DNA from: Streptomyces sp. NBC_00582
Lineage (GTDB): Bacteria; Actinomycetota; Actinomycetes; Streptomycetales; Streptomycetaceae
DNA: 64,000 bases
Direction: 5' to 3'
NCBI RefSeq assembly: GCF_036345155.1
Contig: NZ_CP107772.1
Coordinates: forward strand, 2,108,001 to 2,172,000
Shown: positions 1-64,000 of the stretch, one piece after another
How the letters are laid out: each line of letters opens with the position of its first letter
How positions within the stretch are numbered: position 1 is the stretch's first letter
The notes under the pieces: generated by a model
The model's input: only the letters and a program-made list of their open reading frames with translations
What the model was told of the DNA's origin: nothing
Database searches by the model: none
Made by a program: the position numbers and the translations under genes

Positions 1-2
1 GC

Positions 3-167
3 ACCCGCTTCGACCAGTCCGACGAGAAGGAGGCCGAGAGCTTCGGCCTGCTCCTCGCCAGCAAGTGCCGTGCGTGGCTGGCCGGTTCGTCCCCGCGCGG
101 CCGCGGCCGCGACGACCTGGCGGGCCGTATCGAGGCGTCCCTGGGCTACCTGGGCCCGAAGAACTGA
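3..167 (+). CDS. C-terminal end of an unidentified protein (partial)
   Basis: An open frame enters from the left edge and ends at TGA 165-167. The visible 54 residues are hydrophilic and end in a short helix-like tail (ending LGYLGPKN). High GC in third positions supports real coding in this frame. I do not recognise the family; the tail vaguely recalls the C-termini of Streptomyces IrrE-like proteins annotated as toxin components, but that is a weak impression. The start and function lie outside the window. It converges on the alpha/beta hydrolase with only 16 bases between the two stops. Confidence 0.55.
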   Translation, partial: TRFDQSDEKEAESFGLLLASKCRAWLAGSSPRGRGRDDLAGRIEASLGYLGPKN

Positions 168-183
168 CCGCTCGGTACGACGG

Positions 184-1224
184 TCAGGTCGCGCTGCGCC
201 GGCTCGCCTCCCGCAGTTCCCGCACGGTCTCCCCGGACAGGCCCGCCGATCCCTGCGGGCGGCCCTCGCGCAGCAGGCGGCGCCAGTGCTCGCGGCTCCA
301 GCCGGCCGGGGCGGTGGTGCGCGTGAACTCCTCGACCAGGGCGAGGAATCGGGCCGGGTCGGTGTGGAACGGGAAGTGGCCGGCGCCCTCGAAGATCTCC
401 AGCCGGCTCCCCGGCATGGCCTCGTGGGCACCGTACGCGTGCCGCACCGGCACCACGCTGTCCCGGTCGCCCCACAGCAGCAGGGTGGGCATCCCGGCGG
501 TCAGATAACAGCGGTCGAGCATGGTCACCACCTGCCCGCGCCAGTCGACGACCGCGCGCAGGGTGCGGATGAAGGCGTTGCGGGAGGTGGCGTCGGGCAG
601 GGCGTCGACGAGGTGCAGCAAGTCGGGCGCGTCCTGGCCGAGATCGGTGTCCAGCAGTTTCATCAGCCCGACGGCTAGCTCGACTTGGAGGCGCATGCCG
701 GGCAACCGCAGTGCGCTCAGGGCCAGGTGGGCGCCGGGCAGGGAGACCAGCCGCAGGGCAGGGGTGACCTCGCGGCCGACTCCGCCGGCGCTGACGAGGA
801 CGAGCCGTTCGGTGCGCTCGGGGAACTGGTAGGCGAACTGCATCGCCACTCCCCCGCCGAGCGAGTGCCCCACGAGGGTCGCCGACTCGATGCCGAGCGT
901 GGTCAGCAGATCGCGCAGCCCGTTGGCGTACGCGGCGACCGAGTAGTCGGCGCGGGGCTTGTCGGAGGCGCCGTGGCCGAGAAGGTCGGGGGCGACGACG
1001 GTGTGGGTGCGGGCGAGGCCGGGGATCAGCTCCGCCCAGGTGTCCGAGGAGTCCCCGATGCCGTGGACGAGGACCAGGGCGGGGCCCTCGCCGGCCATGC
1101 GGAAGGCGCGCCGGTGGCCGTGCACGACCCGGTACTGGAGAGCCGCCTCCGGACCGCCCACCGCACGCGGTCGCGAACCCGGCCGGACGGCGCGCGCCGG
1201 GCGGCGCGGCGGAATGTCGAACAC
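184..1224 (-). CDS. alpha/beta-fold hydrolase
   Basis: Probable cytoplasmic serine hydrolase of 346 residues; substrate unknown. The fold is clear: oxyanion-hole motif HGIGDS near residue 54, nucleophile elbow GHSLGG with Ser121, acid in WGDRD near residue 255, and catalytic His in GAGHFPF at residue 283. The first 30 residues are basic and proline-rich and precede the usual domain start. The GTG start at 1224 is chosen because GGGAGGAG lies 5 bases upstream. The motifs resemble epoxide hydrolase, C-C hydrolase and esterase subgroups alike, so specificity cannot be assigned. It is transcribed alone, and operator-like dyads lie just upstream at 1243-1277. Confidence 0.88.
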   Translation of the reverse strand: MFDIPPRRPARAVRPGSRPRAVGGPEAALQYRVVHGHRRAFRMAGEGPALVLVHGIGDSSDTWAELIPGLARTHTVVAPDLLGHGASDKPRADYSVAAYANGLRDLLTTLGIESATLVGHSLGGGVAMQFAYQFPERTERLVLVSAGGVGREVTPALRLVSLPGAHLALSALRLPGMRLQVELAVGLMKLLDTDLGQDAPDLLHLVDALPDATSRNAFIRTLRAVVDWRGQVVTMLDRCYLTAGMPTLLLWGDRDSVVPVRHAYGAHEAMPGSRLEIFEGAGHFPFHTDPARFLALVEEFTRTTAPAGWSREHWRRLLREGRPQGSAGLSGETVRELREASRRSAT

Positions 1225-1242
1225 CCGTGCTCCTCCCTGGCC

Positions 1243-1277
1243 GAAAGCGCTTCATCCCAGCGTAGGGAACGTTTCCC
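1243..1277. promoter_or_regulatory. two operator-like dyads upstream of the hydrolase
   Basis: GAAAGCGCTTC (1243-1253) and GGGAACGTTTCCC (1265-1277) are near-palindromes with CG centres, the form bound by LacI/GalR-family repressors. They sit 20-50 bases upstream of the hydrolase GTG, where a repressor would block its promoter. No LacI gene is in the window. The rest of the gap to the next gene (1278-1443) shows no feature I can support. Confidence 0.35.
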
Positions 1278-1443
1278 CCAGGGGATTTCGGGGAGGTTTC
1301 ACCTCCGCTAAGCGGGCGAACCGGCGGGCGGAGCGACCGGATTGTCAGTGGTGGGCGGCAAGCTGGGGGGTGCGCCGTCGCAGTGCGGCGTACGCGCCGT
1401 CCGCGGCGCGGGGAGACGACGCCGACACGGGGAGAGCCGACCG

Positions 1444-1704
1444 ATGCCCACTGCCGTACTGACCGACCGCGAGCGCACCGCCGTCCAGGCCTATCTCCGG
1501 CTGCTGCACACCGTACGGGCCGCCTTCGGCGAGGACTTCGGCGCCGAGCGCGGCGGCGCCTCCCCCGCGCCGCAGGACCGGCTGCCGCCGATGGTCCCGC
1601 CCGCCGTGCTGGCGGAGGCGGACCGGGCGCTGGCTCAGGCGGGACTCGCGGGCAACGAGGAGGAGTTCTTCGCCCTGCTGCAGAGCTGGTGCCCGGCGCC
1701 GTGA
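1444..1704 (+). CDS. small hypothetical protein (86 aa)
   Basis: A short acidic protein of 86 residues, probably cytoplasmic and alpha-helical: helices around residues 7-25 and 50-80 flank a proline-rich turn (SPAPQDRLPPMVPP). It has no signal peptide, membrane segment or motif I recognise. The ATG at 1444 is preferred over an in-frame upstream start because GGGGAGAG lies about 6 bases before it and the upstream residues do not look like protein. Third-position GC is high, supporting coding. It converges on the phosphopantetheinyl transferase with 6 bases between them. Function unknown. Confidence 0.6.
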   Translation: MPTAVLTDRERTAVQAYLRLLHTVRAAFGEDFGAERGGASPAPQDRLPPMVPPAVLAEADRALAQAGLAGNEEEFFALLQSWCPAP

Positions 1705-1710
1705 CCCGTC

Positions 1711-2400
1711 TCAGCGGGGGTGGACGGCGACCGCCGTGGCCACCAGACCCCGGCGCACCGTCCAGGTGCCGTCGAAGTGGCCGAGCCGGTGGCCGCCGAC
1801 CACCGGTCCGGGCACCAGGAGGCGGGCGCGGAAGGTGCCGAGCGCCCGACCGTCCGGTCCAGCCGCTACGTCGATGTCGGCCTCGCTGAAATCCAGCCAC
1901 TTACGGGTGAGGGGGAACCACGCCTTGTAGACGGATTCCTTGGCGCTGAACAGCAGCCGGTCCCAGTGGACCTCCGGCCGCGCCGCGCCCAGCCGTTCGA
2001 GCCGCTCCTGCTCGGCCGGCAGGGCGATGGCCTTCAGAACGCCCTCGGGGAGCGGCTCGTGGGGCTCGGCGTCTATGCCGAGGGAGGCCAGATCGGTGGC
2101 GCGTACCAGGGCGGCGGCGCCGTAGTCCTGGCAGTGGGTCATGCTGCCGGTCAGACCGTCCGGCCACTGCGGTGCGCCGCGCTCCCCGGGCAGCACCGGC
2201 TGCGGCGGTACGCCGAGCTTCTCCATCGCGCGCCGGGCGCAGGAGCGTACGACGGTGAACTCCCGGCGCCGCTTGGCGACGGCGCGCGCCACGAGCGCCT
2301 CCTCCTCGGGGTACAGCGGCGCGTCCCCGAACTCCCGGACGCCCTCCTCCCCGAAGGCCTCCACGGCCACCACGGACTCCGGCAGCAGTTCCTCGATCAC
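1711..2400 (-). CDS. Sfp/PptT-type 4'-phosphopantetheinyl transferase
   Basis: Transfers phosphopantetheine from CoA to a serine of acyl or peptidyl carrier proteins, activating fatty acid, polyketide or non-ribosomal peptide machinery. The 229-residue length fits the PptT subgroup. Visible motifs: AVAKRRREF near 41, GSMTHC near 85-90, the magnesium-binding GIDAEPH with Asp110 and Glu112, and FSAKESVYKAW at 152-161 with Glu155. It looks very close to mycobacterial PptT over its whole length. The GTG start at 2400 overlaps the upstream phosphoesterase stop in GTGA, implying translational coupling. No carrier protein, PKS or NRPS gene is in the window, so it probably serves distant clusters. 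Confidence 0.95.
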   Translation of the reverse strand: MIEELLPESVVAVEAFGEEGVREFGDAPLYPEEEALVARAVAKRRREFTVVRSCARRAMEKLGVPPQPVLPGERGAPQWPDGLTGSMTHCQDYGAAALVRATDLASLGIDAEPHEPLPEGVLKAIALPAEQERLERLGAARPEVHWDRLLFSAKESVYKAWFPLTRKWLDFSEADIDVAAGPDGRALGTFRARLLVPGPVVGGHRLGHFDGTWTVRRGLVATAVAVHPR

Positions 2401-3299
2401 CGGCCCTCGCCCTTCGCCCGCGGTTCCCGCCACGTGAGGACCGTGTCCTCGGAGGGTGCGGGCAGGATACGGCGCAGCCGGCCCGGTGCCTGTGCGCGCT
2501 GCCGCCACTCCCGTGGATAGCCCACCGACACCTCTTCGAAGCGGACGCCCTCGTGCCAGGTGGTGCGCGGGATGTGCAGATGGCCGAAGACCATGGTCGC
2601 GACCCGGAAGCGGCGGTGCCAGTCGGCGGTCAGTTCCGTGCCGCACCACATGGCGAACTCGGGATGCCACAGCACGTCCATCGGGTGGCGGTGCAGCGGA
2701 TAGTGGTTGACGGGGACGACGGGGAGATCGTCCGGCAGTTCGGCGAGTCTGCGTTCGGTCTCGGCGACCCGGGCCCGGCACCAGGCCTCACGGGTCGGGT
2801 AGGGGTCGGGGTGCAGCAGGTACTCGTCGTTGCAGACGATGCCGGTCCCCTCGGCGTACGCGAGACCCTCCGCCTTGGTCGTGCAGCCGGCCGGCAGGAA
2901 CGAGTAGTCGTACAACAGGAACAGCGGCGCCACGACCACCGGGCCGCCCGGGCCCTCCCACACGGGGTAGGGGTCCTCGGGCGTGACCACGCCCAACTCG
3001 CGGCACAGGGCGACCAGATGTTCGTACCGGGCGACGCCGCGCAGGGCGACGGGGTCGGAGGGATGGGTCCACAGCTCATGGTTGCCCGGCACCCAGACGA
3101 CCTTGCGGAAGCGGCCGGCGAGGGTCTTCAGCGCCCAGCCGATGTCGGCCACGTTCTCCGAGACGTCCCCGGCCACCAGCAGCCAGTCCTCGTCCGTCTG
3201 CGGCGCCATCCGCTCCACCAGGGCACGGTTCTCGGGATGGCCGATGTGCAGATCACTGATGGCCAGTACCTGCCCGGCGCCACCGGCCGTCGACGTCAC
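2397..3299 (-). CDS. calcineurin-like metallophosphoesterase, PptH-like candidate
   Basis: Binuclear-metal phosphoesterase of 300 residues with the full motif set: DLHIGH (Asp16, His18), GDV (Asp45), GNHE (Asn73, His74), NHYP near residue 200 and GHLH near 242. No signal peptide, so cytoplasmic. The GTG at 3299 follows GGAAGGA at 6 bases. It is cotranscribed with the PptT-like transferase through a GTGA overlap. In Mycobacterium tuberculosis the gene next to pptT encodes PptH, a metallophosphoesterase that strips phosphopantetheine from carrier proteins; by fold, position and coupling this is a candidate counterpart. That role is inferred; the sequence alone shows only a phosphoesterase. Confidence 0.88.
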   Translation of the reverse strand: MTSTAGGAGQVLAISDLHIGHPENRALVERMAPQTDEDWLLVAGDVSENVADIGWALKTLAGRFRKVVWVPGNHELWTHPSDPVALRGVARYEHLVALCRELGVVTPEDPYPVWEGPGGPVVVAPLFLLYDYSFLPAGCTTKAEGLAYAEGTGIVCNDEYLLHPDPYPTREAWCRARVAETERRLAELPDDLPVVPVNHYPLHRHPMDVLWHPEFAMWCGTELTADWHRRFRVATMVFGHLHIPRTTWHEGVRFEEVSVGYPREWRQRAQAPGRLRRILPAPSEDTVLTWREPRAKGEGR

Positions 3300-3476
3300 C
3301 TCGCGTCCTTCCGTCCACCCGCCCCACGAAGGTCACCACGACAGCACATCCGCGGGCGCGGAACAAGGCCGCCCCGGCCGTGTCACACAAGTGCACCATA
3401 CGGCTACCGAGCGGTCACTTCCTTACCGGACGGAATGACATCAGTGAACAAGATCAGAAAATCCGTAACACGCGCG

Positions 3477-3508
3477 TTGCACGCGGCACGGCCGGGAAGC
3501 CGTATGAT
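3477..3508 (+). promoter_or_regulatory. possible promoter of the ATP-grasp gene
   Basis: TTGCAC (3477-3482) and TATGAT (3503-3508) lie about 120 bases before the ATP-grasp start, but the 20-base spacer is longer than usual. The whole divergent gap 3300-3627 is relatively A/T-rich around 3380-3510, as expected for promoters of both flanking genes; I see no clear dyad or open frame in it. Confidence 0.25.
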
Positions 3509-3627
3509 CGCCCCAACACCACCGCCATGAACGTCCCTTCAGCAGGGCGGTTTGGTGACCCTCCAATCCCCCTGCCCGGGCACGGGCCTGCTTTGCCCTG
3601 CCCGCGAACCCTGAAAGGCGGCCTCGC

Positions 3628-4767
3628 ATGGTCTCTCGCGTACGCGTCTGGCTCAACCGCACGTACGCGGAGAACGTGTTCTTCATGGATCAGCTGCGGA
3701 GAAATCCGAGCGACCGCGCGGTCGACATCCATGCGACGCACGGCGACGCCGACTCGCCCGTGCTGGCCGCCGCCGACACCGCCGACCTGGAGCCGGAGGG
3801 CCTGTCCCCCGCCGCCTACGTCGAGTACGCCCTGGACCAGTGCCAGCGCCGCGGCATCGACGTGTTCGTGCCGCGGCTCGAGCAGGCGGCGATCGTGGCG
3901 CACCGCGCCGACTTCGAGGCGATCGGCACCGCCCTGCTGGCACCCACGCCCGAGGCCGTCGCCGTGTTCGAGGACAAGGTGGTCGCGTACGAGGCCGTGC
4001 AGGCGATCGGGGTGCCCGTACCGCCGTGGCACCGGGTCCGCACCGCCGACGAACTCATCGCGGCGGTCGAGGAGTTGGAAGAGGCGGGCCACCGGGCGTG
4101 CTTCAAGCCGGCGTCCGGCGCGGGCGGAGTCGGCTTCCGGGTGATCACCCGCGCCCCCTTCTCGCTCACGCATCTCAGCGGCTTCCCCACGCCGTACGTC
4201 CAGCTCGACATGGTCGTCGAGGCGCTGCGGCAGGCCGACGAGACCGTGGACTGGCTCGTGATGCCCCGTCTGGAGCAGCCGGAGGTGTCCGTGGACTGCC
4301 TCACCGGCCCGGACAACCGGCTGCGGATGGCCATCGGCCGCACGAAGAACGGCCGCCGCCGCGGCTTCACCCTGCACGAGCAGTGGCTGGAGCCGGCCCG
4401 GCGCATCGCCGAGGGCTTCGGCCTGCACTACCTGTCCAACATCCAGTTCCGGATGTTCGGCGACCGGCCGGTCCTCATGGACGTCAACACACGTCCCGCC
4501 GGCGGGCTGCACCAGCTCTCGCTGTGCGGCGTCAACGCCCCCTGGGCCGCTGTGCAGTTGGCTCTCGGGGAGGACCCGGGCGAGGTCGTGCCGCCGTTCC
4601 TCGGGCAGGACTACACGGTGGTGTCCGGACCGCGACCGCTGCGCGCGGTGTCGCTGCCGCACCAGCGGATCGAGGAGACCGCGGAGCCGCTGCTGCCCGC
4701 CGTTCCCGCACAGGCCGAGGCCCTCGAGGTGGCGCCCGCCGGGGCCGCGGAGGTGCTCCCGCTCTAG
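3628..4767 (+). CDS. ATP-grasp domain protein of unknown substrate
   Basis: Predicted ATP-dependent carboxylate-amine or carboxylate-thiol ligase, 379 residues, cytoplasmic. The N-terminal third (to about 110) looks like the pre-ATP-grasp Rossmann part. A central lysine-rich segment (CFKPASGAGGVGF, near residue 160) is the nucleotide-binding glycine loop, and the C-terminal metal site is MDVNTRPAGG near 290 with the preceding NIQFRM. The ATG at 3628 follows GAAAGG. It is monocistronic, with no amino-acid or peptide gene nearby to hint at a substrate. Its TAG stop forms the first bases of the large palindrome that follows, so its last residues may have been altered by insertion of that element. 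Confidence 0.8.
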   Translation: MVSRVRVWLNRTYAENVFFMDQLRRNPSDRAVDIHATHGDADSPVLAAADTADLEPEGLSPAAYVEYALDQCQRRGIDVFVPRLEQAAIVAHRADFEAIGTALLAPTPEAVAVFEDKVVAYEAVQAIGVPVPPWHRVRTADELIAAVEELEEAGHRACFKPASGAGGVGFRVITRAPFSLTHLSGFPTPYVQLDMVVEALRQADETVDWLVMPRLEQPEVSVDCLTGPDNRLRMAIGRTKNGRRRGFTLHEQWLEPARRIAEGFGLHYLSNIQFRMFGDRPVLMDVNTRPAGGLHQLSLCGVNAPWAAVQLALGEDPGEVVPPFLGQDYTVVSGPRPLRAVSLPHQRIEETAEPLLPAVPAQAEALEVAPAGAAEVLPL

Positions 4768-4930
4768 GGGGTGTTTCGAAAGTCCTGTGCGGTGCCCGCG
4801 GTGTCCGGTGCGTGCTCTCGGCGTGCCGGACGAAAGCCCTCGTACCGGACGTACTGGGGTTTCGGCCGGTGCGGCGCGAGTACGTGCCGGGCGCCGCGGG
4901 TGCTGTGCGGGGACTTTCGAAACACCCCCT
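4766..4930. repeat. 165-bp imperfect palindrome with 20-bp perfect ends (MITE-like)
   Basis: Perfect 20-base inverted ends lie at 4766-4785 (beginning AGGGGGTGTTTCG) and 4911-4930. The interior is also partly self-complementary: CCCGCGG 4795-4801 faces CCGCGGG 4894-4900, and further blocks pair towards a centre near 4848. It encodes nothing convincing and no target duplication is obvious. A non-autonomous mobile element fits; a very large terminator-like hairpin after the ATP-grasp gene is the alternative. Confidence 0.6.
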
Positions 4931-4946
4931 GGGTCCGCCTGCGCGG

Positions 4947-4982
4947 TGCGGGTCCGTCGTGGCGTGTCGCACAGTTCCCCGC
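4947..4982 (-). repeat. 36-bp dispersed intergenic repeat, copy 1
   Basis: Read on the minus strand this begins GCGGGGAACTGTGCGAC and matches 32 of 36 bases with the copy at 25046-25081. Similar GGGGAACTGCGCGAC stretches are common between Streptomyces genes. This copy has lost much of the long hairpin still present at 25 kb. Confidence 0.5.
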
Positions 4983-5005
4983 ACCCCTTCAGGTGATCGA
5001 CTCAC

Positions 5006-5061
5006 CGGTATGGACCAATTCTGTCCGTCGCCTTGACAGCAGGATTGGTCCATACCAACTT
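5006..5061 (+). promoter_or_regulatory. chitinase promoter with two DasR-like boxes
   Basis: Boxes CGGTATGGACCA (5006-5017) and TGGTCCATACCA (5046-5057) match 9 and 10 of 12 positions of the DasR consensus TGGTCTAGACCA, and are inverted copies of one another (13 bases shared as GGTATGGACCAAT). A promoter is embedded: TTGACA 5033-5038, 17 bases, CAACTT 5056-5061. Paired 12-base operators are typical of Streptomyces chitinase promoters, which DasR and other regulators control in response to chitin breakdown products. Confidence 0.65.
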
Positions 5062-5123
5062 TGTTGCGCACCCCCTTGCATCCCCTGCACTCCCGAACAC
5101 CCCCATACCTTCAGGGAGATCGC

Positions 5124-6812
5124 GTGCGCACGACACCCCACGGACGCCCCTGGCGTCGAGTTCTCGCCCTGATGGGCTCCGCCGCCCTCGCGCTCGCCGG
5201 GGCCATCGCCCTGCCCGGCACCGCCGAGGCGGCGAACATCCTCACCAATCCCGGACTGGAATCCGGCTCCCTCTCCCCCTGGTCCTGTACCGGCAACCTC
5301 GGCTCGGTCGTCTCCTCGCCCGTGCACGGCGGCTCCAAGGCCCTTGCCGGGGCGGTGAGTTCGAGCGACATCGCCCGGTGCGGCCAGACCGTCTCCGTCC
5401 AGCCGAACACGACGTACACGCTGAGCGGCTGGGTCCGCGGCAGTTACGTCTACCTCGGCGTCGACGGCGGCGCCTCCACCTGGACGTCGTCGCCGACGGC
5501 GTACAGCCGACTGTCGGTGTCCTTCACCACCGGCGCCTCGCAGACCAGCGCGACCGTCTATGTGCACGGCTGGTACGCCCAGGGCACCTACTACGCCGAC
5601 GACATCGCTCTGGACGGGCCGGGCGGCGGGGGCGGCGGCTCGGACACCCAGGCGCCGAGTACGCCGACCGGGCTGACCTCCACCGGCAAGACCTCCTCCA
5701 GCGTGTCGCTGTCCTGGGGCGCCGCCACCGACAACGTCGGCGTCACGGCGTACGACGTCTACAGCGGCTCCTCGCGGGTGCTGAGCGTCTCCGGCACCTC
5801 CGCCACCGTGAGTGGACTCTCGCCCAGCACGGGCTACACCTTCAGCGTGCGGGCGCGCGACGCCGCCGGGAACGTCTCCGGAGCGTCCAACGCGGTGTCC
5901 GTCACGACGAACGCGGGCAGCGGCGGGACCTCGTTCAAGCAGGCCGCGCCCTATCTGTACGAGGGCTGGGGCGATCCCCCGAGTGTGTCCACGGTGATGA
6001 GCGCGACGGGCATCAAGTGGTTCACGATGGCGTTCATGCTGGACGGGGGCGGCTGCAACCCGATGTGGGACAGCACCCGTCCGCTGACGGGCGGGGTCGA
6101 CCAGACCGTCATCAACCAGGTCCGCTCGGCGGGCGGTGACGTCGTGCCGTCGTTCGGCGGCTGGCAGGGCAGCAAGCTCGGCGCCAACTGCTCCTCCGCG
6201 AGCGCCCTCGCCGCCGCGCTGCAGAAGGTGATCGACGCCTACGCGCTCAAGGCGATCGACATGGACATCGAGAACACGGACGAGTTCGAGAACGAGGCCG
6301 TGCAGGCGAGGATCCTGACCGCGCTGAAGACCGTGAAGGCCAACAACCCGGGGCTGCGGACCATCGTCACCTTCGGGACCTCGACCACCGGGCCGACGTA
6401 CTACGGCAACCGCCTGATCGAGCAGGCCAAGTCGATCGGCGCCGACATCGACGTCTTCACCATCATGCCGTTCGACTTCGGCGGCGGCTCGGACATGTAC
6501 GGCAACACGGTGAACGCCACGGAGGGGCTGAAGGCCAAGTTGAAGTCCACCTTCGGCTGGGACGACGCGACCGCGTACGCCCACATCGGCATCTCCGGTA
6601 TGAACGGTCTGTCCGACCAGCAGGAGAACACCACCCCGGCGATCTGGACGCAGATCCGCGACTGGGCCAACTCCCACCACATCGCCCGGCTCGCCTACTG
6701 GGCCGTCAACCGTGACCGGTCCTGCCCGGGCGGGGGCGTGGTGAGCAACTGCTCCGGCATCAGCCAGAGCACCTGGCAGTTCACGTCCATCACTGCGGGC
6801 TTCACCGGCTGA
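5124..6812 (+). CDS. secreted GH18 chitinase with N-terminal CBM and FnIII domain
   Basis: Hydrolyses beta-1,4-linked N-acetylglucosamine polymers outside the cell. Order along 562 residues: signal peptide 1-36 (twin arginine WRR, hydrophobic core, AEA cleavage site); a carbohydrate-binding beta-sandwich about 38-165 (NPGLESGSLSPW type); a glycine-rich linker; fibronectin type III about 172-260; GH18 barrel about 270-560. The catalytic motif is DMDIE at 379-383 with Glu383 as proton donor. The GTG at 5124 follows GGGAG. It is monocistronic, controlled by the paired boxes upstream and ended by a strong terminator. It resembles the FnIII-bearing bacterial chitinases of Streptomyces. Confidence 0.95.
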   Translation: MRTTPHGRPWRRVLALMGSAALALAGAIALPGTAEAANILTNPGLESGSLSPWSCTGNLGSVVSSPVHGGSKALAGAVSSSDIARCGQTVSVQPNTTYTLSGWVRGSYVYLGVDGGASTWTSSPTAYSRLSVSFTTGASQTSATVYVHGWYAQGTYYADDIALDGPGGGGGGSDTQAPSTPTGLTSTGKTSSSVSLSWGAATDNVGVTAYDVYSGSSRVLSVSGTSATVSGLSPSTGYTFSVRARDAAGNVSGASNAVSVTTNAGSGGTSFKQAAPYLYEGWGDPPSVSTVMSATGIKWFTMAFMLDGGGCNPMWDSTRPLTGGVDQTVINQVRSAGGDVVPSFGGWQGSKLGANCSSASALAAALQKVIDAYALKAIDMDIENTDEFENEAVQARILTALKTVKANNPGLRTIVTFGTSTTGPTYYGNRLIEQAKSIGADIDVFTIMPFDFGGGSDMYGNTVNATEGLKAKLKSTFGWDDATAYAHIGISGMNGLSDQQENTTPAIWTQIRDWANSHHIARLAYWAVNRDRSCPGGGVVSNCSGISQSTWQFTSITAGFTG

Positions 6813-6861
6813 GCCCAAGCCGACGAAACCCCCGCCGCCGCACGCCGGTTCACCGGCACCC

Positions 6862-6903
6862 GTTCCCCGGATCCCGCTCCAGGAGATCCGGGGAACTTTT
6901 TTT
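6862..6903 (+). terminator. strong intrinsic terminator of the chitinase gene
   Basis: A perfect 12-base stem (GTTCCCCGGATC at 6862-6873 with 6885-6896), an 11-base loop and seven T residues at 6897-6903. Clear U-tract terminators are uncommon in Streptomyces. Confidence 0.9.
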
Positions 6904-6957
6904 CGCACGGGGTGTATCAGGGCGCCTGGTGCGGGTTCTAAAGGGTGTCACCGTGAA

Positions 6958-7001
6958 GGCCCACCGGGGACGACGGGGGAACGTGAGGGTCCCGGTGGGC
7001 C
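6958..7001. terminator. hairpin in the 6904-7260 intergenic gap
   Basis: A perfect 11-base inverted repeat, GGCCCACCGGG (6958-6968) with CCCGGTGGGCC (6991-7001), separated by 22 bases. It may stop transcription arriving from the leftward fucosidase gene. The rest of 6904-7260 is G-rich, has several short inverted repeats (around 7140-7175) and no open frame I would defend. Confidence 0.45.
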
Positions 7002-7260
7002 GGCGCGGGGAGCACCGCGGTTCAGGGTTCATCGTGCGAGGCCTGTGCACGACAGCCGGCGCACGGAACGTACGGGGAAGCACCAGCCCCCGGGGGTCAT
7101 GGGGGATGCCCGGGGGCACGGGGGATCGGGGCGGACGGCCGCTGTCACGGGGAGCGGCCGCCCGCTCCCGCCCTGTCCCCACCCGCGCTCCAGCTCGGCG
7201 CGGTCGAGAGCGTGTACGGCGTGCGGCGTGCGGCGGCGCACGGAAGCACGCGCGGGGCCC

Positions 7261-8511
7261 TCAGAAGCGGCCCGAGCCCCGGTAGAGCTCCAACTCACCG
7301 TCCAGTTCCACGGCGAGCACGGTGGCGTACGGGTCGAGGTCGGCCTCGGCCGGCGGGTCGATCCACAGCACGCCGACCGCCTCGTGCAGCCCGCCCACCA
7401 CCCGGTGCCCGAGTTCGGTCCCCGTGCCGAGCACGGTGACCTTGCGGACCGGCGTCGCCAGACCGCGTACCCCGATCTCCGCGCGCGGCGCGTCGAACAC
7501 CGTGAGGTAGAGCGTGCGGCCGTCGGCGGAGAGCGTGCTGGGACCGTAGTGGTGCCCGGCCGGCAGCCCGCGGACGGTCCCGTACACGGCGTCGGCGTGC
7601 CGGCGGATCCACTCCCCCAGCCCCTCCAACCGCTCGACCTGCGGCTGCGGGATGGTGCCGTCCTCCATCGGGCCGACGTCGAGCAGCAGATTGCCGCCCC
7701 CGCCGATGGTCTCCGTGAAGTAACGCACCAGCTGGGCCGGCGACTTGTGGTTGTGGTCGTGGTGCTGGTAGCCCCACGAGTCGTTGATCGTCAGACACAG
7801 CTCCCACGGGCCGTCCGGCGGCACGATGGGGGCGCCCTGCTCGGGGGTGGCGTAGTCGCCCTCGCTGAGCATCCGGGCGTTGAAGACGACGTGCGGGGAG
7901 TACGACCGGACGAGCGCCGCCAGTTCGGGGATGCGCCACTGCTCCTCGCTACGGTCCCACTCCCCGTCGAACCACATCAGGTCGGGCCGGTAGCGGGAGG
8001 CCAACTCCCTGATCTGGCCGTCCCGGTAGGCGATGAACCGCTCCCAGGCCTCCAGATCCTCGTCCTCGGCCGAGCACTCCGAGTAGCGGTTGTCCTCCAT
8101 CTCCGGCGGACGGCCCGGCTTGCGGGTGCTGGCGTAGTCGGGGTGGTTCCAGTCGGAGTGCGAGTAGTACAGGCCGACCTTGAGACCCTTCTCCCGCAGG
8201 GCCTCGGCATAGCCGGTGAGGTAGTCGCGGCCCAGGTTGAGATCGCCGTACGCCGTGTCCCACAGCGCCACACCGTCATGGTGACGGCTCGTCAGCACCG
8301 CGTACCGGGCGCCGGCGCGGGCGAACAGATCGGCCCAGGCCTTCGGGTCGTAGTGGGCGCCGGTGAAACGGCCGAGCTGGGACATGTACTGCTCGTGCGG
8401 CACGATGTCGTCGTAGAACGACCAGGACTCCTGCACGCCGTCGACGGCGTAGATGCCCCAGTGGACGAAGATCCCCAACTTGGCGTCGGTGAACCAGGGT
8501 TGCATGGGCAC
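7261..8511 (-). CDS. GH29 alpha-L-fucosidase
   Basis: Removes terminal alpha-L-fucose by a retaining mechanism. GH29 features in the 416 residues: N-terminal WFTDAKLGIFVHWGIYAV, the SRHHDGVALWDT segment, GLYYSHSDWN, and the nucleophile region DLMWFDGEWD, followed by a C-terminal beta-rich domain. No signal peptide, so it probably acts on imported oligosaccharides. The GTG at 8511 is chosen over longer starts because GAGGAG lies 7 bases upstream, giving the usual GH29 beginning. It follows the mannosidase gene after 115 bases on the same strand and is probably cotranscribed. Confidence 0.92.
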   Translation of the reverse strand: MPMQPWFTDAKLGIFVHWGIYAVDGVQESWSFYDDIVPHEQYMSQLGRFTGAHYDPKAWADLFARAGARYAVLTSRHHDGVALWDTAYGDLNLGRDYLTGYAEALREKGLKVGLYYSHSDWNHPDYASTRKPGRPPEMEDNRYSECSAEDEDLEAWERFIAYRDGQIRELASRYRPDLMWFDGEWDRSEEQWRIPELAALVRSYSPHVVFNARMLSEGDYATPEQGAPIVPPDGPWELCLTINDSWGYQHHDHNHKSPAQLVRYFTETIGGGGNLLLDVGPMEDGTIPQPQVERLEGLGEWIRRHADAVYGTVRGLPAGHHYGPSTLSADGRTLYLTVFDAPRAEIGVRGLATPVRKVTVLGTGTELGHRVVGGLHEAVGVLWIDPPAEADLDPYATVLAVELDGELELYRGSGRF

Positions 8512-8626
8512 GGATGAACTCCTCGGCACAGAGCGCGACTTCGGGAAAGGGGCGGGCACGGCGGTGCGGTACCGTGCCCGCCCGGCAGAGGTCCGGGCGT
8601 GCCCGCCCGGAGGGAGCGTCCGGGCC

Positions 8627-11600
8627 CTACTCGCCGCGCCGCAGGCGCAGCGTGAGGACCTGGAAGGGGCGCAGGGTCACCTCGACCCCGCCGTCGGCCG
8701 CCACGGCCGCCGCCGCGTCCTCCTCGCGGGGCCGCTCCAGCAGATCGGTCACCTCGAAGCCGGCCAGCGGGAACCCGGCGCGCACGAGGCCCCGGGCCCG
8801 GCCGCCCCGCGACTCGTACAGGCGCACCACCACATCGCCCGAACGGTCGTCGGCGAGCTTGACCGCCTCGACGGTCACCCCGTCGCCGTCCACGCTCACG
8901 ACCGGCTCCGCCGCTCCCGCCGACTCCGCCACGCGCAGCGGCAGGTTGAGGGCGTAGCCCTCGGCGACCGCGTCGCCGATCGTGGCGCCCGGCAGCAGGG
9001 AGTACGTGAAGCGGTGCCGGCCCTGGTCCGCCTCGGGGTCCGGGATGCGCGGGGCGCGCACCAGGCTGAGGGCGACCGTGGTCGTCGTCCCGCCGTCCTC
9101 GCGGACCGTGCGCGAGACGTCGTGGCCGTACGTCGAGTCGTTGAGGACCGCGACACCGTAGCCGGGTTCGCCGATGTGCACCCAGCGATGGCCGGAGACC
9201 TCGAAACGGGCCGACTCCCAGCTGGTGTTGGTGTGCGTCGGCCGCTGGACATGGCCGAACTGGATCTCGGCGGAGGAGTGCGCGGCCCGCACGTCGACAG
9301 GGAAGGCCGCCTTGATGATCTTCTCGGCCTCGTGCCAGTCGATGTCGGTCTCGATGTCGATGCGCGGGCTGCCGGCCCGGACGGTGATCGTCTGGGTGAG
9401 GGTCGAGCCCTTGCCGAAGGAACGGGTGACGCGGATCGCGCCGAGCAGCGGGTCGTCCTCGACGACGGTGACCGAGTCCGGGTCGAGCAGGTCCGTGAAC
9501 CGGTTCTTGTAGTGCTTGTCGATGTCCCAGGCGTCCCAGTAGTTGGGCAGGTCGGTGTGCAGCCGGAGCAGGTTGCCGCGGCCGGCGAGGACCTCGCGGT
9601 TCGCCCGGATGTCGAATACAGAAGACAGTGTGCCGTCTTCCGCCACCTGTACACGGACCAGTCCGTTGTCGAGGGTCCGTCCGGAGACGGTCACCGGCTG
9701 CGGCGACCCGTCGGCGGCGGAGGCGGAGGCAAGAGGCGCGCTGCCGCTCGCGGGCACCTCGATGTACGCCGGAGCGCCCGCCGAGGTGCGGATCACCTCG
9801 GCGCGGTCGTACGGGCTGGTGTTGAACACCCGGGTGCCGCCCGCGCCGAGCGCCGCGACCGCCTCGGCCGTCAGCGCCTCCAGTTCCCCGGCGACGCGCG
9901 CGTACTCGGCCTCGGCCTCGCGGTGCACCCAGGCGATCGACGAGCCCGGCAGGATGTCGTGGAACTGGTGCAGCAGCACCGTCTTCCACAGCCGGTCCAG
10001 CTTCTCGTACGGGTAGGCGTAGCCCGGCGCGTGCAGCGCGGCCGTCGTCGCCCACAGCTCGGCCTCGCGCAGCCGGTGTTCGCTGCGCCGGTTGCCCTGC
10101 TTGGTGCGGGCCTGGGAGGTGTAGGTGGCGCGGTGCAGCTCCAGGTAGAGCTCGCCCACCCAGACGGGCGCGTCCGGGTACTCCTCGCGGGCCTTGGCGA
10201 AGAACTGGTCGGGGTGCTCGACGACGACCTTGGGCGAGCCCTCCAGGTCGGCGAGGCGACGGGCGCGTTCCATGATCTCGCGGGTGGGGCCGCCACCGCC
10301 GTCGCCCCAGCCGAACGGGGCGAGCGAGCGCGTACCGGCCCCCTTCTCGGAGTAGTTGCGGACCGCGCGGTCCATCTCCTCCCCGCTGAAGCGGGCGTTG
10401 TAGGTGTCGACCGGCGGGAAGTGGGTGAAGATGCGGGTGCCGTCGATGCCCTCCCACCAGAAGGTGTGGTGGGGGAACTTGTTGGTCTGGTTCCAGGAGA
10501 TCTTCTGGGTGAGGAACCAGTCGTTGCCCGCGAGCTTGGCGAGCTGCGGGTAGGCGGCGGTGTAGCCGAAGGAGTCGGGCAGCCACACGCCCTTGGTCTC
10601 GACGCCGAAGTGCTCGATGAAGAACCGCTTGCCGTGGATGAGCTGGCGGGCGATGGCCTCGCCGCCGGGCAGGTTGCCGTCGGCCTCCACCCACATACCG
10701 CCGACGGGCGCCCACTGGCCCTTCTTCACCGACTCCTGGATGCGGGCCCACACGTGCGGGTAGTTGTCGCGCACCCACTCGTACTGCTGGGCCTGGGAGC
10801 AGGCGAAGATGAAGTCCTCGTACTCGTCGGCCAGCGACGTCACGTTGGAGAAGGTGCGGGACGTCTTGCGCTTGGTCTCACGGATCGGCCAGAGCCACGC
10901 GGAGTCGATGTGCGCGTGGCCGACGCCCGAGATGGTGTGGGCGCTGGCGTGCGCGGGCCGGGCCAGGACGGGCGCGAGGACCTCGCGGACCGCGGCGGCG
11001 CTGCCGGAGATGTCGTCCAGGTCGAGGGCGTCCATGGCCCGGTCGAGGGCGTGCATGATCTCGTGACGGCGCGGCTCGTGCTCACCGAGGTGGACCATCA
11101 GCTCACGCAGCACCTGGAGGTCCAGGTCGAGGTGCCAGACCTGCTCGTCGAGGACGGCGAGGTCGGCGCGGCGGAATGTATACAGTGGACGGTCGCCCGC
11201 CGTCAGTACATCGCCGAGCAGCGTCGGCTCGGCGAAGTCGTTCGCCAGGATGTCGGGGTTGGAGGCCGCCTCGACCAGATAGTCGATCCGCTCACCGCCG
11301 GCCGCCGGGTTGCCGACCGGGACGTACTGGTTGAGCGGGTTGACGGCCTTCAGCGGGGTGCCGTCGGTGCGGTGGACCAGGGCCTCGGCCTGGTTGCCGG
11401 GCCAGTCGCCGACGAAGCCGAGGTCGATGACGGCCTCGACCCGCCGGCCCGCCCACTCGGCGGGCACCTGTCCGCTCATCCGGAACCAGGTCGTCCCCCA
11501 GGGCGGCCCCCACGGGGTGCCCATCGCGAAGGGCGCGTAGGCGGCGCCCGCGGCCTCCTCGAACGGGACGGGCTCCCCCGGCGCCTGCCAGGCCTCGACC

Positions 11601-11695
11601 TCGAAGGGAACGGTGGCCGCGTAGATCGCGGGCTTGATGCGCTGGTTGTGGACGCGCTCGACGCGCTCCTCGATGCGGCGGCGTTCGTCGTGCAT
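8627..11695 (-). CDS. GH38 alpha-mannosidase
   Basis: Large cytoplasmic zinc-dependent alpha-mannosidase, 1022 residues, normal for the bacterial family. N-terminal beta domain about 1-245; the catalytic domain opens with GHAHIDSAWLWP (zinc ligands His262 and Asp264); nucleophile Asp374 lies in WLPDSFGY; then a helical middle domain and a long beta-sandwich C-terminal half. No signal peptide. Its ATG is about 70 bases after the GH4 stop with a LacI-type operator between, so it has its own regulated promoter. With the fucosidase behind it the pair fits breakdown of mannose- and fucose-bearing oligosaccharides such as N-glycan fragments. Confidence 0.95.
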   Translation of the reverse strand: MHDERRRIEERVERVHNQRIKPAIYAATVPFEVEAWQAPGEPVPFEEAAGAAYAPFAMGTPWGPPWGTTWFRMSGQVPAEWAGRRVEAVIDLGFVGDWPGNQAEALVHRTDGTPLKAVNPLNQYVPVGNPAAGGERIDYLVEAASNPDILANDFAEPTLLGDVLTAGDRPLYTFRRADLAVLDEQVWHLDLDLQVLRELMVHLGEHEPRRHEIMHALDRAMDALDLDDISGSAAAVREVLAPVLARPAHASAHTISGVGHAHIDSAWLWPIRETKRKTSRTFSNVTSLADEYEDFIFACSQAQQYEWVRDNYPHVWARIQESVKKGQWAPVGGMWVEADGNLPGGEAIARQLIHGKRFFIEHFGVETKGVWLPDSFGYTAAYPQLAKLAGNDWFLTQKISWNQTNKFPHHTFWWEGIDGTRIFTHFPPVDTYNARFSGEEMDRAVRNYSEKGAGTRSLAPFGWGDGGGGPTREIMERARRLADLEGSPKVVVEHPDQFFAKAREEYPDAPVWVGELYLELHRATYTSQARTKQGNRRSEHRLREAELWATTAALHAPGYAYPYEKLDRLWKTVLLHQFHDILPGSSIAWVHREAEAEYARVAGELEALTAEAVAALGAGGTRVFNTSPYDRAEVIRTSAGAPAYIEVPASGSAPLASASAADGSPQPVTVSGRTLDNGLVRVQVAEDGTLSSVFDIRANREVLAGRGNLLRLHTDLPNYWDAWDIDKHYKNRFTDLLDPDSVTVVEDDPLLGAIRVTRSFGKGSTLTQTITVRAGSPRIDIETDIDWHEAEKIIKAAFPVDVRAAHSSAEIQFGHVQRPTHTNTSWESARFEVSGHRWVHIGEPGYGVAVLNDSTYGHDVSRTVREDGGTTTTVALSLVRAPRIPDPEADQGRHRFTYSLLPGATIGDAVAEGYALNLPLRVAESAGAAEPVVSVDGDGVTVEAVKLADDRSGDVVVRLYESRGGRARGLVRAGFPLAGFEVTDLLERPREEDAAAAVAADGGVEVTLRPFQVLTLRLRRGE

Positions 11696-11763
11696 GGGAT
11701 GTCTCCAGAAAACCGGGAAGCCGGGAAGCCGGGAAGAAGGAACCGGGTGAGCCCGATGGCTCG

Positions 11764-11775
11764 GAAAGCGCTTTC
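11764..11775. promoter_or_regulatory. LacI-family operator before the mannosidase gene
   Basis: GAAAGCGCTTTC is a perfect 12-base palindrome with a central CG, the classic LacI/GalR form. It lies between the GH4 stop (11784) and the mannosidase start (11695), about 70 bases upstream of the latter. The repressor gene is not in the window. Confidence 0.6.
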
Positions 11776-11783
11776 TCTCTACG

Positions 11784-13124
11784 TCAGCGCCTAAGGTACG
11801 CGAGCCCGGGATGGACCTCGGTGTAGCCCTGCACGAGCCTGCGGGCGACGTTCACGGAGTCGACCAGCGGATGCAGCGCGAACGCCTTCACCGCCGTCGC
11901 CCGCGACCCGGACTCGGCCGCCGCCAGCACCTCCCGCTCGACCGCCTTGACCGCGCACACCAGACCGGTGGCGTGGCCGGGCAGCGGGTCGACCGCGACG
12001 GGGTGGGCGCCGTTGGCGTCGACGAGGCAGGGCACCTCGATGACGGCGTCGGCGTCGAGCACGGACAGGGTGCCCTGGTTGCGCACGTTGAGGATGAGCG
12101 TGGTGCGCTCGTCGCGGGCGATGGCCCGCATCAGGGCGAGGGCCACCTTCTCGTAGCCGCCGGAGAGGTCGTCGGCGTCCCGCTCGCCGGCGCCGGCCGT
12201 CTCCCGGTTCTCCGCCATGTAGGTGGCCTCGCGCTCGGCGCGGGTGCGGTCCCAGGCGGCCAGGGCCGCCGCGCCGGGGTCGCGCATCTCCTCGTAGAAG
12301 TGGGCCTGCTGCTCGCGCAGGAAGGCGCCGCGGGTCTTCTCGGCCTGCTGGTAGGCGCGGACGGCCTCGCGGTTGAAGTAGTAGTAGTGCAGATACTCGT
12401 TCGGGATCGCGCCGAGGGACCGCAGCCAGTCGACGCCGAACAGCTTGCCCTCCTCGAAGGAGCCGAGCAGGTCGGGGTCGGTGAGCAGGCGCGGCAGCTC
12501 GTCCCGCCCGGCGATGCGCAGGCCGCGGACCCAGCCGAGGTGGTTGAGGCCGACGTAGTCGATCCACGCGTCCCGCGGGTTCGCGCCGAGCACCCGGGCG
12601 ATCCGGCGGCCGAGGCCGACCGGCGAGTCGCAGATCCCGATGACACGGTCGCCGAGGTGGCGGGACATGGCCTCGGTGACCAGGCCCGCCGGGTTGGTGA
12701 AGTTGATCAGCCAGGCGTCGGGGGCGAGCCGGGCGACGCGCCGGGCGATGTCGACGGCGACGGGGACCGTCCGCAGACCGTAGGCGATCCCGCCGGCGCC
12801 GACCGTCTCCTGGCCGAGGACGCCCTCGGCGAGGGCGACCCGCTCGTCGTCGGCGCGGCCCTGGAGGCCGCCGACGCGGATCGCGGAGAAGATGAAGTCG
12901 GCGCCGCGCAGAGCCTCGTCGAGGTCGGTGGTGGCCGTGACGGTCGGGGCGTCGGGGATGCCGGCGGCTTGTTCATCCAGTACACGGGCGACTGCATACA
13001 GTCGACTGTCGTCCAGATCGTGCAGAACGACTTCGGTGACCCGCCCCTCCGCCCGGTCACCGAGGAGCGCCCCGTACACGAGCGGCACCCGGAACCCTCC
13101 GCCGCCCAGAATCGTCAGCTTCAC
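11784..13124 (-). CDS. GH4-family 6-phospho-glycosidase
   Basis: NAD- and manganese-dependent glycosidase using the redox-elimination mechanism of family GH4; 446 residues, cytoplasmic. Visible: N-terminal dinucleotide-binding LGGGGFRVP, NFTNPAG, the metal/substrate cysteine motif ICDSPVG and GLNHLGW. The Cys-(Asn/Asp)-x-Pro form is typical of members acting on 6-phosphorylated glucosides, unlike the CHS motif of alpha-galactosidases. That is odd next to an ABC rather than PTS transporter, though a PfkB kinase lies nearby. The ATG at 13124 overlaps the DeoR stop in ATGA, so the two are coupled. Confidence 0.88.
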   Translation of the reverse strand: MKLTILGGGGFRVPLVYGALLGDRAEGRVTEVVLHDLDDSRLYAVARVLDEQAAGIPDAPTVTATTDLDEALRGADFIFSAIRVGGLQGRADDERVALAEGVLGQETVGAGGIAYGLRTVPVAVDIARRVARLAPDAWLINFTNPAGLVTEAMSRHLGDRVIGICDSPVGLGRRIARVLGANPRDAWIDYVGLNHLGWVRGLRIAGRDELPRLLTDPDLLGSFEEGKLFGVDWLRSLGAIPNEYLHYYYFNREAVRAYQQAEKTRGAFLREQQAHFYEEMRDPGAAALAAWDRTRAEREATYMAENRETAGAGERDADDLSGGYEKVALALMRAIARDERTTLILNVRNQGTLSVLDADAVIEVPCLVDANGAHPVAVDPLPGHATGLVCAVKAVEREVLAAAESGSRATAVKAFALHPLVDSVNVARRLVQGYTEVHPGLAYLRR

Positions 13125-13906
13125 GCGTGCACCTTTCCTGCCACGACCACCTCGACGCCCGCCTCCTCGAAGGAGGTGCGGGTCGCCGGGTCGACCGGCG
13201 CGTTCGTCACCACCACGTCCAGGTCCTCGGGACCGCAGACCCTCGCCATCCCCGTCCCCGGGAACTTCGCCGCGTCGGCCAGCAGGACCACCTTGTCACC
13301 GGCCTTGATCATGGCGCGCTTGACCGGCACCTCGACGACGGTCGTGTCCATCACCTGCCCGCCCGGACGCACACCACTGGTGCCGAGGAAGAGCCAGTCC
13401 GCGTGGAGCTGGCGCAGGTTGTCCTCGGTGAGGAAGCCGACCAGGGAGCGGTACTCGCGGCGGACCATCCCGCCGAGCAGCACCAGCTCGATCCCCTCGT
13501 CGTCGGCGAGCTCCTCGTAGACCACCAGGTTGCTGGTGATCACCGTGAGCCGGCGGCCGTGAAGCTGGCGGGCGAGGCGGTAGGCGGTGGTGCCGATGTC
13601 GAGCAGGACCGACTGGCCGTCCTCGACCAGGGCCGCCGCGTGCGCGGCGATCGCGTCCTTCTCGGGCACGCGCACCTCGGCGACCTCGGCGAAGGGCTGG
13701 TCGCCCTCGTCGACGACGGCCCCGCCGTGGACCCGCGTGAGCAGGCCCTCCTCCTCGAGTTTGACCAGGTCACGCCGGATCGTGGCGGGACTCACGCCGA
13801 GTTGTTCGGAGAGATCCGTCACTGCCGCGGGACCACCGGAGCGCAGGGCCCGCAGGATGAGTTGATGTCGTCGTTCTGCCAGCACGCAGCGAACACTACT
13901 CGTCAT
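13121..13906 (-). CDS. DeoR-family transcriptional regulator
   Basis: Sugar-phosphate-responsive repressor, about 261 residues. The N-terminal winged helix carries the DeoR signature VSPATIRRDLVKLEEEGLLTRVHGGA (in part, residues 38-63); the C-terminal effector domain includes LLDIGTTAYRLA, TSNLVV and LLGGMVRREYRS. No good ribosome-binding site precedes ATG 13906; TTG 13912 or an internal GTG remain possible. It is the first gene of the leftward DeoR-GH4 unit and diverges from the PfkB kinase operon, so it probably controls both directions in response to a phosphorylated sugar. Confidence 0.92.
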   Translation of the reverse strand: MTSSVRCVLAERRHQLILRALRSGGPAAVTDLSEQLGVSPATIRRDLVKLEEEGLLTRVHGGAVVDEGDQPFAEVAEVRVPEKDAIAAHAAALVEDGQSVLLDIGTTAYRLARQLHGRRLTVITSNLVVYEELADDEGIELVLLGGMVRREYRSLVGFLTEDNLRQLHADWLFLGTSGVRPGGQVMDTTVVEVPVKRAMIKAGDKVVLLADAAKFPGTGMARVCGPEDLDVVVTNAPVDPATRTSFEEAGVEVVVAGKVHA

Positions 13907-13941
13907 CTTCAATCATTTCTATGCTCAGTTCTGCTCGGGTA

Positions 13942-13970
13942 TTGACCGGAGGCGGCTGGCGTCGCACGAT
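13942..13970 (+). promoter_or_regulatory. candidate promoter of the kinase-transport operon
   Basis: TTGACC (13942-13947), 17 bases, CACGAT (13965-13970). The divergent gap 13907-14042 is also locally A/T-rich and carries inverted GAAATGA boxes (TCATTTC 13913-13919, GAAATGA 13983-13989 region) that could be DeoR half-sites; this last point is weak. Confidence 0.4.
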
Positions 13971-14042
13971 TCCGGTCACGAAATGAAGAGTTTTGACGAG
14001 CTCCCCGACTGCGCCATCCTGCACCGACGAGAGGACGCCTCC

Positions 14043-15062
14043 GTGGACGACGACCGGCCCGACGTACTGCTGACGGGGCTGCTCTTCTACGACCTCGTCC
14101 TCACGGGGCTGGGCAAGCCCCCCACGCCGGGCGAGGAGATCTGGACCGCCGGCATGGGCTGCGGCCCCGGCGGCATCGCCAACCTCGCCGTCGCCGCCTC
14201 CCGCTTCGGCCTGCGCACCTCCCTCGCCACGGTCTTCGGCGACGACTTCTACGGCGCCTACTGCCACGAGGTCATCGCGGGCCAGGAGGGCGTCGACCTC
14301 TCGCTCTCCCGGGTCGCGAAGGACTGGCCCACCCCCGTCACCGTCGCCCTCGCGCACGGCCACGACCGGGCGCTCGTCACCCACGGCCGGCAGCCCCCGT
14401 TCCCGCAGGACGTCCTGATGGGCGACCCGCCCGAGGCCCGCACCGCGCTCGTGCACATCGAGGCCGAGCCGCAGGCCTGGCTCGCCAAGGCGGCGGCGAA
14501 CGGCACCCGGATCTACGCCGACGTCGGCTGGGACCCCTCCCAGCAGTGGTCGACGGAGTTGCTCGAGCAACTCTCCCTGTGCCACGCCTTCCTCCCCAAC
14601 GAGGCCGAGGCGATGGCCTACACCCGCACCGACAGCGCGGTCGCCGCTCTCGGCACGCTCGCGGAACTGGTGCCGGTGGCGGTCGTCACCCAGGGCGGCG
14701 AGGGCGCGATCGCGGTCGACCAGACGACCGGCGAGTACGCGGGGGTCCCGGCCCTTGACATCGATGTCGTGGACGCGACGGGCGCCGGTGACGTGTTCGG
14801 CGCGAGCTTCGTCGCCGCCTCGCTCGGCGGCTGGCCCCTGGAGGAACGGCTGCGGTTCGCCGTACTGGCCGCCGGACTGTCCGTACGCCACCACGGCGGG
14901 GCGCTCGCCGCGCCCGGCTGGTACGGCGTCGACCGGTGGTGGCGGTCGGTGACCGACCCGGAGCTGAAGCGGGCCTACGGCTTCCTCGCCGACCGCATCC
15001 CGGCGGACGCCGGCCCACCGGTGCGCCACGCCCCGGTCACCCCGCCCGCCCTGCTCCTCTGA
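14043..15062 (+). CDS. PfkB-family carbohydrate kinase
   Basis: Phosphorylates a sugar or related alcohol with ATP in the cytoplasm. The 339 residues show the N-terminal ribokinase signature (GMGCGPGGIANLAVAASRFG, glycine pair near residue 38) and the C-terminal DATGAGDVFGASF at 244-256 with catalytic base Asp250. The GTG at 14043 is chosen for GAGAGGAC 6 bases upstream; an ATG at 13983 lacks such a site. Being first in the direction of the ABC transporter and beta-galactosidase, it may phosphorylate the imported sugar and supply the ligand or substrate for the DeoR and GH4 proteins; exact substrate unknown. Confidence 0.9.
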   Translation: MDDDRPDVLLTGLLFYDLVLTGLGKPPTPGEEIWTAGMGCGPGGIANLAVAASRFGLRTSLATVFGDDFYGAYCHEVIAGQEGVDLSLSRVAKDWPTPVTVALAHGHDRALVTHGRQPPFPQDVLMGDPPEARTALVHIEAEPQAWLAKAAANGTRIYADVGWDPSQQWSTELLEQLSLCHAFLPNEAEAMAYTRTDSAVAALGTLAELVPVAVVTQGGEGAIAVDQTTGEYAGVPALDIDVVDATGAGDVFGASFVAASLGGWPLEERLRFAVLAAGLSVRHHGGALAAPGWYGVDRWWRSVTDPELKRAYGFLADRIPADAGPPVRHAPVTPPALLL

Positions 15063-15083
15063 CCGCCCCCTCTTTCCCTGTCC

Positions 15084-15179
15084 GAGGCGCTGACCCCGAG
15101 GCGCTGACCCCGAGGTGCTGACCCCGAGGTGCTGACCCCGAGGCGCTGACCCCGAAGCGCTGACCCCGAAGCGCTGCCC
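15084..15179. repeat. 14-bp tandem repeat, about 7 copies
   Basis: Unit GAGGCGCTGACCCC occurs six full times from 15084 to 15167 with single-base variants (GAGGTGCTG, GAAGCGCTG), plus a partial seventh copy to 15179. Fourteen is not a multiple of three and the array lies between the kinase stop and the binding-protein start, so it is non-coding. Each unit contains AGCGCT or GGCGCT-like short dyads. Confidence 0.9.
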
Positions 15180-15278
15180 GGAAGCCTTGCCTCCGGGATG
15201 TCACCCCTGAAGCTTTGCCCCCTGTTTGTGCATCCCGTCTGTGAAGACGCGAACAGATCCGAAAGGCGGTGGGAGCAG

Positions 15279-16565
15279 TTGCGGCTCTCACGTAGAGGCC
15301 TGCTGCGCGCCGGACTGGCCGGTACGGCCGCGACGGCGCTCGGCGGCCTGGCGTCCGGCTGTGCCGTTCCGACCGGTTCGACCGGCCGGAACATGGTCCT
15401 GTGGTACTGGGACGGCGGCCTGGGCGACACCGTCGTCGAGAAGGCCAGGGCCCGCTACGGCGCCACGGTCGACCTCAGGGCCATCAAGATCGGCGGCTAC
15501 TACCGTTCCAAGCTGATCACCACCATGGCCGGGCGCGCCCACGTCCCCGACGTGGCGGGGCTCAAGGGCGAGGACATGGCGTCCTATCTGCCCAACGCCG
15601 ACCAGTTCGTGGACCTGCGCACCCTCGGCGCGGAGAAGTACAAGAACCGGTACCTGGCGTGGAAGTGGGACCAGGCCATCGCCGACGACGGCTCGATGAT
15701 CGGCTTCCCGATCGACTGCGGCCCGGTCGCGCACTTCTACCAGTACGACGTCTTCCGCAAGGCCGGGCTGCCGTACGAACCGGAGGACGTGTCGAGGGAG
15801 CTCGACACCTGGGAGACGTTCTTCGCGGCGGGCGAGCGGCTCAAGCGGCGGATCCCGGGGACGTATCTGCTCACCGACGTCAACTCCGTCTTCGAGAACG
15901 CGGTGCAGCAGGGCGGCAAGCGGTACGTCGACAAGGACCGCCACTTCATCGGCGACCAGGAGCATGTGCGCGCCGCCTGGGCGCTCGCCGTCGAGGCCAA
16001 GCGGCGCGGGATCGTCTCCGACCTGGTCAACGGAACCCCCGACCAGCTCTCCGCCGTCCAGGACGGCAAGCTGCCGAGCCAGCTCGGCGCCTCCTGGGCG
16101 ACCAACGACATCAAGAACGGCGTGCCGAAGACCAAGGGCCGGTGGCGGGTGGCCGACATGCCGGTCCGGCCCTCCAACAACGGCGGGTCGTTCCTCGCGA
16201 TCACCAAGGCCTGCCGGGAGCCCGAGCGGGCGTTCGAGATCATCACCTGGATGCTGGACGCGGCCAACCAGGCGCAGGGGTACGTCGACGCGGGTCTCTT
16301 CCCGTCCACGCCCGCCTCGTACGGCCTGAAGCAGCTGCGCGAGCCCGACGAGTTCTTCGGCGGCCAGGTCACCATGGACGTCTTCGGGCCCGCCGCACAG
16401 AAGATCGCCGTCGCCTACAACAGCCCGTACGACGTGGCGCTCGGCCAGCCGATCAAGGACGAGATCAAGAACGTCGGCGTCCTCGGCAAGAACCCCGACC
16501 AGGCATGGAAGGACGCCATGAGCAAGTGCCGGCGGATCGCGGACCATCTGGGGGTGAGCCACTGA
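15279..16565 (+). CDS. sugar ABC transporter substrate-binding lipoprotein
   Basis: Extracellular family 1 solute-binding protein tethered to the membrane. The N-terminus has SRRGLLRAG (twin arginine), a hydrophobic stretch and lipobox LASGC about residue 27, so it is a Tat-type lipoprotein of about 428 residues. The body has the usual two-lobe pattern. The start is uncertain: TTG 15279 lies after GAAAGG (12 bases) and GGGAG (3 bases), while ATG 15198 has no ribosome-binding site. Its stop overlaps the next ATG by one base (TGATG). The ligand is presumably the glycan cut by the downstream GH2 enzyme. Confidence 0.9.
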   Translation: MRLSRRGLLRAGLAGTAATALGGLASGCAVPTGSTGRNMVLWYWDGGLGDTVVEKARARYGATVDLRAIKIGGYYRSKLITTMAGRAHVPDVAGLKGEDMASYLPNADQFVDLRTLGAEKYKNRYLAWKWDQAIADDGSMIGFPIDCGPVAHFYQYDVFRKAGLPYEPEDVSRELDTWETFFAAGERLKRRIPGTYLLTDVNSVFENAVQQGGKRYVDKDRHFIGDQEHVRAAWALAVEAKRRGIVSDLVNGTPDQLSAVQDGKLPSQLGASWATNDIKNGVPKTKGRWRVADMPVRPSNNGGSFLAITKACREPERAFEIITWMLDAANQAQGYVDAGLFPSTPASYGLKQLREPDEFFGGQVTMDVFGPAAQKIAVAYNSPYDVALGQPIKDEIKNVGVLGKNPDQAWKDAMSKCRRIADHLGVSH

Positions 16566-17521
16566 TGGCCACCGCGCTGAAGAAGCCCACGGTCACCGTG
16601 GAGAGCGCCCCGAGTCCCCCGCCCCGCACGGGTCTGCGCAGGTACTGGCACCTGTACGCGGCGATCTCGCCGTTCTATCTGCTGTTCGTCTGCTTCGGTC
16701 TGGTCCCCGTCGGCTTCTCGCTGTACCTGTCCTTCCACCGCTGGGACGGCCTCGGGCCGATGGAGTGGGCGGGGCTGTCGCAGTACCGGTACCTGCTGGG
16801 CGACAGCGACTTCTGGAGCTCGATCGGGAACACGATCGTCATCTGGGCGCTGGCCACCTTCCCCATGATCTTCCTGGCGATGGTGACGGCGGTGCTGCTC
16901 AACTCGGCGGTCCGCTTCAAGAACGCCTACCGGTTCGCCTTCTTCCTGCCGAACGTGACCTCGGTCGTGGCGATCGCGATCATCTTCGGCTCGGTGTTCT
17001 CCACCAACTTCGGCCTGGTCAACGCCCTGCTGCAGGCCGTCGGGGTGGACCAGGTCGCCTGGCTGAACACCCCCTGGGGCATCAAGGCCGCCATCGCCAC
17101 ACTGATGACCTGGCAGTGGACGGGATACAACGCGATCATCTTCCTCGCGGGATTGCAGACCATCCCCGGCGAACTGTATGAGGCCGCCCGTATGGACGGA
17201 GCCGGTCCGGTGCAGACGTTCTTCCGGATCACGCTGCCGATGATGCGGCCGGTGCTGCTGTTCGTGCTCGTGATCTCCACCGTCACCGGTCTGCAGAGCT
17301 TCTCCGAGCCGCAGGTCCTGCTGCAGAACACCTCCAACGACTCGACGTTCTCCGGCGGCCCCGGCCACGCCGGCCGGACGATGGTCCTCTACTTCTTCCA
17401 GCAGACCTTCGACAACAACGACTTCGGCTACGGCGCCGCCGTGGCGTGGGGCATCTTCCTCGTCGTCGTCCTCTTCTCGATCATCAACTGGCGTCTGGTG
17501 CAGCGCCGGGGCGAAGACTAG
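16565..17521 (+). CDS. sugar ABC transporter permease (MalF/UgpA type)
   Basis: Inner-membrane permease of 318 residues with six predicted helices after a proline-rich cytoplasmic N-terminus. The EAA loop that contacts the ATPase reads EAARMDGAGPVQTFFRITLP near residue 207. It starts one base into the binding-protein stop codon. No ATPase gene is present in the operon; Streptomyces sugar importers commonly share the MsiK ATPase encoded elsewhere, and this arrangement fits. Confidence 0.95.
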   Translation: MATALKKPTVTVESAPSPPPRTGLRRYWHLYAAISPFYLLFVCFGLVPVGFSLYLSFHRWDGLGPMEWAGLSQYRYLLGDSDFWSSIGNTIVIWALATFPMIFLAMVTAVLLNSAVRFKNAYRFAFFLPNVTSVVAIAIIFGSVFSTNFGLVNALLQAVGVDQVAWLNTPWGIKAAIATLMTWQWTGYNAIIFLAGLQTIPGELYEAARMDGAGPVQTFFRITLPMMRPVLLFVLVISTVTGLQSFSEPQVLLQNTSNDSTFSGGPGHAGRTMVLYFFQQTFDNNDFGYGAAVAWGIFLVVVLFSIINWRLVQRRGED

Positions 17522-17535
17522 GAGGCCCCACCCCC

Positions 17536-18368
17536 ATGGCAACCATCAAGGGTTCCCGGCGCCGGGGCGCCGCCCTGCACGCCTCGCTGGTCCTCGGCGT
17601 GCTGCTCTCGGCCTTCCCGTTCTACTGGGCCGTGATCATGTCGACGCACACGTCGAGCGAGATCTTCTCCTACCCGCCGAAGCTGCTGCCCGGCACGCAC
17701 TTCCTGGAGAACCTCCGCCATCTCCTCGACGCGATCGACTTCTTCGGCTCGATGGCCAACTCGCTGCTGGTGGCGGGCTCGGTGACCGTGCTGGTGCTGT
17801 TCTTCGACTCGCTGGCGGCGTTCGTCTTCGCCAAGTTCTCATTCCCGGGAAAGCGCTTCCTGTTCGCCTCACTCATGATCATCTTCATGGTGCCGGCGCA
17901 GCTCTCGGCCATCCCGCAGTTCGTGATCATGGCCAAGCTCGGCTGGATCGGTTCGATGACCTCACTGATCGTGCCGGCCGCTGCCAACGCCTTCGGCATC
18001 TTCTGGATGCGCCAGTACATGAAGAGCGCCATCCACGACGAACTCCTCGACGCCTCCCGCATCGACGGCGCGCACTTCCTGCGCCAGTACTGGCACGTGG
18101 CCCTGCCCGTGGTCCGCCCCGGCCTGGCCTTCCTCGGCATCTTCACCTTCATGGGCCAGTGGAACGACTACGCCTGGCCCCTGATCGCCCTCACCAACCC
18201 GGACAACGTCACCCTCCAGGTCGCGCTGTCCCAGCTCAACGGAACCCACGGCACCACGGACTACGGAATGGTCATGACCGGCGCACTCCTCGCCCTCGTC
18301 CCCCTGCTGATCGTGTTCGCGGTCGGCGCCCGCCAGATCATCGGCGACCTCGCCAAGGGAGCGATCAA

Positions 18369-18372
<4 letters not shown>
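17536..18372 (+). CDS. sugar ABC transporter permease (MalG/UgpE type)
   Basis: Second permease subunit, 278 residues and six helices, partner of the preceding gene. The EAA-type loop reads LLDASRIDGAHFLRQYWHVALP near residue 175. AGGAGG overlapping the previous stop at 17519-17525 is the ribosome-binding site for ATG 17536. A GGAAAGCGCTTCC near-palindrome inside the gene (about 17849-17861) resembles the LacI-type operators elsewhere but is probably coincidental coding sequence. The stop overlaps the GH2 start in GTGA. Confidence 0.95.
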
Positions 18373-21314
<2,942 letters not shown>

Positions 21315-21363
21315 CCCCCCATCACCGCAAGGACTTTCCCCGGCTCTTCCCTACGGAGCACAT

Positions 21364-23226
21364 GTGTGTACTTCGCATGCCCATGAACCGGGCGAGGCCG
21401 CGCAGGCCGGCGCCGGACGACGCGGCTTCCTGCGGGCCACGGCGCTGCTCGGCGCCGCGGCCACGGCCTCGGTCGCGCTGCCCGCGGCCTCCGCCGAGGC
21501 GGCCGCCGCGGAGGCGTCGTCCGCCGCCTGGCGCCCGGACACCGACAGCCGCCGCTTCACGCTCGCCGTGATGCCCGACACCCAGTACCTCTTCGACAGC
21601 CCGAGCATCGACAAGGCACCCGTCGAGGCGTCGCTGCGGTACCTCCTGGAGCACGGGGGCGAGCACGCCGAGAACATCGTGTTCCTGTCCCACCTCGGCG
21701 ACCTCACGCAGAACGGCGCGGCGGCCGAATGCGCCGCGATCGGCGAGGCGTTCGAGCTGCTCGACCGGCGCGGGGTCGGCTACAGCGTGCTGGCCGGCAA
21801 CCACGACGTGAAGTCCTCGACGACCGACCAGCGCGGAGCGACCCCGTACCTGGACACCTTCGGTCCGCGACGCTTCCGGGGGAAGCCGACCTTCGGCGGG
21901 GCCTCCCCCGACGGCTACAACACCTACCACCTGTTCCGGGCGGCAGGCCGCCAGTGGATGGTCCTGGCCCTGGACTGGCGGCTGTCGGACCAGGGGTACG
22001 CCTGGGCGAAGGACGTCCTGGCCGCCCATCCCACGACCCCGGTCGTCCTCACCACGCACGAACTGGTCGTCGAGGACGACTCCCTGTCGGCGTACGGGCA
22101 GCAGCTGTGGGACCGGCTGATCGACGGCCACGACCAGATCTTCCTCACGCTCAACGGGCACTACTGGCCCGCCGGCCGGGCAACCCGCAAGAACGCGGCG
22201 GGACATGACGTCCATCTGCACCTGACGAACTATCAGAACCGGTACTTCGGCGGAGCGGCGATGATCCGCCTGTACCGCTTCGACCTCGACCGCAAGGTCA
22301 TCGACGTGGAGACCGTCTCCCCGTGGATCCTCGGGCGGGCCGCGAAGGGGCTCAACGAGCTGGAGCGGCAGGAGATCGAACTCAGCGGCGACGCGGACCG
22401 GTTCTCGGTCGACATCGACTTCGCCGACCGGTTCTCCGGCTTCGCCCCGGTACCGGACCGCCCCGCGCGTCCGGCGTCGAAGGTCCTCGTGCGCGGCACG
22501 GTCGCCTACTGGCGCTTCGACGGCCACGACGACGGTACGACCGTCACGGGCACCGTCCGCGACCTGTCCGGACGCGGCAACGACCTCACCGTCGTCACCG
22601 TCGGCGGCGGCACCCTGGGCTGGTCCTCGGACCACCACCCCGACCAACCCGGTCACGGCAGCCTGGAGTTCCGTGGCCACAAGTCGCCGCTCAAGGGCGC
22701 GTACCTGCGCACGGTCGACGGCGCGCCCCTCAACTCGGCCACCTTCGAGGACGGTTACACGATCGAGGCCTTCTACCGCCTCCCGGCCGACTGGGACCCG
22801 GCGCACCACGCCTGGTCGGGACTGGTCGGCCGTACCGGCACCGGCGGAGCGGCCGGCAAGACCGGCGACGACCCCGACGAGCCGCTCGCCACGCTGTCGC
22901 TGTCCAACGACCGGGAGCCGCAGTGGGCGATGCGCCCGCTGAACCAGGAGGGCATCGCCACCAACTGGGGCCAGGAGACCCCGCTGGAGACCTGGTGGCA
23001 CCTCGCGGTCGTCAACGACGGCACGCACACCACGCTGTACGTCGAGGGCTGCCCGGTCGTGCGCAACCCCAGGGCGAAGGCGGTGGGCATCACCTCGGTA
23101 GGACTGCCGTGGCTGCTCGGCGGCTACGAGTACGGCGGGACCATCGACCAGATCCTGCACGGCCGTCTCGGCGACGTCCGCGTCGTCGCCCGCGCGCTGC
23201 CCGTCTCCTCCTTCATGAACCACTGA
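21364..23226 (+). CDS. Tat-exported calcineurin-like phosphoesterase with LamG-like domain
   Basis: Extracellular metallophosphoesterase of 620 residues. Tat signal RRGFLRATALLGAAA at about 20-50 with an alanine-rich cleavage region. The phosphoesterase domain (about 58-330) shows MPDTQY, HLGDLTQNG, LAGNHD, TTHE and LNGHYWPAG, a full metal-ligand set. From about 380 a concanavalin-like LamG/laminin-G domain (VAYWRFDG, LSGRGNDLT, ending GRLGDVRVVARAL) probably binds carbohydrate. The GTG at 21364 follows GGAG by 5 bases, 50 bases after the beta-galactosidase stop. It may remove phosphate or phosphodiester groups from glycans or wall polymers. The final codons and stop are the first unit of a tandem repeat. 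Confidence 0.88.
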   Translation: MCTSHAHEPGEAAQAGAGRRGFLRATALLGAAATASVALPAASAEAAAAEASSAAWRPDTDSRRFTLAVMPDTQYLFDSPSIDKAPVEASLRYLLEHGGEHAENIVFLSHLGDLTQNGAAAECAAIGEAFELLDRRGVGYSVLAGNHDVKSSTTDQRGATPYLDTFGPRRFRGKPTFGGASPDGYNTYHLFRAAGRQWMVLALDWRLSDQGYAWAKDVLAAHPTTPVVLTTHELVVEDDSLSAYGQQLWDRLIDGHDQIFLTLNGHYWPAGRATRKNAAGHDVHLHLTNYQNRYFGGAAMIRLYRFDLDRKVIDVETVSPWILGRAAKGLNELERQEIELSGDADRFSVDIDFADRFSGFAPVPDRPARPASKVLVRGTVAYWRFDGHDDGTTVTGTVRDLSGRGNDLTVVTVGGGTLGWSSDHHPDQPGHGSLEFRGHKSPLKGAYLRTVDGAPLNSATFEDGYTIEAFYRLPADWDPAHHAWSGLVGRTGTGGAAGKTGDDPDEPLATLSLSNDREPQWAMRPLNQEGIATNWGQETPLETWWHLAVVNDGTHTTLYVEGCPVVRNPRAKAVGITSVGLPWLLGGYEYGGTIDQILHGRLGDVRVVARALPVSSFMNH

Positions 23227-23313
23227 CCCTTCATGAACCACTGACCCTTCATGAACCACTGACCCTTCATGAACCACTGACCCTTCATGAACCACTGACC
23301 CTTCATGAACCAC
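23212..23313 (+). repeat. 18-bp tandem repeat that contains the stop codon of the gene
   Basis: The unit TTCATGAACCACTGACCC occurs five times without a mismatch from 23212 to 23301, then a sixth partial unit to 23313 and a decayed one to about 23335. The first unit is the end of the phosphoesterase gene (codons Phe-Met-Asn-His-stop). Because 18 is a multiple of 3, every unit repeats ATG-AAC-CAC-TGA in the same frame, and each holds the palindrome TTCATGAA. Confidence 0.95.
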
Positions 23314-23359
23314 GAATTCTCATGAGCCACTGACGCCCTCGAAGAGGACCCACACCACC

Positions 23360-25027
23360 ATGACCGAGCAGCGACTGCCCGAGTGGGCCGACCCGTCCGT
23401 CTCCCCCGCACACCTCGACGCCCAGGGCGTCTCCCGCCGTCAACTCCTCCGCCGTGCAGGCCTGTTCGGGGCCGCGTTCGCCCTCGGCCCGTCCGTGACG
23501 CCCGCGTTCGCCGCGTCCGACCGCGGCCTCGGCGGCCACGACCCGCGTCTGGCGTACCTCGTCGGCGACCACCACGTCCACTCCGTCTACAGCCACGACG
23601 CCAAGTACACGTTCTCCCAGCAGGCGCGGGCCGCCGCCCGGTACGGCCTGGACTGGATGGTGTTCAACGAGCACTCCAACTTCGGCCACGCCCACTACGG
23701 CGCCGCGCTGGAGCACCAGGAGATCCTCGAGGCCCGCGCGCAGAACCCGCGCCAGCTGATCTTCCAGGGTCTGGAGTGGTACATCCCGGCCGCCGAGCAC
23801 TGCACCGTGTTCGCCGCTCCGGGCGCCCACGAGGTCGACCTGCTCACGCAGTTCGAGCTCGCCTACGACGGCAAGCTGCTCGGCTACACCGAGGGATCCG
23901 CCGGCGCCACCGACACCGCCCGCAACGAGGCCCATGCCGTCAAGGCCATCCAGTGGCTCGCCGAGCAGCGCCGTTCGGGTTACGTCGACGACGTCCTCGT
24001 CCTCGCCAACCACCCGCTGCGTCTCGGTATCGACTCCCCGCACGAGATGCGCAACTGGCGCGACGCGGCCCCCGAGATCATGATCGGCATGGAGGGAGCG
24101 CCCGGCGCCCAGGGCGCGGCCCTCCCCGGCCGGCGCGGTTCCACCTCGATCCGCGGCGAGTACGAGAACAAGCCGTCGGCCCAGTCGTGGGCGGGCTATC
24201 CCGCGGACGCCTACCTGACGTACGGCGGCTTCGACTGGGCGACCGCGACCGTCGGCGGTCTGTGGGACGCGATGCTGGCCGAGGGCCGGCTGTTCACGAT
24301 CACCACCAACTCCGACAACCACCGAACTGTCTTCGACACCTGGAAGAACGGCGACTGGCCGGCCGGGCAGAACTTCGACAACACCGGCAGGCTGCCCGAC
24401 CCGGTGAACACCGACACCCCGCAGCCCGGAAGCGACTTCTGGCCCGGCGAGTTCAGCCGCACCCACGTCGGTGTGACCCGCTACGGCTACCGTGCGGTGA
24501 TGGAGGGCCTGCGCGCGGGACGGGTCTGGCTCGACCACGGGCATCTGCTGGACGGTCTCGACGTGCGCGTGAAGCGGGACCGCGACGGCGGCCGGGGCGT
24601 CACCCTCGGCGGGCGGCTCCGCGTCCGCAAGGGCGAGAAGATCACGCTGTACGTCACCGTGACGACCGCCTCCCGGGCCAACCCCCAGGGGATTCTGCCG
24701 GAGTTGGCGCACGTGGACGTGATCCGGGGTGCGGTGCGCGGCCCGGTGACCGACCGGGACACCTGGAAGGCGCCCGACACGAAGGTCGTCCACACGAAGG
24801 ACGTGTCGGGCCGCAGGGGGACGTACACCCTGCGCGTCCCGCTGACCGTCGGCGATGAGTCCTTCTACGTCCGGCTGCGCGGCAGCGACGGCAACCGGCA
24901 CGGGGCCGGCTACCTCGGCGCGTCCGTCGACCCGCACGGCCCGATCCCGCACGAGCCGGGCAACGGCGACCCGTGGGCCGACACCTGGTTCTACTCCAAC
25001 CCGGTCTTCGTGGACGTCGTGCGCTAG
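23360..25027 (+). CDS. Tat-exported PHP-domain hydrolase
   Basis: Secreted protein of 555 residues with Tat signal SRRQLLRRAGLFGAAFALGPSVTPAFA (from about residue 25; cut after AFA). The PHP (polymerase and histidinol phosphatase) domain begins DHHVHSVYSHDA, continues FNEHSNFGHAHYG and NHPLRLG, and has a late TNSDNH, giving several clustered metal-binding His and Asp residues. A C-terminal beta-rich segment of about 150 residues follows. PHP proteins hydrolyse phosphoesters through a trinuclear metal site. It follows the other exported phosphoesterase by 130 bases and is probably cotranscribed, so the two may act on the same extracellular substrate. Confidence 0.85.
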   Translation: MTEQRLPEWADPSVSPAHLDAQGVSRRQLLRRAGLFGAAFALGPSVTPAFAASDRGLGGHDPRLAYLVGDHHVHSVYSHDAKYTFSQQARAAARYGLDWMVFNEHSNFGHAHYGAALEHQEILEARAQNPRQLIFQGLEWYIPAAEHCTVFAAPGAHEVDLLTQFELAYDGKLLGYTEGSAGATDTARNEAHAVKAIQWLAEQRRSGYVDDVLVLANHPLRLGIDSPHEMRNWRDAAPEIMIGMEGAPGAQGAALPGRRGSTSIRGEYENKPSAQSWAGYPADAYLTYGGFDWATATVGGLWDAMLAEGRLFTITTNSDNHRTVFDTWKNGDWPAGQNFDNTGRLPDPVNTDTPQPGSDFWPGEFSRTHVGVTRYGYRAVMEGLRAGRVWLDHGHLLDGLDVRVKRDRDGGRGVTLGGRLRVRKGEKITLYVTVTTASRANPQGILPELAHVDVIRGAVRGPVTDRDTWKAPDTKVVHTKDVSGRRGTYTLRVPLTVGDESFYVRLRGSDGNRHGAGYLGASVDPHGPIPHEPGNGDPWADTWFYSNPVFVDVVR

Positions 25028-25044
25028 GAGCGTCCCGACAGGAG

Positions 25045-25091
25045 CGCGGGGAACTGCGCGACCGGCCACGACGGTCCCGCAGTTCCCCGCG
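25045..25091. terminator. bidirectional hairpin, dispersed repeat copy 2
   Basis: A perfect 14-base stem (CGCGGGGAACTGCG 25045-25058 with 25078-25091) and 19-base loop sit between the convergent PHP and MaoC genes. The same stretch contains the second copy (25046-25081) of the 36-base repeat found at 4947-4982. Confidence 0.75.
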
Positions 25092-25125
25092 TTCTCAGCC
25101 TCTCCTGCTCCGTCGGCGAGGAGCC

Positions 25126-25581
25126 CTACGCGTAGAAGCGGGACAGGCTCTGCAGCACCGCCGCCGGCTTCGCGCCGCCCTCGATCTCGATGGCCCCGTC
25201 GACGGTGATCTGCGCACCACCCGGCACGTCCTCGACCTCGGTGAGCTTGCCGACCAGGCGGATCCGGGAGCCGACCTTCACCGGCGAGGGGAAACGCACC
25301 TTGTTCAGGCCGTAGTTGACCTTCGTGGTGACGCCCTGGACGTCCAGCAGCTCGGTGAACAGCGGGATGAACAGGGAGAGTGTCAGATAGCCGTGGGCGA
25401 TGGGCGCGCCGAAGGGGCCTTCCGCGGCCCTCTCGGGGTCCACGTGGATCCACTGGTGGTCACCGGTCGCGTCGGCGAACGTGTTGATCCGCTCCTGGGT
25501 GACCTCGATCCACTCGCTGGTTCCCAGATCGCTGCCGGCCAGCTTCTTCAGCTCGTCGAGGCCGTTCACCGTGATGCTCAT
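25126..25581 (-). CDS. MaoC-family (R)-enoyl-CoA hydratase
   Basis: Hot-dog-fold hydratase of 151 residues, the length of single-domain PhaJ/MaoC enzymes, which add water to enoyl-CoA to give (R)-3-hydroxyacyl-CoA. The catalytic motif ATGDHQWIHVDPERA (Asp41, His46) is followed by GPFGAPIAHGYLTLSL. The ATG at 25581 has AGGAAAG-type sequence shortly upstream. It is the last gene of the leftward operon, 36 bases after the CoA ligase, consistent with the hydration step for an acid activated by that ligase. Confidence 0.93.
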   Translation of the reverse strand: MSITVNGLDELKKLAGSDLGTSEWIEVTQERINTFADATGDHQWIHVDPERAAEGPFGAPIAHGYLTLSLFIPLFTELLDVQGVTTKVNYGLNKVRFPSPVKVGSRIRLVGKLTEVEDVPGGAQITVDGAIEIEGGAKPAAVLQSLSRFYA

Positions 25582-25617
25582 ATGGCTTTCCTTAGCTAAG
25601 AGTTGGTGCCGAAGCGG

Positions 25618-27132
25618 CTAGGAGGGGGAGCCGAAGCGCTGACGCACCCGGGCCTTGAGGAGCTTCCCGGAGGCCGTGCGCGGAAGTTCGTCCGCGACCA
25701 CCACCGACTTGGGGATCTTGTACTTGGCGAGCCGCCCGGCCAGGGTGGCCAGCACGTCGTCGGGGTCGAGCGCCGCGCCCTCGCGGGGCACGACGACCGC
25801 GCGCGGCACCTCTCCCCACTTGTCGTCCCGCACGCCGATGACGGCGGCCTCGACGATGTCGGGGTGGGAGAGGAGGAGGTCCTCGATCTCGGCGGGGTAG
25901 ATGTTCTCCCCACCGGAGATGATCATGTCCTTTATACGGTCGACGATGTACACGTAACCGTCGTCGTCGACCTTCGCCGCGTCCCCGCTGCGGAACCAGC
26001 CGTCGGCGAAGGAGGCGGAGGTCTCCTCGGGCAGCCCCCAGTAGCCGGGCATGACGTGCGGCCCCCGCACGAGGACCTCACCCGTCTCGCCGGGCCCGAC
26101 CGGGGTGAGGTCGGGGGCCAGCACGCGGACGTCGCTGAAGAAGTGCGGCACTCCGGCCGAGCCCGCCTTGCTGGTGGCGTGCTCGGCGTCCAGGAACAGC
26201 GTGCCGGGCGACGCCTCGGTCATGCCGTAGCCCTGGAGGAAGGTGAGCCCGCGTTCCTGGTAGGCGGCGATCAGCGGGGTGGGGACCGGGGAGCCTCCGC
26301 AGGTCAGGATGCGCAGGCTGGACAGGTCCGCCTCCGCCCAGCGCGGATGCCGGGCCACCTGGTCGAACATCGTGGGCACGCCGAACATGAAGGTGATCCG
26401 GTGGCGTTCGATCAGGTCGAAGGTGGCCTCGGGGTCGAAGGCCTCGACCAGGACGCAGGTGCCGCCCTTGAGCAGCACCGGGAGGGTCAGCATGTTCAGG
26501 CCCGCCGTGTGGAACAGCGGCGCCGAGACCAGGGCCCGCTCGTCGGCGATCAGGTCGGTGTCGACGAGGACGTTGATGGCGTTCCAGGTGAGGTTGCCGT
26601 GCGTGAGCATGGCGCCCTTGGGCCGGCCCGTTGTGCCCGAGGTGTACATGATGATGCAGGTGTCGTCGGCGCCGACGGGCTCGTCGATCGGCTCGTCGGA
26701 GGCGGCGGCCAGCGCGTTCTCGTACTCGGCGCCGACCTCGACGTAGGTCCGTACGTCCGTGCTGCCCGGCAGTCCCGCGACCAGGCCCGCGTGCGAGGGG
26801 CCGTAGACGAGCGCCTTGGCCCCGGAGTCGGCGAGCTGGTAGGCGATCTCGGGGCCCGCGAGGCGGGTGTTGAGCGGGACGAAGACCGCGCCGAGCGTGC
26901 CGGCCGCGAACAGGGTCTCCAGGTAGGAGGGGTGGTTCGGGCCGAGGTAGGCGATGCGGTCGCCGCGTCGGACGCCTCGGGTGCGGAAGGTGTGGGCGAG
27001 GCGGGTGACGCGTGTATGCAATGTGCGGTAGTCCGTCGACTGCTCACCGTGGACCAGGGCGGTGCGGTGCGGGGTCTTGCGGGCCCGGCGTGCGGGCCAC
27101 GACCCCAGTCCCTCGTTGCGCATCTCCGACAC
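25618..27132 (-). CDS. acyl-CoA ligase (AMP-binding, ANL family)
   Basis: Activates a carboxylic acid to its CoA thioester through an acyl-adenylate; 504 residues, cytoplasmic. Motifs: YTSGTTGRPKGAMLTH (P-loop-like, near 168), GYGMTEASPG, WFRSGD, and the C-terminal DRIKDMIISGGENIYP and PRTASGKLLK with the catalytic lysine. Medium-chain fatty or aromatic acids are the usual range of this subgroup. GTG 27132 gives MSEMRNEG; an ATG nine bases later is also possible and neither has an ideal ribosome-binding site. Codons near 27013-27030 are unusually A/T-rich (TTG CAT ACA) compared with neighbours. Confidence 0.93.
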   Translation of the reverse strand: MSEMRNEGLGSWPARRARKTPHRTALVHGEQSTDYRTLHTRVTRLAHTFRTRGVRRGDRIAYLGPNHPSYLETLFAAGTLGAVFVPLNTRLAGPEIAYQLADSGAKALVYGPSHAGLVAGLPGSTDVRTYVEVGAEYENALAAASDEPIDEPVGADDTCIIMYTSGTTGRPKGAMLTHGNLTWNAINVLVDTDLIADERALVSAPLFHTAGLNMLTLPVLLKGGTCVLVEAFDPEATFDLIERHRITFMFGVPTMFDQVARHPRWAEADLSSLRILTCGGSPVPTPLIAAYQERGLTFLQGYGMTEASPGTLFLDAEHATSKAGSAGVPHFFSDVRVLAPDLTPVGPGETGEVLVRGPHVMPGYWGLPEETSASFADGWFRSGDAAKVDDDGYVYIVDRIKDMIISGGENIYPAEIEDLLLSHPDIVEAAVIGVRDDKWGEVPRAVVVPREGAALDPDDVLATLAGRLAKYKIPKSVVVADELPRTASGKLLKARVRQRFGSPS

Positions 27133-27135
27133 CCC

Positions 27136-28020
27136 TTACGGTCTCGTCAGCCCGAGCAGCCGGGCGGCGTTCTCCTTGAGGATCTTCGGCTTCACCTCGT
27201 CCTTGATCGTCAGCTTGTCGAAGTCGGCGAGCCAGCGGTCGGGGGTGAGGACGGGGAAGTCGGAGCCGAAGAGGACCTTGTCCTTCAGCAGCGTGTTGGC
27301 GTACTGCACGAGCTGCGGCGGGAAGTACTTCGGCGACCAGCCGGACAGGTCGATGTGCACGCCCGGCTTGTGGGTGGCGACGGCGAGGGCCTCGTCCTGC
27401 CAGGGGAACGACGGATGCGCCAGGATGATCTTGAGCTGCGGGAAGTCGGCGGCGACGTCGTCGACGTGGAGGGGGTTGGAGTACTTCAGGCGGATGCCGC
27501 CGCCTCCCGGGACCCCGGCGCCGATGCCCGTCTGACCGGTGTGGAAGAGGGCGATGGTGCCGGTCTCCTCGATGACCTCGTACAGGTCGTACGCCACCGC
27601 GCGGTCGTTGGGGAAGAAGCCCTGGATGCTGGGGTGGAACTTGAAGCCCTTGACCCCGTACTCCTCGACCAGGCGGCGCGCCTGCCGCACGCCCGCCTTC
27701 CCGCGGAAGGGGTCGATGGAGGCGAAGGGGATGAGGACGTCGGCGTTGGCGGCGGCGGCCTCGGCGACCTCCTCGTTGGGGACGGGGGCCGTGCCGGTCG
27801 CGGACTCGGCGTCCACCGTGAAGATCACGGCGGCCATGTTCCGCTCCCGGTAGTAGGCGGCCGTCTCCTCGATGGTCGGCTTCCGCTTGCCCTCCACCTT
27901 GAAGTAGGCGGAGGACGCGTCGTGCAGGTCGTCGTCGAGCGAGGAGTGCCCCTTGGAGGACACCTCCGCGTGGGTGTGGACGTCGATCGCGACGAGTTCC
28001 TCGACGTTGAGGGTCGTCAT
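27136..28020 (-). CDS. amidohydrolase-family metal-dependent hydrolase
   Basis: TIM-barrel amidohydrolase (amidohydrolase_2 group, as in decarboxylases and lactone or amide hydrolases), 294 residues. Metal-site motifs: IDVHTHAEV at 13-18, FKFHPSIQGF, FHTGQTG, LAHPSFPW and GSDFPVLTPDRW near the C-terminus. It lies 3 bases before the CoA-ligase start and 3 bases after the SDR stop, so it belongs to one operon. In such pathways these proteins often decarboxylate or ring-open an intermediate; which reaction applies here cannot be read from sequence. Confidence 0.88.
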   Translation of the reverse strand: MTTLNVEELVAIDVHTHAEVSSKGHSSLDDDLHDASSAYFKVEGKRKPTIEETAAYYRERNMAAVIFTVDAESATGTAPVPNEEVAEAAAANADVLIPFASIDPFRGKAGVRQARRLVEEYGVKGFKFHPSIQGFFPNDRAVAYDLYEVIEETGTIALFHTGQTGIGAGVPGGGGIRLKYSNPLHVDDVAADFPQLKIILAHPSFPWQDEALAVATHKPGVHIDLSGWSPKYFPPQLVQYANTLLKDKVLFGSDFPVLTPDRWLADFDKLTIKDEVKPKILKENAARLLGLTRP

Positions 28021-28023
28021 GGG

Positions 28024-28941
28024 TCAGGCCTCCGGGAACGTGGGCGCCGGGATGCCGACGGTCTGCAGTTCGGCGCCGACCGAGGTGGGGAAGGCGGCGG
28101 CCAGGCTCTCGGGGGTCCAGCCGCCGTCGGCGTAGGCCGCCTTGATCTCCTGCGGATGCGACCAGAGTGCCACCTTGTCGCCGCCGATGCCGATGGCCTG
28201 ACCGGTGACGCCGCGGGCCGCCTCCGAGGCGAGGAACGGCACGAGCGCGGCGCAGTCCTCGGGGGTGCCGAAGCCCTCGCCCTTGCGCAGGAAGTCCGGC
28301 AGCGGCTCACCGTTCCGCATCGCCTCGATGTACGGGGCGAAGGCGGGGATGGTCTCGGTCATCGCGGTCGCGGCGACCGGCACGATGGCGTTGACGGTGA
28401 TGTTCGCGCGGCCGAGCTCCATGGCCCAGGTGCGGGCGAAGGCGGCGATGCCGGCCTTCGCGGCGGCGTAGTTGGTCTGGCCGAAGTTGCCGCGCTGGCC
28501 GGCCGGGGAACCGACCAGGATCAGCGTGCCCCCCTCGCCCTGCTCGCGCATCCGTACGGCGGCGGCGCGGGCGCAGGTGAAGGTGCCCTTGAGATGGGTG
28601 GTGATCACCGCGTCGAAGTCGTCGTCGGTCATCTTCCACAGCACCTTGTCGCGCAGGATGCCCGCGTTGGTGACCAGGATGTCCAGGCGTCCGAACGCCT
28701 CGACCGCGCGGCTCACCAGCCGCTCGGCGGCCTCGCTCGTGCCGACCGGGACGACCTCGGCGACGGCCGTCCCGCCGGCCTCCTCGATGGACTTCACGGC
28801 CGCATCGGCGACCGCCTCGTCGACGTCGTTGATCACCACGCGGGCGCCATGGGCGGCGAGGGCCTGGGCGTACGCGAGGCCGAGGCCCCGGCCGCTGCCG
28901 GTGACGACGGCGACCTTGCCGGTGAGATCGATGCTGGTCAC
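28024..28941 (-). CDS. short-chain dehydrogenase (3-hydroxyacyl-CoA dehydrogenase-like)
   Basis: NAD(P)-dependent SDR of 305 residues. Cofactor loop TGSGRGLGLAYA near residue 14, acidic NDVDEA after beta-2, NAG near 94, active-site serine in VGSPAG and YAAAK as the catalytic Tyr-x-x-x-Lys. The extended C-terminus with KVALWSHP resembles the dehydrogenase part of peroxisomal type-2 multifunctional enzymes, so oxidation of an (R)-3-hydroxyacyl-CoA is plausible and would pair with the MaoC hydratase. It is first in the leftward operon and divergent from the MarR gene. Confidence 0.92.
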   Translation of the reverse strand: MTSIDLTGKVAVVTGSGRGLGLAYAQALAAHGARVVINDVDEAVADAAVKSIEEAGGTAVAEVVPVGTSEAAERLVSRAVEAFGRLDILVTNAGILRDKVLWKMTDDDFDAVITTHLKGTFTCARAAAVRMREQGEGGTLILVGSPAGQRGNFGQTNYAAAKAGIAAFARTWAMELGRANITVNAIVPVAATAMTETIPAFAPYIEAMRNGEPLPDFLRKGEGFGTPEDCAALVPFLASEAARGVTGQAIGIGGDKVALWSHPQEIKAAYADGGWTPESLAAAFPTSVGAELQTVGIPAPTFPEA

Positions 28942-29031
28942 GAGCGAGTCCCTTCAGAAAGAGCCACGACCACGAGGGGGTCACGTAGAGCGGCGGGAGG
29001 TGCGGCTGCGAGATTGAAGCTAAGAGCAATA

Positions 29032-29049
29032 ATTGTTGACGTCAATAGT
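29032..29049. promoter_or_regulatory. MarR-type palindromic operator
   Basis: ATTGTTGACGTCAATAGT centres on the perfect palindrome TTGACGTCAA (29036-29045); over 20 bases 16 positions are symmetric. It lies in the A/T-rich divergent gap between the SDR start (28941) and the MarR gene, where one dimer could block both promoters. Confidence 0.7.
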
Positions 29050-29065
29050 TGTTGTCCACCTGCGG

Positions 29066-29617
29066 GTGCGTCATGCTGGAATCTGCACGACACACCGCCC
29101 CCGGCCGGGGGCCGAGACCAGGGAGCCCGCCATCGCCCGCCAGGACAACGCACTGAACGCCGCCGCCCCGATCGACGGGAACGAGCCGTGGATGCGGGGC
29201 CTGCACGCGGACACGGGTTATCTGCTCTACCGGCTGGGGCTGCGCTCGGGTCAGCTCTTCAACTCCTTCCTCCAGGAGTCGGGGCTGCGTCTGCGCCACT
29301 ACGCGGTCCTGCGCTTCCTCGCCACCGCCGAGGGCGCGCTCCAGCGCGAGCTGAGCGCACGGCTCGGCTACGACCCGAGCGCGATCGTGGGCCTGGTCGA
29401 CGACCTGGAGAAGCTGGGCTTCGCGGAGCGCCGGCCGGCCCCGGACGACCGGCGCAGCCGGATCGTCGTCCTGACCGAGGACGGCCGCGCCTTCCTGCGC
29501 GGCACCGACGAGGCGGGGCTGCGCGTGACGAACGAACTGCTGGGTCCGCTCGGCCCCGCCGAACGCGAGACGCTGCACACCCTGCTGCTGCGGGTCGCCG
29601 AGGACGGGCTGAGCTGA
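29066..29617 (+). CDS. MarR-family transcriptional regulator
   Basis: Winged-helix repressor, about 183 residues. The core is RHYAVLRFLATAEGALQRELSARLGYDPSAIVGLVDDLEKLGF with the wing RRPAPDDRRSRIVVLTEDGR. The beginning is uncertain: GTG 29066 is used, but the conserved fold only starts near Met at 29189 (MRGLHADTGYLLYRLG), and a GGGAG at 29120 precedes a non-canonical ATC codon. It is divergent from the acyl-CoA operon across the palindrome at 29032-29049 and is its likely repressor; acyl-CoA or aromatic acid ligands are typical for this family. Confidence 0.9.
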   Translation: MRHAGICTTHRPRPGAETREPAIARQDNALNAAAPIDGNEPWMRGLHADTGYLLYRLGLRSGQLFNSFLQESGLRLRHYAVLRFLATAEGALQRELSARLGYDPSAIVGLVDDLEKLGFAERRPAPDDRRSRIVVLTEDGRAFLRGTDEAGLRVTNELLGPLGPAERETLHTLLLRVAEDGLS

Positions 29618-29684
29618 TGCCATGGGGACGATCAGGACGACCGCGGCGACCGGGACGGCCGATGGGAGCCGGAGCCGCACCGCC

Positions 29685-30443
29685 ATGACCTCCCGTTCCG
29701 CACCCGACCGGCTGCTGGCCGTGCTCGCCGCGTTCGATCACACCCATACGGCGCTGTCCCTCAGCGACATCGGCCGGCGCGCGGGGCTGACGCTGACCAC
29801 CGCCCACCGGCTGGTGGGCGCGCTCACCGAGTGGGGCGCGCTGGAACGGGACGCGTCCGGTCTCTACCACGTGGGACTGCGGCTGTGGGAGATCGCCGCG
29901 CTCGCGCCGCGCGGCCTCGCCCTGCGCCAGGTGGCACTGCCGTACCTGGAGGACCTGTACGAAGCCACACACGAGAACGTGCAGTTGGCGGTGCGGGACG
30001 GGTCCGAGGTCGTCTACACGGAGTGGCTCTCGGGGCGTTCGGCGGTCGGTGTGCACATCCGGGTCGGCGCCCGCTGGCCGCTGCACGTCACCGGCGTCGG
30101 CCTCGTCCTGCTGGCACACGGCGACGCGGCGCTCCAAGAGGCGTACTGCGCGGGCCCGTTGGCGTCCTACACCGCCCACACGATCACCGATCCGGGCCGG
30201 TTGCGCCGGGCGCTGGCCGAAGTACGGCGCACCGGCGTCGCGGTGAGCAGCCGTCAGGTCACGGACGACGCCCTGTCGGTGGCCGCACCCGTGCGCGGCC
30301 CGGGCGGCGCGGTCGTCGCCGCCGTGTCGGTGGTCGTCCCCCACGCCCACGCCCAGGTGCCGGTCCTCGCCCCTGCCGTACGGGTCGCCGCGCGCGGGAT
30401 CTCGCGGGCACTGGGGTGGCAGCCCGAGGGGGCGCGGGGCTGA
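29685..30443 (+). CDS. IclR-family transcriptional regulator
   Basis: About 252 residues: an N-terminal winged helix (ALSLSDIGRRAGLTLTTAHRLVGALTEWGALER) and a C-terminal effector-binding domain with the IclR sequence around HVTGVGLVLLAHGDAALQEAYC and VSSRQVTDDALSVAAPVRGPGGAVVAAVSV. ATG 29685 has GGAG 10 bases upstream; an earlier ATG at 29622 would add 21 basic residues and sits only 4 bases after the MarR stop. It follows MarR in the same direction and may also act on the acyl-CoA operon, as IclR proteins often govern aromatic-acid pathways. Confidence 0.92.
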   Translation: MTSRSAPDRLLAVLAAFDHTHTALSLSDIGRRAGLTLTTAHRLVGALTEWGALERDASGLYHVGLRLWEIAALAPRGLALRQVALPYLEDLYEATHENVQLAVRDGSEVVYTEWLSGRSAVGVHIRVGARWPLHVTGVGLVLLAHGDAALQEAYCAGPLASYTAHTITDPGRLRRALAEVRRTGVAVSSRQVTDDALSVAAPVRGPGGAVVAAVSVVVPHAHAQVPVLAPAVRVAARGISRALGWQPEGARG

Positions 30444-30690
30444 GCGCCCACTGCCCCGAGAGCCGTCCCCGCTCCACGACTCCCCCCGCTCCCCGAGTGC
30501 CTCGTGGAGGGCCGGCTGCGGAGCCTCGGAGGCGTCGGACCTGCGGGGCTTCTGGGATCGCGGACGGCCCCGGCCCCTCCCGGCCTCTCCTCACGGAAAT
30601 CTCAGCCTGCGGCGTGGACATTCAAAGGATCGACCCATGTGCGGGGCGCAGGATGCTGGCGCGAAGGTGGACAACTCAGGAAGGCGTGCC

Positions 30691-31938
30691 GTGGGCGTCT
30701 CGCACATATCGAACCGGTCCGAGCGACGGACGGAAGGATGGTCCCGGCGCGGGATCCTGGCCGTCCTGGGGGTCGCGCCGGCCGCCGCGCTGACCGGCTG
30801 CAGTTCCGGGTCGGCGGACGCCTCGGAGGGCTCGGGCGCCCAGGCGTCCGCCGCCGCGAAGGCCTCGACGGCCGCCAGGAAGCCGGTGATCTCGGTCACC
30901 CCCGCCGACGGCACCACGAAGGCGGCGTTCAGCAGTCCCGTCGAGGTGACGGTGAGCGACGGCACCCTCGCCTCCGTGAAGGTGACGGGCAACGACGGCT
31001 CCACGCTCGAGGGCTCGCTGAACGACGCGAAGACCAAGTGGACGTCGTCGAAGAACCCGTACTCGGGCACCAAGTACACGGTCACCGCGCAGGCCGAGGG
31101 CGCCGCCGCCGAGACGAGCACGTTCACGACCAAGTCGCCCGGCGAGACCTTCGTCGGCTACTTCACCCCCGAGGCCAACACGACCTCCGGCGTCGGCATG
31201 CCCGTGTCGATCAACTTCACGAAGGCCGTGAAGGACCGGGCCGCCGTTCAGAAGGCGATCACGGTGACCGCCGAGCCGGCCGTGGAGATCGTGGGGCACT
31301 GGTTCAGCGACACCCGGCTGGACTTCCGGCCGGAGACGTACTGGGCGTCCGGAACCAAGATCACGCTCAGTCTGCGGTTGAAGGACGTCGAAGGACAGGA
31401 TGGTGTCTACGGTATGCAGTCGAAGGACGTCGTCTTCCACATCGGCCGTGAACAGATCAGCACCGTCGACCTGTCGACCAAGGAGATGGTGGTGAAGCGG
31501 GACGGCGCGACGTACGCCACCTACCCCGTCTCCGGCGGCGACGCCGACCACACCACCTGGTCCGGGATCATGGTGATCAGCGAACGCTTCAAGCAGACCC
31601 GTATGGAGTCCTCCACGGTCGGCCTCGGCGACGAGTACGACATCTCCGACGTGCCGCACGCGCAGCGCCTGACCACCTCCGGCACCTTCGTCCACGGCAA
31701 CTACTGGGCCTCCACCTCCGTCTTCGGCAGCCGGAACACCAGCCACGGCTGCGTCGGACTGCACGACGCCAAGGGCGCGAACGACAGCACGGTTCCGGGC
31801 TACCAGTTCTACGAGAGCTCCATGCTCGGCGACGTGGTGATCGTGAAGAACTCGGGCGAGAAGACCGTCGAGCCGTCCAACGGCCTCAACGGCTGGAACC
31901 TGTCGTGGGCGGACTGGAAGGCGGGCAGCGCGGTTTAG
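30691..31938 (+). CDS. L,D-transpeptidase lipoprotein (YkuD, Ig-like domains)
   Basis: Forms 3-3 peptidoglycan cross-links or attaches proteins to the wall, on the outer face of the membrane. In 415 residues: twin-arginine signal WSRRGILAVLGVAPAAALTGC with lipobox cysteine at 37, a serine/alanine linker, two immunoglobulin-like domains (about 60-260) as in mycobacterial LdtMt2, then the YkuD domain whose active site is SHGCVGLHD with Cys354; the upstream HGNYW histidine completes the pattern. GTG 30691 is preferred to a TTG/ATG further up because AGGAAGG lies 6 bases before it. Monocistronic. The gap 30444-30690 holds only a likely promoter region. Confidence 0.95.
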   Translation: MGVSHISNRSERRTEGWSRRGILAVLGVAPAAALTGCSSGSADASEGSGAQASAAAKASTAARKPVISVTPADGTTKAAFSSPVEVTVSDGTLASVKVTGNDGSTLEGSLNDAKTKWTSSKNPYSGTKYTVTAQAEGAAAETSTFTTKSPGETFVGYFTPEANTTSGVGMPVSINFTKAVKDRAAVQKAITVTAEPAVEIVGHWFSDTRLDFRPETYWASGTKITLSLRLKDVEGQDGVYGMQSKDVVFHIGREQISTVDLSTKEMVVKRDGATYATYPVSGGDADHTTWSGIMVISERFKQTRMESSTVGLGDEYDISDVPHAQRLTTSGTFVHGNYWASTSVFGSRNTSHGCVGLHDAKGANDSTVPGYQFYESSMLGDVVIVKNSGEKTVEPSNGLNGWNLSWADWKAGSAV

Positions 31939-32001
31939 CCCCTTTGTGCGCTTCACGCCGTGAACTTTCCCGCCGCGAAAGGACTTTCCCCGCTTTAAGT
32001 C

Positions 32002-32057
32002 TTGACGACTCTCGGGACGGAGAGCACATTGGGCGCACTTTGAGAGCGCTCTCAAAG
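32002..32057 (+). promoter_or_regulatory. GH16 gene promoter with a perfect 20-bp LacI-type operator
   Basis: The palindrome CTTTGAGAGCGCTCTCAAAG spans 32038-32057 without a mismatch; its GAGCGCTC centre recalls the CebR operator of Streptomyces. Upstream, TTGACG (32002-32007) with 17 bases to CACATT (32025-32030) would place transcription start at the operator edge, so a bound repressor would block initiation. Confidence 0.7.
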
Positions 32058-32097
32058 CCACCCGCACCCCACCCCTCCGTACCCGAGAGGTCCCCCC

Positions 32098-33489
32098 ATG
32101 AGTGCTAGCTCCGGCATGTCCAGACGGCGGCGCGCTCTCGTCGCCGTCCTCGGCACCCTCGGCCTCGCGGCCGCCGCGGCGACCGCCGTCACCCTGCCCG
32201 CGAACGCTTCCTCGCCCACGCCCCCCTCGGGCTGGACGCAGGTCTTCCTCGACGACTTCAACGGCGCCGCCGGCACCGGCGTCAACACCTCCAACTGGCA
32301 GTACAGCACCGGGACTTCCTACCCCGGTGGCCCCGCCAACTGGGGCACGGGCGAAGTCGAGACCATGACCAACAGCACCAGCAACGTCTCCCTCGACGGC
32401 AACGGCAACCTGCGCATCACCCCGCTGCGCGACTCGGCCGGCAACTGGACCTCGGGCCGCATCGAAACCGTCCGCACCGACTTCCAGCCCCCGTCCGGCG
32501 GCAAACTCCGCGTCGAGGCACGGCTCCAGATGCCGAACGTCACCGGCACCGCGGCCGAGGGCTACTGGCCCGCGTTCTGGATGCTGGGCGCACCGTACCG
32601 GGGCAACTACCAGAACTGGCCCGGCGTGGGCGAGTTGGACATCATGGAGAACGTCCAGGGCCTGAACAAGGTCTGGGCGACGATGCACTGCGGCACCAAC
32701 CCCGGCGGCCCGTGCAACGAGACCACCGGCATCGGCAACTCCACGGCCTGCCCCAACACCACCTGCCAGTCCGGCTTCCACACCTACACCATGGAATGGG
32801 ACCGCTCGGTCTCCCCCGAGGCGATCCGCTTCTCCGTCGACGGCGTCAACTACCACACGGTGACGGCCAGTCAGGTCGACGCCACCACCTGGGCCAACGC
32901 CACCAACCACGGTTTCTTCGTCATCCTGAACGTGGCGATGGGCGGCGCCTTCCCCGACGCCCTCGGCGGCGGCCTGGACAGCGCCACCGAATCGGGCCAC
33001 CCGATGGTCGTCGACTACGTACAGGTGCTCCAGGCCGCGGGTAGTGGGAGCGGTACCACCTCGCCCCCGACCGGCAGCCGCGACGCCTACTCCACGATCC
33101 AGGCCGAGTCCTACGACAGCCAGTCCGGCGTCTCGACCGAGACCACGACCGACACCGGCGGCGGCCAGAACATCGGCTACCTCGCCAACGGCGACTGGGC
33201 CCTCTACAAGGGTGTGAACTTCGGCTCCACCGCGGCGACCCAGTTCAGCGCACGGGTCGCGAGCGGCGCCGCGTCCGGGATCAGCGGACTGGTCGAGGTA
33301 CGCCTGGACAGCGCCACCAGCACACCCGTCGGCAGTTTCGCGGTGGCCAACACGGGCGGCTGGCAGACCTGGAAGACCGTTCCGGCGAACATCAGCTCCG
33401 TCACCGGCACCCACGACGTGTATCTCACCTTCACCAGCGGCCAGTCGGCGGACTTCGTCAACGTCAACTGGTTCACGTTCGGGCACTGA
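32098..33489 (+). CDS. secreted GH16 beta-glucanase with CBM6
   Basis: Extracellular endo-beta-1,3-glucanase (laminarinase-type), 463 residues. Signal peptide 1-37 (SRRRRALVAVLGTLGLAAAAATAV, ending NAS). GH16 domain about 45-310 with catalytic motif GELDIMENV: nucleophile Glu179 and acid/base Glu184; tryptophan-rich GYWPAFWMLG precedes it. A GSGSGTTSPPTGS linker leads to a CBM6 beta-sandwich (about 330-463) for glucan binding. ATG 32098 has only GAGAGGT as a weak ribosome-binding site. The gene stands alone behind its operator and probably responds to glucan breakdown products. Confidence 0.95.
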   Translation: MSASSGMSRRRRALVAVLGTLGLAAAAATAVTLPANASSPTPPSGWTQVFLDDFNGAAGTGVNTSNWQYSTGTSYPGGPANWGTGEVETMTNSTSNVSLDGNGNLRITPLRDSAGNWTSGRIETVRTDFQPPSGGKLRVEARLQMPNVTGTAAEGYWPAFWMLGAPYRGNYQNWPGVGELDIMENVQGLNKVWATMHCGTNPGGPCNETTGIGNSTACPNTTCQSGFHTYTMEWDRSVSPEAIRFSVDGVNYHTVTASQVDATTWANATNHGFFVILNVAMGGAFPDALGGGLDSATESGHPMVVDYVQVLQAAGSGSGTTSPPTGSRDAYSTIQAESYDSQSGVSTETTTDTGGGQNIGYLANGDWALYKGVNFGSTAATQFSARVASGAASGISGLVEVRLDSATSTPVGSFAVANTGGWQTWKTVPANISSVTGTHDVYLTFTSGQSADFVNVNWFTFGH

Positions 33490-33499
33490 CACCCGCCCG

Positions 33500-33550
33500 G
33501 GCCGGCGCCGGGCCCACCCCCCTCGCCCGAACGGGGGCCCGGCACCGGCC
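33500..33550 (+). terminator. terminator hairpin after the GH16 gene
   Basis: A 16-base stem with one mismatch (33500-33515 GGCCGGCGCCGGGCCC against 33535-33550) and a 19-base loop, with no T tract. Confidence 0.7.
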
Positions 33551-33658
33551 GATTCGTCTGTCCGGCGGGGCAAGAGGTCTGCCCCACCGCCTCTTTCCCC
33601 GTGCGGTATCCGCACGGTACGCAGGAAGGGACCGTCCCATCCGCCCGGAAGGCACCTC

Positions 33659-35215
33659 GTGCGCACAGCGAAGCCCGGCAGAACTCCCGACGAAGCGGCC
33701 CGCAACAGCCCGGCGGCCTCGGCGAGAACCGGTGGGCCGCACCACCGCCTCCTCGCCCTGCAGCGCACGGCCGGCAACGCGGCGATCGTCCAACTGCTGC
33801 GCCGCGAAGGCCACGTCGCCGCCCCCGCGCAGGAGGAGCACCGGCACGGACCCGAGTGCGGCCATCGGGACGCCGTAGGGGCCGCCGGGCCCACCCCCGC
33901 CGTACAGAGGTCCACGGTCCAGGACGTGCTGCGCGGCGGCGGCCGTCCCCTCGACGACGGCACCCGGGCCGACATGGAGAGCCGTCTGGGCGCCGACTTC
34001 TCCGACGTACGCATCCACACCGGCTCCGCCGCGAGGGCGTCCGCGTCCGAGATCGGCGCCCGCGCCTACACCTCGGGCAACCACATCGTCCTCGGCGACG
34101 GCGGCGGCGACCGGCACACGCTGGCCCACGAGTTGACGCATGTCATCCAGCAGCGCCAGGGGCCCGTCGCGGGCACCGACAACGGCGCCGGGCTGCGGGT
34201 GTCCGATCCGTCGGACCGTTTCGAGCGGGAGGCGGAGGCCAACGCCGTCCGCGTGATGCGCGCCCCGGCCCGCGAGACGGCGCCGACGGCCGAGGAGGCC
34301 TCGGTCCCCGCGGCCGCCGGGCAGCCGTACGTCCAGCGCGCCCTCAACCACACCGCCCAGCCGACCGCCGCCAGGTTCGAGGCGGAGACGGACAGCACGG
34401 GCAGGGCCGTCAGATCAGAGATGATCACGGACGGTTCGCTGGCGGGATCCAGTCCGTCACAGGATCCGCCGGGGTACGACTACATCCGCTCCCTCAACCT
34501 GACCAGTCAGTGGATCCGCTTCCACCTCGTCAACGAGAAGGCGGGCGGCCCGGGTACCGCGAACAACCTGGTGCCCGCGGCGCAGGGCGACAACCAGAAC
34601 TACGAGAAGACCATCGAGAAGGACCTCAAGGCCGATGTGACGAAGGCCGCCGCGTCTCCCGGCGACTACGTGTACTTCGGCGTCCAGGTGCACTACAACC
34701 ATCCCGCCCCGACCACCGGAAGCGCCGGACAGCTCGCTGCCGCGTTCGCCTTCCCGTCCGGCCTGACCATCGCCCACGAGCACTACAAACCCGCCACGGG
34801 CTGGCAGGCCGCGAAGCACAACGGCGCCGGCTTCACCTTCCAGGTGCGACAACCGGCGGACACCCGGGTGCCCCGGCCGCTCAGCGGCATCGACCTGGCC
34901 GTCCTTCAGCAGTACACCGGACTCCCCCCGAGCTCCCGCATCTGGAACGCCGACGACGTCACCTTCCTCAAGAGCATCGCCACGGGCGGCACCCGTCGTC
35001 AGGAGTTCCTCGGTTACCTGGCCCAGCACGGCGGCGCGAGCAGCGAGGGCATCTTCCTGGCGTTCCACGACATCCCGTTCTCGCCGCCCCGGGTCGGCGG
35101 ACGTGCCGCGACGAAGAACGCCACGACGTTCGCGATGCGGATCGGAGGCGCCCCGGGCGGCGACACCGCGCTGGAGTCGCTCGCCATCACCATGGGTACC
35201 GGACTGCTCACCTGA
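33659..35215 (+). CDS. DUF4157 protein with nuclease-like C-terminal domain
   Basis: A modular 518-residue protein without signal peptide or membrane segment. Residues 30-60 (HHRLLALQRTAGNAAIVQLLR) form the short motif that often opens DUF4157 proteins. The DUF4157 zincin-like domain (about 85-175) has DVRIHTGSAA, ARAYTSGNHIVLG and the metal motif HELTH at 157-161. After a linker, the C-terminal part (about 275-400) reads HLVNEKAGGPG-TANNLVPAA-N, with His289 and Asn292, a pattern I associate with DNA/RNA non-specific endonuclease domains in polymorphic toxins. DUF4157 is frequently linked to contractile-injection-system cargo. GTG 33659 follows GGAAGG. The toxin role is inferred. Confidence 0.8.
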   Translation: MRTAKPGRTPDEAARNSPAASARTGGPHHRLLALQRTAGNAAIVQLLRREGHVAAPAQEEHRHGPECGHRDAVGAAGPTPAVQRSTVQDVLRGGGRPLDDGTRADMESRLGADFSDVRIHTGSAARASASEIGARAYTSGNHIVLGDGGGDRHTLAHELTHVIQQRQGPVAGTDNGAGLRVSDPSDRFEREAEANAVRVMRAPARETAPTAEEASVPAAAGQPYVQRALNHTAQPTAARFEAETDSTGRAVRSEMITDGSLAGSSPSQDPPGYDYIRSLNLTSQWIRFHLVNEKAGGPGTANNLVPAAQGDNQNYEKTIEKDLKADVTKAAASPGDYVYFGVQVHYNHPAPTTGSAGQLAAAFAFPSGLTIAHEHYKPATGWQAAKHNGAGFTFQVRQPADTRVPRPLSGIDLAVLQQYTGLPPSSRIWNADDVTFLKSIATGGTRRQEFLGYLAQHGGASSEGIFLAFHDIPFSPPRVGGRAATKNATTFAMRIGGAPGGDTALESLAITMGTGLLT

Positions 35216-35229
35216 GGAAGGAGTGCCTG

Positions 35230-35709
35230 ATGTCGAGTCTGTGGAACGCCACGGTCGCGGAAGTCGGCGAGAACACCATCACCCTCCACATCACCGCGAT
35301 CCACCCGGACGCCGGTGACCCGCCGCAGGACGCGGCCTTCGCGCTGCGGCTCCTCGCCGACGGCCTGGAACGCGCGGCCGGCGCCACGGAGCGGGCGAGC
35401 GACCTCGACGCCCGCGCCGACGCCGGAACGGCCCGGGAGAGCGTTGCCGCCGTGTCGGTGGGCGCCCGCCGCAACCTCCCCTTCAGGGAACGCGTGGAGA
35501 AGGAGCGCATCACGGCAGCCCTACGGGAACGGGGCCTGGACCCCACCGACGGAACCGCCTGGGAGAACGCCTTCCAGACCGAGTGGCGCGCGCTGTGGGA
35601 GGACCCCGAGCGGCTTCCGCAGGCGGACCTGACGATCCGTCTGTTCGACGGCGACCTGCTCACCGGTCTGGAAAAGGGCGGCAGTTGGGACTCCGCCGCC
35701 TACGCCTGA
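35230..35709 (+). CDS. small acidic protein, candidate immunity partner
   Basis: An acidic protein of 159 residues in the same direction, 14 bases after the DUF4157 gene, with a strong AGGAAGGAG ribosome-binding site before ATG 35230. It has an N-terminal beta stretch (WNATVAEVGENTITLHITAIHP), a charged alanine-rich helical middle and a tryptophan-containing C-terminus. No known motif, signal or membrane segment. Position, size and acidity are what one expects of an immunity protein for the preceding putative nuclease, but no homology supports this and it could be an unrelated accessory protein. Confidence 0.72.
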   Translation: MSSLWNATVAEVGENTITLHITAIHPDAGDPPQDAAFALRLLADGLERAAGATERASDLDARADAGTARESVAAVSVGARRNLPFRERVEKERITAALRERGLDPTDGTAWENAFQTEWRALWEDPERLPQADLTIRLFDGDLLTGLEKGGSWDSAAYA

Positions 35710-35736
35710 AAGCGACGGAACGTCACCGGGCCGGGA

Positions 35737-36507
35737 TCAGTGGTGCCCGTCCTCCGGTACGGCGGTGAACGCGCCGTCCGTGAGAACGGGCACGACACAG
35801 GAGGCGTCCAGCTCGGTCGCGATCGCCACGTCGCCGGGGAAGCCGCCCCCGGCCAGCTCCCGCCCCGAGGCGCACCCGGCCACGGTGTCCGCCACGTCCG
35901 GGGTCCCCACGAACGCGGCCCGTGCGGCGGCGGCCTCGGGCGACAGGGGTCCGGCGCCCTGCGCACGCAGCTCGGCGATGATCGCACCGGCCCCCAGCAG
36001 GTCCTCCAGGGCGGGCCGCAGACCGCCGTCGGGCCACCGTTCACCGGCGGCGACGACCCCGACCGGCCGGTGCTCGGTCCCATAGCCCTGGGCTGCCAGC
36101 CGGCGTCCCACCGCCGTCGCGTTCCGCAGACAGCCCGCGATCACGGTCGTACCGGCGGCCGCCGCGGCGATCGCCGAACCGTTGGGCGAGGGCAGGACCA
36201 GCCGGGGAGTGAAGGGGGCCTCCCGCAGCGCGGCCGGCGAGAGCGACCAGGGCGCCTCCTGGCTCGTCTCCCTTCTCCCGACGGCGAGTTCGGCCGCCCG
36301 GTCGCGGGCGAAGGCGTGGGCGGTGGCGTCCCGCCAGGGGTACGGGAAGACATGGGTTCCGCGCTCGACGGCGACGGTCACCGAGGTGGTGAAGGAGAGG
36401 ACGTCGACCACGACGAGACAGGCCACGTCGTCGGCGAGCTGCCGGGCACCGACGGGACCCCACTCGAACCGCACGCCGTGCCCTTGCTGAAGGAACCAGT
36501 CAGTCAT
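35737..36507 (-). CDS. ComB-family 2-phosphosulfolactate phosphatase-like protein
   Basis: A 256-residue cytoplasmic protein matching the ComB fold: VVVDVLSFTTSVTVAVERG near residue 33, the LPSPNGSAIA motif near 105, VIAGCLRNATAV, and PDGGLRPALEDLLGAGAII. ComB removes phosphate from 2-phosphosulfolactate in coenzyme M synthesis; Streptomyces does not make coenzyme M, so the substrate here is probably a different small phosphate ester. ATG 36507 is preceded by CCCCTCCCATG on the plus strand, that is GGGAGGGG-like on the coding strand. Convergent with the small acidic protein, 27 bases between stops. Confidence 0.85.
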   Translation of the reverse strand: MTDWFLQQGHGVRFEWGPVGARQLADDVACLVVVDVLSFTTSVTVAVERGTHVFPYPWRDATAHAFARDRAAELAVGRRETSQEAPWSLSPAALREAPFTPRLVLPSPNGSAIAAAAAGTTVIAGCLRNATAVGRRLAAQGYGTEHRPVGVVAAGERWPDGGLRPALEDLLGAGAIIAELRAQGAGPLSPEAAAARAAFVGTPDVADTVAGCASGRELAGGGFPGDVAIATELDASCVVPVLTDGAFTAVPEDGHH

Positions 36508-36566
36508 GGGAGGGGAGTCTCACCGCATACCGTCGCCGGGATCAACCCCGACGGCCGACCGAAGCC

Positions 36567-36815
36567 TGTATGCAATCGCCTGCCGACCGCCGACCGTCTG
36601 CCTTCGACCGTCTGCCTTCGACCGCCGACCGTCCATCGTCCACCGTTCGCCGTCCACCCCCGACCGTCGACGATCCACCGCCGACCGTCCGCCGTCCACC
36701 CCCGACCGTCGACCATCCACCACCAACCACCAACCGCCGACCGCCGACCGCCGACCGCCGACCGCCGACCGCCGACCGCCGACCGCCGACCGCCGACCGC
36801 CGACCGCCGACCGCA
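36567..36815. repeat. CCGCCGA tandem-repeat island 1
   Basis: Between the ComB and AraC genes, about 11 perfect copies of the 7-base unit CCGCCGA run from 36734 to 36814. The stretch 36575-36733 is a decayed form (CGACCGTC, CCACCCCCGACCGT blocks). The island begins with TGTATGCAATCGCC at 36567. All of 36508-36823 is non-coding; long frames through it are repeat artefacts. Confidence 0.9.
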
Positions 36816-36823
36816 AGACGACC

Positions 36824-37720
36824 TCACCGCACCTCCGCCCGAAACCCCGCCGGCGTCACCCCGGTGTGCAGATGGAAGAACTTCGAGAAGTTGGCCGGAT
36901 CGGGGAACCCCACCGCCGCCCCGACCCGCCCGATCGGCAGATCCGTGTGGGCCAGCAGCCGCTTCGCCTCCAGGACGACCCGTTTGTCGATGAAGCCCTT
37001 GGGGGTCTCGCCGGTGGCGGCGCGGACCGCGCGGACGAGGGTGCGGCGGGAGTAGCCGAGGGCGTCGGCGTAGGCGCTGACACTGTGCTGGGTGGCGAAG
37101 TCCCGCTCCACGGCGTCCCGGAAGAGGGTGAACGTCGATTCGGTTCGCCGCCCCGCCTCCGCGGAGCTGGTGGCGAGGTGGGCGAGGCGCAGCAGGAACG
37201 CGGTCAGCAAGTGCCGTAGCACCGCCGTGTGGAGGGCGGGGGGCAGGGTGGCGCCGTCCTCGTACTCCCGTCGGAGGTGGGTGAGCGCGGCACGCAGAGC
37301 GGCGAGTTGGGGTGCGTCGGGGCGGAGGAGGGGCGGGAGGTCGTAGCGGTACAGGCCGGTGGCTTCGACGGTGCCGCGGGGGAGGAAGCCGGGTTGCATG
37401 GTCAGGACGGTTCCGCGGTACTCGCTCGTCCTCGAGAAGCGGTGGACCTGCCCCGGGCGGATCCACAGCAGTTCGCCGGCGGTCGCCTCGTACTCCGCGA
37501 AGTCGATCATGTGGTGTACGGGGCCGTCGTCGAAGAGCATGACCACGTGGAAGTCGATGCGGTGGACGCGGTCGAGCGGGGCGTCGCCGGCGTGCCAGGT
37601 GCGGCCCGCACCCAGGCGGCCGATCTGCATGCCGACGCCGCCGACGCTGCGTTCGACGGGGAAGGGAAGGGTTCTGATGCCGTCGTCGACGGTTCCGTCT
37701 TGGGGCTGTCTGTCCGCCAT
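36824..37720 (-). CDS. AraC-family transcriptional regulator
   Basis: About 298 residues: an N-terminal cupin-like effector domain (HRIDFHVVMLFDDGPVHHMIDF, GELLWIRPGQVHRFS) and a C-terminal double helix-turn-helix (VSAYADALGYSRRTLVRAVRAATGETPKGFIDKRVVLEAKRLL; VGAAVGFPDPANFSKFFHLHTGVTPAGFR). ATG 37720 (MADRQPQ) is chosen over a start at 37807, which would run through the divergent promoter region. It is divergent from the pentose-phosphate operon and is its natural candidate regulator; a sugar or metabolite is the likely effector. Confidence 0.9.
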   Translation of the reverse strand: MADRQPQDGTVDDGIRTLPFPVERSVGGVGMQIGRLGAGRTWHAGDAPLDRVHRIDFHVVMLFDDGPVHHMIDFAEYEATAGELLWIRPGQVHRFSRTSEYRGTVLTMQPGFLPRGTVEATGLYRYDLPPLLRPDAPQLAALRAALTHLRREYEDGATLPPALHTAVLRHLLTAFLLRLAHLATSSAEAGRRTESTFTLFRDAVERDFATQHSVSAYADALGYSRRTLVRAVRAATGETPKGFIDKRVVLEAKRLLAHTDLPIGRVGAAVGFPDPANFSKFFHLHTGVTPAGFRAEVR

Positions 37721-37773
37721 GTCCGTCTCGTGCCGTCCCGCTGCCGCTGCCGGTGTCCCACTTTCACCACAGG

Positions 37774-37814
37774 CTGACACAGGAAGACCTTCCCCCGTAA
37801 AAGTCATACTTTTA
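37774..37814 (+). promoter_or_regulatory. candidate tkt promoter and palindrome
   Basis: CTGACA (37774-37779) is 18 bases from TAAAAG (37798-37803). The same place holds the inverted repeat TAAAAGT-CAT-ACTTTTA (37798-37814), a strikingly A/T-rich dyad in the divergent AraC-tkt gap and a possible operator. Confidence 0.5.
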
Positions 37815-37866
37815 AGTTTGAACGCGCCAGAGCATCTCTCCCCCTCCCATCGAGGATGTCTTGAAG

Positions 37867-39942
<2,076 letters not shown>

Positions 39943-39961
39943 TCCGAACGCCAGAAAGAAG

Positions 39962-41110
39962 ATGATCACAGTGACCGAAGCGACCGCGTCCACCGCGGAA
40001 GCCCTGAAGCGCCTGTCCGACGAGGGCGTCTCCATCTGGCTGGACGACCTGTCGCGCAAGCGGATCCAGTCGGGCGGCCTCGCCGACCTCGTCGCCACGC
40101 GGCACGTCGTCGGCGTCACCACCAACCCGTCGATCTTCCAGGCCGCCATCGGCTCCGGCGAGGGCTACGAGGAGCAGCTCGCCGACCTGGCCGTGCGGGG
40201 CGTGACGGTCGATGAGGCCGTGCGGATGATGACGACGGCCGATGTGCGGGCCGCAGCCGATATCCTGCATTCCGTATACACAACATCGCACGGTGTCGAC
40301 GGCCGTGTGTCGATCGAGGTCGACCCCCGTCTCGCCCACGACACCGCCGCCACCGTCGCCGAGGCCAAGCAACTCGCCTGGCTCGTCGACCGCCCCAACA
40401 CCATGATCAAGATCCCGGCGACGAAGGCGGGCCTCCCGGCGATCACCGAGGTCATCGGCCTCGGGATCAGCGTCAACGTCACGCTGATCTTCTCGCTGGA
40501 GCGCTACCGCGAGGTCATGGACGCCTACCTGGCGGGCCTTGAGCAAGCGCTTTCCAACGGGGTGGACCTCTCCACCGTCCACTCCGTGGCCTCCTTCTTC
40601 GTCTCCCGGGTCGACTCCGAGATCGACAAGCGGCTCACGGTCCTCGGCACCGACGAGGCGCTCGCGCTGAAGGGCAGGGCGGCGCTGGCGAACGCGCGGC
40701 TGGCCTACGAGGCGTACGAAGGGGTCGTCGCCGGGGAGCGCTGGGCCGCGCTGGCCCGGGCGGGGGCGAACCGGCAGCGTCCGCTGTGGGCATCCACCGG
40801 TGTGAAGGATCCTGCATACAAGGACACGCTGTATGTGGACGACCTGGTCGCGCCGGGCACCGTCAACACCATGCCGGAGGCCACCCTGGCCGCCGTCGCC
40901 GACCACGGCGCCGTCATCGGTGACACGGTGACCGGCGGCTACGACCGGGCCCGCGCCGACCTGGCCGCCGTAGCGGCACTCGGTGTCTCCTACGACGAGG
41001 TCGTCACCCGTCTGGAGGAGGAGGGTGTCGCCAAGTTCGAGGCGGCGTGGGAGGACTTGCTGAACACGGTCACGAAGTCGCTGGAGAGCAAGGGAGCTGA
41101 CGCGGAATGA
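39962..41110 (+). CDS. tal: transaldolase
   Basis: Transfers a dihydroxyacetone unit between sedoheptulose-7-phosphate and glyceraldehyde-3-phosphate. 382 residues, the long actinobacterial type. [13 protein letters not shown] at about 45, the Schiff-base lysine in [29 protein letters not shown] and [16 protein letters not shown] are visible. ATG 39962 follows GAAAGAAG; GTG 39971 is an alternative. Two internal patches (about 40262-40285 and 40811-40830) use rare A/T-ending codons such as GTA TAC ACA ACA, unlike the rest of the gene. The stop overlaps zwf in ATGA. Confidence 0.97.
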
Positions 41111-42642
41111 GCACCACCGCTGTGTGGGACAACCCCCTGCGGGATCCCCGTGACCGTCGCCTGCCCCGTATCGCGGGCCCGTCGGGCCTGGTGATCTTCG
41201 GAGTGACGGGCGACCTGTCGCGCAAGAAGCTGATGCCGGCCGTGTACGACCTCGCCAACCGCGGGCTGCTGCCGCCGGGCTTCTCGCTCGTCGGGTTCGC
41301 CCGCCGGGACTGGGAGGACCAGGACTTCGCGCAGGTCGTGCACGACGCGGTGCGCGAGCACGCGCGGACGCCGTTCCGCGAGGAGGTCTGGCAGCAGCTC
41401 GCCGAGGGCATGCGGTTCGTGCCGGGCGACTTCGACGACGACACGGCGTTCAAGCAGCTCAAGACGGCCGTCGAGGAGCTGGACACCTCGCGCGGCACGG
41501 GCGGCAACTTCGCCTTCTATCTCTCCGTGCCGCCGAAGTTCTTCCCGAAGGTCGTCGAGCAGCTCAAGAAGCACGGGCTGGCGAAGGCGCCGGAGGGGTC
41601 CTGGCGGCGGGCGGTCATCGAGAAGCCGTTCGGGCACAATCTGGCGAGCGCCCGTGAGCTGAACGCGGTCGTGCACGACGTGTTCGAACCGGACCAGGTG
41701 TTCCGCATCGACCACTACCTGGGCAAGGAGACCGTCCAGAACATCCTGGCGCTGCGGTTCGCCAACACCATGTTCGAACCGATCTGGAACCGGTCGTTCG
41801 TCGACCATGTGCAGATCACCATGGCCGAGGACATCGGGATCGGCGGCCGGGCCGGCTACTACGACGGCATCGGCTCGGCCCGTGACGTCATCCAGAACCA
41901 CCTGCTGCAGCTCATGGCGCTGACGGCCATGGAGGAGCCCGCCTCCTTCGACGCGGCCTCGCTGCTCACCGAGAAGCTCAAGGTGCTGAAGGCGGTGAAA
42001 CTGCCGGAGGACCTCGGCAAGCACACCGTGCGGGCGCAGTACGCGGGCGCCTGGCAGGGCGGCGAGAAGGTGCGCGGCTATCTCGACGAGGACGGCATCG
42101 ACCCGGCCTCGACGACGGACACGTACGCCGCCGTGAAGCTGAACGTCGACAACCGGCGGTGGGCGGGCGTCCCGTTCTATCTGCGCACCGGCAAGCGGCT
42201 CGGCCGGCGGGTGACGGAGATCGCGGTGGTCTTCCAGTCGGCGCCGCACTCCCCGTTCGACTCCACCGCGACGGAGGAGCTCGGCAAGAACGCGATCGTC
42301 ATCCGTGTCCAGCCCGACGAGGGCATCACCGTCCGCTTCGGCTCCAAGGTGCCGGGGACCTCGATGGAGATCCGGGACGTGACCATGGACTTCGCCTACG
42401 GCGAGTCCTTCACGGAGTCCAGCCCGGAGGCGTACGAGCGGCTCATCCTCGACGTGCTGCTCGGCGATGCCAACCTTTTCCCGCGCCACCAGGAAGTGGA
42501 AGAGTCCTGGAAGATCCTCGACCCGATCGAGGAGTACTGGGCGGCCCACGGCAGGCCCGCGCAGTATCCCTCGGGGAGCTGGGGACCCGAGGAAGCCGAC
42601 GAGATGCTCGCACGAGACGGACGGAGCTGGCGCAGGCCATGA
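41107..42642 (+). CDS. zwf: glucose-6-phosphate 1-dehydrogenase
   Basis: Oxidises glucose-6-phosphate to 6-phosphogluconolactone with NADP. 511 residues. Cofactor motif [19 protein letters not shown] near 29; substrate/catalytic motif [15 protein letters not shown] near 200 with catalytic His further on; EKPFGHNL and the C-terminal [13 protein letters not shown] are also typical. Coupled by ATGA overlaps to tal before it and opcA after it, so stoichiometric synthesis with OpcA is likely. Confidence 0.97.
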
Positions 42643-43574
42643 AGATCGACCTGACCGACACCACGGCAAGCAAGATCAACAAGGCGCTGGTGCAGGGTCG
42701 CCGCGCCATCGGCACACCCGCCGTGGGCATGGTCCTGACGATGGTGATCGTCACGGACGAGGAGAACGCCTACGACGCGATCAAGGCGGCCGAGGAGGCC
42801 TCGCACGAGCACCCCTCGCGCACCCTGGTCGTCATCAAGCGGCACGCCCGCACCCCGCGCGAGCGCACCCAGTCGCGGCTGGACGCGGAGGTGCGGGTCG
42901 GCTCCGAGGCCGGCACCGGCGAGACGGTGATCCTCAGGACCTACGGCGAGGTGTCCGACCACGCCGACTCGGTGGTCCTGCCGCTGCTGCTCCCCGACGC
43001 GCCGGTCGTCGTGTGGTGGCCGGTCGACGCGCCCGAGTACCCCTCGAAGGACCCGCTGGGCGCGCTCGCGCAGCGCCGCATCACCGATCTGTATGCGGTC
43101 GAGCATCCCCTGCAGACGCTGGAGACCCGGATGCGTTCCTACGCGCCCGGTGACACCGATCTCGCGTGGACGCGGCTGACGCCGTGGCGTTCGATGCTGG
43201 CGGCGGCCCTGGACCAGGCGCGGGTGCCGATCGTGTCGGGCGCGGTGGAGGCCGAGGCGGAGAACCCGGCCGCCGAACTGCTGGCGCGCTGGCTGGAGGC
43301 CCGCCTCGGCGTGCGGATCGACCGGATCGTCACCGCAGGCCCCGTCGTCACGGCCGTGCGGCTGGGCACCGCGGACGGCGAGGTCGTCATCGACCGCCCC
43401 GAGGGCCCCCTCGCCACGCTCAGCCTGCCGGGCCAGCCCTCGCGCACGCTCGCGCTGAAGGTCCGCACGACCTCCGAACTCATCGCCGAGGAGCTCAGGC
43501 GCCTCGACGCGGACGAGATGTACGCCGTCGCCCTCAAGGGCGAGGGCACCAAGGAGAACCCCTCTCATGTCTGA
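42639..43574 (+). CDS. opcA: OpcA, glucose-6-phosphate dehydrogenase assembly protein
   Basis: Cofactor or assembly protein needed for full activity of Zwf in cyanobacteria and actinobacteria; 311 residues, no catalytic motif. The body contains the family pattern [25 protein letters not shown] and [27 protein letters not shown], with RITDLY and a C-terminal [10 protein letters not shown]. It starts inside the zwf stop (ATGA) and overlaps pgi by 8 bases, so all three are translationally linked. Confidence 0.95.
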
Positions 43575-45207
43575 CTCACCCCAGCTCGCGGTGCGGCCCG
43601 AGTGGGCCGCGCTGGCGGACCACCGCGCCCACGGGACGCCGCATCTGCGGGAGCTGTTCGCGACGGATCCCGGGCGCGCGCAGCGGTACGTGGTGCGCGT
43701 CGGCGACCTGCGCATCGACTACTCGAAGAACCTCGTCACCGACGAGACGCTGGCCCTGCTGACCGAACTGGCCGCCGCCACCGACGTGTTCGGGCTGCGC
43801 GACGCCATGTTCCGCGGCGAGAGGATCAACGTCACCGAGGGCCGCGCCGTCCTGCACACCGCGCTGCGCGCCCCGGCCGACGCGGTCGTGGAGGTCGACG
43901 GCGAGAACGTCGTGCCGCACGTCCACGCGGTGCTGGCGAAGATGGGCGACTTCGCCGAGCGGGTCCGCTCCGGCGAGTGGACCGGCCACACCGGCCGGCG
44001 GATCAGGAACGTCGTCAACATCGGTATCGGCGGCTCGGATCTGGGTCCCGCGATGGCGTACGAGGCGCTACGTGCTTACGCGGCACGGGACTTGACGTTC
44101 CGTTTCGTGTCGAACGTCGACGGTGCCGACCTGCACGAGGCCACCCGTGACCTGGACCCGGCCGAGACGCTGTTCATCGTCGCGTCCAAGACGTTCACCA
44201 CCATCGAGACGATCACCAACGCCACCTCGGCCCGCTCCTGGCTCCTCGAGGGCCTCGGCGGCGACGAGAAGGCGGTCGCGAAGCACTTCGTGGCGCTGTC
44301 GACGAACGCCGAGAAGGTCGCGGACTTCGGTATCGACACGGCCAACATGTTCGAGTTCTGGGACTGGGTCGGCGGCCGTTACTCCTACGACTCGGCCATC
44401 GGCCTCTCCCTGATGATCGCCATCGGCCCGGACCGCTTCCGCGAGATGCTCGACGGCTTCCACCTCGTCGACGAGCACTTCCGCACCGCCCCGGCCGAGG
44501 CCAACGCCCCTCTGATCCTGGGCCTGTTGGGCATCTGGTACGGCAACTTCCTCGACGCCCAGTCGCACGCCGTCCTGCCGTACAGCCACTACCTTTCGAA
44601 GTTCACCGCCTACCTCCAGCAGCTCGACATGGAGTCCAACGGCAAGTCGGTGGACCGCGAGGGCCGTCCGGTCGCCTGGCAGACCGGGCCGGTGGTGTGG
44701 GGCACGCCCGGCACCAACGGGCAGCACGCCTACTACCAGTTGATCCACCAGGGCACCAAGCTCATCCCGGCGGACTTCATCGGCTTCGCCCGTCCCGTCG
44801 ACGAGCTCAGCGACGAACTCAAGGCCCAGCACGACCTGTTGATGGCCAACTTCTTCGCCCAGACGCAGGCACTCGCCTTCGGCAAGACCGCCGACGAGGT
44901 CCGCGCAGAGGGGGTGCCCGAGGAACAGGTCACGCACCGCACCTTCCACGGCGACCACCCGACGACCACGATCCTCGCCGCCGAGCTGACCCCCTCGGTC
45001 CTCGGCCAGCTCGTCGCCCTCTACGAGCACAAGGTGTTCGTGCAGGGCGCCGTGTGGAACATCGACTCCTTCGACCAGTGGGGCGTGGAGCTCGGCAAGG
45101 TCCTCGCCAAGCGCGTCGAACCCGCCCTCACCGAAGGCGCGGACGTCCCCGGCCTCGATCCCTCCACCGCCGCCCTCGTGGCCGCGTACCGCGAACTCAG
45201 GAAGTAG
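43567..45207 (+). CDS. pgi: glucose-6-phosphate isomerase
   Basis: Interconverts glucose-6-phosphate and fructose-6-phosphate. 546 residues, normal for the long-type [21 protein letters not shown] near 150, [15 protein letters not shown], the catalytic region [15 protein letters not shown] with [19 protein letters not shown], and [15 protein letters not shown] near the C-terminus are diagnostic. It overlaps opcA by 8 bases and lies 9 bases before gnd. In this operon it can recycle fructose-6-phosphate from the non-oxidative branch back to Zwf. Confidence 0.97.
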
Positions 45208-45216
45208 TGAACTGAC

Positions 45217-46098
45217 ATGCAGCTCGGTCTCATCGGTCTCGGCAAGATGGGCGGCAACATGCGCGAGCGGATCCGCCGCGCGGGCCACACCGTCGTCGGT
45301 TACGACCGCAACCCCGAAGTCTCCGACGTCAAGGACCTCGCCGAACTCGTCGAGCAGCTCGAAGCGCCGCGCACCGTCTGGGTGATGGTCCCGGCCGGCG
45401 CCCCCACCCAGTCCGTCGTCGACGAGCTGGGCGACCTGCTCCAGGCGGGTGACGTCGTCGTGGACGGCGGCAACTCCCGCTGGACGGACGACGAGAAGCA
45501 CGCCGCCGAGCTCGGCGCCAAGGGCATCGGGTTCGTCGACGCCGGGGTCTCCGGCGGCGTCTGGGGGCTGCAGAACGGCTACGCCCTCATGGTCGGCGGC
45601 GACAAGGAGCACGTCGACCGGCTCCAGCCGATCTTCGACGCGCTCAAGCCGGAGGGCCCGTACGGCTATGTCCACGCGGGCAAGGTCGGCGCCGGGCACT
45701 TCTCGAAGATGGTCCACAACGGCATCGAGTACGCCATGATGCAGGCCTACGCCGAGGGCTGGGAACTCCTGGAGAAGGTCGACTCCGTCACCGACGTGCG
45801 CGAGGTCTTCCGCTCCTGGCAGGAGGGCACGGTCATCCGGTCCTGGCTGCTCGACCTCGCGGTCAACGCCCTCGACGAGGACGAGCACCTCGACAAGCTG
45901 CGCGGCTGGGCGCAGGACTCCGGCGAGGGCCGCTGGACCGTCGAGGCCGCCATCGACCACGCCGTGCCGCTGCCCGCGATCACCGCCTCCCTCTTCGCGC
46001 GGTTCTCCTCCCGCCAGGACGACTCCCCGCAGATGAAGATGATCGCGGCGCTGCGCAACCAGTTCGGTGGCCACGCCGTCGAAGCCGCGAAGGAGTAG
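45217..46098 (+). CDS. gnd: 6-phosphogluconate dehydrogenase (short decarboxylating type)
   Basis: Oxidative decarboxylation of 6-phosphogluconate to ribulose-5-phosphate. 293 residues, the short form lacking the long C-terminal helical domain of E. coli Gnd, often called GndA or YqeC-like. Rossmann motif GLIGLGKMGGNM at 4-15, VDGGNSRWTDD, SGGVWGLQNGYALMVGG and KMVHNGIEYAMMQAYAEGW with the catalytic lysine and asparagine. Short forms often use NAD, but cofactor choice cannot be settled here. It completes the oxidative branch in the operon. Confidence 0.95.
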   Translation: MQLGLIGLGKMGGNMRERIRRAGHTVVGYDRNPEVSDVKDLAELVEQLEAPRTVWVMVPAGAPTQSVVDELGDLLQAGDVVVDGGNSRWTDDEKHAAELGAKGIGFVDAGVSGGVWGLQNGYALMVGGDKEHVDRLQPIFDALKPEGPYGYVHAGKVGAGHFSKMVHNGIEYAMMQAYAEGWELLEKVDSVTDVREVFRSWQEGTVIRSWLLDLAVNALDEDEHLDKLRGWAQDSGEGRWTVEAAIDHAVPLPAITASLFARFSSRQDDSPQMKMIAALRNQFGGHAVEAAKE

Positions 46099-46104
46099 TC
46101 CCCC

Positions 46105-46698
46105 GTGGGAGATCTTCTGCTGGTCCGCCACGGCGAGACGGAGTGGAGCAGGTCGGGACAGCACACCAGCTGGACCGACCTGCCCCTCACCGAGAGCGGT
46201 GAACTGCAGGCCAAGTCGCTCGCTCCGTTCTTCTCCCACCGGACCTTCTGCCTGGCCCTGACCAGCCCGCTCGACCGTGCCGTGCGCACGGCCGAACTCG
46301 CGGGCATCGGCGGGGCGGTCGCCTCACCCGACCTGCACGAGTGGGACTACGGCGCATACGAGGGCATCACCACCGTCGAGATCCACCGCGACCGGCCCAC
46401 CTGGAACCTGTGGACCGACGGCGTGCCTCCCGGCACGGACGGCCACCCCGGTGAGTCGCCCGAGGAGATCGGGCGGCGGGCCGACCGGGTGCTGTCCCGG
46501 GTCGACGCGGCGCTCGCGGACTGCGGCGGAGACGCGGTACTCGTCGCCCACGGGCATTTCCTACGCGTTCTGACGGCCCGTCGGCTCGGACTGCCGCCCG
46601 GACAGGGCCGGCTGTTCCAGCTGGCGACGGGAACGTACAGCAGGCTGTCGACGGAGCACGGATGGCCCGTGATCGCCGAATGGAACGTACGGCCATAG
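46105..46698 (+). CDS. histidine phosphatase (phosphoglycerate-mutase-like)
   Basis: Branch-1 histidine phosphatase, 197 residues, cytoplasmic. Catalytic motif LLVRHGETEWS with His9, TDLPLTESGE, the arginine region SPLDRAVRTAELA, the proton-donor area HEWDYGAYEG and the second histidine in VAHGHFLRVL. GTG 46105 is 6 bases after gnd, with AAGGAG in the end of gnd, so it belongs to the operon. Such proteins dephosphorylate sugar phosphates or nucleotides; here a sugar-phosphate overflow or repair role is a reasonable guess. Confidence 0.9.
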   Translation: MGDLLLVRHGETEWSRSGQHTSWTDLPLTESGELQAKSLAPFFSHRTFCLALTSPLDRAVRTAELAGIGGAVASPDLHEWDYGAYEGITTVEIHRDRPTWNLWTDGVPPGTDGHPGESPEEIGRRADRVLSRVDAALADCGGDAVLVAHGHFLRVLTARRLGLPPGQGRLFQLATGTYSRLSTEHGWPVIAEWNVRP

Positions 46699-46702
46699 CC
46701 GG

Positions 46703-46731
46703 TTGACACCGCCCGGGGGGCCCGCCAGAGT
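46703..46731 (+). promoter_or_regulatory. promoter giving a likely leaderless mRNA
   Basis: TTGACA (46703-46708), 17 bases, CAGAGT (46726-46731); the ATG of the next gene is at 46740, about where transcription would begin, and no ribosome-binding site lies between. Confidence 0.5.
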
Positions 46732-46739
46732 CGCGGCTG

Positions 46740-48182
46740 ATGGAGATCGACGATCTGACACCGGCCGAACAGCGCGTCTGGCGGGCCTTCCCCACCGGCG
46801 CGGAGGTGGACTTCCGCGACGACTCCGACGACTGGGGCCCCGAACGGACCGTAAGGGCAGCGGTGTTGCGGACGCTGCTCCTCAACGGCCCCCGGAAGCA
46901 GGGTGAGATAGCGGCCCTCAAAGTGCGGGGCGCCCGCGTCACGGGTGCGCTGGACCTGCGGTACGCGACGGTCGACAGCGTCGTCCATCTCACCCACTGC
47001 CGGTTCGACGAGGCGCCCGACCTCATCGGCGCCCATCTGCGCTACGTCAGCATGCGCGACTCGGACATGCCCGGTCTGTCGGTGACCCGGGCCCGCGTCG
47101 ACGGCAGCCTGCGGCTGACCCGCTGCCGGTTCCACGGGCCGGTCCGCGCGGACGGGGCGCAGATCGCCGGCGCGCTGTTCCTCGAGGAGGCGCAGGCCAC
47201 CGCCGGGGACACCGGCCGCCCCGCCCTCCACCTCCATCAGCTCGGTGTCGACGACGACCTGTGCGCCCGCGGTCTGCGCGCCCGGGGCCTGATCCGGCTC
47301 GACGGCGCCACCGTCGCCGGATCCCTCGACCTGGAGGACGCCGAGCTGAGCAACCCGGGCGCCAACGTGCTGGAGGCCGACGCCCTGGAGGTCGGCGCCA
47401 ACCTCCTGGGCCGCCGGCTCGCCACGCAGGGCCGGATCGACCTGCGCGACGCCCGGATACCCGGCCGGGTGGACCTGCTGCACGCCCGGCTGTCCAACCC
47501 CGGCGGCATCGCCCTGCGCGCCAGCAGCTGTGTGATCGGCGAGCTGTGGCTGCGCCGGGGCCCCCGGGTGGAGGGCATGCTGAACCTGCGGCGGGCCGAG
47601 ATCAACCAGCTCAGCGTGGAGCCGGAGATGCTCCCCGACCAGGTGCGCCTGCTCGACCTCACCTACACCTTCCTCACGCCGCACGCGCCCGCCGAGGACC
47701 GGCTGCCGATGCTGGAACGCGACGGCCAGGGCTTCGACCCGCACGCGTACGAACAACTGACGGCCGCATACCGCAGGACCGGCGACGACCAGGCCGCCCG
47801 CATCGTCCAGCTCGCCAAGCAGCGCCGCCGCCGCTCCACCCTCCCCTGGCACGGACGGCTGTGGGGACACCTCCAGGACGCGGCCGTCGGCTACGGCTTC
47901 CGTCCGCTGCGCGCCGCCGTCTGGCTGCTGTCCCTGCTCGCCGTCGGCTCGATCGCCTACGCCGGGCACCCTCCGCCGCCCCTCAAGGCGGACGAGGCAC
48001 CCGAGTTCAACCCCGTCTTCTACACCCTGGACCTGCTGCTGCCGGTGATCTCCTTCGGGCAGGAGGAGGCGTTCGCCCCGCGGGGCGGGTACCAGACGCT
48101 GTCGTACGTCCTCGTCGCGACGGGCTGGATCCTGGCCACGACCGTCGCCGCCGGCGTGACCCGGACGATCAGCCGCCAGTAG
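46740..48182 (+). CDS. membrane protein with beta-helix-like repeats
   Basis: A 480-residue protein of unknown role, often labelled membrane-associated oxidoreductase in Streptomyces without evidence I can see here. From about 60 to 300 it has successive units of the form (V/A)xGALDLRxA, LTHCRF and VDGSLRLTRCRFHG, a pattern of stacked short beta strands as in pentapeptide or right-handed beta-helix proteins. Near 400-420 and 455-478 are two hydrophobic segments (AVWLLSLLAVGSIAYAG; YVLVATGWILATTVAAG), so the large N-terminal part is probably cytoplasmic. No cofactor motif is visible. ATG at the predicted transcription start. Confidence 0.85.
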   Translation: MEIDDLTPAEQRVWRAFPTGAEVDFRDDSDDWGPERTVRAAVLRTLLLNGPRKQGEIAALKVRGARVTGALDLRYATVDSVVHLTHCRFDEAPDLIGAHLRYVSMRDSDMPGLSVTRARVDGSLRLTRCRFHGPVRADGAQIAGALFLEEAQATAGDTGRPALHLHQLGVDDDLCARGLRARGLIRLDGATVAGSLDLEDAELSNPGANVLEADALEVGANLLGRRLATQGRIDLRDARIPGRVDLLHARLSNPGGIALRASSCVIGELWLRRGPRVEGMLNLRRAEINQLSVEPEMLPDQVRLLDLTYTFLTPHAPAEDRLPMLERDGQGFDPHAYEQLTAAYRRTGDDQAARIVQLAKQRRRRSTLPWHGRLWGHLQDAAVGYGFRPLRAAVWLLSLLAVGSIAYAGHPPPPLKADEAPEFNPVFYTLDLLLPVISFGQEEAFAPRGGYQTLSYVLVATGWILATTVAAGVTRTISRQ

Positions 48183-48201
48183 GCAGGTCCCGGTGAGCAG
48201 G

Positions 48202-50028
48202 TCAGCGGGCGGTGTGCTGCGCGGCGAGCCGCACCGGGGCGTTGGCGGCGCCGTAGCCCCGGTAGCCGCCGTCGCGCTGCACCAGTTCGAAGAAGACGCG
48301 GCCGACGGTGCGGGTGTAGCAGTGCCGGAAGACACCGTGCGCGTCCCGGTCGTAGAGGATGCCCAGCTCCCGGTAGGTCTCCAGCTCGCCGTCGGCGAAC
48401 ACGAAGCGGGCCGCGAGGTCGTCGTAGTAGTTGGCGGGGATCGGCAGCAGGCGGCCGCCGGCGGCGGTGAAGCGGCGGGCGGCGACGACGACGTCGTCGG
48501 TGGCCAGCGCGACGTGCCGGGCGATCACCGAGTCGTCGCCGGGGGCGGCGCCCACCGTGAGCGGGAAACGGACGGCGCCGTCGGCGCTGGTCACGGCCCG
48601 GCTGCGGAGCAGCCCGTAGGGGTCGGCGACGTCGACGCTCTCCTGTGCCTCGAGGCCGAGGACACCGTGGTGGAAGAGGACGGCCTCGTCGAACTGGTGC
48701 CAGGGCTGCGTGAGCGCTACATGGTCCACGCGGACGTCGGAGGGGGGTGCCGGGGTGTGCGGGTCGTCCTCGAAGTCGGCGCGCCAGTCGGGCAGTCCGG
48801 GGCGGTGCGTCGCGCAGAGGAAGAGTTCCGTGCCGTCGGGGGCGGCGACGGCGTCGAGGGGGGCGTCCTCGGCGGCGCGGCGGCGGGGCAGGACGGGCGC
48901 GAGCAGGGCCTCGGCACGGCGGGCGGCGGCGGCCGGGTCCGGGGACTCCAGGCCGACGGCGGCGAGGGTGGTGCCGTCGCCGGGGGTCCCTCCGCGCGAG
49001 CGGAGCCGGGAGTGTGCCAGGGCGGCGGGTCCGGTGTTGACCAGGATCCGGGCCTCGCCCTGCTCCCACAGCTCGACGGGCTTGCCGCGGTGGCGGGCGG
49101 TGCGGGCGAAGCCGAGGGAGCCGAGAAGGGTGGAGACCGGTTCGGCGTCGGGGGTGACCAGCTCGGTGAAGGCGATCCCGGTGGGGGCGGCCGGGGCGGG
49201 CAGGGTGACGATGCCGAGTTCGTCCTGGAGCATCAGCAGGGAGCGGCGGGCGTCGATGGCGGTGGGGCCGGCCTCGGCCTGCCGGAAGACGTCGTTGAAG
49301 ACTTCGAGGGAGAGCGGACCATCGTAGCCTGTATGCAATACACGGCGTACAAGATCCACCACATTGAATCCACCCTGCCCGGGGAAGCAGCGATGGTGGC
49401 GGCTCCACTGCAGGACGTCCATGCCGAGCAGCGGCGCGTCGGCCAGCTGAAGAAAGAAGATCTTCTCCCCCGGGATGTCCGCGATGCCCTTGAGGTCCTC
49501 GGGGCCGGAGCTGCGGGAGAGGATGTGGAAGCTGTCCAGGCACGTGCCGAGCGCCGGGTGGCCGGCGGTGTCGACGATGTGCCAGGCGTGGTCGTACGTG
49601 CTGACGTGCCGTCCCCAGGCGAGTGCCTCGTAGGCGACGCGGACGCCGAAGTCCTGGGCGAGGTCGGCGAGTCGGGCGAGCTGCTCGGCGGCGAGGGCGT
49701 CGTCGTCCTCGGCGAGCGGGGAGACGCTGGAGCAGACCAGGACGGTGTCCGCGCCGAGCCGGCCCATCAGCTCGAACTTGTGGCGGGCCCGGCGCAGATT
49801 GCGGGCGAACTCGGCCTCGGGCACGGCCTCGACGTCACGCATCGGCTGGTAGAGGTCGACGGTGAGCCCGAGGTCCGTGCAGCGGGCGCGGATGTCCTCT
49901 GGGGTGAGGGGGCTCGCGAGCAGGTCGTTCTCGAAGATCTCGACGCCGTCGAAGCCGGCGCGGGCGGCCGCCGTGAGCTTCTCGGTGAGGGATCCGCTCA
50001 GGGAGACGGTGGCGATGGACGTACGCAC
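48202..50028 (-). CDS. QuiC-type 3-dehydroshikimate dehydratase fused to an HPPD-like domain
   Basis: Converts 3-dehydroshikimate to protocatechuate. 608 residues in two parts: an N-terminal TIM barrel (about 1-280; sugar isomerase/epimerase fold with FDGVEIFENDLL, AYEALAWGRHVSTYDHAW, CLDSFHIL and SLEVFND metal ligands) and a C-terminal vicinal-oxygen-chelate part (about 285-600) with VDHVALTQPWHQFDEAVLFHHGVLG and a late FFELVQRDGGYRGYG, as in 4-hydroxyphenylpyruvate dioxygenase. This fusion is known from Pseudomonas QuiC. GTG 50028 follows GAGGTG. A codon patch at 49325-49350 (GTA TTG CAT ACA) is unusually A/T-rich. Downstream of the dehydrogenase gene, same operon. Confidence 0.9.
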   Translation of the reverse strand: MRTSIATVSLSGSLTEKLTAAARAGFDGVEIFENDLLASPLTPEDIRARCTDLGLTVDLYQPMRDVEAVPEAEFARNLRRARHKFELMGRLGADTVLVCSSVSPLAEDDDALAAEQLARLADLAQDFGVRVAYEALAWGRHVSTYDHAWHIVDTAGHPALGTCLDSFHILSRSSGPEDLKGIADIPGEKIFFLQLADAPLLGMDVLQWSRHHRCFPGQGGFNVVDLVRRVLHTGYDGPLSLEVFNDVFRQAEAGPTAIDARRSLLMLQDELGIVTLPAPAAPTGIAFTELVTPDAEPVSTLLGSLGFARTARHRGKPVELWEQGEARILVNTGPAALAHSRLRSRGGTPGDGTTLAAVGLESPDPAAAARRAEALLAPVLPRRRAAEDAPLDAVAAPDGTELFLCATHRPGLPDWRADFEDDPHTPAPPSDVRVDHVALTQPWHQFDEAVLFHHGVLGLEAQESVDVADPYGLLRSRAVTSADGAVRFPLTVGAAPGDDSVIARHVALATDDVVVAARRFTAAGGRLLPIPANYYDDLAARFVFADGELETYRELGILYDRDAHGVFRHCYTRTVGRVFFELVQRDGGYRGYGAANAPVRLAAQHTAR

Positions 50029-50110
50029 CTGGGCACCTCGTGGTTCTGGTTGCTTCGGGGTGGCGACGACGGGCCGGCTCGCGCCGGGGAGGTGGTGGCC
50101 ACCCGGGTGG

Positions 50111-50998
50111 CTACTCGGGGACGGGGACGGCGCCGGCCAGCTCGGCGATGTCGGCGAGCATGCGGGCGCTGTCGGGTTCCCGCCCGGTGAACAGGCGGAA
50201 CGCGTCCACCGCCTGGAAGACGGCCATGCCGCCGCCGTCGAGCGTGGCGCAGCCCAGGGCGCGGGCACTGCGCAGCAGTTCGGTCTCCAGGGGACGGTAG
50301 ACGACCTCGGCGACCCACAGACCGGGCCGCAGCAGCCCGGCCGGGAACGGCAGGCCGGGGTGGGCCGCCATACCGGTCGGGGTGGCGTGGACGACACCGT
50401 CGGCGTGCGCGAGCAGCTCCGGCAGCCGGTCGTGGCCCGCCGCGGCCGCCCGGCCCTCGCCGAAGTGGGCGTTCAGCGCGGCGGCGAGCTGCGCGGCCCG
50501 CTCGGGCAGCGCGTCGACGACGGTCACCCGCCCGGCGCCGAGGGTGAGCGTGGCATGCGCGACGGCCGCGCCCGCGCCGCCCGCGCCGAGCTGCACGACC
50601 CGCTCCAGCGGAACGTCCGGCAGCCCGCGGGCGAACGACGCGGCGAACCCGGTGACGTCCGTGTTGTGGCCCACGGCCCGGCCGCCCTCGAAGACGACCG
50701 TGTTGACCGCGCCGAGCGCCTCGGCCTGTGGCGAGAGCGCGTCCAGGTGCTCGATGACGAGCTGCTTGCACGGGTGGGTGATGTTCAGCCCGTCGAAGCC
50801 GAGGTCGCGGGCGGCCCGTACCAGGTCGCCGACCGCCTGCGGAGCGGCCCCGAGGACGTCGATGTCGATCAGCCGGTACACATAGCGCAGCCCCTGCCGG
50901 TCGGCCTCCCGCTCGTGCAGCGCCGGACTGAGCGACGGGCCGATACCGGAACCGATCAGTCCGACGAGATACGAGTCCCTGGTCACATCCTTGGTCAC
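50111..50998 (-). CDS. shikimate/quinate 5-dehydrogenase
   Basis: NAD(P)-dependent dehydrogenase of the AroE family, 295 residues. Substrate motif SLSP at 22-25, catalytic lysine 78 in NITHPCKQ, Asp114 in GHNTDVTGF, and the nucleotide loop QLGAGGAGAAVAHA. Context makes it catabolic rather than the biosynthetic AroE: the dehydratase follows it, and a transporter and TetR share its operator, as with Corynebacterium QsuD. AGGAGG lies 6 bases before GTG 50998, an excellent site. It would yield 3-dehydroquinate or 3-dehydroshikimate. Confidence 0.92.
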   Translation of the reverse strand: MTKDVTRDSYLVGLIGSGIGPSLSPALHEREADRQGLRYVYRLIDIDVLGAAPQAVGDLVRAARDLGFDGLNITHPCKQLVIEHLDALSPQAEALGAVNTVVFEGGRAVGHNTDVTGFAASFARGLPDVPLERVVQLGAGGAGAAVAHATLTLGAGRVTVVDALPERAAQLAAALNAHFGEGRAAAAGHDRLPELLAHADGVVHATPTGMAAHPGLPFPAGLLRPGLWVAEVVYRPLETELLRSARALGCATLDGGGMAVFQAVDAFRLFTGREPDSARMLADIAELAGAVPVPE

Positions 50999-51018
50999 GG
51001 AGGACCTCCTGAGCCGCT

Positions 51019-51045
51019 GGCTAATGTACGAACTGGTGAGTTAGT
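51019..51045. promoter_or_regulatory. quinate-cluster operator, copy B
   Basis: On the minus strand: ACTAACT-CA-CCAGT-TC-GT-AC-ATTAGCC. It agrees with copy A (52086-52112) at 21 of 27 positions, the differences falling in paired spacer bases. It lies 21 bases upstream of the dehydrogenase GTG and 103 bases before the TetR gene. Confidence 0.75.
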
Positions 51046-51147
51046 CATAGCATCCCGGCCGGGCGCCGGGGAAGCCCCTCTCGCCTCACGGGACGGGATC
51101 GGCTCCTAGAATCGCCGCATCGCAGCCACGCCGCCCGAAGGAACCCG

Positions 51148-51813
51148 ATGACCAGCGTCGACGAACCGGCACGATCCAACGGGCGCACCCGTGACGCCGC
51201 CCGGACCCAGGCCGAGATCCTGGACGTGGCGACCCGGGAGTTCGCCCGCGTCGGCTACGCCGGAGCCCGCGTTGACGACATCGCCGCCCGCACCAGCACC
51301 ACCAAGCGGATGATCTACTACTACTTCGGCGGCAAGGAGCAGCTCTTCACGGCCGTCCTGGAGCGCGCGTACGGCGTGATCCGCGAGGCCGAGCAGCGGC
51401 TCGACGTCGAGCACCTGGACCCGGTGGCGGCGATCCGGCGCCTGGCCGAGCTGACCTTCGACCACCACGAACAGCACCCGGACTTCATCCGGCTGGTCAG
51501 CATCGAGAACATCCACGAGGCCGAGCACATCGCCGCCTCCGAGAAACTCGGCAGGATCGGCTCCCCCGCGCTCGACGTCATCCGCCGCATCCTCGCCGCC
51601 GGCCAGGAGTCCGGGCTGTTCACGGCTGAGGTGGACGCCGTCGACCTGCACGCGATGATCAGCTCGTTCTGCTTCTTCCGGGTGGCCAACCGGCACACCT
51701 TCGGCGCGCTGTTCGGCCGCGACCTGGTGGATCCGGCGCAGCGGGAGCACTACCGGACCATGCTCGGCGACATGGTGATCGCGTATCTGACGGCGGAGCG
51801 GGCGGGGAGCTGA
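51148..51813 (+). CDS. TetR-family regulator of the quinate cluster
   Basis: 221 residues. N-terminal helix-turn-helix TQAEILDVATREFARVGYAGARVDDIAARTSTTKRMIYYYFGGKEQLFTAVL (in part residues 21-70), C-terminal TetR_C-like helical domain with EQHPDFIRLVSIENIHEAEH. ATG 51148 follows GAAGGA. Divergent from the dehydrogenase-dehydratase operon across operator B, and upstream of the transporter gene that carries operator A; it is the obvious candidate to bind both, with a shikimate-pathway metabolite as inducer. Confidence 0.92.
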   Translation: MTSVDEPARSNGRTRDAARTQAEILDVATREFARVGYAGARVDDIAARTSTTKRMIYYYFGGKEQLFTAVLERAYGVIREAEQRLDVEHLDPVAAIRRLAELTFDHHEQHPDFIRLVSIENIHEAEHIAASEKLGRIGSPALDVIRRILAAGQESGLFTAEVDAVDLHAMISSFCFFRVANRHTFGALFGRDLVDPAQREHYRTMLGDMVIAYLTAERAGS

Positions 51814-51815
51814 CC

Positions 51816-52020
51816 GCGGACGGTCGGCTGCCGACGGTCGACTACCGACTGTCGACAGCCGACCGCGAGGTGCGGACTGCGGACTGCGGACTGCGGATCG
51901 TCGACTGTCGACCGCAGACCACAGACCCGCCAACACCGACCGCCGACCGCCGACCGCCGACCGCCGACCGCCATCGGCATACACCCGACTGCGGACGGCG
52001 GATTGCATACCGTCGCCGCC
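51816..52020. repeat. CCGCCGA repeat island 2
   Basis: About five copies of the same 7-base unit as island 1 run from 51936 to 51972, flanked by decayed forms (GCGGACT tandem copies about 51875-51896; GTCGACTGTCGACC dyads). The right end has GGATTGCATACCGTCGCC (about 52000-52016), which on the opposite strand reads like the start of island 1. Non-coding. Confidence 0.85.
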
Positions 52021-52085
52021 AGATCCCCGCGACGAGACCTATTGACAGCGGAGAAACATCGGCGCAACATCACTGGCCATCCGCT

Positions 52086-52112
52086 ACTAACTACCCAGTG
52101 GGTTAATTAGCC
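52086..52112. promoter_or_regulatory. quinate-cluster operator, copy A
   Basis: ACTAACT-AC-CCAGT-GG-GT-TA-ATTAGCC, 105 bases before the transporter start. Shares 21 of 27 positions with copy B. No other dyad is obvious between it and the GTG at 52217. Confidence 0.75.
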
Positions 52113-52216
52113 GGGGATCACTCGACCCGGCGCAGCCGCCCCGCACCCCAGGGATCCGGCCCTTCTCCCCTTGTCCCACTCCCACGTACGTTGGAGTTCC
52201 CCCGAAGGAGCACGCC

Positions 52217-53560
52217 GTGTCCGTCCCCGCCGCAGCACCTCCCGGTCAGCCGAAGAAAGCCGCCACGGCGGCGTGGATCGGCAGCGCCCTGGAGTACTAC
52301 GACTTCTTCATCTACGGCAGCGCGGCCGCGCTGATCTTCCCGAAGGTCTTCTTCGACGAGTCGGACCCGGCCACCGCGACCCTGCTGTCACTGGCCACGT
52401 TCGGTGTCGCGTACGCGGCGCGGCCGGTCGGCGCGCTGTTCCTCGGGCACTTCGGCGACCGTCTGGGCCGCAAGAAGATCATGGTCTTCACGCTGATCCT
52501 GATGGGCGTGTCGACGTTCCTGATCGGCTGTCTGCCGACCCGGGCCCAGGTCGGCGGGCTCGCGCCGGTGCTGCTGGTCCTGTGCCGCGTCCTGCAGGGC
52601 ATCTCCGCCGCGGGTGAGCAGGCCAGCGCCAACTCGATGACGTTGGAGCACGCGCCGCCGCACCGGCGTGGCTTCTTCACCAGCTTCACCCTGAGCGGCA
52701 CGCAGGGCGGGCAGCTGCTGGCGACGCTGGTGTTCATTCCGGTGGCGGCGCTGCCGGAGGAGCAGTTGCTGGCGTGGGGCTGGCGGGTGCCGTTCTGGCT
52801 GAGCATCGCGGTGGCCGTGGTCGGCTATGTGATCCGGCGCAAGCTGGAGGAGACTCCCGCGTTCGAGGCGCAGCAGGCCACGGGCGAGGTCGTGCGGCTG
52901 CCGTTGGCCGTGCTGCTGCGCGAGCACTGGGCCGATGTGCTGCGGGTGGTCGGGGGCGCGCTCATCGCCTCGGTGAGCACCATCTTCACGGTGTGGGCGC
53001 TGGCGTACGCGACGAGCGACGCGGTCGGCATGAGCCGTTCGTCGATGCTGTGGGTGGGTGCGCTCGCCAACCTGGTCGCGCTGGGCGCGATCCCGGCGTG
53101 GGCGACACTGTCCGACCGCATCGGCCGGCGCCCCGTGTATCTGATCGGTGCCGTGGGCAGCGCGGTGGCGATGTTCCTGTACCTGTGGGCGATCTCCACC
53201 GGCTCCTACCCGCTGACGCTGGTCCTCGGCGTGGTCGCCTTCGGTGTGGTGTACAGCGCCGCGAACGGTGTGTGGCCGTCGTTCTACGGCGAGATGTTCT
53301 CGACCCGGGTGCGGCTGTCGGGCATGGCGATCGGTACGCAGATCGGGTTCGCCGTGGCCGGTTTCGCGGTCACGTTCGCCGCCCGGATCGCCGGCCCGGA
53401 CGGCGACGACTGGTCGTCGGTGGCGTTGTTCACGGCGGCGCTGTGCCTGCCGCCGGTGATCGCGGCCCTGTCGGCCCGGGAGACCGCGAAGATCCCGACG
53501 GAGCGGCTCGGCGAGCGGGGCGCCCGTGAGGTCCCCCAGCCGGAGACGGTCACCGCCTGA
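52217..53560 (+). CDS. MFS transporter of the MHS family, ShiA-like
   Basis: Proton-coupled importer of 447 residues with about 12 membrane segments. Metabolite:H+ symporter signatures: SALEYYDFFIYGSAAALIFPKVFF at 23-46, GHFGDRLGRKKIM loop 2-3, RVLQGISAAGEQASANSMTLEHAP and a second DRIGRRPVY. Shikimate, alpha-ketoglutarate and proline carriers belong here; the neighbouring catabolic genes and shared operator point to shikimate or quinate. GTG 52217 follows GAAGGAG. Confidence 0.92.
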   Translation: MSVPAAAPPGQPKKAATAAWIGSALEYYDFFIYGSAAALIFPKVFFDESDPATATLLSLATFGVAYAARPVGALFLGHFGDRLGRKKIMVFTLILMGVSTFLIGCLPTRAQVGGLAPVLLVLCRVLQGISAAGEQASANSMTLEHAPPHRRGFFTSFTLSGTQGGQLLATLVFIPVAALPEEQLLAWGWRVPFWLSIAVAVVGYVIRRKLEETPAFEAQQATGEVVRLPLAVLLREHWADVLRVVGGALIASVSTIFTVWALAYATSDAVGMSRSSMLWVGALANLVALGAIPAWATLSDRIGRRPVYLIGAVGSAVAMFLYLWAISTGSYPLTLVLGVVAFGVVYSAANGVWPSFYGEMFSTRVRLSGMAIGTQIGFAVAGFAVTFAARIAGPDGDDWSSVALFTAALCLPPVIAALSARETAKIPTERLGERGAREVPQPETVTA

Positions 53561-53598
53561 TCCCGCCCCGCCCCGCATCTCCCGTACCTCCGGTACCT

Positions 53599-53639
53599 CC
53601 CGAGCCCCCGGACGCCGCCACGGCGCCCGGGGGCTCGGG
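53599..53639. terminator. bidirectional terminator hairpin
   Basis: A perfect 13-base stem (CCCGAGCCCCCGG 53599-53611 with 53627-53639) and a 15-base loop lie between the convergent transporter and split-barrel genes. Confidence 0.8.
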
Positions 53640-53651
53640 CCTGCGCGGCCC

Positions 53652-54101
53652 TCACGCCCCGTCGGCCCGCCGGGGAATGCCGTACGCCCGCTCGACCCGC
53701 AGCCGGGCGACGAGGCGACGGTCGCGGACCATGGCGGCGCGGTAGTCGTCCCAGTCGGGGTGCTCGCCCGAGACGTCGCGGTAGAGGCGGACGAGTTCCT
53801 CGACCGTGTCGTCGTAGGGGTCCTCGGCGACCGGGGTGAGGTCGGCGGTCGCCTCGACGACCGTGTACGCCCAGCGGTCCGCGGTGGTGACGTGGTAGGA
53901 GGCGCGGGGGTCGCGCCGCAGGTTGCGGGTCTTGGCGCGGTCGTCGGTGACGGAGATCCGGATGACGCCCTCGTCGGGGTAGTAGTGGTGGCTGACGTTC
54001 GACAGCTGGGGGCGGCCGTCTCGCTTGAGGGTGACCAGCACTCCGCTGCGGCCTTCGGACAGCAGGGCGAGCAGGGCGTGGCGCGTCGTGTCCTGAGTCA
54101 T
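53652..54101 (-). CDS. PPOX-class flavin/F420-dependent split-barrel protein
   Basis: Pyridoxamine-phosphate-oxidase-fold protein of 149 residues, probably F420- or FMN-dependent reductase. The fold is seen in SGVLVTLKRDGRPQLSNVSHHYYPDEGVIRISVTDDRAKTRNLRRDPRASYHV, close to actinobacterial F420-binding members. ATG 54101 begins at the usual family position (MTQDTTRHALLALL); upstream residues in frame look spurious. Divergent from the TetR-efflux pair but with no obvious functional link. Confidence 0.9.
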   Translation of the reverse strand: MTQDTTRHALLALLSEGRSGVLVTLKRDGRPQLSNVSHHYYPDEGVIRISVTDDRAKTRNLRRDPRASYHVTTADRWAYTVVEATADLTPVAEDPYDDTVEELVRLYRDVSGEHPDWDDYRAAMVRDRRLVARLRVERAYGIPRRADGA

Positions 54102-54204
54102 GCCCCGCACAACCGGCGCGCCACCGGAGCGCATTCCCCCGCCAGCACCCCACCCCCACCCCGACACACCTCACCGCACGCCCGCGAGCCCCCGAGACGG
54201 TCCG

Positions 54205-54241
54205 TAGACACTGTCTACCAGCCAGTGGTAGACAGTGTCTA
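54205..54241. promoter_or_regulatory. nested palindromic operator reaching the start codon
   Basis: Perfect 16-base arms TAGACACTGTCTACCA (54205-54220) and TGGTAGACAGTGTCTA (54226-54241) around a 5-base spacer; each arm also contains its own TAGACA/TGTCTA dyad. The last base is the A of the TetR ATG. This looks like two adjacent TetR dimer sites for autoregulation. Confidence 0.8.
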
Positions 54242-54855
54242 TGAGCGAATCCGAGAAGCCGGACTCCGAGAAGCCGGACCCCGATCTGCGGAGGCGTCTC
54301 GTCGACGTCGGCGTGGACCTGGTCGCCCTGGAGGGCGCCGGTGCGCTGACCCTGCGGGAGATCGCCCGCCGGGCCGGGGTGTCCCACGGCGCGCCCCGCC
54401 GCCACTTCCCGACGCATCTGGAGCTGCTCTCGGCCATCGCCCGCCGCGGCTTCACCGAGCTGGGGATCCGGGTGACGACGACGCTCGGCGACGGCACCGC
54501 CGACCCGCGCGCCCAGATCACCGAACTGGGGCGCGCCTACCTGGAGTTCGCACTGGACAACGCCGGGATGTACGAGCTGATGTTCCGTCACGACCTGCTG
54601 GAGAGCGGTCACTTGCGGCTGCGGGACACCAGCCTGCCGTTGTTCGGCGTCCTGGTGGAGCTGGTGGGCCGGGCGCGTCCCGAGGCCGACGCGCGGGCGG
54701 TCGCGGGGGCGCTGTGGGCGAACCTGCACGGCATCGCCCAGCTCTGGGGCTGGGGCAGTCTCCAACTCGCCACGGGCACAGACGACTTCATGCCCCTGTT
54801 GCGGACCGCGCTCGACGCGCACCTCGGACCGGCCGGGCCACGGGACGACCGGTGA
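54241..54855 (+). CDS. TetR/AcrR-family repressor of the efflux pump
   Basis: 204 residues. Helix-turn-helix GALTLREIARRAGVSHGAPRRHFPTHLELLSAIARRGF near residues 36-70, with a TetR_C_33/WHG-like C-terminal domain (MYELMFRHDLL, AVAGALWANLHGIAQLWGWG). The ATG at 54241 directly abuts the operator and has no ribosome-binding site, so the mRNA may be leaderless and the repressor would cover the transcription start. It is coupled by a GTGA overlap to the MFS gene and probably represses both. Confidence 0.92.
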   Translation: MSESEKPDSEKPDPDLRRRLVDVGVDLVALEGAGALTLREIARRAGVSHGAPRRHFPTHLELLSAIARRGFTELGIRVTTTLGDGTADPRAQITELGRAYLEFALDNAGMYELMFRHDLLESGHLRLRDTSLPLFGVLVELVGRARPEADARAVAGALWANLHGIAQLWGWGSLQLATGTDDFMPLLRTALDAHLGPAGPRDDR

Positions 54856-56300
54856 ACCGCCCACTGACGCTGGCGAGCAGTGTGGCGGGCGCCGTGGTCG
54901 TCGCCCTGGACGGCACCGTGCTCACCGTCGCCCAGCCGACCCTGCGCCGCGACCTGCACGCCTCCCTCACCCAGGTCCAGTGGACCAGCACCGGCTATCT
55001 CGTCGCCGTCGCGGGCCTGTTGGTGTTCGCGGGACGGCTCGGCGACCGCTACGGGCACCGCCGTACCTTCGCCGTCGGCATGCTCGGCTTCGGCGCCGCC
55101 TCGGCCGGCATCGCGGTGGCGCCGGGCGTCGGCTGGGTCGTCGCCCTGCGCGTGGTACAGGGGGTGTTCGGGGCGCTGCTTCAGCCTGCCACGCTGGGAA
55201 TGCTGCGGACGTCGTTCCCGCCGGAGCGGCTGCGCACACCGATCGCGGTGCGGACGGCGGCCATCGGCGTGGCGGCCGCCGCGGGGCCGGTGGTGGGCGG
55301 GGCGCTCGCCACCTCGTTCGGCTGGCGGTCGGTGTTCCTGCTCAACGTGGTGTCGGCCCTGCTGTTCGGCGTGCTCGCGCTCGCCTCGCGCGAGAAGCGG
55401 CGGCCGCCCGTCGGCGCTCCGCTGGACCTGCCCGGCGCCCTGCTGCTCGCCGTGGCCCTCGCCGGTCTGGTGCACGCGCTGGTCACGCTCCCGGGCGTGA
55501 CCTGGTCCGCGCCTGCGGCGCTGCTCGCGGCGGTCGCCTTCGTACGCCACGAGCGGCGGGCGTCCGCGCCCCTGCTGCCGCCGGACGTCGTGCGCTCCCC
55601 CGCGGTCGGCGGCGCGCTCGCCCTGCTGGTCATCGCGTCGGCGGCGCTCAACGGCGGGCTGTTCGCCTGTGTCTACGTCCTCCAGGACGGCCTCGGGCTC
55701 ACCGCCCTGCGCAGTGCGCTGCTCAGTCTGCCGCTGGCGGTGTTCCTGATCGCGGCGGCGCCCGTGTCGGCGGTGCTGCTGCGCCGGGCGGGCGCCCGGG
55801 CCGTGGTCACGGGGGCGACGGCCGTCCTCGGCACCGGTCTGCTGGTGCTGGCCCGCGCCCCGGGCGAGGCGGCCTTCGCCGCGGGGTTCGCCCTGGTGGG
55901 CGCGGGGTTCGGGACCGTGATGGTGGCGGCCACCCATGTCGTCGTACGGCGGGCTCCCGCCGAGGCGGCCGGGGTGGCGGGCGGGCTGCAGCAGACGGCG
56001 ATGAACGTCGGCCCCGTGCTGGGGGTGGCCTCCGCGACCGTGCTCACGGGCCTCGGTGCGGCCTGGACGCCGATGGCGGTGCTGGGTGGGGCGGCTCTCG
56101 CGGCGCTCCCCGTCTGCCGTGCGCTGCCGGGGCGCCCCGCATCCGCCCCCACGCCTGGTGACGCCCCGGCGCACGCCCCCGCGTCCGCCGACGCCCACCC
56201 GCCCGTCGGGGCGACGGCCGGCCGAAGCGACACACCCCACACGGCTCACGGCGTGGAAAGCAGTCCGCACGCCCGTTCCCTGCGCGACCATGAGCAGTGA
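54852..56300 (+). CDS. MFS drug-efflux transporter (DHA2, 14-helix type)
   Basis: Proton antiporter of 482 residues with about 14 membrane segments and a proline/alanine-rich C-terminal tail. Motifs: ALDGTVLTVAQPTLRRDL in helix 1, GRLGDRYGHRRTF in loop 2-3, and GPVVGGALATSFGWRSVFLLN (antiporter motif C, helix 5). Members export dyes, antiseptics or antibiotics. GTG start within the TetR stop (GTGA), so it is regulated with that gene. Confidence 0.93.
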   Translation: MNRPLTLASSVAGAVVVALDGTVLTVAQPTLRRDLHASLTQVQWTSTGYLVAVAGLLVFAGRLGDRYGHRRTFAVGMLGFGAASAGIAVAPGVGWVVALRVVQGVFGALLQPATLGMLRTSFPPERLRTPIAVRTAAIGVAAAAGPVVGGALATSFGWRSVFLLNVVSALLFGVLALASREKRRPPVGAPLDLPGALLLAVALAGLVHALVTLPGVTWSAPAALLAAVAFVRHERRASAPLLPPDVVRSPAVGGALALLVIASAALNGGLFACVYVLQDGLGLTALRSALLSLPLAVFLIAAAPVSAVLLRRAGARAVVTGATAVLGTGLLVLARAPGEAAFAAGFALVGAGFGTVMVAATHVVVRRAPAEAAGVAGGLQQTAMNVGPVLGVASATVLTGLGAAWTPMAVLGGAALAALPVCRALPGRPASAPTPGDAPAHAPASADAHPPVGATAGRSDTPHTAHGVESSPHARSLRDHEQ

Positions 56301-56358
56301 GGTCGTGCCGGGCGGGGACCTGGGACCGCACCTCGCACGAACGCACCGGAGGAGAACG

Positions 56359-57588
56359 ATGGCACTGCTGCGACAAGAGGTCGACCCCAGCGAGGTCGGG
56401 CTGGACGCGAAGGCTCTGGACCGCCTCGACCAGCACGTCGCCCACTACGTCGACGAGGGGCGGCTGCCCGGTTTCCTCGTGGCGGTCTCCCGGGGCGGCC
56501 GTGTCGCGCACCTCACCACGCACGGTCTCCGCGACGTCGCCGCCGGCCTGCCCGTCGAGGCCGACACCCTGTACCGGATCTACTCCATGACGAAGCCGGT
56601 CACCTCCGTCGCCGCCCTGATACTGATGGAGGAGGGCCGGCTGCGACTCGACGACCCGGTCGCCGACCACCTCCCGGCCTTCGCCGGGCAGCGGGTGTAC
56701 GCGGGCGGCTCGGGCGAGGACCTCACCACCCGCCCGGTGGAGCAGCCGCTGCTGGTCCGGCATCTGATGACGCACACCTCGGGGCTGACGTTCGCCTTCT
56801 ACCACTGTCACCCCGTCGACGCCCTCTACCGCGAGGCCGGTCTGGAGTCGGCGGTGCTGCCCGGCTCGAATCTGGCGGAGACGGTCGAGGCGTACGCGCG
56901 GCTGCCGCTGCAGTTCGAGCCGGGCACGCAGTGGAACTACTCGGTGTCCACCAATGTCCTCGGCCGGATCGTCGAGGTGGTCTCCGGGCAGCCCCTCGAC
57001 ACGTTCCTCGCCGAGCGGATCTTCCGCCCCCTGGGCATGCCGGACGCCGGCTTCCAGGTCACCGACGAGCAGGCGGGCCGACTGGCCGAGCTGTACGGGG
57101 ACACCGACGGCGGCGGTATCGAGCCGATCGCCGGGCTGCCGCTGTTCGGACGTCCCCGGTTCCTGTCGGGCAGCGGCGGCATGGTGGCGACCGCATACGA
57201 CATCCACCGGTTCAGCGAGCTGCTGCGCCGCCGCGGCGAACTCGACGGGGTGCGGCTGCTCGCCCCGCAGACGGTGGACCTCATGACCCGCAACCACCTC
57301 CCCGGCGGCGCCGACCTGCGCGCCTTCGGCAGCCGCCCGGCGCACGACGAACCCGGCAACGACGGCGTCGGCTTCGGCCTGGGCGTGTCCGTGGTCGTCG
57401 ACCCGGACCGCACCCAGGCCCCGGCGGGCCTCGGCACCTACGGCTGGAGCGGTGTCGCCACGACCACCTTCTGGATCGACCCGCAGGCCGACGTGTGCGT
57501 GCAGTTCCTGACACAGGTGCGGCCGAGGAGGTCGCTGAAGCTGTACCCCGACCTCAAGCGGCTGGTGCACGAGGCCCTGGCCGACTGA
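56359..57588 (+). CDS. serine beta-lactamase-fold hydrolase (class C/esterase type)
   Basis: 409 residues, no signal peptide, probably a cytoplasmic esterase or amidase. The SxxK motif is YSMTKPV with Ser76 and Lys79; the second motif tyrosine is Tyr194 in WNYSVSTNV; HTSGLTFAFYH and SGSGGMVATAYDIHRF are family hallmarks, and YGWSG near the C-terminus replaces the KTG triad. ATG 56359 follows GGAGGAGAAC. The in-frame sequence before it overlaps the MFS gene and is not part of it. Real antibiotic resistance is unlikely without export; LovD- or EstB-like esterases are similar. Confidence 0.9.
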   Translation: MALLRQEVDPSEVGLDAKALDRLDQHVAHYVDEGRLPGFLVAVSRGGRVAHLTTHGLRDVAAGLPVEADTLYRIYSMTKPVTSVAALILMEEGRLRLDDPVADHLPAFAGQRVYAGGSGEDLTTRPVEQPLLVRHLMTHTSGLTFAFYHCHPVDALYREAGLESAVLPGSNLAETVEAYARLPLQFEPGTQWNYSVSTNVLGRIVEVVSGQPLDTFLAERIFRPLGMPDAGFQVTDEQAGRLAELYGDTDGGGIEPIAGLPLFGRPRFLSGSGGMVATAYDIHRFSELLRRRGELDGVRLLAPQTVDLMTRNHLPGGADLRAFGSRPAHDEPGNDGVGFGLGVSVVVDPDRTQAPAGLGTYGWSGVATTTFWIDPQADVCVQFLTQVRPRRSLKLYPDLKRLVHEALAD

Positions 57589-57591
57589 CCG

Positions 57592-58767
57592 TCAGCCGTC
57601 GCCGCGCACCGTGAACTCCACTCCCTCATCGGCCAGTTCGTCGAGCCATTGAGCCGACCGGGCCGCCGTCTCGGCCGCCCGGTTCAGGCCGGGCGGCAGT
57701 GTGCCGTCCAGGATGTGCCGGACGCCGAGCGCGAGGGTGCGCGAGACGCACCGCGCCATGGCGCTCTCCTCCTCGTCGCCCACCAGGTCCAGCAGGTAAC
57801 TCCCCGCCCAGGAAGCCTGGTCGTCCGCCGCGTCGGAGTCCGCCTCCTGCGAGACCTCCAGGGAGACCTCCAGGACCACCCGGTCGCGGTCGGTGTCGGT
57901 CGTCGGATAGGTGTCGGCCAACTCCCGTGCCAGCGAGGCGATCCGCGCGTCGTCGCCCGCCTTCAGCTCCTCGAACACCGGCTCCCAGGCCCCCAGCCAG
58001 CCGTCCAGACGGAGGGTGCCGCGTACGAAGCCGACCGGCTTCCAGGCGGGCGGCAGCCCGTACTGCTCGACGAAGGGCACGCTGTCCCGGTTGGGGTACA
58101 CCTCGAAGGACTCGCCGTCGACGACGTGCCGGCGGGTCGCCTCCCAGGGCCGGGCGGCGACCGTCTCGGCGCCGTCCGCGAAGTAACGAGCCGGTGTGCG
58201 AAGGGCGTTGAGAACCCCGAGAGGCGCCCAGCTGAAGCGGTAGCGGAAGTCGTTCGGGACGGCCGGGACACCGCCGCAGTACGAGGTGAAGCGGTACGAG
58301 GCCGCCGTGTCCGCGCCGACCGCCTCCCGTGCGCGGGCGACCAGCGCATGGGCGAAGAGATGGTCGATGCCCGGGTCGAGGCCGGCCTCGGTGAGGACGA
58401 CCAGCCCCGCCCTCCCGGCCGCCGGGACCTGCTCCAGCACCGCGTCCGAGACATAGCTGGAGCAGGCGAAGTGGGCGCGCCGGGCCACGCAGGCCGCGAG
58501 CAGCGGGGCGTGGTCGGGGGCGGGCAGCATCGACACGACGACGTCACCCGGGGCGAGTTCGGCCGTGAGCGCGTCCAGGGTGTAGGCCCGGGGTGCGGCG
58601 CGCCCGGTCAGGCCCAGCCGGTCCAGGGCCTCGGCCGCGCGGTCCGTCGTACGGTGCCACAGCCGGACGCCGTCGGTGCGCGCGCACAGGCCGGCGAGCC
58701 CGCTGCCCGTGGACAGGCCGGCGCCGACCCAGTGGACGGTGCCGCTCGCGGGAACCACCTCAGTCAT
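57592..58767 (-). CDS. saccharopine dehydrogenase (LYS9/saccharopine reductase-like)
   Basis: NAD(P)-binding protein of 391 residues: WVGAGLSTGSGLAGL as the dinucleotide loop, SMLPAPDHAPLLAACV, SYVSDAV, LTEAGLDPGIDHLFAHALV and SYCGGVPAVPNDFRYRFSWAPLGVLNAL, all typical of the glutamate-forming saccharopine dehydrogenase/saccharopine reductase family. It catalyses interconversion of saccharopine with glutamate and aminoadipate semialdehyde in relatives. ATG 58767 overlaps the preceding gene by 8 bases. Last gene of the leftward FAD-oxidase operon. Confidence 0.9.
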   Translation of the reverse strand: MTEVVPASGTVHWVGAGLSTGSGLAGLCARTDGVRLWHRTTDRAAEALDRLGLTGRAAPRAYTLDALTAELAPGDVVVSMLPAPDHAPLLAACVARRAHFACSSYVSDAVLEQVPAAGRAGLVVLTEAGLDPGIDHLFAHALVARAREAVGADTAASYRFTSYCGGVPAVPNDFRYRFSWAPLGVLNALRTPARYFADGAETVAARPWEATRRHVVDGESFEVYPNRDSVPFVEQYGLPPAWKPVGFVRGTLRLDGWLGAWEPVFEELKAGDDARIASLARELADTYPTTDTDRDRVVLEVSLEVSQEADSDAADDQASWAGSYLLDLVGDEEESAMARCVSRTLALGVRHILDGTLPPGLNRAAETAARSAQWLDELADEGVEFTVRGDG

Positions 58768-59842
58768 GGCCGAACTCGCCTCTTCCTGTGTTGAGTTCGA
58801 TGCCGAGTTCACGACCCGCCCGCCGGAACCGTTCGAGACAGCGCGCCCAGGCGTCCCCGGCGGGGAGCTCCAGCAGCGGGGGCAGCAGGGCCGCCGAGAA
58901 GTCGGTGCTGGACTCGCGGGGCAGCAGCGACGGCAGGTTGTCGATGGCGATCAGATCGAGCGGGGGTTCCTTGTGCAGGGTGCGCACGGGGTCCGTCCAC
59001 TGCGTGGTGCGGTCGTAGACGGGCAGGACGTTGAGGGGCGAGCCGACGTCGCAGGTGACGTCGCAGAGGGTGCGCAGCCTGCGGGCCGGGTCGTCCAGGT
59101 CTTCCTCGCGGACGAACGGCGGCACCGGGGTGGTGGCGAGGACGCAGTTCACGAGCAGGTCGTGGTCCAGCAGGGCGCGGCGGTCCAGCTCGCGGGTCTC
59201 CGCGAGGTCCCAGCAGGTGGGGTCGGCCCCGGCCGTGGCGAGGGCGGCCCGGGCGCCCCGGCCGCTGCGGCCCAGGGCGCCGACGACGAGTGCGGTGAAC
59301 TCCTCGTCGCCCGGCCGGCGGCGCAGGGTCTCGTCCAGCTCGTCCTTGTCGGTGGGGCGCAGCGGTGCGGTCAGCCGGCCCCGGTGGTGGAGCACCGCGA
59401 GCGCGGCGCCGAGGTAGCCCGCCCAGAAGCCGAACGCGGCGAGCCTGCGGCCCTGTTCGTCGACCAGGTACTCCAGGTCCAGGAGCGCCCCTCCCCCGGC
59501 GGCGAACCGGCGCAGCAGGTCGGCCGCGCCGGGCTGCTGCTTGTAGGCGTGCCCGAAGAAGACATGGCGGTGCGTCAACTCCGTCGGCTCGTCGGGGAGT
59601 TCCTTCAGGCCGAGGACGACGGTGTCCGGCGGCGCCGACACCCAGGAGCCCGCGGGGGCGACGCGGGCGCCGATCGCCTCGTACTCCTCGACGGGGAAGA
59701 TCCGCTGCGGGGACTCCTCGACGGTCAGCCGCGCCCCGGCCTCGACGAGACGGCGGGCGTCGTCGGGGACGAGGGGGGTGCGCCGTTCGGTGGTGCGGGT
59801 CTCGTGGCGCAGCCACAGGTGGGGGGCGGTGCTGCCCGTCAT
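58760..59842 (-). CDS. saccharopine dehydrogenase, lysine-forming (LYS1-like)
   Basis: 360 residues with the alanine-dehydrogenase/PNT N-terminal fold: WLRHETRTTERRTPLVPDDARRLVEAG near residue 9, FFGHAYKQQPG near 92, LLDLEYLVDEQGRRLAAFGFWAGYLGA, and a C-terminal CDVTCDVGSPLNVLPVYDRTTQW. It matches LYS1-type enzymes that interconvert saccharopine with lysine and 2-oxoglutarate. ATG 59842 is coupled to the FAD oxidase stop by an ATGA overlap. Having the lysine-forming and glutamate-forming enzymes together implies a saccharopine route, unusual for Streptomyces, which is better known for cadaverine or aminotransferase lysine catabolism. Confidence 0.9.
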   Translation of the reverse strand: MTGSTAPHLWLRHETRTTERRTPLVPDDARRLVEAGARLTVEESPQRIFPVEEYEAIGARVAPAGSWVSAPPDTVVLGLKELPDEPTELTHRHVFFGHAYKQQPGAADLLRRFAAGGGALLDLEYLVDEQGRRLAAFGFWAGYLGAALAVLHHRGRLTAPLRPTDKDELDETLRRRPGDEEFTALVVGALGRSGRGARAALATAGADPTCWDLAETRELDRRALLDHDLLVNCVLATTPVPPFVREEDLDDPARRLRTLCDVTCDVGSPLNVLPVYDRTTQWTDPVRTLHKEPPLDLIAIDNLPSLLPRESSTDFSAALLPPLLELPAGDAWARCLERFRRAGRELGIELNTGRGEFGHD

Positions 59843-60984
59843 ACGCGGTTGACCTCCGGACGCGGGGCGTCGGCCGCGAACCGGCCGGCGCTCAGGGGGG
59901 TGACGTCCACGAAGGGTACGCGGCCCAGGTAGAGGTCGCGGACGACCTCGCCGACGGCCGGCCCCTGCAGGAAGCCGTGCCCGGAGAAACCGGTCGCATA
60001 CAGAAAACGGGATACCGAATGCGCCTCACCGATCAGGGCGTTGTGGTCCGGGGTCACCTCGTACAGTCCCGCCCAGCCTCCCGTGCGGCGCAGCTCCAGG
60101 ATGTCGGGGGCCCGGTGCTCCAGGGCGGCGGCGAGGCGGGGGATCCAGCGGTCGTGGGTGTCGGTGGCGAAGCCGGGGCGTTCGTCCGGGTCGGACATGC
60201 CGACGAGGAGACCGGGGCCCTCGCCGTGGAAGTAGAGGGTGGTGGTGAAGTCGATCGTCATGGGCAGGTCCGGCCGAAGCCCGGGCACCGCTTCCGTGAC
60301 CGCGATCTGTCGGCGCAGCGGCTGCACCGGCAGGTCCACGCCCACCATCGCGCCGACCGGCCGGGACCAGGCGCCGGCCGCGCAGATCACCGTGTCGGTG
60401 CTGATCGGGCCGAGGGTGGTGGTGACACCGGTGATGGTGTCGCCGCGGGTCTCGATGCCGGTCACCGCGGTGCGGCGCAGGATGCGCGCCCCGTGTCCGC
60501 GGGCTGCGGCCGCGTACCCCTGGACGACGGCCTCGGGGGTGCAGTGCCCGTCGTCGGGTGAGAACGCGGCCGCGCGTAAGCCGTCGGTGGTGATGAGCGG
60601 CGAGAGCCGGCGGGCCTCGGCCGGGTCGATCATGCGGCTGGGCACGCCGAGCGCGTTCTGCAGGGCCACGCCCGCCTCGAAGGAGGCGACCTCCTCGGGG
60701 GTGGAGAGCAGGAAGAGGTAGCCGACCCGGTGCAGCCCGATGTCCTGCCCGAACTGCTCGCCGAACCGCGCGAACGCCTCCAGGCTGCGCGCCCCGAGCT
60801 GGATGTTCAGCTCGTCGGAGAACTGGGCGCGCACCCCTCCGGCGGCCTTCGAGGTCGAGCCGGCGGCGAGCTCGTCCCGCTCCACCAGCAGGACGTCCCG
60901 TACGCCCGCGGCGGCCAGATGGTAGGCGATGCTGGTCCCGATCACTCCCCCGCCGATGACGACGACCGAGGCATGCGTGTTCAC
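59839..60984 (-). CDS. FAD-dependent amine/amino-acid oxidase (DAO family)
   Basis: 381 residues. FAD motif VVVIGGGVIGTSIAYHLAAAG at 7-27, STSKAAGGVRAQFS, ICAAGAWS near 210 and the C-terminal GGWAGLYEVTPDHNALIG and ATGFSGHGFLQGPAVGE, all typical of sarcosine/glycine oxidase-type D-amino-acid oxidases. It heads the saccharopine operon and might oxidise a secondary amine such as saccharopine, pipecolate or an N-alkyl amino acid. Codon Leu at 60579-60577 is TTA, read only by the developmental bldA tRNA. A patch near 59994-60012 also uses A/T-rich codons (TTT CTG TAT). Confidence 0.9.
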   Translation of the reverse strand: MNTHASVVVIGGGVIGTSIAYHLAAAGVRDVLLVERDELAAGSTSKAAGGVRAQFSDELNIQLGARSLEAFARFGEQFGQDIGLHRVGYLFLLSTPEEVASFEAGVALQNALGVPSRMIDPAEARRLSPLITTDGLRAAAFSPDDGHCTPEAVVQGYAAAARGHGARILRRTAVTGIETRGDTITGVTTTLGPISTDTVICAAGAWSRPVGAMVGVDLPVQPLRRQIAVTEAVPGLRPDLPMTIDFTTTLYFHGEGPGLLVGMSDPDERPGFATDTHDRWIPRLAAALEHRAPDILELRRTGGWAGLYEVTPDHNALIGEAHSVSRFLYATGFSGHGFLQGPAVGEVVRDLYLGRVPFVDVTPLSAGRFAADAPRPEVNRV

Positions 60985-61009
60985 GCGAGCGGCTCCTTCA
61001 CTTGCGGCG

Positions 61010-61037
61010 GCCCCGGCCCGAGTACCGAGGCCGGGGC
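61010..61037 (-). terminator. hairpin after ribA
   Basis: A 9-base perfect stem (GCCCCGGCC 61010-61018 with 61029-61037) and 10-base loop lie between the ribA stop and the oxidase start, both leftward; it probably separates the two units. Confidence 0.55.
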
Positions 61038-61092
61038 TGTCACCTGCGACGACCGTTGTGATCCCTACCCACCGACGACGGCCGCGGCACGC

Positions 61093-61752
61093 TCAGGACC
61101 AGTGCGCCACCGCGTCCAGGTGCGGCAGCCGGTGGTCCATGCGCTCGCGCTTGGTGCGCAGGTAGGTGATGTTGTTCTCGCACGGCTCTATCAGCAGCGG
61201 CACCTCCTCGGCGACCTGGATGCCGTTGTCTACGAGCGCCTCGCGCTTGCGCGGGTTGTTCGACATCAGCCGCACGGACCGTACGCCGAGGTCGCGCAGG
61301 ATGTCGGCGGCCACCTTGTAGTCGCGGGCGTCCACCGGGAAGCCGAGCGCCACGTTCGCCTCGACGGTGTCCAGGCCCTCCGCCTGCAGGGCCATCGCGC
61401 GCAGCTTGCCGAGCAGACCGATGCCGCGGCCCTCGTGCCCGCGCAGGTACACGACGATCCCGCTGCCCGCGGCGACGACGGCCCGCAGCGCCGACTCCAG
61501 CTGGTCGCCGCACTCGCAGTGCTGGGAGCCGAACGCGTCTCCGGTCAGGCACTCCGAGTGCAGCCGGGTCAGCACGTCCTCGCTGCCGATCTCGCCGTAC
61601 ACCAGGGCGACTTGTTCGTCGCCGCGGTCGTGGTCGAGGTAGCCCACCGCCTGGAATTTCCCGTACACGGTGGGCAAGGGGGCATTCACCACGCGTTCCA
61701 CGCCGGTGCGCTGCGGGGTCTTCTTGCCGAGTACGCCCATTTTCTCTGTCAT
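61093..61752 (-). CDS. ribA: GTP cyclohydrolase II, methionine-120 variant
   Basis: Opens the imidazole ring of GTP. 219 residues, stand-alone RibA with zinc cysteines 68, 79 and 81 (HSECLTGDAFGSQHCECG), the GRGIGLLGKLRAMALQ segment and SNNPRK near 164. Where E. coli RibA has Tyr105 in KIRAYALQ, this protein has Met120. In S. coelicolor the paralogue with Met at this position (SCO6655, from memory) stops at the formamidopyrimidine nucleotide without losing formate. It is divergent from a creatininase-family gene 38 bases away, which could finish the reaction. No FMN riboswitch fits in that gap. Confidence 0.94.
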   Translation of the reverse strand: MTEKMGVLGKKTPQRTGVERVVNAPLPTVYGKFQAVGYLDHDRGDEQVALVYGEIGSEDVLTRLHSECLTGDAFGSQHCECGDQLESALRAVVAAGSGIVVYLRGHEGRGIGLLGKLRAMALQAEGLDTVEANVALGFPVDARDYKVAADILRDLGVRSVRLMSNNPRKREALVDNGIQVAEEVPLLIEPCENNITYLRTKRERMDHRLPHLDAVAHWS

Positions 61753-61790
61753 GATCTGATTCCTAAGCGGAGACGAAAGGCCGGGAAAAG

Positions 61791-62639
61791 ATGAGTGGTT
61801 CGGAGATGAGGACGGCGGCGACGGCAGCGGCGGGCGCGGCGTACGGCCTGGTGCCGGTGGACACCACCGAGGACGTCCGCTCCCGGGGTGCGGGCGCCGC
61901 GACGCAGGTGGCGGTCCTGCCGGTCGGCAGCTTCGAACAGCACGGCCCGTACCTGCCGCTCGCCACGGACACCCTGGTCGCCTGTGCCATCGCGCGGGAG
62001 ATAGCCGAGGCGTACCCGGTGCACCTCCTTCCGCCGGTGACCATCGCCTGCTCGCACGAGCACGCGGCCTGGCCGGGGACCGTCAGCATCTCCTCCGTGA
62101 CCCTTCACGCGGTGGTACGGGACATCGCGGCGTCGCTGCGCCGCTCGGGCGTCGAGGCCCTGGTTCTGGTCAACGGACACGGCGGGAACTACGTCCTGGG
62201 CAACGCGGTCCAGGAGTCCTCCGCCCGCGGTGAGCGGATGGCGCTCTTCCCGGCCCCGGAGGACTGGGAGGCGGCGCGGGAACGGTCCGGGGTGCGGACC
62301 TCGCTCCTCACCGACATGCACGCCGGGGAGATCGAGACGTCGATCCTGCTGCACACCCATCCGGAACTCGTCCGGCCCGGTTACGAGTCCGCCGATTTCA
62401 CCGCGGACGACCGTCGCCATCTGCTCACGCTGGGAATGTCCGCCTATACCGATTCGGGCGTCATCGGCCGTCCTTCCCTGGGGTCCGCGGAAAAGGGGAA
62501 GGAACTCCTCGCGAGCCTGGCGGATTCCTTCGGCGCGTATTTCTCACTGCTGACTTCGCGGAAGCCGACTTCGGAGAAGTCACCGAGCCCGGAGAAAACC
62601 TGGGACTCGGGGGACTCCGGGGACTCCGGCACCGAGTAG
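61791..62639 (+). CDS. creatininase-family amidohydrolase, FAPy deformylase candidate
   Basis: Metal-dependent hydrolase of 282 residues. Metal-site motifs: LPVGSFEQHGPYLPLATDT (Glu49, His51, Asp60), VNGHGGNYVLGN near 127 and DMHAGEIETS near 179. The family includes creatininase, MftE of mycofactocin maturation and archaeal ArfB, which deformylates the formamidopyrimidine nucleotide made from GTP. Beside the Met120 RibA the ArfB-like role is the best guess. No mycofactocin genes are visible. ATG 61791 follows GGGAAAAG. The last 65 codons (ending WDSGDSGDSGTE) overlap a gene on the other strand and look like a disordered tail. Confidence 0.9.
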   Translation: MSGSEMRTAATAAAGAAYGLVPVDTTEDVRSRGAGAATQVAVLPVGSFEQHGPYLPLATDTLVACAIAREIAEAYPVHLLPPVTIACSHEHAAWPGTVSISSVTLHAVVRDIAASLRRSGVEALVLVNGHGGNYVLGNAVQESSARGERMALFPAPEDWEAARERSGVRTSLLTDMHAGEIETSILLHTHPELVRPGYESADFTADDRRHLLTLGMSAYTDSGVIGRPSLGSAEKGKELLASLADSFGAYFSLLTSRKPTSEKSPSPEKTWDSGDSGDSGTE

Positions 62640-63871
62640 GCCGCCGTGCGCACGGGGCCGCTCTCACCGGCCCCGGCACCGGCGGCCCCGTTCTCCTCGG
62701 CCTGGGCCCCCTGCGGCCGACCGGCGCGTACGGCCGCGTACCAGCGCACGACGAGGACGACCGCCCCCGGCAGCGCGGCGACGAAGCTCAGCACGCCGTA
62801 GACCACCGCCACCGACAGGCCGGTGTCCGCGCCGAGTCCGGCCGCGCCGAACGCCCAGGCGGTGACACCCTCGCGGGGGCCCCAGCCGCCGACGTTGAGC
62901 GGCACGGCCATGGCGAGCAGGGCGAGCATCGCGATCGGCAGCAGGGTGAGGACGGTGACGGAGGAGCCGGCGACCCGCGCGGCCACGACGAACATCGCGA
63001 CGTACCCGGCGAGCACGACCACCGACGACAGGGCGACCCCCGGCCCGTTGCGCCGCGACAGCAGCCCCTCGCGCGCCTCGGCCAGCAGCCCGCCGAGACG
63101 CCCGGCCGTACGCGTCCGGGAGGAGTTCATGCGCAGCGCGAGGACCACGGCGAGCGCCCCCACCCCGGCCAGCAGGATCAGCGGGGCGAGGCCGCGCGCC
63201 TCGGCCATGACCGGGGAGGGCAGCACCAGCAGGACCGTTACGCCCGCGACGGCCAGCGCGAGCTGTCCCGCCGTGCGCTCCAGCACGACCGCCCGTACAC
63301 CGCGCCCGACGTCACCGGCGCTCTGCCCGTGCCGCACGGCGCGGTGCACGTCGCCGAGGATCCCGCCGGGCAGCGCCGCGTTCAGGAACAGCGCCCGGTA
63401 GTAGTCGGCGACCGCCGCGCCGAACGGCAGCCGGATCCGCAGGCCGCGCGCCACCAGCGCCCACCGCCAGGCGCTGAACACCGTGGTGACCGCGCCGATC
63501 CCGAGCGCGAGCAGCAGCGTCGGGACGTCGATGCGGCGCAGCCCGTCCAGGAACACGCCCGTCCCCATCCGCCACAGCAGCACCACGAGGATGAGGACGC
63601 CGGCGACCGTCCCGAAGTGCGTGCGCAGGGCGCGCGAGGCGAGGACCCTGCGCCACGCCGGCGGGGTGCGGTGCGCCTTGGTCACGATGACGCCGATCCG
63701 GGCCTCGGACACGGCGGGACCGGTGCGCGCCACCGACGGGGCGCGCGGCGGGCGCCGTACGGCCGGGGCGCCCTCGACCCGCACCGCGGGCGCGGCCGGC
63801 ACGCGGGCGGCCGGCGGACCGGCCGCCTCGCGCCCCCGGCCGGTCCGCGCGCTCACCGTCTCGGCGCTCAT
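62444..63871 (-). CDS. UPF0104/lysylphosphatidylglycerol-synthase-type membrane protein
   Basis: 475 residues. A 75-residue arginine/proline-rich N-terminus is followed by about eight membrane helices (FGTVAGVLILVVLLW, LLLALGIGAVTTVFSAW, LALAVAGVTVLLVLPSP, LIPL-type and a final VVYGVLSFVAALPGAVVLVVRW), with the conserved ALPGGILGDVHRAVRHG and PLNVGGWGPREGVTAW. These are hallmarks of the flippase-like domain of MprF/YbhN proteins. The C-terminal 130 residues are acidic and serine-rich, and the last 65 are encoded opposite the creatininase gene. ATG 63871 overlaps the upstream stop by one base. Confidence 0.88.
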   Translation of the reverse strand: MSAETVSARTGRGREAAGPPAARVPAAPAVRVEGAPAVRRPPRAPSVARTGPAVSEARIGVIVTKAHRTPPAWRRVLASRALRTHFGTVAGVLILVVLLWRMGTGVFLDGLRRIDVPTLLLALGIGAVTTVFSAWRWALVARGLRIRLPFGAAVADYYRALFLNAALPGGILGDVHRAVRHGQSAGDVGRGVRAVVLERTAGQLALAVAGVTVLLVLPSPVMAEARGLAPLILLAGVGALAVVLALRMNSSRTRTAGRLGGLLAEAREGLLSRRNGPGVALSSVVVLAGYVAMFVVAARVAGSSVTVLTLLPIAMLALLAMAVPLNVGGWGPREGVTAWAFGAAGLGADTGLSVAVVYGVLSFVAALPGAVVLVVRWYAAVRAGRPQGAQAEENGAAGAGAGESGPVRTAAYSVPESPESPESQVFSGLGDFSEVGFREVSSEKYAPKESARLARSSFPFSADPREGRPMTPESV

Positions 63872-64000
63872 CAGGCGCGTCCCGTCGGCCGGGCCAGGGC
63901 GAGCAGGTCGCTGTGGTGGACGGTGACCCGCAGCTCGCCCGCCTGGCAGGCGGCGAGCCGGGCCGCCAGATAGGTCTCGGCGCGTTCGGTGAGGTCGGGG
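63871..64000 (-). CDS. C-terminal end of an unidentified protein (partial)
   Basis: A leftward frame enters from the right edge and ends at TGA 63873-63871, sharing a base with the next ATG. The visible 42 residues (ending LLALARPTGRA) contain LRVTVHHSDL, faintly like the C-terminal strand of 6-pyruvoyl-tetrahydropterin synthase-type proteins, which would suit the nearby GTP cyclohydrolase; this is too short to rely on. Confidence 0.5.
   Translation of the reverse strand, partial: PDLTERAETYLAARLAACQAGELRVTVHHSDLLALARPTGRA

Follow-up and report, generated by a model that had tools for sequence, protein, structure and literature searches.

A GTP cyclohydrolase II (GCH II) normally carries out two reactions on its own: it opens the ring of GTP, and it then takes off the formyl group. 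In archaea, these two steps are divided between two enzymes; ArfA (GCH III) makes the formamidopyrimidine nucleotide, FAPy, and ArfB deformylates it. The locus described here raises the question of whether a bacterium might divide the reaction in a similar manner, and which pathway would be supplied. In a 64,000-nucleotide stretch of the genome of Streptomyces sp. NBC_00582 (G000:C1:2108001-2172000; hereafter, the window), a RibA-like GCH II in which methionine replaces a tyrosine is encoded next to a divergent gene of the creatininase family, whose members hydrolyze varied C-N bonds. The initial annotation had proposed that the RibA-like protein stops at FAPy, that its neighbor is the deformylase, and that the product is destined for something other than riboflavin. 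Here, we assess this proposal by a comparison of related genomes.

The RibA-like enzyme and its divergent neighbor

The RibA-like gene is on the reverse strand, at 61093-61752, and is a complete open reading frame of 219 amino acids. Its product passes both the family model PF00925 (GTP_cyclohydro2; 218.7 bits, cut-off 23.3) and the ribA model TIGR00505 (232 bits, cut-off 205.85). In a HMMER alignment with the E. coli enzyme (PDB 2bz0), Met120 is opposite Tyr105, as had correctly been pointed out in the initial annotation. That is, the protein departs from the canonical GCH II, which carries tyrosine at this site and forms the deformylated nucleotide, APy. Cys68, Cys79 and Cys81, the zinc ligands, and Arg143, the catalytic arginine that serves as nucleophile, are conserved in all 125 GCH II rows compared (80 + 45). 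Because these residues are retained, the RibA-like protein looks functional; it resembles a working enzyme with a single altered position.

The start codons of the two divergent genes are separated by 38 bp (61753-61790). The neighbor, correctly annotated as a member of the creatininase family, is on the forward strand at 61791-62639, and is a complete open reading frame of 282 amino acids with 217.3 bits to PF02633 (Creatininase; cut-off 31.3). By curated models, we reject the assignment of this protein as a true creatininase, ArfB or the mycofactocin protein MftE, as it scores below the cut-off of all three: 96.8 bits for creatininase (TIGR04448; cut-off 235), 36.4 bits for ArfB (NF033501; cut-off 180), and 137.4 bits for MftE (TIGR03964; cut-off 172), the last being the best curated match. 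Five residues, namely Glu49, His51, Asp60, His130 and Glu182, are invariant in 62 of 62 aligned proteins of this family from the clusters described below. Judging by the positions in known creatininases, these are presumably the metal ligands, and their invariance is as expected of an active hydrolase. The protein is a candidate FAPy-nucleotide deformylase; its fold is evident from the Pfam match, and a fold would not by itself reveal the substrate.

The 3′ end of this gene overlaps that of the convergent gene downstream by 196 bp (62444-62639). The same tail-to-tail overlap of frames is seen in 106 of 109 convergent loci, with a median of 133 bp; the few outlying values probably reflect errors in the frames.

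A conserved gene cluster extending past the window

The pair forms one end of an eight-gene locus, which the end of the window cuts through. The convergent gene (62444-63871, reverse strand) encodes a flippase-like membrane protein of the LPG_synthase_TM family (PF03706, 117.2 bits). It is followed, also on the reverse strand, by a SAM methyltransferase gene (Methyltransf_25, 29.4 bits) whose 3′ end is in the window (63871-64000) and which continues in the adjoining stretch (L008:372-1391). Beyond the window, Pfam matches identify a GT4-type glycosyltransferase (L008:1475-2683) and, after the gene for a PTPS-like protein (L008:2680-3120), a dehydrogenase and then a CDP-alcohol phosphatidyltransferase.

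The PTPS-like protein, which is not part of the pair, is an ortholog of SCO6650 from Streptomyces coelicolor (PDB 3d7j; 268.2 bits), listed as an uncharacterized protein. Among the loci compared, to which that of S. coelicolor itself does not belong, the top tblastn hit of 3d7j has 92 to 95% identity. SCO6655 is the FAPy-forming GCH II of the SCO6650 locus, with Met120 as its switch residue; in the work of Spoonamore et al. (2006), SCO6655 with Met120 reportedly yields FAPy, and a Met120Tyr variant gains the formation of APy. A FAPy-forming GCH II of Streptomyces is already known. The window protein likewise carries Met120 within a locus of the SCO6650-SCO6655 type, and by this synteny its gene looks like the SCO6655 ortholog rather than a new paralogue. 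Judged by locus type and residue, the two enzymes probably do not differ.

On the other side of the pair, genes for a saccharopine dehydrogenase-like protein, an AlaDH/PNT N-domain protein and an FAD-dependent DAO-type oxidoreductase follow one another at 57592-60984. We rejected these as members of the system, since the DAO, AlaDH_PNT_N and saccharopine dehydrogenase-like genes are found in only 53, 52 and 50 of 80 related loci, respectively.

Distribution among related genomes

The related loci are the best 80 of 412 relatives, 79 of them from Streptomyces and one from an 'Actinobacteria bacterium'. Met120 and a neighboring creatininase-family gene are found in all 80, and the arrangement is therefore not a chance one. 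Within these best 80 of 412, the flippase-like gene is present in 79 loci, the methyltransferase gene in 73, and the other four cluster genes in 72 each. The single locus without the flippase-like gene ends before that gene is reached, and in the 8 loci short of cluster genes the RibA gene is close to the end of the stretch.

Among 394 genomes sampled evenly across the class, 40 of which are from the genus of the window, a RibA with at least 66% identity is found in 20 of the 40 genus genomes, and the same 20 have the adjacent creatininase gene as well as the PTPS-like gene. Met120 was read in 19 of 19 of these genomes besides that of the window. The remaining 20 have neither such a RibA nor the PTPS-like gene; in two of them (G356 and G392), a creatininase gene of lower similarity occurs without the cluster. 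Across the class, the PTPS-like gene occurs in 57 of the 394 sampled genomes.

Three forms of the cluster

In a further comparison, loci were anchored on the PTPS-like gene, taking all those in the 394-genome sample plus 50 matches from 200 genomes of one family and 44 from 150 genomes of one order. We distinguish form A, with a non-Tyr GCH II and the creatininase gene; form B, with a Tyr GCH II and no creatininase gene; and form C, with neither gene. Four loci were dropped before the count: L154, L156 and L242, whose GCH II appears by eye to be the housekeeping RibBA, a long frame on the opposite strand (Tyr type, no creatininase gene), and L237, where the RibA is a 52-residue fragment with the residue unreadable. 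Three further entries were assigned manually, namely L163 (both genes on one contig, with the creatininase gene some 14 kb away from the PTPS-like gene, as seen in L114), L213 (tyrosine read by eye) and the window.

The resulting 132 loci comprise 61 of form A, 30 of form B and 38 with neither gene, some of the last on short contigs; one has a non-Tyr GCH II without the creatininase gene, none combines a Tyr GCH II with a creatininase gene, and two have a creatininase gene without a visible GCH II. Thus, of the 92 loci whose GCH II could be read, 61 of the 62 non-Tyr ones have the creatininase gene, as against 0 of the 30 Tyr ones. The sole exception (L193) lies where a contig ends, and the creatininase gene is found on contig C104 of its genome, G506. 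As to the two loci without a visible GCH II, the contig of L115 carries one, while in L183 the contig ends and the second GCH II of the genome is on another contig. The initial annotation had posed the question of how often Met-type RibA genes sit beside creatininase genes; the two genes are neighbors in all of the best 80 of 412 relatives, and the creatininase gene accompanies 61 of the 62 non-Tyr enzymes of this wider set.

Position 120 in the 62 non-Tyr enzymes is occupied by Met (30), His (25), Leu (5), Gln (1) or Asn (1). The Tyr-type cluster enzymes have the motif GLY.KLDAY, and this difference in GCH II motifs indicates that forms A and B differ by a swap of enzyme type, not by a point change. 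The downstream gene set is identical in the Tyr clusters without the creatininase gene.

Joint presence and loss of the two genes

On a tree of the clusters built from the PTPS-like, dehydrogenase and glycosyltransferase proteins, the transition between Tyr and non-Tyr is one change, and the contrast of 61/62 and 0/30 thus counts once. Within the non-Tyr clade, both genes are present in 62 loci and both are missing from 14, with no locus holding just one of them, which corresponds to 7 changes on the tree; here, L115 was entered as having both genes from the presence of a GCH II on its contig, not from the residue. All 5 of the independent pairs that could be drawn from well-supported branches are concordant (sign test, p = 0.0625). 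A larger tree, from which 12 further rows were left out for short contigs or weak kinship, provides 4 independent pairs (p = 0.125).

The 14 loci that have lost both genes (L152, L155, L159, L165-L170, L173, L178, L189, L192 and L197) retain the flippase-like, methyltransferase, glycosyltransferase, dehydrogenase and CDP-alcohol genes. Of the 14 genomes, 10 carry just one GCH II, a Tyr-type enzyme encoded elsewhere; the other 4 have three each. A close creatininase is absent from 13 of these genomes, and the one in G507 (60% identity) is away from the cluster. These 14 clusters look as if a housekeeping enzyme supplied the intermediate.

Adjacent genes can vanish in one event, which weakens the evidence from joint loss. 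By our own count, however, the RibA and creatininase genes flank the PTPS-like gene on opposite sides in 19 loci (e.g., L093, L094, L095, L185 and L195). Because both genes are kept in this arrangement, their joint presence does not merely reflect adjacency. As judged by co-occurrence, it is the non-Tyr GCH II, rather than the downstream genes, that the creatininase gene accompanies.

Riboflavin genes and creatininases outside the cluster

The genome has two further GCH II genes, both with the tyrosine. One is a Tyr-type RibBA in a riboflavin operon, adjoining lumazine-binding and NMN-transporter genes, with a RibH-like frame recognized by eye downstream. Given this separate operon, riboflavin should not depend on the Met-type enzyme, and we reject the pair as the supplier of riboflavin. 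The other (L011:9928-12394) adjoins genes for a MarR-type regulator and for a fusion of a RibD C-terminal domain with a deaminase domain. The motif GLY.KLDAY is common to this third GCH II and to the cluster enzymes of the creatininase-free form, which it resembles.

Creatininases related to that of the cluster also occur on their own. Thirteen of them, from 12 genomes, are on stretches without the cluster (L096, L098, L099, L100, L102, L104, L105, L108, L109, L111, L112, L116 and L117); they belong to the same subfamily and make up a single clade, which is nested among the cluster-type proteins. Of the 12 genomes, 11 have no PTPS-like gene. In addition, a close creatininase is found elsewhere in the genome in 5 of the 19 Tyr-clade genomes tested. 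If these proteins prove to use another substrate, they would be a warning against the proposed function. The neighbor of the creatininase gene in L105 looks, by eye, like an XRE-type regulator.

Proposed reaction sequence and alternatives

From the observed sequences, residues, synteny and co-occurrence, we infer both reactions of the route that follows, APy as its branch point, and the nature of its product. The RibA-like protein would open the ring of GTP and remove pyrophosphate; lacking the tyrosine, it would leave the formyl group in place, and its product would be 2-amino-5-formylamino-6-ribosylamino-4(3H)-pyrimidinone 5'-phosphate, i.e., the FAPy nucleotide. The creatininase-family protein, presumably metal-dependent, would then hydrolyze the formamide to yield 2,5-diamino-6-ribosylamino-4(3H)-pyrimidinone 5'-phosphate, i.e., APy, and formate. 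APy would enter the steps of the PTPS-like protein, the dehydrogenase, the glycosyltransferase, the methyltransferase, the flippase-like protein and the CDP-alcohol transferase, and the end product may be a pterin- or pyrimidine-derived compound, perhaps glycosylated and methylated. Since the creatininase gene tracks the non-Tyr GCH II, the simplest mechanism is that the half-reaction otherwise supported by the tyrosine is performed by the creatininase-family protein. We consider it likely that GCH II is split in this manner, as the initial annotation proposed, and that the resulting APy feeds the pathway of the cluster. Both the contrast between Tyr and non-Tyr loci and the joint loss of the two genes argue for the three parts of that annotation, namely the arrest at FAPy, the deformylation by the partner, and a product that is not destined for riboflavin.

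The pathway probably branches off at the deformylated product, APy, and not at FAPy, because sister clusters appear to run either on a Tyr-type GCH II without the creatininase gene, or without either gene. Forms B and C make sense if a source of APy remains, be it the Tyr-type GCH II of the cluster or the housekeeping enzyme.

The creatininase-family protein might instead act on a later intermediate, at another amide or a cyclic amide, such that FAPy would be the branch point and the products of Tyr and non-Tyr clusters would differ. The variety of C-N bonds hydrolyzed by this family leaves room for this reading, as do the related creatininases that exist without the cluster and the uncharacterized nature of the downstream genes and product. 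We consider it unlikely, however, since the creatininase gene is kept or lost with the GCH II rather than with the downstream genes, and since Tyr clusters that lack it have that same downstream set. Alternatively, the loss of the tyrosine could leave the reaction intact, in which case RibA would itself make APy and the creatininase gene would be a passenger. That position 120 is filled by five different residues in the non-Tyr set might be taken to suggest as much. This idea conflicts, though, with what is reported of SCO6655 and its Met120Tyr variant; moreover, a passenger would hardly have been retained by 61 of 62 such clusters, nor would its putative metal ligands be expected to stay invariant. 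We find it highly improbable.

It could also be argued that the pair is a spare route to riboflavin. APy is a riboflavin intermediate as well, and this role is the one proposed for BrbF of Sinorhizobium, which serves riboflavin (PMC9478397). Nevertheless, riboflavin synthesis already has an operon of its own in this genome, equipped with a Tyr-type RibBA; the pair travels with the PTPS-like, glycosyltransferase and methyltransferase genes; and the cluster is absent from 20 of the 40 sampled genus genomes, a pattern that makes a spare route very unlikely. The split GCH II pair seems, rather, to supply the conserved cluster and not vitamin B2.

Relation to known two-enzyme systems

ArfA and ArfB resemble the arrangement proposed for the window pair, in that the formation of FAPy and its deformylation are divided between two enzymes. 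They differ from it in that the first enzyme of the window pair is a GCH II, which is not known to be related to the archaeal GCH III, and in that the second falls short of the ArfB model (36.4 vs. 180 bits). The suggestion in the initial annotation that the pair is a bacterial version of the archaeal route can thus be upheld for the proposed division in two steps, but not for the identity of the second enzyme, which may work in the manner of ArfB without being an ArfB by that model.

A bacterial creatininase-family FAPy deformylase is not new. BrbF (SMc02977), annotated as a creatinine amidohydrolase, releases formate from the FAPy nucleotide in Sinorhizobium; the enzyme that makes this nucleotide there is stated to be still awaiting discovery (PMC9478397). 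BrbF and the window partner are both of the creatininase family, and the reaction of BrbF is the one proposed here for the window protein; however, BrbF serves riboflavin and its gene sits between MarR and CobW genes (PMC9478397), whereas the window gene adjoins that of a GCH II. In the open-licence literature, we found no report of a linked GCH II/creatininase pair or of their covariation in actinobacteria.

On balance, we favor the view that a conserved actinobacterial pathway may draw its pyrimidine from a split GCH II pair, that one Tyr-type GCH II, or the riboflavin enzyme of the cell, could take the place of this pair and vice versa, and that the pair would constitute a gene-linked partner set of the kind missing for BrbF. 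If so, the FAPy-forming GCH II of Streptomyces would be given a purpose, a function would be assigned to an uncharacterized creatininase subfamily, and an entry point would be marked for an orphan pathway whose PTPS-like gene is as widespread in the class as described above. The locus would also be a readable case of the two chemical steps of one enzyme being divided between two genes. As for BrbF, whose partner is reported to be missing (PMC9478397), the window pair suggests that candidates be sought among tyrosine-lacking GCH II proteins rather than among relatives of GCH III.

The genome of the window encodes a second creatininase (L009:5090-5758), which is a remote relative. Within L009:5090-7188, its gene is beside that of a family 2 glycosyltransferase, in what appears by eye to be a mycofactocin-type neighborhood.
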